A DNA stretch of 22,233 bases from a virus. The DNA lies in IMG/VR virus record IMGVR_UViG_3300025138_000417, positions 1 to 22,233 of that record, one strand, 5' to 3'. The notes beneath the pieces are model-generated. The model was given only the letters and a program-made list of their open reading frames with translations. It was not told the origin of the DNA and did not search any database. Position 1 is the first letter of the stretch. Each line of letters begins with the position of its first letter. Of this stretch, positions 1 to 22,233 are shown piece by piece. The position numbers and the translations under genes are program-made.

Positions 1-2
1 AG

Positions 3-206
3 GTACGAGAAACAAGATTAGAAGCCATAGAGAAAGCAATTGAGGAAGCCCCTTGGTTCGATGCCGTTGTTTTTTCAGTATACTATGAGCAAGGCCATAG
101 CCTAAATACCCTCGCAGAAGAAACCGGGATAAGCCGGCATACACTTTATAGCACAATCAGAAGAACTCAAGATGGGATCAAAGAAAAAACCAAAAGGGTT
201 AGGTGA
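3..206 (+). CDS. Helix-turn-helix protein, sigma region 4-like (5' end outside window)
   Basis: An open frame enters from the left edge and stops at a TGA ending at 206; the start lies outside the window, so only the last 67 residues are visible. The visible part has an acidic stretch ending in APWFDAVVF, then a helix-turn-helix (LAEETGISRHTLYSTIRR) and a basic tail (KEKTKR). This resembles sigma-70 region 4-type DNA-binding domains. Small proteins of this kind often precede the terminase genes in Bacteroidota phages as I remember them. It could be a late-gene regulator or a DNA-binding packaging accessory; the sequence does not decide. Its last 35 bases overlap the next gene in another frame. 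Confidence 0.6.
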   Translation, partial: VRETRLEAIEKAIEEAPWFDAVVFSVYYEQGHSLNTLAEETGISRHTLYSTIRRTQDGIKEKTKRVR

Positions 207-540
207 CGTAATCGAAAAGGTTACTAAAGCTACCGGGATAAAATCAGCGGTTAAAACCCTGATTGGGGAGAATTGCGGATGCGATGAACGGAGAGATAAA
301 CTAAACGAACTCTTTCCGATGTATGAGAATATCTCGATGGATGCTAGACAAAGAACCATCTGGGAGAATCTGCAAGCGGCATTAGCTACCGGTAGATTAC
401 GAGGTAAGAATAGCCAACTTTTTAGAGCCTTGTACGATGAACTCTTTGAGAAGCGCCATACTTGGTGCGGATGCGGTAACGAAACACCTAGGCGGATTGA
501 ATCAGTTAAGAAGATATATGAATACAGTTGCGACCAATGA
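172..540 (+). CDS. Conserved Cys-rich phage protein of unknown function
   Basis: A 122-residue protein with a lysine-rich N-terminus (MGSKKKPKGLGD) and two C-x-C motifs, C35/C37 in ENCGCDERR and C99/C101 in WCGCGN, plus C120. The GLGD..IEKVTKATGIK start followed by CGCDERR matches a small protein I associate with Bacteroidota phages just upstream of the terminase. Five cysteines in paired motifs could bind a metal or form disulfides; this is inferred. Its start overlaps the upstream helix-turn-helix gene by 35 bases and its stop forms an ATGA junction with the next gene. The position suggests a role linked to packaging, but no function can be assigned. Confidence 0.75.
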   Translation: MGSKKKPKGLGDVIEKVTKATGIKSAVKTLIGENCGCDERRDKLNELFPMYENISMDARQRTIWENLQAALATGRLRGKNSQLFRALYDELFEKRHTWCGCGNETPRRIESVKKIYEYSCDQ

Positions 541-1073
541 AGGAACTACAGATAGAGCGCATTCCAATTTCTGAGATTCGCGCGAACCCTACCAACCCTA
601 GAGAACTCTCTAAAGAGAACTACGATATCCTCGTAAGGAGTATAAAGGATTTCCCTCAGATGCTAGATGCTCGCCCTCTCGTTATATGCGATGGGATGAT
701 ACTCGGCGGAAATATGCGATACCAAGCCCTACTAAGATTAGGCGTAAAGGAAGTACCAGTAATCCGCGCCGATGAATGGACGGAAGAACAGCAAAGGGAA
801 TTCGTTATAAAGGATAACCTTAGCTATGGATCATGGGAATGGGATATGCTCGCTAACTCCAATGAATGGGAAGAGAGCAAACTAAAGGAATGGGGGTTAC
901 TCCTATGGCAACCAGAAGAAGAACCCCAACCTCCAAAGAAGTTCGGTACTATACAGATAGAGTTTAACGAAGACGATTACGAAACAGCCTCCGAACTGAT
1001 CAAGACGGTAAGAACCAACGGGGAATATATAGGCGGAGAAGTACTAACGATTCTAAGAGAAAGGTTTAAGTAA
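537..1073 (+). CDS. ParB-like nuclease-domain protein
   Basis: I chose the ATG at 537 because it forms an ATGA overlap with the upstream stop; a TTG at 528 would add three residues. The 178-residue protein carries an N-terminal ParB/sulfiredoxin-like fold (about residues 7-78): IPISEIRANPTNPRELS, then LVICDGMILGGNMRYQALL (about 48-66) and EVPVI. The GGNMRYQAL segment corresponds to the conserved phosphate-binding GxxR-type motif of ParB N-terminal domains. There is no helix-turn-helix, so it is not a full chromosome-partition ParB. A proline- and glutamate-rich linker (about 127-135) leads to a C-terminal segment of unknown fold. Stand-alone ParB-fold proteins are common beside phage terminases; nuclease, nucleotide-binding or DNA-handling roles are possible. 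Confidence 0.8.
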   Translation: MKELQIERIPISEIRANPTNPRELSKENYDILVRSIKDFPQMLDARPLVICDGMILGGNMRYQALLRLGVKEVPVIRADEWTEEQQREFVIKDNLSYGSWEWDMLANSNEWEESKLKEWGLLLWQPEEEPQPPKKFGTIQIEFNEDDYETASELIKTVRTNGEYIGGEVLTILRERFK

Positions 1074-1417
1074 TGACTGACAAAATCGGACAATCTAAAA
1101 AGGCAACTATTCAAGCCCTAGAAAAATCTCTGGGCGTTGTTTCGGTTGCTTGCCGGGCGGTAGGCATTAGCCGCGATACTCATTATCGATGGCTTAAAGA
1201 AGATGAAGCATATAAGAGCGAGGTAGAGGCGTTAGGCGATGTTGCCTTAGACTTTGCCGAATCCTCTTTGCATAAGCTAATCCAAGATGGAGTACCCTCG
1301 GCTACTATCTTCTATCTCAAGACCAAAGGCAAGAAGAGAGGCTACGTAGAAACCCAAGATATCCACGTAACCGCTCAGGCATCAGATGCGCCGCCTTGGT
1401 TCGAAGTAGAGGAATGA
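1073..1417 (+). CDS. Terminase small subunit-like helix-turn-helix protein
   Basis: A 114-residue protein whose ATG overlaps the upstream TAA (TAATG) and whose stop overlaps the terminase large subunit start (ATGA). Residues 9-40 form a homeodomain-like helix-turn-helix: IQALEKSLGVVSVACRAVGISRDTHYRWLKED. A helical segment LDFAESSLHKLIQDG and then ATIFYLKTKGKKRGY follow. This order (helix-turn-helix, then AESSL..LI..G....T.FYLKT.G..RGY) is typical of small terminase or phBC6A51-type proteins that recognise phage DNA and hand it to the large subunit. Position directly upstream of the large terminase supports this. The acidic C-terminus (WFEVEE) may contact the large subunit, which is inferred. 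Confidence 0.82.
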   Translation: MTDKIGQSKKATIQALEKSLGVVSVACRAVGISRDTHYRWLKEDEAYKSEVEALGDVALDFAESSLHKLIQDGVPSATIFYLKTKGKKRGYVETQDIHVTAQASDAPPWFEVEE

Positions 1418-2574
1418 AGAACGCGACTACCTACTACCAAGCGAAGAAGAGTAAAGCGCGGATTCAAGTTCATCAAGGAGGAACAAGATCTGGGAAGAGT
1501 TGGAGCATATTACAGATAATAGCGGAATGGTGCTATACGCATCAGAATTGGAATCATGTTATAACGATATGCCGAAAGACTCTCCCGGCCTTGAAGGCTA
1601 CCGCTATGAGAGATTTCCTAGAGATACTCGATGGCGCGGGTTGGTATGATGTATCCAACCATAACCGTAGCGATCATACCTATAAGCTATTCGGAAACCT
1701 AATCGAGTTCGTATCGGTTGACCAGCCGCAAAAATACAGAGGGCGGAAACGGCATATGCTTTTTCTCAATGAGGCGAACGAACTAAGCCGCGAGGATTGG
1801 AGGCAACTTATCTTGAGAACTGCTCCCGGCCCGATCCTTCTCGACTATAACCCAAGCGATGAATTTAGCTGGATATACGACGAGGTTCTACCTAGAGAGG
1901 ATTCCGAGTTTTTCCAAACTACCTACAAGGATAATCCGCATCTCCCGGAAGAACTGATACGGGAAATCGAGTTGCTCAAAACAGCCGATCCCAACTATTG
2001 GAGAGTATACGGATTAGGAGAGCGAGGTACTAGCCCGGCGGTTATCTTTCCTTCTTGGCATGGGGTAGATACCATTCCAGATAACGCCAAGCTAATAGCG
2101 CATGGTTTAGATTTTGGCTATACGAATGATCCTACGGCTTTGGTTTCAGTATACAACCGAGGGCATGAACTATTCATGCAATCGAGGCTGTACCAAACGG
2201 GATTAACTAACCTTGATATAGGAGATAAGCTAACCGAGTTAGGTATAGGAAGAGAGCCAATAGTAGCAGACTCCGCCGAGCCGAAGAGCATCGAGGAACT
2301 GCATCGATTAGGCTTCTCAGTTAAGCCAAGCAAGAAGGGGCCAGATAGCGTTCGAATCGGTATCGATATCCTTAGACGGCATCGGCTACACGTTACCAAC
2401 GATAGCGGAGATTTAATTAAAGAACTACGTAATTACAAATGGCAAACGGATAAGAACGGCCAGCAATTAAATAGGCCCGAATCCAGCGGATGGGATCATG
2501 CTATAGATGCTGCTCGTTACGTATGCCAAAACTACCTAGCAACAAACAAGCGAGGAAAATACTTTATATCGTGA
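1414..2574 (+). CDS. terL: Terminase large subunit
   Basis: The ATPase and nuclease of the DNA-packaging motor, 386 residues from the ATG at 1414 (ATGA overlap; an in-frame TTG at 1396 would add six residues). The N-terminal ATPase has Walker A GGTRSGKS (22-29), Walker B HMLFLNEAN (114-122, catalytic E120) and a coupling motif DYNPS (144-148). The C-terminal RNase H-like nuclease shows its acidic residues in GLDFGYTNDP (D233), IVADSAEP (D286) and WDHAIDAARY (D361). This is the Terminase_3/PBSX-type family, slightly short for it but with all motifs intact. It should dock on the portal encoded about 12 kb downstream, an unusual separation. The stop overlaps the next gene (GTGA). Confidence 0.95.
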   Translation: MKNATTYYQAKKSKARIQVHQGGTRSGKSWSILQIIAEWCYTHQNWNHVITICRKTLPALKATAMRDFLEILDGAGWYDVSNHNRSDHTYKLFGNLIEFVSVDQPQKYRGRKRHMLFLNEANELSREDWRQLILRTAPGPILLDYNPSDEFSWIYDEVLPREDSEFFQTTYKDNPHLPEELIREIELLKTADPNYWRVYGLGERGTSPAVIFPSWHGVDTIPDNAKLIAHGLDFGYTNDPTALVSVYNRGHELFMQSRLYQTGLTNLDIGDKLTELGIGREPIVADSAEPKSIEELHRLGFSVKPSKKGPDSVRIGIDILRRHRLHVTNDSGDLIKELRNYKWQTDKNGQQLNRPESSGWDHAIDAARYVCQNYLATNKRGKYFIS

Positions 2575-3289
2575 AGAGAACTATAACCGTACCGGAAACG
2601 CTTAACGATATTACGGTATCGCAGTACATGGAGTTGGTTAACCTACCGGAAGACTTAGAGCCAAATAGCCAAATGGCGGAAACTCTGCGCATAGCTTGCG
2701 GCCTCTCGAAAAAGGATATCCTACATATGGAGAACGCCGATCTCGTAAAGATTATCGGTATCCTATCTGGCATTATTGACGGAGCAGATAACGCTGAATT
2801 TATGGAGTTCATAGAGTTGGACGGAGTACGCTACGGCTTCCATCCGAACCTAGCAAAGATTACCGTAGCCGAGTTTGCAGATTTGGAGATGCTTTGTAAA
2901 GACGCGAATAAGAACCTACCTACTATATGCGGCATCCTTTACCGTCCGGTTATAGAAGAGCATTCCGGGTTCTATGCTATCGAGCCATACGATGGAGAAG
3001 ATAGGGGCGCGATATTCTCACTCGCTCCCGCTGGGCTTGCTTTAGGTGCGCTCGGTTTTTTTTTGTCCGTAGGGCTGAAATTGCAGAGCAGTTTGGCCAA
3101 CTATTCCAAGGAGATGAAGGAGGGGCAATCTCTGATAAGTGGGGATGGTTTGCCGTTATTGTTGCGCTGGCGGGAGAAGACGTTACCAAACTCGAAGCCG
3201 TGGAGCGCCTGCAAGTTAATGTGGCCCTTTCGTTCTTGGCGTACCAACAAGATCTAAGAACAAGTAAAAGCATAAACGTTCCAACATGA
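2571..3289 (+). CDS. Tail assembly chaperone-like protein, read through a -1 frame change at a T9 run
   Basis: The GTG at 2571 overlaps the terminase stop (GTGA). The N-terminal part (VKRTITVPETLNDITVSQYMEL) and the segment around EFMEFIELDGVRYGFHPNL look like a Bacteroidota-phage family I associate with tail assembly. At T9 (3056-3064) the zero frame (GGT TTT TTT TTG) turns into a Trp/Arg-rich low-quality tail ending at 3257. The -1 frame instead gives FVRRAEIAEQFGQLF, DKWGWFAVIVALAGEDVTKL and ALSFLAYQQDLRTSKS, a well-formed continuation. It stops at 3287-3289 in an ATGA overlap with the next gene, like its neighbours. The full product would be 239 residues. Frameshifted tail chaperones (lambda G/GT) are known; transcriptional slippage or a miscalled homopolymer are alternatives. 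The chaperone call is an inference. Confidence 0.65.
3056..3064 (+). other. T9 slippery run, probable frameshift site
   Basis: Nine consecutive T read as TTT TTT TTG in the zero frame. T_TTT_TTT (3056-3062) satisfies the X_XXY_YYZ rule for -1 ribosomal slippage, and a run of nine T is also long enough for RNA polymerase slippage. The coding signal moves from the zero frame to the -1 frame here; the +1 frame meets TAG within three codons. One additional T would make the gene continuous, so a sequencing or assembly indel must also be considered. Confidence 0.6.
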
Positions 3290-3744
3290 TTACAGTTAAG
3301 AACCTCATAGATACCCTAGAAACGGTATCTACCTCGAACTACTTTATCCGATCATTCAAAGCCGGGGAGATGAGCGAAGTAGACTTAAACAAATTGGGAG
3401 CAACTGATTATCCGTTATGCTTTGCCGATATAGGATCAGCAACTATTGAACGCGGCGCTCTGATTTACGACTTAGATATTCTAGTAGCGGATATCGAGAA
3501 GAGCGGAACAACGCAACATCCGCAAGCAACAAGCGATACTCTCGAAACGCTCCACGATTTAATTAACCAATTCCATCAGAGCCTTTCTAGTTCTTCCGAT
3601 GTTGGGGCGGATTACATTATAGAGATGCCCGTAAGTTGCCAAGCCTTTACCGGGAGATTTGATAACATTCTTACCGGTTGGGTAGCATCTGTTCGCCTCT
3701 CTGTTCCGAATACGAATAACCTCTGTATCGCTCCCTTCACATGA
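3286..3744 (+). CDS. Tail completion/terminator-like protein
   Basis: A 152-residue protein starting in an ATGA overlap with the -1-frame product upstream and ending in another with the next gene. The layout is an N-terminal helix (ITVKNLIDTLETVS), then a central strand pair (DYPLCFADIGSA, GALIYDLDILVADIEK), a helix (TLETLHDLINQFHQSL) and a C-terminal beta part (FTGRFDNILTGWVASVRLSVPN). This pattern matches short tail-completion or neck proteins of Bacteroidota siphophages, where a YPL segment is followed by a 'bilayer' of strands, a date-like helix and a final FxGxxxxxxGW strand. It would cap the tail tube before joining the head. No motif is diagnostic, so the assignment rests on shape, size and position. 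Confidence 0.5.
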   Translation: MITVKNLIDTLETVSTSNYFIRSFKAGEMSEVDLNKLGATDYPLCFADIGSATIERGALIYDLDILVADIEKSGTTQHPQATSDTLETLHDLINQFHQSLSSSSDVGADYIIEMPVSCQAFTGRFDNILTGWVASVRLSVPNTNNLCIAPFT

Positions 3745-4331
3745 ATAACGTAATCTTTATCGGAGGGGCTGGCGTTCCAATGGATAATACTATAGAGGAA
3801 CTACAAGCCAGCGGAAAAGAGATTATCCGAAGGGCAAGGATTAGACTAGCTAGAAACGATAAGAACGTAACCGGGAGGCTACGCGATTCGATGCGGGCTA
3901 CCGTGGATATCGTCGAACCAAAGGATACTGTATTTCTAGCCTTCACTTTTAAGGGGGCTGCTTATTGGAACTTCGTAGATCTTGGAGTTAAAGGCTCGCT
4001 CTCAAGTAACAAAGCCCCGAACTCACCTTACCGATTTGGAACAGGTACGGGAAGGAAGGGCGGCCTAACGAGCGGAATCGATAGATGGGTTATCCAAAAA
4101 GGATTAGACGGAACCAGAGATGCACAGGGCCGATTTACTCCTAGAAAGACTTTAGTACGCCTTATCGTAAACAAGATATTTACTACAGGTATTAAGCCTA
4201 GCTACTTCTTTACTGCTCCATATGATGCAGTTCTTAAAGAGCGTAAAACCGATCTAGCTAAAGCCATTGGATTAGATGTTGCCTCGCTCATCGTTCAAGC
4301 CCTTAGCCCAATTACTACACCTTCTGAATAA
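3741..4331 (+). CDS. HK97 gp10-like tail/head-joining protein
   Basis: A 196-residue protein. The start at 3741 (ATGA overlap) is preferred over the internal ATG at 3780. After a short hydrophobic N-terminus comes a helix (NTIEELQASGKEIIRRARIRLA), then TGRLRDSMRATV, a beta segment ending AYWNFVDLGVKGSLSS, a Gly-rich SPYRFGTGTGRKGG and a C-terminal GIKPSYFFTAPYDAVL. The order 'TGxLRxS ... Y..FVDLGVKG ... PSYFFTAPY' is characteristic of the HK97-gp10 / minor tail superfamily as seen in Bacteroidota phages. Members act at the head-tail interface. Its place beside the tail-completion-like protein fits. The next gene starts at TAATG. Confidence 0.7.
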   Translation: MNNVIFIGGAGVPMDNTIEELQASGKEIIRRARIRLARNDKNVTGRLRDSMRATVDIVEPKDTVFLAFTFKGAAYWNFVDLGVKGSLSSNKAPNSPYRFGTGTGRKGGLTSGIDRWVIQKGLDGTRDAQGRFTPRKTLVRLIVNKIFTTGIKPSYFFTAPYDAVLKERKTDLAKAIGLDVASLIVQALSPITTPSE

Positions 4332-5776
4332 TGGCCGTATCTATCATCCAAGAACCAGCGACTCGATTCTTACAAACTACGAGGATACCTATAATCCTCC
4401 AAGCATATGAGAACGCAAACGCGGGAGAACCTAAGTATCGCTTTATCCTAGAGATTAAAGATAGCACTGGAACTTCATTAGCTACCTTAAAGACGTTTCC
4501 GAGCGGCCCTAACTCAAACTCTACCGCCTTCGATGTTTCGAACATTGTAAACGATTACCTATCGAATACAATAATTAACTCGAACCAAACGGCTAACTAT
4601 ATTGCTACGCTAGGTACTACAGGATTCGTACCGAGTAAATCGTATAGCAGTTCGGGCGATGGAACGTATGGACAATCGGCACAATTCGAACTAGAACTAG
4701 GATACGAATATGCTCTATCTGCTACCGCTGCTCCTATTGAATATCGAAACCAACAGAGTACAACGTTCTTTGCTTTTCGTAATGCTCCAGATTCTTACGT
4801 AACTACATGGAGCGCAAGCCGAGGCGATGGCAGATACCAAGCCGATGTAGGGAATACGGGATCTATAACCGATGCGGCTAATGAGAATAACAGATTTATG
4901 AGCGGCGCTCCTTTACTTGGAGAAAACCCTACAGGATTAGCAGCCCTAGAAATGATTGGCACTAACATACAATCGAGCGAATCCTATACCCTTGCATTCT
5001 CCCCGGTAGAAAAAGTAGCTACCCAAGTGACTAGGCTAATAGATAGAATCTTTATTAGATGCTATGATGTTACCGGTACGCAAATCGGAACCGATCAATC
5101 TATAGAGTATATCAATGCGAACGGCGGGCCTGTTGGTTTCCCGGTAGCAACCCAAGAAGATTTCGTATACTACTTCGGTGCTGGCCCAAAGAACTTACAG
5201 GAGCAAACCGATAACTCTACTCTAGCCGGATATTTTTCAGCCGGAACAGTTGCCTCATATTACGTTTGGGGCGCATATGATTCAACGCCGGCCAACCAAG
5301 TAACGGGAGTATTTAAATTTACTATCTTAGATAACTGCTCTAAATATCCATCGAGAAGAATAGCCTACCTAAATAGAGAAGGCGCATGGGATTACTTTAC
5401 ATTCGATCAAAGGAGCGTAAAGAGCCTATCAAAAATTGATAGAAGCACCTTTAGAAAAGGGCGCGGTAATTGGGAGGAGATTTCAAATACTACGCAATTT
5501 GGCTACAATGTATTCGATAGAGGCGAAACAGTAACTAACGTAGAAGCCGAGCAAATAGAAAGCCTTTCTACCGATTGGCTGAATGCTCGTTACGTTAACA
5601 TGATAGAGGATCTCGTTACTTCGCCTTCGGTTTTTATCTACGATAGCGGGAACCCATCGGGAGCCGTTCCGGTATTGGTTACCGATAACAACTTTATTAC
5701 CAAAACCAACGCGAACGATAAACTCTTTAACTATACGATTAAAGTAAAGTACGCGAACCGCCCCTATCTCCAATGA
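4331..5776 (+). CDS. Tail-tip structural protein, Bacteroidota phage family
   Basis: A 481-residue, beta-rich protein in a TAATG overlap with the gp10-like gene. It has few charged clusters and many Ser/Thr/Asn/Gly. Recognisable segments are FDVSNIVNDYLSN (about 68-80), GAPLLGENPTG (about 193-203), and a C-terminal block with RRIAYLNREGAWDYFTFDQ, then TFRKGRGNWEE and WLNARYVNMIEDLVTSPSVF. The 'R.aYLN..GaWDYFTF' block recurs in large tail proteins of Bacteroidota siphophages, next to the larger tail-tip protein, as it does here. A distal-tail or upper-baseplate role is inferred from position; no enzymatic motif or signal peptide was seen. The stop overlaps the next gene by ATGA. Confidence 0.55.
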   Translation: MAVSIIQEPATRFLQTTRIPIILQAYENANAGEPKYRFILEIKDSTGTSLATLKTFPSGPNSNSTAFDVSNIVNDYLSNTIINSNQTANYIATLGTTGFVPSKSYSSSGDGTYGQSAQFELELGYEYALSATAAPIEYRNQQSTTFFAFRNAPDSYVTTWSASRGDGRYQADVGNTGSITDAANENNRFMSGAPLLGENPTGLAALEMIGTNIQSSESYTLAFSPVEKVATQVTRLIDRIFIRCYDVTGTQIGTDQSIEYINANGGPVGFPVATQEDFVYYFGAGPKNLQEQTDNSTLAGYFSAGTVASYYVWGAYDSTPANQVTGVFKFTILDNCSKYPSRRIAYLNREGAWDYFTFDQRSVKSLSKIDRSTFRKGRGNWEEISNTTQFGYNVFDRGETVTNVEAEQIESLSTDWLNARYVNMIEDLVTSPSVFIYDSGNPSGAVPVLVTDNNFITKTNANDKLFNYTIKVKYANRPYLQ

Positions 5777-8700
5777 TTGAACTAAGAGCCAGAGAGCAAC
5801 AAGGTAGCCCGGCCCCGTTTATAACCTTAGATTTAGAAAATGCCCCTTCAATAGCTTTAAATCTTTCGGTAGCGAAACCGGGAGAACTGATGAAGAGGAG
5901 CAGCCCCTATTCGCAAACTTTCCGCCTTCCGTTTACCGATAAGAACGATAGATTTTTTGGAGCGTTTTACGATGCCAATTTAGTAGATGGAGATTTTAAC
6001 CCCGGTTCGAATACGTACGCTATTATAGTAGAGAACGGATCGGATGTAATTAGGGGAACCCTTCGGCTGTTCTCGGTTAATTTGCTCAATCGCTATTACG
6101 AGGTTAGCGTTCAAGGAGAGGCGGGCGATTTGTTTACAACTATTGGCGTAAAAACTCTACGCAATGCTTTCCAAAACTCTAGCGGGGTAGATCTTACTAC
6201 CTATAACTTTGTAATGAACGCGGCTAATATCAAAACTAGCCAAACCGTTACGAACGATATTACTAGCGGAAGCATTGGAGCCGGTACGGTAATAGTTCCC
6301 TTTATCGATCATGGACTAATAACAAGCGGCCAGCCAATCTACGGAGATAACATAGCTTCGGGAGGATTATTTAATAATGCTTCCTTTGAGCAGTTTCTTG
6401 TTCGAGGCGGCGATTTTAAACCCGCGATAAAATTAAAAGCCGTATTCGATAGGATACTATCGGAGGCGGGATTTACTTACTCTTCTACGTTTCTATCTAG
6501 CAGTTACTTTAGTTCTCTCTATATGACTCTCGCAGATCATATGGAACGATATGCTCGCAATGCGGTAGACGATTGCCGGGTAGGTTTAGACCAGAACTTC
6601 GTTACTTCGAATTTTAACGTAGAGAACGAAGTAGCGATTTACTTTGGAGATGAAACAACAGCAAGCGGATTTTTTGACGTAGGAAATTTACATAATGGTT
6701 TGAGTTACGTTGCTCCGGAAAGCGGTAACGTAGAATTTAGCTACTCCATTTTCATTCAATCGGGCGGCAGTAATTGGACGGTAGGATCTGTTTTTGTAGA
6801 AGTAGTTTCCGCTAGTGGTCAATCGAGCGGATCGGTTATAACGGTATTGGCTACGCAAGGCCAAATAGCACAGGTAACGGCAACGGGAGTTATCCCAGAT
6901 GTACAACAATTTGAGGCGGTACAATTAAGGATCTGGTTCAATCCGTTTTTTCAAATAAGTAACCCAGATCAGAACGTAACCGTTCTACAATCAAACGGAG
7001 GCGTTAATTCCTTTATCTATTTCAAAGGCGCTCAGGCTATCGAAGCGGAATGCTTAGTTCCGCGATGTATGCCGCCAGTATCTCAGGCCGCATTTATTAA
7101 AGACTTAGCGCAAAGGTTTAACCTAGTTATCGAGGCGGATATAGATAACCCTTCGCAACTCATTATCGAACCCTACGATACTTGGATAGAATCGGGTTCT
7201 ACTTTGGATTGGTCGGATAAAATGGACTATGATAAGGAGCGCAAGATTCAACCTACTACGCAACTAAAAACGAAAACGATTAACCTAGGCGATGCTCCAT
7301 CTAGCGATGTAGGAAATACCTATATCCAAGAAAGCGGAGGTACAACCTTTGGCCGTTATGTTCAAGTTATAGATGATGAATTTTCGCAAGGTGAGTTAAA
7401 GAATACTCCGTTATTTGCTCCGTTCCATGTTTACCCGATTCCTAATAGTTATGGGGATCCAAATACAGATATTCCCGGATATCTAGCCGGTAGGTTCTAT
7501 AGCGTTAACGATGAGGGCGCTACTTCATGGAAGGCCCAACCGCCGAAACTCTTTTGCCTACAATCGCTAATAACGCTTCCCGCTTCTATATTCATACAAG
7601 GAACTGAGTTTACGGATTTAGCTTTTTGCTCTCCATATAACGAAAGCCCCGTAACAAGTACCGCGCTCTCTTTATATTGGCAAGGAACTACCCCGCCATT
7701 CTCTATGAATAGCGCGTTAATTAGCCAAACAAGTGTAGGTGGTTATTTTCATCAGTATTGGCGCAAGTATATCAATTCCATCTATTCGCCAGATTCACGG
7801 ATATTTGAGGCATCATTTTATCTAACGGCATCCGATATCAGATCGCTGCGATTTAATAACCGAATCTTTATAGAGGGAAGCGCATACCGTTTAACGGAGA
7901 TCAGAAACTATCAAGCCGGAACCCACGAAACAACGCAATGCGTTTTCCTTCGAGATTTAGGAAGAGAAACGTTCGGCGGCTGTGAGAACTATCCAACCTT
8001 TCCCCTCTTCGATGGTACGGTTCGCTTTGTAGATTCTACCGGCACACCGGTAACCGATCCCGGGCAAATCTGTTGCGAGTCTAACGGCTTTACTTACCAA
8101 GATAATCTATGCTGGTGGAATCCGCCCGATAACGATACAGGAGGAGGAGGAGCAACCGGAGGAGGTGGCGGCGGCCCTATCAAAGATGATGTAGTAATAG
8201 ATAGCGGCTTTACTGGTGGAGGAGGCAACCCATCAGGAGGAGGCTTGCCCGGTAAAGTTTCTGTAGATGATTACGATGAGAGCGCAGAAGGAACGGCTAG
8301 GCATCAATTAAACCGATTGAACCTACCCGCTAACCAAACAACCCGAAGAGTAAGAAACCTATCGAATGGCGATATAGCCGTAACCGATCGCTTTATAATG
8401 ACCGGTCGAACGGATGGCTCTACAACTTCAGCGGCTCGGCCGGTAGGTGGCGGACGTATAATTATGGTAGATGAGGCTACCCATGCTGCATTTACTATCC
8501 GGGCAACAAGTGTACAAGTAGGAAAAACGGGAGGAACCGGAAACGTAGGAGATCAGGATTTTCAAGAATGGACGGCTATAGTTCGAGGCTCGGATTCCTT
8601 TACCCAAATTAATTCGCAAACCCAAGAAAAAACACCGACTACAGGCGCTCGAACAGTTAGCATAGCTACCGCATCCAGCGGAACACAAAAAGGAACGGTA

Positions 8701-8865
8701 AGGATTTTAATTACTTCAGATACGGGAAGCGAATGCGAATGGGAGTTAGATGTAGAAATGACTCGTACAGTTTCTATATCTAGTTTCAGAGGGCAAGACG
8801 CAATAACAACCGAGAGCGGAGATCCTATCATTACAGAAGATAGCCTCGTAATAATTCAAGAATGA
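5773..8865 (+). CDS. Large tail-tip/hub protein with glycine-rich linker and C-terminal extension
   Basis: A 1030-residue protein starting in an ATGA overlap. The N-terminus (LDLENAPSIALNLSVAKPGELMKRSSPYSQTFRLPFTDKNDRFF) is the typical opening of large tail proteins in Bacteroidota siphophages. Around residues 440-530 is a second conserved block: FIKDLAQRFNLVIEAD, LIIEPYDTWIESGSTLDWSDKMDY, then KIQPTTQLKTK. These suggest a tail hub. From about residue 788 to 830 there is a Gly-rich hinge, with GGGGATGGGGGG and a second run of GGGG. The last 200 residues form a separate beta-rich region containing TGGTGNVGDQDFQEW and repeated Thr/Ser-rich strands, possibly an adhesin-type extension. A hub plus extension could contact the cell surface; this is inferred. 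Confidence 0.65.
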   Translation: MIELRAREQQGSPAPFITLDLENAPSIALNLSVAKPGELMKRSSPYSQTFRLPFTDKNDRFFGAFYDANLVDGDFNPGSNTYAIIVENGSDVIRGTLRLFSVNLLNRYYEVSVQGEAGDLFTTIGVKTLRNAFQNSSGVDLTTYNFVMNAANIKTSQTVTNDITSGSIGAGTVIVPFIDHGLITSGQPIYGDNIASGGLFNNASFEQFLVRGGDFKPAIKLKAVFDRILSEAGFTYSSTFLSSSYFSSLYMTLADHMERYARNAVDDCRVGLDQNFVTSNFNVENEVAIYFGDETTASGFFDVGNLHNGLSYVAPESGNVEFSYSIFIQSGGSNWTVGSVFVEVVSASGQSSGSVITVLATQGQIAQVTATGVIPDVQQFEAVQLRIWFNPFFQISNPDQNVTVLQSNGGVNSFIYFKGAQAIEAECLVPRCMPPVSQAAFIKDLAQRFNLVIEADIDNPSQLIIEPYDTWIESGSTLDWSDKMDYDKERKIQPTTQLKTKTINLGDAPSSDVGNTYIQESGGTTFGRYVQVIDDEFSQGELKNTPLFAPFHVYPIPNSYGDPNTDIPGYLAGRFYSVNDEGATSWKAQPPKLFCLQSLITLPASIFIQGTEFTDLAFCSPYNESPVTSTALSLYWQGTTPPFSMNSALISQTSVGGYFHQYWRKYINSIYSPDSRIFEASFYLTASDIRSLRFNNRIFIEGSAYRLTEIRNYQAGTHETTQCVFLRDLGRETFGGCENYPTFPLFDGTVRFVDSTGTPVTDPGQICCESNGFTYQDNLCWWNPPDNDTGGGGATGGGGGGPIKDDVVIDSGFTGGGGNPSGGGLPGKVSVDDYDESAEGTARHQLNRLNLPANQTTRRVRNLSNGDIAVTDRFIMTGRTDGSTTSAARPVGGGRIIMVDEATHAAFTIRATSVQVGKTGGTGNVGDQDFQEWTAIVRGSDSFTQINSQTQEKTPTTGARTVSIATASSGTQKGTVRILITSDTGSECEWELDVEMTRTVSISSFRGQDAITTESGDPIITEDSLVIIQE

Positions 8866-9044
8866 GAAAATACATTCATAACACGGGAGAGATAATCGTT
8901 AAGGCGCTATCTATTTCTCAGAAAGTAGAGGTTTACGGCCATGATGATTTAGGCCGCCTCTATGGTTACTATGAACTCGGTAACGAATCGCCTTGGAGTA
9001 AAATTAAAAAAGGTATCCGCAATGGCTCAGGACGTAGACGTTAA
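8862..9044 (+). CDS. Small protein between tail-tip and tape-measure genes
   Basis: A 60-residue protein with a strict ATGA overlap with the 1030-residue gene, the same junction used throughout the module, which argues that it is translated. The sequence contains GEIIVKALSISQKVEVYGHDDLGRLYGYYELG, a strand-rich stretch, and a basic C-terminus (KIKKGIRNGSGRRR). Its last 23 bases overlap the tape-measure start at 9022. I recognise no family. It could be a minor tail-tip component or a translational coupler for the tape-measure gene. Confidence 0.6.
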   Translation: MRKYIHNTGEIIVKALSISQKVEVYGHDDLGRLYGYYELGNESPWSKIKKGIRNGSGRRR

Positions 9045-10845
9045 CGTTAAAGTTACGGGCCTCGATAAAGCGGCCAAGGAAGTAAACAAGGTAGAAGAAT
9101 CTACCTCCGATCTAGGTTCCTCATTTGGGCAACTCGAAAGCGCGGCGGATAAGTTTACCGGCGGAGCGGTATCCGGACTAAGGGCAGCGGCCCAAGGAAC
9201 TAAGGCATTTATTAAAGGGCTGAAGCTAACGCGAACGGCTCTTATTGCTACCGGAATCGGAGCGGTTGTATTATCGGTTACTGCCTTGGTAGCGGCGTTT
9301 ACCAAAACGCAACGAGGGGCGGAGATGCTCGAAAAAGTTACGGCTGGCTTAGGGGCGGCTTTTGATGTTATTACAGATATCGCCGCCGGTCTTGGAGAGG
9401 CAATCGTTAACGCCTTCCTTAATCCGGTAGAAGCTATCCAAGGATTCGCGGAGACGGTTAAAACTTACGTTACCGATCAGATACAAAACATTATCGACGG
9501 CCTCGGCTTACTCGGTAAATCTATCTCGCTAGTATTCGAAGGCGAATGGAGCGCGGCGGCGGATGCCGCATTAGAAGGAACGAAGAAACTAGGAGAAGGC
9601 GTTACAAGATTAAACCCATTAACGGCCGGCCTTGCTTTGGCTGTAGATGGGGTAGTTAAGGTAGTTAATGAGGTAGCGCCAGCGATGGCTGAAGCGGCTA
9701 CAGCGGCTTCTAAATTATCTGCGGCATCTATTCAACTGCGAAAGGATCAGAGAGATTTGCAGTTAGAGTTCGCAGAAGGTAGAGCGCAAATTAAAGAGTA
9801 CAACCTAATCGCGGAGGATACTACTCGAACGCTAGAGGAACGATTAGAGGCAGCCCAAAAAGCTATAGATATTGAGAAGGGCTTAATGAGCGAGCGGCAA
9901 AGACTAGCAGAAGAAGAGGTAAGGATTCAAAAGGAAACGATGGCCCTAAGCGAGTCTACCGAGGAAGACCAACAAAGGCTAGTAGATCTTGAAGCGGCCT
10001 TAATTAACATCCGTACCGAATCGGCGGAAATGCAAACTACCCTAAATAATAAACTTAACATTATAAGGGATCAGGCATTAGCAGAAGAGGAGGCCCGTTT
10101 TCAGCGTAGCGAGGAACTCGATGCGGCTATTCAAACGGAAAGGGAAGCGGAGTACGCGGCAATCGTTGCAGATTACGAAGCAAAGTTTGCTCTGGCTGAT
10201 GAGTTCGGTAGAGGCGAAGCGGAGTTAAAAGAAATGCAAAAGGCGGAACTAGCGGCTATCGATAAGAAGTACGCGGATATCGCCATAGCAGAACAAGAAC
10301 GATTAGATGCGGCTACCCTTAAAACGCAACGGGATACCGAAGCCTTTAGGATTAAAGCTACTAAGGATACTCTTAACGTCCTGATGAGCCTAAGCGATAC
10401 GTTTGCCGGTGAATCGGAAGAGGCGCAACGTAGAGCATTCGAAAGAAATAAAGCCATAGCAACCGCGCAAGGATTAATAACTACCTACGAGAGCGCGATA
10501 GCGGCGTACCGTTCACAGTTGACGGCTACCCCAGATAGCCCTATTCGGGCGGCAATCGCGGCAGGTATTGCTACAGCGGCCGGATTGGCTAACGTAGCTA
10601 AGATTCGAAAACAGAAATTCCAAACTAGCGGAGGTACTGACGGCGGAGGGGATACCGGTACTCGATCGGCTACTATACCTACCCCGCAAGAAGTGGGATC
10701 CGATGTAGGCTCTTTAATACCTCAAGGAGATGCCATAGATTTTACCGCTCCAGAGGTTAAACCCGTGCAAGCATTTGTAATCAGTAACGAAATATCTAAC
10801 GCTCAGGCTCTCGATGCCGAGTTAGCGATTCAATCCACTTTGTAA
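9022..10845 (+). CDS. Tape measure protein
   Basis: I chose the ATG at 9022 (MAQDVDVNVKVTGLDKAAKEV), the usual opening of Bacteroidota phage tape measures, over an in-frame ATG at 8962 that lies deep in the previous gene; this gives 607 residues. It is alanine-rich and helical. A strongly hydrophobic segment spans about residues 72-94 (TALIATGIGAVVLSVTALVA), followed by long charged coiled-coil stretches (about 230-460). The C-terminal IRAAIAAGIATAAGLANVAKIRKQKF is a recurrent end of tape measures in these phages. The protein sets tail length; at about 1.5 angstrom per residue a tail near 90 nm is expected. No peptidase or lysozyme domain was seen. The only gene between it and the capsid module is the protease. 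Confidence 0.88.
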   Translation: MAQDVDVNVKVTGLDKAAKEVNKVEESTSDLGSSFGQLESAADKFTGGAVSGLRAAAQGTKAFIKGLKLTRTALIATGIGAVVLSVTALVAAFTKTQRGAEMLEKVTAGLGAAFDVITDIAAGLGEAIVNAFLNPVEAIQGFAETVKTYVTDQIQNIIDGLGLLGKSISLVFEGEWSAAADAALEGTKKLGEGVTRLNPLTAGLALAVDGVVKVVNEVAPAMAEAATAASKLSAASIQLRKDQRDLQLEFAEGRAQIKEYNLIAEDTTRTLEERLEAAQKAIDIEKGLMSERQRLAEEEVRIQKETMALSESTEEDQQRLVDLEAALINIRTESAEMQTTLNNKLNIIRDQALAEEEARFQRSEELDAAIQTEREAEYAAIVADYEAKFALADEFGRGEAELKEMQKAELAAIDKKYADIAIAEQERLDAATLKTQRDTEAFRIKATKDTLNVLMSLSDTFAGESEEAQRRAFERNKAIATAQGLITTYESAIAAYRSQLTATPDSPIRAAIAAGIATAAGLANVAKIRKQKFQTSGGTDGGGDTGTRSATIPTPQEVGSDVGSLIPQGDAIDFTAPEVKPVQAFVISNEISNAQALDAELAIQSTL

Positions 10846-10846
10846 G

Positions 10847-12046
10847 ATGAAAAAACTAGAACTGCTCATAGACGAAGAGAGCGAACAATTCGGAGTAGAG
10901 GCCATTAGTTTGGTTTTTAGCCCGGCCATAGAGGAGCATTTTATTTTCCTCAATAAAGGAGAGCGATTTACCTTCGCCCAAGTTGACGAAGAGAAGCGGC
11001 TACTAATCGGCCCAGCCCTTATTCCGAATAAGAATATCCCCAGATTCGACCAGCAGAATAACGAAGAGTACGAGGTTTACTTTTCAGAGGCTACTGTAGC
11101 GCAAGCGGCGGAACTATTCTTAAAGGAGAAGCGAACCGATGCCTATACGGTAGAACATAAAGACGATGTAAACGGCCTCTCCGTTTTCGAGAGTTGGATA
11201 GTACAAGACTCTAAGAAGGATAAAGCCGCACTCTATGGGTTCGATGTTCCCGTAGGTACTTGGATGGTTTCGGTTAAGGTGCATAATGATGAGGTTTGGA
11301 ATCAAGTAAAGGGAGGAGAATACCGAGGCTTCTCTATCGAAGGTTGGTTTGTAGATCGCTTAGTTCATATGCAAGAAGGCCCAACCTTAGAAGAGGTAAC
11401 CTTAGCAGTTAAGGAGGCGCTCGTTCCTATCGATTTCTTAGATGGCGCTCCGCTATTTGCGAGCGAGTTCGAGGCTAACTTATACGCTGAAACTATCGGA
11501 TGCTCTGGCTCTCACGTTCACAATTTAACGGGAACGGATTTCTATATGCCATGCGAAAACCATGAACAAGCGATAGAGTACGAAGGGCCAAGCATTATCG
11601 TAGCTATGGAAGCGGGAGAAAAAGAGAACTTCGAAAGCTATAGCGATTATCCAGATGCGGTAAAGAATAACGCTAAGAGAGGCATCGAACTAAACGAAGC
11701 CAACGGCAACAAATGCGCAACGCAAACCGGTAAAGTTCGAGCGCAACAGTTAGCAAAAGGCGAAGCGATTACCGAGGAAACTATTTCTAGGATGTTTAGC
11801 TACTTATCTCGCGCCGAAGCAAACTACGATCCGGAGGATCCTAATGCTTGCGGAACTATCTCCTATCTTCTTTGGGGAGGTAAGAGCGCGAAGAGTTGGG
11901 CCGAGAGTAAGTTAAACCAACTCGAAAAGTTAGAACTTGAGGCGTATCCGTGGGAGGAATGTATAGCCGAACAGATGGCGGAATACGGTAGCCGCGAAAC
12001 GGCGGAGAAGATTTGCGGAGCAATCAAAGCAAAATATGGTAGTTAA
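10847..12046 (+). CDS. XkdF-like prohead protease fused to two additional modules
   Basis: A 399-residue protein starting one base after the tape-measure stop. Residues 10-175 look like the XkdF-type prohead serine protease: LLIGPALIPNKNIPR, the histidine in YTVEHKDD (H104), GTWMVSVKVHND and the serine in YRGFSIEGWF (S163), as candidate catalytic residues. Next, residues 218-240 hold C219, H223, H225, C236 and H239 (GCSGSHVH and YMPCENHEQ), possibly a metal site. Residues 265-360 form a helical module with DYPDAVKNNAKRGIELNEANG, RAQQLAKGEAIT and LLWGGKSAKSWAE, known from proteins of other Bacteroidota phages. The last 35 residues (ECIAEQMAEYG..ETAEKICGAIKAKY) are a short helix-hairpin tail. 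It would cleave scaffold and capsid during head maturation. Confidence 0.8.
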   Translation: MKKLELLIDEESEQFGVEAISLVFSPAIEEHFIFLNKGERFTFAQVDEEKRLLIGPALIPNKNIPRFDQQNNEEYEVYFSEATVAQAAELFLKEKRTDAYTVEHKDDVNGLSVFESWIVQDSKKDKAALYGFDVPVGTWMVSVKVHNDEVWNQVKGGEYRGFSIEGWFVDRLVHMQEGPTLEEVTLAVKEALVPIDFLDGAPLFASEFEANLYAETIGCSGSHVHNLTGTDFYMPCENHEQAIEYEGPSIIVAMEAGEKENFESYSDYPDAVKNNAKRGIELNEANGNKCATQTGKVRAQQLAKGEAITEETISRMFSYLSRAEANYDPEDPNACGTISYLLWGGKSAKSWAESKLNQLEKLELEAYPWEECIAEQMAEYGSRETAEKICGAIKAKYGS

Positions 12047-12097
12047 AACTCAAACAATTTAACCTCTGGGAATATCTCAGAATAGAAAACCCAAGAT

Positions 12098-12802
12098 ATG
12101 AGCGTACTAGATCAAATCCGGGAGGCAGTAACTTCCCTCTCCAAAGAGCAACGCCGCGAGTTTTACGCGGAGGCTCGCTTAGATGATGGCCGGAAAATCG
12201 CAACAGAACGAGATGCCTTCGATCCGGGGGCTATGGTTTCCCTCCTTTCGGATGATGGGGAAAGCGTTCCTCTCGATGCCGGTACTTATAAACTCGACGA
12301 TGGTAAAGAAATCATCATAGACGAAAACAACCGCATCGCGGAAGCTACCGTAGACGATGGCGAAGTAGTAGAGGTAGAAGCCTCAGCCGATACCGAACTA
12401 ATGAAGTACGATGAAGTTCTAGCTGGACTTGTTGCCCGCTTCAATGTAGAGGAAGGCTTGGCTAAGACTATTACCGCTTTCGTTATGGACGTATACGGCG
12501 ATAGTATGGAAATGGAAACGATTCCCGAAGCCGAAGAAGAAGGCTATAAGGATGGAATCGCAGATGAAAAGGAAGATGTACGCGAGGATATGAATGCAGA
12601 GGCACTAAGCGAAATCGCTAAAGGTTTCGAGGCGCTCTCTAAGCGTATCGCCAATCTTGAAAACCAACCCGCCGCCAATCCGGTAGCGGTAACGCCGGAA
12701 GGCAATAAAGAAAACCTATCGGCTATGCGCAAGCCAGAAGGGAAAAGAAACAATTTTAACGCAGTAGAACGCGCTCTACAAATCATTAACGAGAACCGAT
12801 GA
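12098..12802 (+). CDS. Capsid scaffold-like protein
   Basis: A 234-residue, very acidic protein placed between the protease and the major capsid gene, where scaffolds usually lie. After an N-terminal helix (VLDQIREAVTSLSKEQRREF) a small beta region follows (about residues 28-90: GRKIATERDAFDPGAMV, VPLDAGTYKLDDGKEIIIDENNRI), resembling the beta-sandwich domain of scaffold-type proteins in Bacteroidota phages. A helical region rich in Glu and Lys (about 145-190) precedes a basic, Asn-rich C-terminus (MRKPEGKRNNFNAVERALQII), the usual type of capsid-contacting end. A 51-base gap separates it from the protease; its stop overlaps the capsid start (ATGA). Function is inferred from order and composition. 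Confidence 0.7.
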   Translation: MSVLDQIREAVTSLSKEQRREFYAEARLDDGRKIATERDAFDPGAMVSLLSDDGESVPLDAGTYKLDDGKEIIIDENNRIAEATVDDGEVVEVEASADTELMKYDEVLAGLVARFNVEEGLAKTITAFVMDVYGDSMEMETIPEAEEEGYKDGIADEKEDVREDMNAEALSEIAKGFEALSKRIANLENQPAANPVAVTPEGNKENLSAMRKPEGKRNNFNAVERALQIINENR

Positions 12803-13773
12803 ATAACGCTCTCTCTAAAAAGTACGATTTCGATATCGATGCTTCAGTAAACACGTATGCCGGCGAACTTGCCTTGCCATACGTTACCGCCGCCGTTCTC
12901 GGTGCGGAAACAATTAACCAAGACCGATGCCGCCTTATCGAAGGGGTTGTAGGTAAAGCCGTTATTAGCGGCCTAGCCTTTACGGATGTAATCCAAGCCT
13001 CCGCCTGTGCGGGAACGGATGGAGCGGATCTCGCTCTTACCGAACAAGTATTGGAGGTTAACTCTCTTATGGTGAAGGAAACAATTTGCCGTGGTACTAT
13101 CTTCCCTACATGGATGGCGGCTCAAGGCCGGATGCAACGTAACGGAGATATCCCGCCATCGTTTGCCGATTTCCTTTTGAGTTCAACAGCGGCACAAGCC
13201 GGAACATCTTTGGAAAATCTTCTCTGGCAAGGTGCTACAACTACTTTCCCTCTCGGCTTCCTTTCTAATAATGGAACAATTAACGAGGCGGGTATTGATG
13301 CATCGGCTTGTAAGGGCTTTATCGAGCATGATACGGGGGGTACGGCTTGGACTGCTACTACCATCCTCGGCCATATGAACGGAGTATTTGCGGCGGCTCA
13401 AGCAGTACCGGGAATTTTGCAGAAGCCCGGTTGCGGTTTCTACGTTTCATACGAAGCATACTCTTTCTACTTGCAAGCAATGGCAGCGCAGAACACCGGC
13501 CCCGGCTTTAATCAGTCTATGGAAGGTGCTACTTACTTGGGCTACCCCGTTTACCCAACGCCGGGCATTCCAAATGCTGTAGATGTTATGGTATTCACTT
13601 ATCCCGATAACCTCGTAGTAGGTACTAACGCATACTCTGGAAACGAACAAGCGGCATTGATTCCCGTATATCAATACGATGGAAGCGATAACGTAAAAGT
13701 TTCAATGGATTTCGCGGTAGGAGTACAAACCGCAGTAGCGGGCGATGGTGTTGTAGGATTCGATTTTACTTAA
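12799..13773 (+). CDS. Major capsid protein
   Basis: A 324-residue protein in an ATGA overlap with the scaffold. The order LALPYVTAAVLGAETI (about 24-39), a conserved Cys region (C70, SACAGTDGADLALTEQVLEVNSLMVKETICRG, C97), PTWMAAQGRM, SFADFLLSSTAAQAGTSLENLLWQGAT and a C-terminal FAVGVQTAVAGDG is the pattern of HK97-fold major capsid proteins in Bacteroidota phages. The acidic N-arm is short (about 12 residues), and no separate cleaved delta domain is obvious, which fits with a stand-alone scaffold. It forms the head shell. Cysteines C70 and C97 may form a disulfide, which is inferred. The gene is four bases from the tail-tube-like gene. Confidence 0.85.
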   Translation: MNNALSKKYDFDIDASVNTYAGELALPYVTAAVLGAETINQDRCRLIEGVVGKAVISGLAFTDVIQASACAGTDGADLALTEQVLEVNSLMVKETICRGTIFPTWMAAQGRMQRNGDIPPSFADFLLSSTAAQAGTSLENLLWQGATTTFPLGFLSNNGTINEAGIDASACKGFIEHDTGGTAWTATTILGHMNGVFAAAQAVPGILQKPGCGFYVSYEAYSFYLQAMAAQNTGPGFNQSMEGATYLGYPVYPTPGIPNAVDVMVFTYPDNLVVGTNAYSGNEQAALIPVYQYDGSDNVKVSMDFAVGVQTAVAGDGVVGFDFT

Positions 13774-13777
13774 TAAC

Positions 13778-14350
13778 ATGGCTTGCCTCATCAACGCCGG
13801 GCGGCTTGTTGAGTGTAAGGATGCAATCGGAGGGCTGAAGCGAATTTACCTCGCTAACTTTATCGAAGATTACGCCTTTACTCTTAACACTAGCGCCGGT
13901 ACTCTCAACCAGGTAGATGAACTACCCGCTACCACGGTATTCGAATACGATTTACGCCCCGATCTTAGCGGTCTTACGGTGAATATCGGAGCGGATAGCG
14001 CAACGGGTACAACGAGTTTCGAGCAAGTGTTGGCCTTTACTTTGCAACAAGTGAAGATCAAAGATGCCGAACAAATCCAAGCAATGGCCCAAGGGCAACT
14101 AATGGCCTTCTGCTTAGATAATAACGATAACGTTTGGGCTTGCGGCTTGCGGCACGGCATGGACGTTACCGCCGGAGTAGTTCAAACCGGAGCAACTCGA
14201 ACAGAGTTAACCGGGATCAACTTAACGCTAACGGGTATCGAACCAGATTCGTTCCTGCTTCTCAAGCCTACGGGGGGAGTTGGAACTACGAAGTATCCTT
14301 TCGATGGGATTACTACACCGGCTAATATTACTATTACGGTAGGAACGTAA
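13778..14350 (+). CDS. Tail tube-like structural protein
   Basis: A 190-residue protein directly after the major capsid gene. The N-terminus ACLINAGRLVECKDAIGGLKRIYLANF is typical of a small family of Bacteroidota phage structural proteins starting with a Cys-x-Gly-x-x-x-x-Cys-x-D pattern, which I link to the major tail protein. Further motifs are TVFEYDLRPDLSG, SFEQVLAFTLQQVKIKDAEQIQAMAQGQLMAFCLDNNDNVWACG (about 86-129) and a C-terminal TGINLTLTGIEPDSFLLL. The mix of strands with one central helix suits a tail-tube or decoration protein. Being next to the capsid and ahead of a strong terminator fits a product needed in many copies. No database check was possible. Confidence 0.6.
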   Translation: MACLINAGRLVECKDAIGGLKRIYLANFIEDYAFTLNTSAGTLNQVDELPATTVFEYDLRPDLSGLTVNIGADSATGTTSFEQVLAFTLQQVKIKDAEQIQAMAQGQLMAFCLDNNDNVWACGLRHGMDVTAGVVQTGATRTELTGINLTLTGIEPDSFLLLKPTGGVGTTKYPFDGITTPANITITVGT

Positions 14351-14379
14351 GACTTTGTTTTGGTTTATGGTTATAGATT

Positions 14380-14410
14380 GGGGCCGCCGTTATGGTGGCC
14401 CTTTTCTTTT
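14380..14410 (+). terminator. Rho-independent terminator after the head operon
   Basis: GGGCCGCC (14381-14388), loop GTTAT, GGTGGCCC (14394-14401), then TTTTCTTTT. The eight-pair stem has one G-U pair. It lies 30 bases past the tail-tube-like stop. This would close the high-expression block or attenuate readthrough into the portal. Confidence 0.85.
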
Positions 14411-14442
14411 GTCGAACGGAATAAGCGTATTTCTATCTTTAG

Positions 14443-14889
14443 ATGATGCTAGTACTTAGGAAGAATAAAAGCACGACCTTAACGGGATCCGCGCAATCTG
14501 TTGAATTTACGGATTTAGATTCTACAGCAACTTCTTTTCTGTTAGAATTAACCAGCAATAGCACGAACGAGGTTGCATATATAGCTTCTTCCATTGCACT
14601 AACTGGAACAGCGAACCGCCCTCGATGGGTATTCTTTGGATTTGCAGCGGGAACTAATACCTCGCAAGGGGTTGTTCCTGTTTATGATTTAAGCGGGCCT
14701 AAATATCCGGAGGGATTTTACTCCTATAATATCTACGCGCAAGTAACAGAGTTCAATCTTAGCCCATCGGGGTTATCTATTGTAAATTCGGGCTTAGCTT
14801 TTCTTCAAGATGAAGACGGCGCATTTACCGAGGCTACCTATACTTCTAATCCTGACTCCGTAGAGGGGTATACCTATTACACCGAATGA
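14443..14889 (+). CDS. Beta-rich structural protein upstream of portal
   Basis: A 148-residue protein with two adjacent ATG codons (14443, 14446). It begins MMLVLRKNKSTTLTGSAQSVEF, with strands and S/T-rich loops, and has the conserved-looking GPKYPEGFYSYNIYAQ (about 85-100) followed by NLSPSGLSIVNSGLAFLQ. The 'YP.GFY.Y.IY.Q ... L..vn.G.a.l' block is one I know from small structural proteins next to Bacteroidota phage portals. The gene sits after the terminator at 14380-14410. Its stop overlaps the portal start (ATGA), so it is coupled to it. It could be a decoration or neck protein; the sequence does not settle it. Confidence 0.55.
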   Translation: MMLVLRKNKSTTLTGSAQSVEFTDLDSTATSFLLELTSNSTNEVAYIASSIALTGTANRPRWVFFGFAAGTNTSQGVVPVYDLSGPKYPEGFYSYNIYAQVTEFNLSPSGLSIVNSGLAFLQDEDGAFTEATYTSNPDSVEGYTYYTE

Positions 14890-16982
14890 GCAAGAAGCAC
14901 GATTTTTCCCTATTCGATTTACCCTCTCACGAACTCCCGTTATTCGTTGAAACGCCGGGAAAGAAGTACGTAGATTACGGAGCCGATAACGCTTATGGCG
15001 ATTACTTACGCGATCTCTACCTAGGCTCTCCATTGCAAAGCGCCGTAGTTAACGGAGTGAGCGAGATGATTGCAGGCGATGGCCTAGGCGCTACCGATTG
15101 GGATGATAGCATAGAGAAGCGCGAGCAATGGTTAAAACTGCAAGCCCTTTTAAAGAGTAGCGATCGCGATTTATTACGTAGGATTTCTTTCGATATGAAA
15201 CTCTACGGCCAATGCTATGTATTCGTTATATGGAATAGAGCCAGAACAGAAATCGCCGAGATGCGGCATATCCCCGCGCAAACGGTGCGAAGTGGGTTAG
15301 CCTCTTCCGATGGTCGAATAGATACCTACTACATTAGTTCCCGTTGGGATATGGCTAGGAAATCGGAGTATGCCCCGGTAGCCTATCCCGCTTTTAATAC
15401 TGAGGATCGAACCGATCCGGCTCAGATATTCCAAATCAAAAGCTACCATCCGGGAGTTTTCTACTATGGCTTACCGGATTACGTAGGGGCTACAAACTAT
15501 ATCCAACTGGATAGAGAGATTAGCGCGTTTCACCTTAACAATATCCAAAACGGCCTCTTTCCTTCGATGCTCCTGAGCATGAATAACGGCATCCCTACAG
15601 ATGAAGAGAGAAGGATAGTAGAGCAGAAGATTAATCAAAAATTCTCTGGCTCAACTAACGCGGGCCGAGTACTGATTTCGTTTAATGAATCATCGGAAGA
15701 CCAACCAACTTTAACGGCTATCGATACAAACGGAGCCGATGGTATGTATCAGTTCCTTTCTACCGAGTGTACTACGAAAATCCTCGCGGGTTCTCGCATT
15801 ACTTCCCCGCTTCTATTCGGCATCCGTGGAGATGGTTCGGGCTTTGGAAATAACGCCGATGAATTGAAAGATAGCTATAGCCTCTTTACGAATACGGTTA
15901 TCGCTAGTTTCCAAACGGTTTTACTAGAGCATCTTAACGATATCTTTAGAATTAATGGGATAGATTTAGATCTGTTCTTTATCCCGCTCAAGCCAGCCGA
16001 TTTCATTGAAGTAGAAAGCGTAGCGGTACTTACTCCAGAAGAGCAAGAAAGAGAAGGAATAGAGGTAGAGCGAGTAGTTACGGAAGAGCCAACTATAAGC
16101 GTAGATCCGGCTATCGATCCGGATGTAGCAGAAGCAGCCGCCGAAGCCGATGCCTCATATAATGGGGCGCAGATATCCGCCGCCTTGGATATCATGATTA
16201 AGGTTAAAGAAGGCTTCTTAACTAGCGAGCAAGCTATTCTCTTCTTAGTCCAATTCTTAAACATTGACCAAGTAGATGCGCGTTCACTTTTTAGCGGAGC
16301 GGCTACGGGGTTGAGTACGATGCTTTCTAAAGAAGGCGCTGGCGAAGGGGTTGCGGAATGGTTAGTAAACCGCGCCGAGGATGAACCCGAAGGCTACGAG
16401 TTAATCGATTCGCGTAAGGTTGTATACGAACACGAAGAAAAACTAGATACCCTATTTAAGTTCTCCGCTTCTATGCCCAAGGGAGATTCTAGAAAGGTAG
16501 ATAAGAAGTACGATAGGGATTTAATTAAGGTACGATATGCCTATATGCCTCACGTAACCGGAACCTCCGGAACGCATACAAGCGGCCCAAAGAAAGGAGA
16601 GAAGTACAATAACGAATCTCGCTCTTTCTGTAAGATGATGGTAGCGGCTAGTAAGCGCGGTAAGGTATTCCGCCGATCTGATTTAGAAGCCGCCTCCGAT
16701 CAGGCCGTTAACCCCGGTTGGGGAGAAGGAGGAGCCGCAACGTACCCGATTTTCTTGTACAAAGGCGGGGGATCTTGCCAGCATTTCTTTGAGCGTAGGA
16801 CTTATCTAAGAAAAGGAAATAAGAAGATTAGCGTAAATCAAGCGCGTAAGATACTCCGCGAGGCGGGCCTACCGGCATTAGAAAAGAACGATCCTAAAGT
16901 AGCCAAGCTACCGCGCGATATGAAAGATCGAGGTTTCGTAGATGGTAGAGGCCCATTCACTACAGAAAGAACACCGAACTAA
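14886..16982 (+). CDS. Portal protein with extra C-terminal Cys/His module
   Basis: A 698-residue protein in an ATGA overlap. The portal core covers about residues 25-370: KKYVDYGADNAYGDYLRDLYLGSPL, ISFDMKLYGQCYVFVIW (about 100-116), HIPAQTVRSG, ITSPLLFGIRGDGSGFGNNADELKDSY (about 305-331) and the following helix. It should form the dodecameric DNA channel and bind the terminase. Residues 425-470 (NGAQISAALDIMIKVKEGFLTSEQAILFLVQF) are a helical piece common in phage portals. From about 545 there is an additional module with FCKMM (C582), NPGWGEGGAATYPIFLYKGGGSCQHFFERR (C631, H633) and a basic tail ISVNQARKILREAG. I know this module only from Bacteroidota phage portals; its function is unknown. 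Most portals are 400-550 residues. Confidence 0.88.
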   Translation: MSKKHDFSLFDLPSHELPLFVETPGKKYVDYGADNAYGDYLRDLYLGSPLQSAVVNGVSEMIAGDGLGATDWDDSIEKREQWLKLQALLKSSDRDLLRRISFDMKLYGQCYVFVIWNRARTEIAEMRHIPAQTVRSGLASSDGRIDTYYISSRWDMARKSEYAPVAYPAFNTEDRTDPAQIFQIKSYHPGVFYYGLPDYVGATNYIQLDREISAFHLNNIQNGLFPSMLLSMNNGIPTDEERRIVEQKINQKFSGSTNAGRVLISFNESSEDQPTLTAIDTNGADGMYQFLSTECTTKILAGSRITSPLLFGIRGDGSGFGNNADELKDSYSLFTNTVIASFQTVLLEHLNDIFRINGIDLDLFFIPLKPADFIEVESVAVLTPEEQEREGIEVERVVTEEPTISVDPAIDPDVAEAAAEADASYNGAQISAALDIMIKVKEGFLTSEQAILFLVQFLNIDQVDARSLFSGAATGLSTMLSKEGAGEGVAEWLVNRAEDEPEGYELIDSRKVVYEHEEKLDTLFKFSASMPKGDSRKVDKKYDRDLIKVRYAYMPHVTGTSGTHTSGPKKGEKYNNESRSFCKMMVAASKRGKVFRRSDLEAASDQAVNPGWGEGGAATYPIFLYKGGGSCQHFFERRTYLRKGNKKISVNQARKILREAGLPALEKNDPKVAKLPRDMKDRGFVDGRGPFTTERTPN

Positions 16983-17554
16983 TGAGTAACCTAGCCCTAT
17001 TCGTATCGCCTTCTAAGGTCAAAATAGAAACCGCTTTAGGCGGCTCTGTAGATGATAACCTTATAGCGCCATACATTAAGACGGCGCAAGAACGTTGGAT
17101 ACTTCCAGCAATCGGCCAGAGCCTTTACAACGCCTTGGCAAATGCCGTAGTTAATGCAGATGCTACAGCGGCGGAAACTACGTTGCTGAATGATTATATC
17201 TCTCCGGCTCTAGTTCCTCTTTCCTTTGCGGGCTTAATGCCTTTCCTACGGGTAAGGATGGTGAATAACTCTACGGTTATAATGTCGAGCGAACAGAGTA
17301 CCCCGGCATCTTATCAAGATATCCGGCCTCTAATTGATTCAAGTACGGAGATGGGCCAATTCCATATTCAAAGGCTAATCCGATACATCGATAATAATAC
17401 CGGACTATACCCGGAGTTAGGGCAAGAAGCGGCGGGCGAATTGCACCGTACCAGAAGAAATTATTTCGGCGGTTTGAATATCGATTATAACCCGAACCTG
17501 ACGAGGGAGGAACGCCTCCGCTTGCGAGCGGCCCTAGGTTGCGCTTATGGGTAA
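16982..17554 (+). CDS. Head-tail connector/neck protein
   Basis: A 190-residue protein in a TAATG overlap with the portal gene. It is helical, with VDDNLIAPYIKTAQERWILPAIGQSLYNAL (about 23-53), LLNDYISPALVPLSFAGLMPFL and FHIQRLIRYIDNN. The 'YI..AQ...I.P.LG..Ly..L' pattern is typical of the DUF6712-type head-completion proteins of Bacteroidota phages, which I place among gp6/gp15-like connectors. The position right after the portal supports a role between portal and tail. The C-terminus is basic (RREERLRLRAALGCAYG-like region) and its last bases overlap the small reading frame at 17547. Confidence 0.65.
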   Translation: MSNLALFVSPSKVKIETALGGSVDDNLIAPYIKTAQERWILPAIGQSLYNALANAVVNADATAAETTLLNDYISPALVPLSFAGLMPFLRVRMVNNSTVIMSSEQSTPASYQDIRPLIDSSTEMGQFHIQRLIRYIDNNTGLYPELGQEAAGELHRTRRNYFGGLNIDYNPNLTREERLRLRAALGCAYG

Positions 17555-17696
17555 GGCTAGAACAAATAACGAGGAACTCCTACGGGAATACTTAAAGAAG
17601 CAAGATGGCAAATACGAAAATAACGGCCCTAAACGAGTTGACGGTAACCCCGGCAAACGACGATGTTCTAGCAATCGTAGATATCTCAGGAAATGA
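17547..17696 (+). CDS. Possible 49-residue protein overlapping the fibre gene start
   Basis: An ATG at 17547 overlaps the last codons of the neck protein and opens a frame of 49 residues. The first part (MGKARTNNEELLREYLKKQDGKYENNG) reads like a normal charged helix, whereas the rest, which overlaps the fibre gene in another frame, is Arg-rich and less convincing. The overlap with the fibre gene is 92 bases, longer than other junctions here. It may be a real small gene, a coupling peptide, or chance. Confidence 0.3.
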   Translation: MGKARTNNEELLREYLKKQDGKYENNGPKRVDGNPGKRRCSSNRRYLRK

Positions 17697-19302
17697 AACT
17701 AAGAAAATTAAGGTTTCAACCCTTGGAGTTGGGGGTAGCGGTACGGGTACGGTTACTAGTGTAGCGTTAACCGTTCCATCTGCTCTAAGTGTTAGCGGAT
17801 CGCCAATTACTACTAGCGGAACCCTTGCGATTACAGGCGCGGGAACTACTTCGCAATTTATAGACGGAACCGGGGCGCTACAAACTACGCCATCGGGTAC
17901 ACTAACTGGGGTAACGGGTACGGCTCCTATTGTTTCTTCGGGCGGTACTGCTCCGGCTATCTCTATTACGGCGGCTACTACAGGCGCAGCCGGTTCAATG
18001 AGTGCGGCGGATAAAACCAAACTAGACGGAATCGCATCTGGCGCAGAGGTTAACGCCGTAGATGATGTAACCGGGGGAACGGGGCTAACTGCCAGCCCTA
18101 CAACGGGTAACGTAGTAGTTAACCTAGACGATACAGCCGTAAGCGCCGGGGCGTATACTAACGCGAATATTACCGTAGATGCTCAAGGTAGAATAACAAG
18201 CGCGGCCAATGGTTCGAGCGGAGGAACAGGTACGGTAACTAACGTAGCAACGGGAACGGGATTAAGCGGAGGCCCTATTACTACTACCGGAACTATTGCA
18301 CTAGCAAATACAGCCGTTTCGGCCGGTACATACACGAACGCCGATATAACGGTAGATGCTCAAGGCAGGATAACAGCAGCGGCAAACGGAAGCGGCGGAG
18401 GAATTGCTGCGGTAGTAGATGATACTACTCCTCAGCTAGGAGGAAACCTCGATGTTCAAGCGTTCGAAATAGATACCTCAGTAACTAACGGAAGCATCGT
18501 AATAGCGCCAAAAGGCACAGGCGTACTAGAAGTAAAAGGAGCAACGAACAGCGCAGCAATCCAACTTAACTGCGAGGTAAATACCCACGGAGTAAAAATA
18601 CAAGCGCCTCCCCATAGTGCTGCGGCTAATTATACGCTAGTTCTTCCTGATGATACAGGAACAAATGGTCAGGTTATGACAACTGATGGATCAGGTAATT
18701 TATCTTTTACTACAGCATCGGGTGGAGTTAGTGTAAATAGTCAGGCAGCAAATAGGCTAGTAGCTTGCAGTAGTTCCAGCGATGTTTTGGACGGAGAGGC
18801 AAACCTTACATTTAACGGTAGCACTTTAAGCGTAACAGGTGCTATTAGCACGACAGGACAATTAAGCGGTAACGGTTCTTCTGTCGCTGTAAGCAAAATT
18901 GAAACATCAATAGGGGGCGCAAGTAGTGCAGGCGATTTAGGGCTAAATGCAGAGGTTGTAACGATTACAACAACTACAGGATTAAATGCAGGCTACGTTT
19001 ATTATTTGGGTGCAAGTGCATGGACAAGCGCAGTAGCAACTTCGGTTTCAGCAGCCTCTGGAATGATGGCGGTTGCGACGGGCACGTCAAGTGCGAATGG
19101 AATGTGCATACGCGGAATCGTTCACGTAGCTACCGCTTTAGGTGGCAGCATTGGAGATGTAGTTTATTTAAGTACAGCGACTGGACGAATGACCACTACA
19201 GCGGTAAGCAGCACGGGAAATGTTAACCGAGTTATGGGCTATAAAGTGGGAACAAATCAATTGTTTTTTAACCCTTCGCAGGAGTGGATCGAAATAAGTT
19301 AA
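17605..19302 (+). CDS. Tail fibre-like protein with repeats
   Basis: A 565-residue, Gly/Ser/Thr/Ala-rich protein. It begins with ANTKITALNELTVTPANDDVLAIVD, a familiar opening of phage fibre and head-fibre proteins. A GTGTVTSVALT..LSVSGSPITTSGTLAI repeat follows (about 46-77) and recurs near 207-235. Residues 127-153 contain GSMSAADKTKLDGIASGAEVN, a widespread fibre motif, and a 59-residue repeat with TVDAQGRITSAANGS occurs twice (about 177 and 236). Residues 320-375 (VKIQAPPHSAAANYTLVLPDDTG and QVMTTDGSGNLSF) are another common fibre block. The C-terminal 130 residues have VVYLSTATGRMT-type strands. It probably forms a trimeric shaft and tip. Codon use changes near 18,600, suggesting mosaic origin. 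Confidence 0.82.
   Translation: MANTKITALNELTVTPANDDVLAIVDISGNETKKIKVSTLGVGGSGTGTVTSVALTVPSALSVSGSPITTSGTLAITGAGTTSQFIDGTGALQTTPSGTLTGVTGTAPIVSSGGTAPAISITAATTGAAGSMSAADKTKLDGIASGAEVNAVDDVTGGTGLTASPTTGNVVVNLDDTAVSAGAYTNANITVDAQGRITSAANGSSGGTGTVTNVATGTGLSGGPITTTGTIALANTAVSAGTYTNADITVDAQGRITAAANGSGGGIAAVVDDTTPQLGGNLDVQAFEIDTSVTNGSIVIAPKGTGVLEVKGATNSAAIQLNCEVNTHGVKIQAPPHSAAANYTLVLPDDTGTNGQVMTTDGSGNLSFTTASGGVSVNSQAANRLVACSSSSDVLDGEANLTFNGSTLSVTGAISTTGQLSGNGSSVAVSKIETSIGGASSAGDLGLNAEVVTITTTTGLNAGYVYYLGASAWTSAVATSVSAASGMMAVATGTSSANGMCIRGIVHVATALGGSIGDVVYLSTATGRMTTTAVSSTGNVNRVMGYKVGTNQLFFNPSQEWIEIS
18133..18405 (+). repeat. Two protein-level repeats in the fibre shaft
   Basis: Unit 1 begins near 18133 and unit 2 near 18310, 177 bases (59 residues) apart. 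Both encode TAVSAG-Y-TNA-ITVDAQGRIT-AANGS with a Gly-rich end. The DNA copies have diverged at many third positions while the protein is kept, so the repeat is old or under selection. Confidence 0.8.
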
Positions 19303-19305
19303 GAA

Positions 19306-20139
19306 ATGGCAAGTATTTCAGGACAAAGCACGAGCAACATAGATAACGTAGACGGCTTTTTTACTACGCAAGGCGGTAGCGGAACGGCAAGCCCTAGCCC
19401 TACTTTTACGGTAGAGAATAGCGTTACTTACTTTAACAACAGTATTACAATTACTAATCATGGCTCTTATACAGATCCAACTTTCCAAGTAATAGTAGAA
19501 AGAAATGGAGTAGAAATTGTTAATACGGTTACTCCAGATACTTCTATTGCGTGGGCTGATACGGCGGATGTATCTTTAACAAGAACGATAAAGGTTCGAG
19601 CGCAAGAATTTGGGGATTTTATACAAAGCGCGGAGGTAACCTCTACATATACCAAATCCGCTTTAGGGTTTAGATACTTTCGCATCTATGGAAGTTCTAA
19701 CGGAACTACACCTAGTACGGGTTGGTTTGGAATTATGAACTTTAGAATCTATAGCGGTGCAGGTCAAACGGGAACGCAATACCCTGCCAATCTAACAAGC
19801 GATAGCAGCGGAGAATCTAGCGGTTATTTTGTGGATTCGGATTACGTGTATAGTTCAAGCTACGCAGCCTACAAAGCGTTTGATAGTAATCTCAACAGTT
19901 GGAGTTGGACTCTATCAGTTCCTACCGCTGCAAGGAATTACAACGGGTTTTATTTTGATCCTACTATTTTTCCTACAGTGCCAACTATGTCAAGTATGAC
20001 GTTTAGAAGTTACTCTACGCCTTCTGCGGCTTATGCGTTATTTATGGCAAGCAATACAGGGGCATTCTCAGGCGAAGAAACCCTAATAGCCTCGGCAAGA
20101 ATAAATACTAGCAGTAACGCAACTTATAACTTTGGATAA
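19306..20139 (+). CDS. Putative receptor-binding tail protein with Ig-like and discoidin-like parts
   Basis: A 277-residue protein starting four bases after the fibre gene. After ASISGQSTSNIDNVDGFFTTQG (N-terminal attachment-like segment) residues 35-115 form a probable Ig/FnIII-like beta domain (YFNNSITITNHGSYTDPTFQVIVERNGVEI). From about 121 the sequence FRYFRIYGSSNG, FGIMNFRIYSG, SSSYAAYKAFDSNLNSWSW and YNGFYFDPTIF follows the pattern of a galactose-binding/discoidin-like (F5/8 type C) domain: RYFRIY, a loop, then YAAYKAFD.n..SWSW. Such domains bind glycans or other surface ligands. It likely sits at the fibre tip and decides host range. Codon use resembles the C-terminal half of the fibre gene. 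The next gene starts at TAATG. Confidence 0.6.
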   Translation: MASISGQSTSNIDNVDGFFTTQGGSGTASPSPTFTVENSVTYFNNSITITNHGSYTDPTFQVIVERNGVEIVNTVTPDTSIAWADTADVSLTRTIKVRAQEFGDFIQSAEVTSTYTKSALGFRYFRIYGSSNGTTPSTGWFGIMNFRIYSGAGQTGTQYPANLTSDSSGESSGYFVDSDYVYSSSYAAYKAFDSNLNSWSWTLSVPTAARNYNGFYFDPTIFPTVPTMSSMTFRSYSTPSAAYALFMASNTGAFSGEETLIASARINTSSNATYNFG

Positions 20140-20315
20140 TGGAATACACGCAAGAACAAATCGATGGGGTAGTAAACGTAACCGGAGCAAAACTCTTCAT
20201 AACCCACGTATTAGGAACATACGTAGAGGCCGTATCGGTAGGTATGCAATTATCCCATGATTCAGACGGTTTAACACAACGCGAAATAGAAACCATACAA
20301 GGGTTATTACCATGA
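20139..20315 (+). CDS. Small protein of unknown function, 58 residues
   Basis: ATG at 20139 (TAATG with the upstream stop) to TGA at 20313-20315 (ATGA with the next gene). The product runs MEYTQEQIDGVVNVTGAKL, then FITHVLGTYVEAVSVGMQLSHDSDG and LTQREIETIQGLLP. It is predicted mostly helical, with an acidic N-terminus, and has no obvious transmembrane stretch. Both coupled junctions make it very likely a real gene. It may belong with the fibre genes upstream or the lysis genes downstream; I recognise no family. Confidence 0.7.
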   Translation: MEYTQEQIDGVVNVTGAKLFITHVLGTYVEAVSVGMQLSHDSDGLTQREIETIQGLLP

Positions 20316-20518
20316 ACTATGAATTAATCTCGGTAGGGATAGGGGCGGCATCCGGGATTCTAGCAACTTACATTAAGATGCAGAACGAAATCGTTAAGAT
20401 AAAGAGCCGCGTTCTCTCATTAGAGAAACAAGAAACGAAGGTACAAGCTACCCTCGATGTTCTCGTAGAAGGCATTAACGAGATTAAAATTCTTCTGGCT
20501 AAAAAGGGAATCGAGTAA
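20312..20518 (+). CDS. Small membrane/coiled-coil protein, holin-accessory-like
   Basis: A 68-residue protein. Residues 4-22 (ELISVGIGAASGILATYI) form a probable single transmembrane segment, followed by a charged heptad-like coiled coil (about 23-64: KMQNEIVKIKSRVLSLEKQETKVQATLDVLVEGINEIKILL). This arrangement resembles XhlA/haemolysin-type or spanin-like small phage lysis proteins. The direct contact with the endolysin gene (TAATG at 20518) and with the 58-residue gene upstream (ATGA) supports a lysis role. Which lysis function it has (holin partner, spanin or anchor) cannot be decided from sequence alone. Confidence 0.55.
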   Translation: MNYELISVGIGAASGILATYIKMQNEIVKIKSRVLSLEKQETKVQATLDVLVEGINEIKILLAKKGIE

Positions 20519-20892
20519 TGGAGGCGATGTACTTTAAGAGTAGCGAGTTCGATAGCCCCGATCTACCCGGATCCGGTGAAGTAATGGACTTCGATTTTAT
20601 TGCTTTGCTCGATCATTGTAGGCACAGGGCCGGGATGCCCTTCGTAGTGACTAGCGGATTTCGAACGGAAAACCATCAGGCTAAATTAAAAGAAGAGGGC
20701 TATCCGGTATCTGAAAACTCCGCGCATCTAGTAGGCAAGGCGGCAGATATCCGATGCCGTAATAGTTCGGAAAGATATTTAATAGTAGCGTCTGCCGTAT
20801 CGGTAGGCTTTACTAGAATTGGAATAGGTAAAAACTTCATCCATTTGGATACGTCTTTAGATAAAGGCCAGCCATTTATATGGATGTATTAA
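20518..20892 (+). CDS. Endolysin, peptidase M15-type
   Basis: A 124-residue Zn-peptidase of the M15 (D-Ala-D-Ala carboxypeptidase/VanY-like, Peptidase_M15_3) type. TSGFRTENHQAKLKEEGYPVSENSAHLVGKAADIRC (about 45-80) gives H70 and D77 as metal ligands (HxxxxxxD) and FIHLDTS (about 108-113) gives H109. Its size and domain order match single-domain phage endolysins that cut peptide cross-links of the cell wall. No signal peptide is present, so it would depend on a holin. The start at 20518 overlaps the upstream stop. Ten bases later starts the small membrane protein at 20902, completing a lysis cassette. Confidence 0.88.
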   Translation: MEAMYFKSSEFDSPDLPGSGEVMDFDFIALLDHCRHRAGMPFVVTSGFRTENHQAKLKEEGYPVSENSAHLVGKAADIRCRNSSERYLIVASAVSVGFTRIGIGKNFIHLDTSLDKGQPFIWMY

Positions 20893-20901
20893 ATTATAAT
20901 C

Positions 20902-21063
20902 ATGCAATTTATTGTACAAAATTGGGCGGAAATCGCTCTAGCTTTAATTACAGCGGCGGGAACTCTTACCGCTCTTACCGAAACTACTAAGGATGATAAG
21001 GTAGTTAACGTACTATCGAGAATCCTCCAAGCGGTAGTATTCGGAAAGAACAGAAAAAAATAA
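20902..21063 (+). CDS. Small holin-like membrane protein, 53 residues
   Basis: ATG at 20902 to TAA at 21061-21063. The product is MQFIVQNWAEIALALITAAG followed by TLTALTETTKDDKVVNVLSRILQ and a basic end (VVFGKNRKK). An N-terminal hydrophobic helix, a TKDDK turn and an amphipathic helix with a basic tail match a small protein I know from lysis regions of Bacteroidota phages. A holin or holin-partner role is an inference from shape and position, ten bases after the endolysin. Confidence 0.6.
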   Translation: MQFIVQNWAEIALALITAAGTLTALTETTKDDKVVNVLSRILQAVVFGKNRKK

Positions 21064-21096
21064 ACGGGGTTCGATACTTGGCCTTTTTATCCCGTT
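21051..21096 (-). terminator. Candidate intrinsic terminator for the minus-strand gene
   Basis: Read on the minus strand, AACGGG (21096-21091), a 22-base loop and CCCGTT (21068-21063) are followed by TATTTTTTTCTG (21062-21051). The stem is only six pairs and the loop long, so this is tentative. Part of the T-run lies in the end of the plus-strand 53-residue gene. Confidence 0.4.
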
Positions 21097-21112
21097 AGGT
21101 TACCTAAGCGGG
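21091..21112. repeat. Near-palindrome at the convergent gene boundary
   Basis: CCCG TTAGG TTA CCTAA G CGGG: a nine-pair hairpin with a one-base bulge and three-base loop. It overlaps the stop of the minus-strand gene. It lacks a following T-run on either strand, so it may instead block or protect RNA ends. Confidence 0.5.
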
Positions 21113-21517
21113 AGCGTTCTCGAACTCTTCTAAATTCTTGATAGCCTTCCTCTTTTTAGGGGAGGGCTTTTTAGCTTGAGCCTTTATCTCTTCGATAGCA
21201 AGGTTCGCCATTTTCAAAGATGAGGCGCTAACCATCCATACGTTAAGATCGTTCTCTACGTAATCGAGGCTAGGGTTCCGCCAATCAAAAACGCAAATAG
21301 GCTCGCCTCCGTAGTCAAGTACCCAACGGTAGCAAGTATTAAGGAGCCTCTTACGGCCTCCCCCTCCGGGATTATCGCTAAAATTTAGAACCGGCTTGCC
21401 AAACATCTTAACGAGTTGGGCAAAGGTTAAGCCATGTAGTTTCTCGAAATCCTTAGTTCCTAGAGCCGCGTTCAAGGCGCGGGCCTTCTGTTTTATTGGT
21501 TTAATATTCATAGCCAT
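21104..21517 (-). CDS. Unknown phage protein, only minus-strand gene
   Basis: A 137-residue protein read from the ATG at 21517 (MAMNIKPIKQKARALNAALG). A longer frame up to 21661 exists but its extra residues are hydrophobic and unlike a normal start. Features: FEKLHGLTFAQLVKMFGKPVLNFSD, a Gly-rich GGGGRKR, then RWVLDYGGEPICVFDWRN and NVWMVSASSLKMANLAIEEI, ending in a Lys-rich tail (KKPSPKKRKA). The 'lfGkP ... W.l.y..g....fDWr ... w.v...s' pattern recurs in uncharacterised phage proteins that I remember without a function. It converges on the lysis cassette and may be an early or moron-type gene. Confidence 0.6.
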   Translation of the reverse strand: MAMNIKPIKQKARALNAALGTKDFEKLHGLTFAQLVKMFGKPVLNFSDNPGGGGRKRLLNTCYRWVLDYGGEPICVFDWRNPSLDYVENDLNVWMVSASSLKMANLAIEEIKAQAKKPSPKKRKAIKNLEEFENAPA

Positions 21518-21570
21518 AAGGTACGAATTAGGTAAGCCAAACAAAAAAAGTAGAGAATTAACGAATATTT

Positions 21571-21603
21571 TTTGCGTAGAGAAGATATTTCTTCGTAGTT
21601 TAG
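21571..21603 (+). promoter_or_regulatory. Candidate Bacteroidota-type promoter
   Basis: TTTG (21571-21574), 21 bases, then TAGTTTAG (21596-21603), one mismatch to the -7 consensus TAnnTTTG used in this phylum. It lies in the 136-base gap between the divergent genes and would start near 21610, upstream of the 27-residue frame. The spacer is a little long and the match could be chance. Confidence 0.28.
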
Positions 21604-21653
21604 CATATCCCCAAGGGGGTAAGAAACCTAGAACATTACTTAAACTACTAAAA

Positions 21654-21737
21654 ATGAGCAAGTTAACCGTTAAAAGTCCTGAAGAGTGTATTTCTCTCCT
21701 ACTTACATCGTCTGAAAAGCTAGAAGCCTTAAAATAA
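21654..21737 (+). CDS. Possible 27-residue peptide ahead of a terminator
   Basis: ATG at 21654 to TAA at 21737: MSKLTVKSPEECISLLLTSS then EKLEALK. It starts after an A-rich stretch without Shine-Dalgarno and ends eight bases before a strong terminator hairpin. The gene-then-terminator layout is the same as for the next gene. It is amphipathic and too short for family recognition, so it could be a real small protein, a leader peptide or chance. Confidence 0.35.
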   Translation: MSKLTVKSPEECISLLLTSSEKLEALK

Positions 21738-21745
21738 ACCCAAAC

Positions 21746-21772
21746 GCCCCGGCTTCGGTCGGGGCTTTATTT
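21746..21772 (+). terminator. UUCG-loop terminator, copy 1
   Basis: GCCCCGGC (21746-21753), TTCG loop, GTCGGGGC (21758-21765), then TTTATTT. The extra-stable C(UUCG)G loop and eight-pair stem (one G-U pair) make it strong. It is almost identical to the hairpin at 22031. Confidence 0.85.
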
Positions 21773-21799
21773 ACCTAAACAAAACAAACACACAGAATC

Positions 21800-22024
21800 A
21801 TGACACAGTTACAAAGAGCGATGATAAAGGACATACAAGAGGGCGAGAATGACGGCGTTGGAATGGGTTACAGCGAATTCGACGGCGCAGGACTCACACC
21901 ATATCAGAAAGGCGTTCTCGGTTCATTGGTTGCCGGCGGATACGTTTACAACTCATTCGAAGGGCAAGAAGGATTCGATGCGATGTACTGCACCACAATG
22001 AAAGCGCCGCGATTAATTGACTAA
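21800..22024 (+). CDS. Small winged-helix-like protein of unknown function
   Basis: A 74-residue protein: MTQLQRAMIKDIQEGENDGVGMGYSEF followed by TPYQKGVLGSLVAGGYVYNSFEG and a tail with MYCTTMK. The first helix, the QKGVLGSLVAGGYVY helix-turn and the strand after it resemble a small winged-helix-like protein widespread in phages of several host groups. It starts after a long A/C-rich leader with no Shine-Dalgarno and is flanked by two near-identical terminators, so it may form a single-gene transcription unit. It may be regulatory; there is no direct evidence. Confidence 0.6.
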   Translation: MTQLQRAMIKDIQEGENDGVGMGYSEFDGAGLTPYQKGVLGSLVAGGYVYNSFEGQEGFDAMYCTTMKAPRLID

Positions 22025-22030
22025 CCCAAC

Positions 22031-22057
22031 GCCTCGGCTTCGGTCGGGGCTTATTTA
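22031..22057 (+). terminator. UUCG-loop terminator, copy 2
   Basis: GCCTCGGC (22031-22038), TTCG, GTCGGGGC (22043-22050), then TTATTTA. It matches copy 1 at 15 of 16 stem positions and has a shorter T-run. It begins six bases after the stop of the 74-residue gene. Confidence 0.8.
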
Positions 22058-22067
22058 ATCTAAAGCC

Positions 22068-22233
22068 ATGAGCAAGCAAAGCCGAGAAGCCTTTATAAAG
22101 CAAATTAGAAGCGGAGAGTACCGCTCCAAGCAACTTAAAATCTACCGCGCCCTAATCGATAAGCCGAAGAACCTAGACGAATTACGCGGCTCTATGGGCA
22201 TAGCCCACCAAACGTTAACCTCTGCTCTCTCCC
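22068..22233 (+). CDS. Helix-turn-helix protein (3' end outside window)
   Basis: ATG at 22068 opens a frame that runs off the right edge with 55 residues visible: MSKQSREAFIKQIRSGEYRS, KQLKIYRALIDKPKNLDELR and GSMGIAHQTLTSALS. The last part is a winged helix-turn-helix (LDELRGSMGIAHQTLTSAL), as in small DNA-binding proteins of Bacteroidota phages where IAHQTLT forms the recognition helix. It starts 18 bases after the second UUCG terminator. It probably belongs to a regulatory or early region beyond the window. Confidence 0.65.
   Translation, partial: MSKQSREAFIKQIRSGEYRSKQLKIYRALIDKPKNLDELRGSMGIAHQTLTSALS

Follow-up and report, generated by a model that had tools for sequence, protein, structure and literature searches.

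Ribosomal frameshifting has its textbook example in phage assembly genes that encode two products. The gene described here, which lies within a 22.2 kb IMG/VR phage contig (the whole stretch of DNA analysed, hereafter the window), resembles lambda G/GT and other phage tail assembly chaperone genes in that its two predicted products have a common N-terminal part and a -1 relation between their reading frames, and in its location among structural genes that precede the tape measure gene. However, lambda uses a ribosomal heptamer, whereas members of the window family instead carry an invariant run of nine or ten T nucleotides (T9 or T10) followed by a long, conserved zero-frame tail. The window gene also differs from lambda G/GT by residing directly after the terminase gene and by yielding no significant sequence or fold match.

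Several known systems make use of slippage during RNA synthesis. In the Shigella genes mxiE (PMC1088944) and spa13 (PMC5009743), a non-templated U inserted at a U-run joins two frames to give a longer protein, as proposed here. These are bacterial type III secretion genes rather than phage genes, and the portions of the two sources considered here describe no phage-family-wide invariant run with dual coding, unlike what is seen in the window family. The dnaX gene of Thermus thermophilus likewise employs nine identical bases for programmed polymerase slippage (PMC1088944), but its run is A9 and slippage leads to a shorter product. Potyvirus P3N-PIPO is made when polymerase slippage joins a common N-terminal part to a -1 frame that overlaps another coding frame (PMC4761962), although in this instance the virus is a plant RNA virus, the enzyme is a viral RNA-dependent RNA polymerase, and the motif is a different one.

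Homologues of the window gene occur in the Nonlabens (Persicivirga) phage P12024L as gp40 and gp41 (PHROG 32199 and 38404), with a T9 in the same place and the C-terminal domain in the -1 frame. The P12024L record annotates gp40 (the zero-frame part) and gp41 (the -1 part) as separate hypothetical genes and leaves their link unannotated. More generally, annotations in the family either omit the conserved domain or label it as a separate gene. We slightly favour the full proposal that, in a large phage family with mostly Flavobacteriia hosts where these can be named, polymerase slippage at a selected T9 or T10 replaces ribosomal frameshifting in setting the relative amounts of two assembly proteins, and that two functional C-termini are dual-coded past the site. 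The family, a very large set of environmental phages, points to transcription as the ratio-setting step, and provides a natural dual-coding overlap wherein selection can be measured in both frames. An isolated phage and bacterial genomes are among its members.

Architecture of the two-product gene

The T9 is located approximately 162 codons into a gene whose GTG start overlaps the stop codon of the terminase large subunit gene (Table 1). A first-pass annotation of the window had proposed a frame switch at this run that yields two products of similar length, and its coordinates (T9 at 3056-3064, zero-frame end at 3257, -1 end within the ATGA at 3286-3289) and product lengths of 228 and 239 residues hold. 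The switch itself now receives strong support from more than 330 homologous loci. Beyond the run, the -1 frame is open to the TGA at 3287-3289, such that the fused product would comprise 239 residues.

Table 1. Coordinates of the T-run and of the reading frames that meet at it in the window.
Feature	Position	Strand	Description
T9, putative slip site	3056..3064	+	GGT TTT TTT TTG in zero frame
Zero-frame ORF	2571..3257	+	228 aa; GTG start 2571, stop 3255-3257
Shared N-terminal domain	2571..3062	+	164 aa, mixed alpha/beta; PHROG 32199 in 44/44 members
Zero-frame tail	3063..3257	+	64 codons plus stop; very probably dual-coded with the -1 domain
-1-frame C-terminal domain	3062..3289	+	75 aa, KWGWF motif; entered only past the frame switch
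ATGA junction	3286..3289	+	start of next gene (ATG 3286-3288) overlaps the -1-frame stop
TAG closing the +1 frame	3070..3072	+	two codons past the run

The T9 is the sole run of at least nine T or A nucleotides within the window. One such run is unremarkable in a sequence of this composition, as 0.83 are expected from dinucleotide shuffles. Thus, what is surprising is not its presence but its conservation in 334 related loci.

Conservation of the run and coding in two frames

Related loci were gathered by scanning viral contigs and bacterial genomes for matches to a profile of the N-terminal domain, which is common to 339 loci including that of the window. One search query was a manually composed guess at the family consensus, and its matches were retained only if they fit the window-family profile. 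The search patterns resided in the N-terminal domain and were therefore blind to the run. The C-terminal domain alignment was too variable for use in the viral-contig scan, and so loci were found through the N-terminal domain only; a C-terminal domain homologue joined to a different N-terminal part would escape this search. Five of the 339 loci fall outside the run-length count, as their contigs end at or before the run. Contig L048 ends at position 2988, inside its T-run, which might reflect trouble in assembling a homopolymer.

Among the 334 loci with an intact region, the run is T9 in 293 and T10 in 41, with no other length or motif observed. Some contigs were fetched repeatedly, and clusters therefore provide the better count, but the picture is unchanged when the loci are reduced to 85 groups at 70% identity or 36 groups at 50%. 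The run is always made of T and never of A. It occupies three codon phases across the loci (NTT TTT TTT TNN, NNT TTT TTT TTN as in the window, and TTT TTT TTT NNN) and always contains at least nine T's, such that a T lacking on one side is compensated on the other. Of the 331 loci in which the conserved C-terminal 'WGW' domain could be located, 330 have it in the -1 frame, in agreement with the frame relation annotated initially, and the sole deviating locus (L327) seems to carry an unrelated frame error within the C-terminal domain. Given this conservation of sequence, the locus almost certainly represents a conserved, programmed two-product gene. The hosts of these environmental phages, where they can be named, are mostly Flavobacteriia; searches for further isolates found no phages besides P12024L and P12024S.

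Substitutions between relatives on the 3' side of the run are distributed as 241, 128 and 420 across positions 1, 2 and 3 of the -1 codons. In addition, PHROG 38404 (55 aa) matches the window protein only when the sequence is read in the -1 frame, and its length and this match suggest that it corresponds to the gp41 family of P12024L. Judged by the substitution pattern and the profile match, the -1 frame after the run is coding. Structure prediction for the C-terminal domain modelled alone was weak (pLDDT 65). Two properties looked for in a slippage site are present, namely a homopolymer of about nine A/T nucleotides kept between homologues (T9 or T10 in 334 of 334 loci) and, in the frame to which slippage leads, a coding sequence that is conserved.

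The zero-frame tail also shows evidence of constraint. In none of the 317 loci that retain both ends is it shorter than 22 codons, although it stays open that long in only about 35% of sequences produced by synonymous re-drawing of the -1 codons, and the 64-codon tail of the window is longer than nearly all re-drawn sequences. Similarity between tail residues, which roughly follow the motif FF(Y/W)xLGxELL, gives a summed score of 13.8, compared with -0.3 (sd 1.1) in re-drawn sequences. Moreover, the -1 frame shows 0.078 silent third-position changes per site within the overlap versus 0.137 past the point where the zero frame stops (Fisher p about 1e-12 over 80 pairs, a value that is strong but not literal due to shared ancestry). 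Only about 5% of such silent changes would create a zero-frame stop, despite the roughly halved rate in the overlap. An open and conserved tail together with reduced silent change indicates that the long zero-frame tail is a conserved dual-coding overlap, and on these comparisons dual coding past the site is very probable. The earlier impression that the zero-frame end is not protein-like thus calls for correction, as the tail is conserved beyond expectation and silent change is curtailed where the frames overlap. Comparison among homologues therefore reveals the run as conserved, the -1 domain as present, and selection as acting in both frames.

The third frame behaves differently. All 317 complete loci close the +1 frame within 14 codons past the run, most often after two. 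Closure within three codons is seen in 80% of 44 representatives, compared with 60% after synonymous re-drawing, and this early stop might act as a safeguard where a transcript has lost a U.

Alternatives and the molecule that slips

The first-pass annotation had also considered that a T might be missing through sequencing or assembly error, in which case the gene would truly be one continuous frame, and some sequencing methods are indeed error-prone at homopolymers. However, a contig from another metagenome that is 99.8% identical (6 mismatches, gap-free across 3,460 bases) shares the T9, as do the isolated phage P12024L at the same place and the assemblies of Flagellimonas onchidii, Galbibacter pacificus and other bacteria. 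These matching sequences refute the missing-T explanation, and the agreement of 334 loci on T9 or T10, along with a zero-frame tail that is under selection in its own right, makes error the least credible of the explanations weighed. Phase variation, whereby DNA in the population would flip between T9 and T10 to toggle the long product, is also highly improbable. The family does contain both run lengths, but all 41 T10 loci keep the -1 relation, with length changes compensated such that the domain is never in frame, and T9 and T10 are never mixed in any cluster formed at 95% identity. On these two observations, phase variation was rejected.

The main rival is programmed -1 ribosomal frameshifting on a U_UUU_UUU sequence within the run, which would produce the same two proteins through slipping of the ribosome. 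This is the known mechanism of phage G/GT genes (PMC5009743), and T_TTT_TTT, which conforms to the X_XXY_YYZ heptamer, is in the right frame at every site, a circumstance inherent in any T9 by construction. However, such a heptamer requires seven T's in one phase, whereas 334 of 334 loci have nine or ten T's in three phases, and no alternative heptamer is used at any locus. Neither a conserved stimulatory structure nor a conserved Shine-Dalgarno-like signal was found, as downstream RNA structure gave a mean z of -0.26 versus -0.39 in a gene-interior control, and a Shine-Dalgarno-like motif resides upstream in only 7 of 43 sequences. Stimulatory structures and signals are frequent but not obligatory at phage frameshift sites, and the absence of RNA structures is therefore weak evidence. 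Base composition would be expected to add two T's beyond the heptamer in about 15% of lineages, or in 34% when the preceding codon is constrained to NTT, yet the extra T's are observed in all. RNA polymerase slippage predicts that selection acts on the total length of the run, and the presence of at least nine T's in three phases, when a heptamer would need only seven, favours slippage by the polymerase. We therefore judge ribosomal frameshifting to be rather unlikely as the main explanation. The interpretation in the initial annotation is thus partly supported, in that the two-product frame switch holds but the run-length statistics favour RNA polymerase slippage over the ribosomal heptamer that it placed first.

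On these statistics, RNA polymerase slippage is judged the most likely of the mechanisms and is probably the main one, although the identity of the slipping molecule and the ratio of the products are matters that we infer. The T9 would serve as a programmed slip site on which selection acts at the level of transcription. In this scheme, RNA polymerase, assumed to be the host enzyme, would at times insert one extra U when copying the nine T's; no RNA polymerase gene was recognized among the window genes scanned. A faithful mRNA would encode the 228-residue protein made of the N-terminal domain and the zero-frame tail, whereas an mRNA with U10 would encode the 239-residue protein in which the same N-terminal domain is joined to the conserved KWGW domain. 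If a U were lost, the result would be a short product that stops two codons past the run. The DNA directly past the run would thereby code in both frames.

T-runs are the main sites at which bacterial RNA polymerase slips, and insertions outnumber deletions (PMC6260861). Both the all-T run of the family and its need for a +1 insertion match this reported bias. In many bacteria, A/T runs are avoided from a length of nine (PMC1088944). Elsewhere in these phages (188 related loci, 774 kb), A/T runs of at least 10 are strongly avoided, with observed/expected ratios of 0.2 and 0.12 when the site is excluded, and runs of nine are mildly avoided (0.77). Thus, T9 is at the edge of the tolerated length, and the stronger avoidance of longer runs suggests that the polymerase used by these phages turns error-prone at about ten. 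Several points weigh against polymerase slippage: runs of nine are only mildly avoided elsewhere; any T9 includes T_TTT_TTT, so ribosomal shifting may contribute; and the amino acids of the two frames could keep some of the extra T's. The open-access papers searched contained nothing specific about tail genes of phages that slip on poly-T, nor about this site in these phages, and one paper suspects slippage in the tape measure gene of an Acinetobacter prophage (PMC6095929).

Candidate function and gene neighbourhood

The two proteins would probably act jointly in assembly of the virion, likely of the tail, in a manner akin to lambda gpG and gpGT. As judged from sequence, the locus shares with G/GT-type genes two products that have a common N-terminal domain and arise through a frame switch, and it is placed among the structural genes that separate the terminase from the tape measure. 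However, it is not directly upstream of the tape measure gene, whose ORF starts at 8962, approximately 5.7 kb downstream. The shared N-terminal domain was modelled with high confidence (pLDDT 93.6), but no PDB match was found for it by sequence or by fold. No significant Pfam match was obtained for the gene, and Phage_TAC_7 gave sub-threshold matches in 3 of 44 members (best E 0.054). Among predicted viral structures (BFVD), the matches to the N-terminal domain are mostly uncharacterized phage proteins, and one weak match is named as a tail assembly chaperone (E 0.08). As a best guess from its two-product design and its position, we infer a function like that of the G/GT tail assembly chaperones, which we hold to be somewhat probable. 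The chaperone-like label given at first is therefore plausible through the lambda G/GT analogy, but sequence and fold lend it weak, sub-threshold support.

The surrounding gene order is unusual, with positions 1396-17554 of the window carrying the terminase, tail-like genes, the tape measure, a protease and a capsid-like protein, and with the portal last. Two of these neighbours have long C-terminal extensions past their recognized domains: the protease-like protein (10847-12046) matches its PHROG over residues 12-177 of 399, and the portal-like protein (14886-16982) over residues 18-370 of 698.
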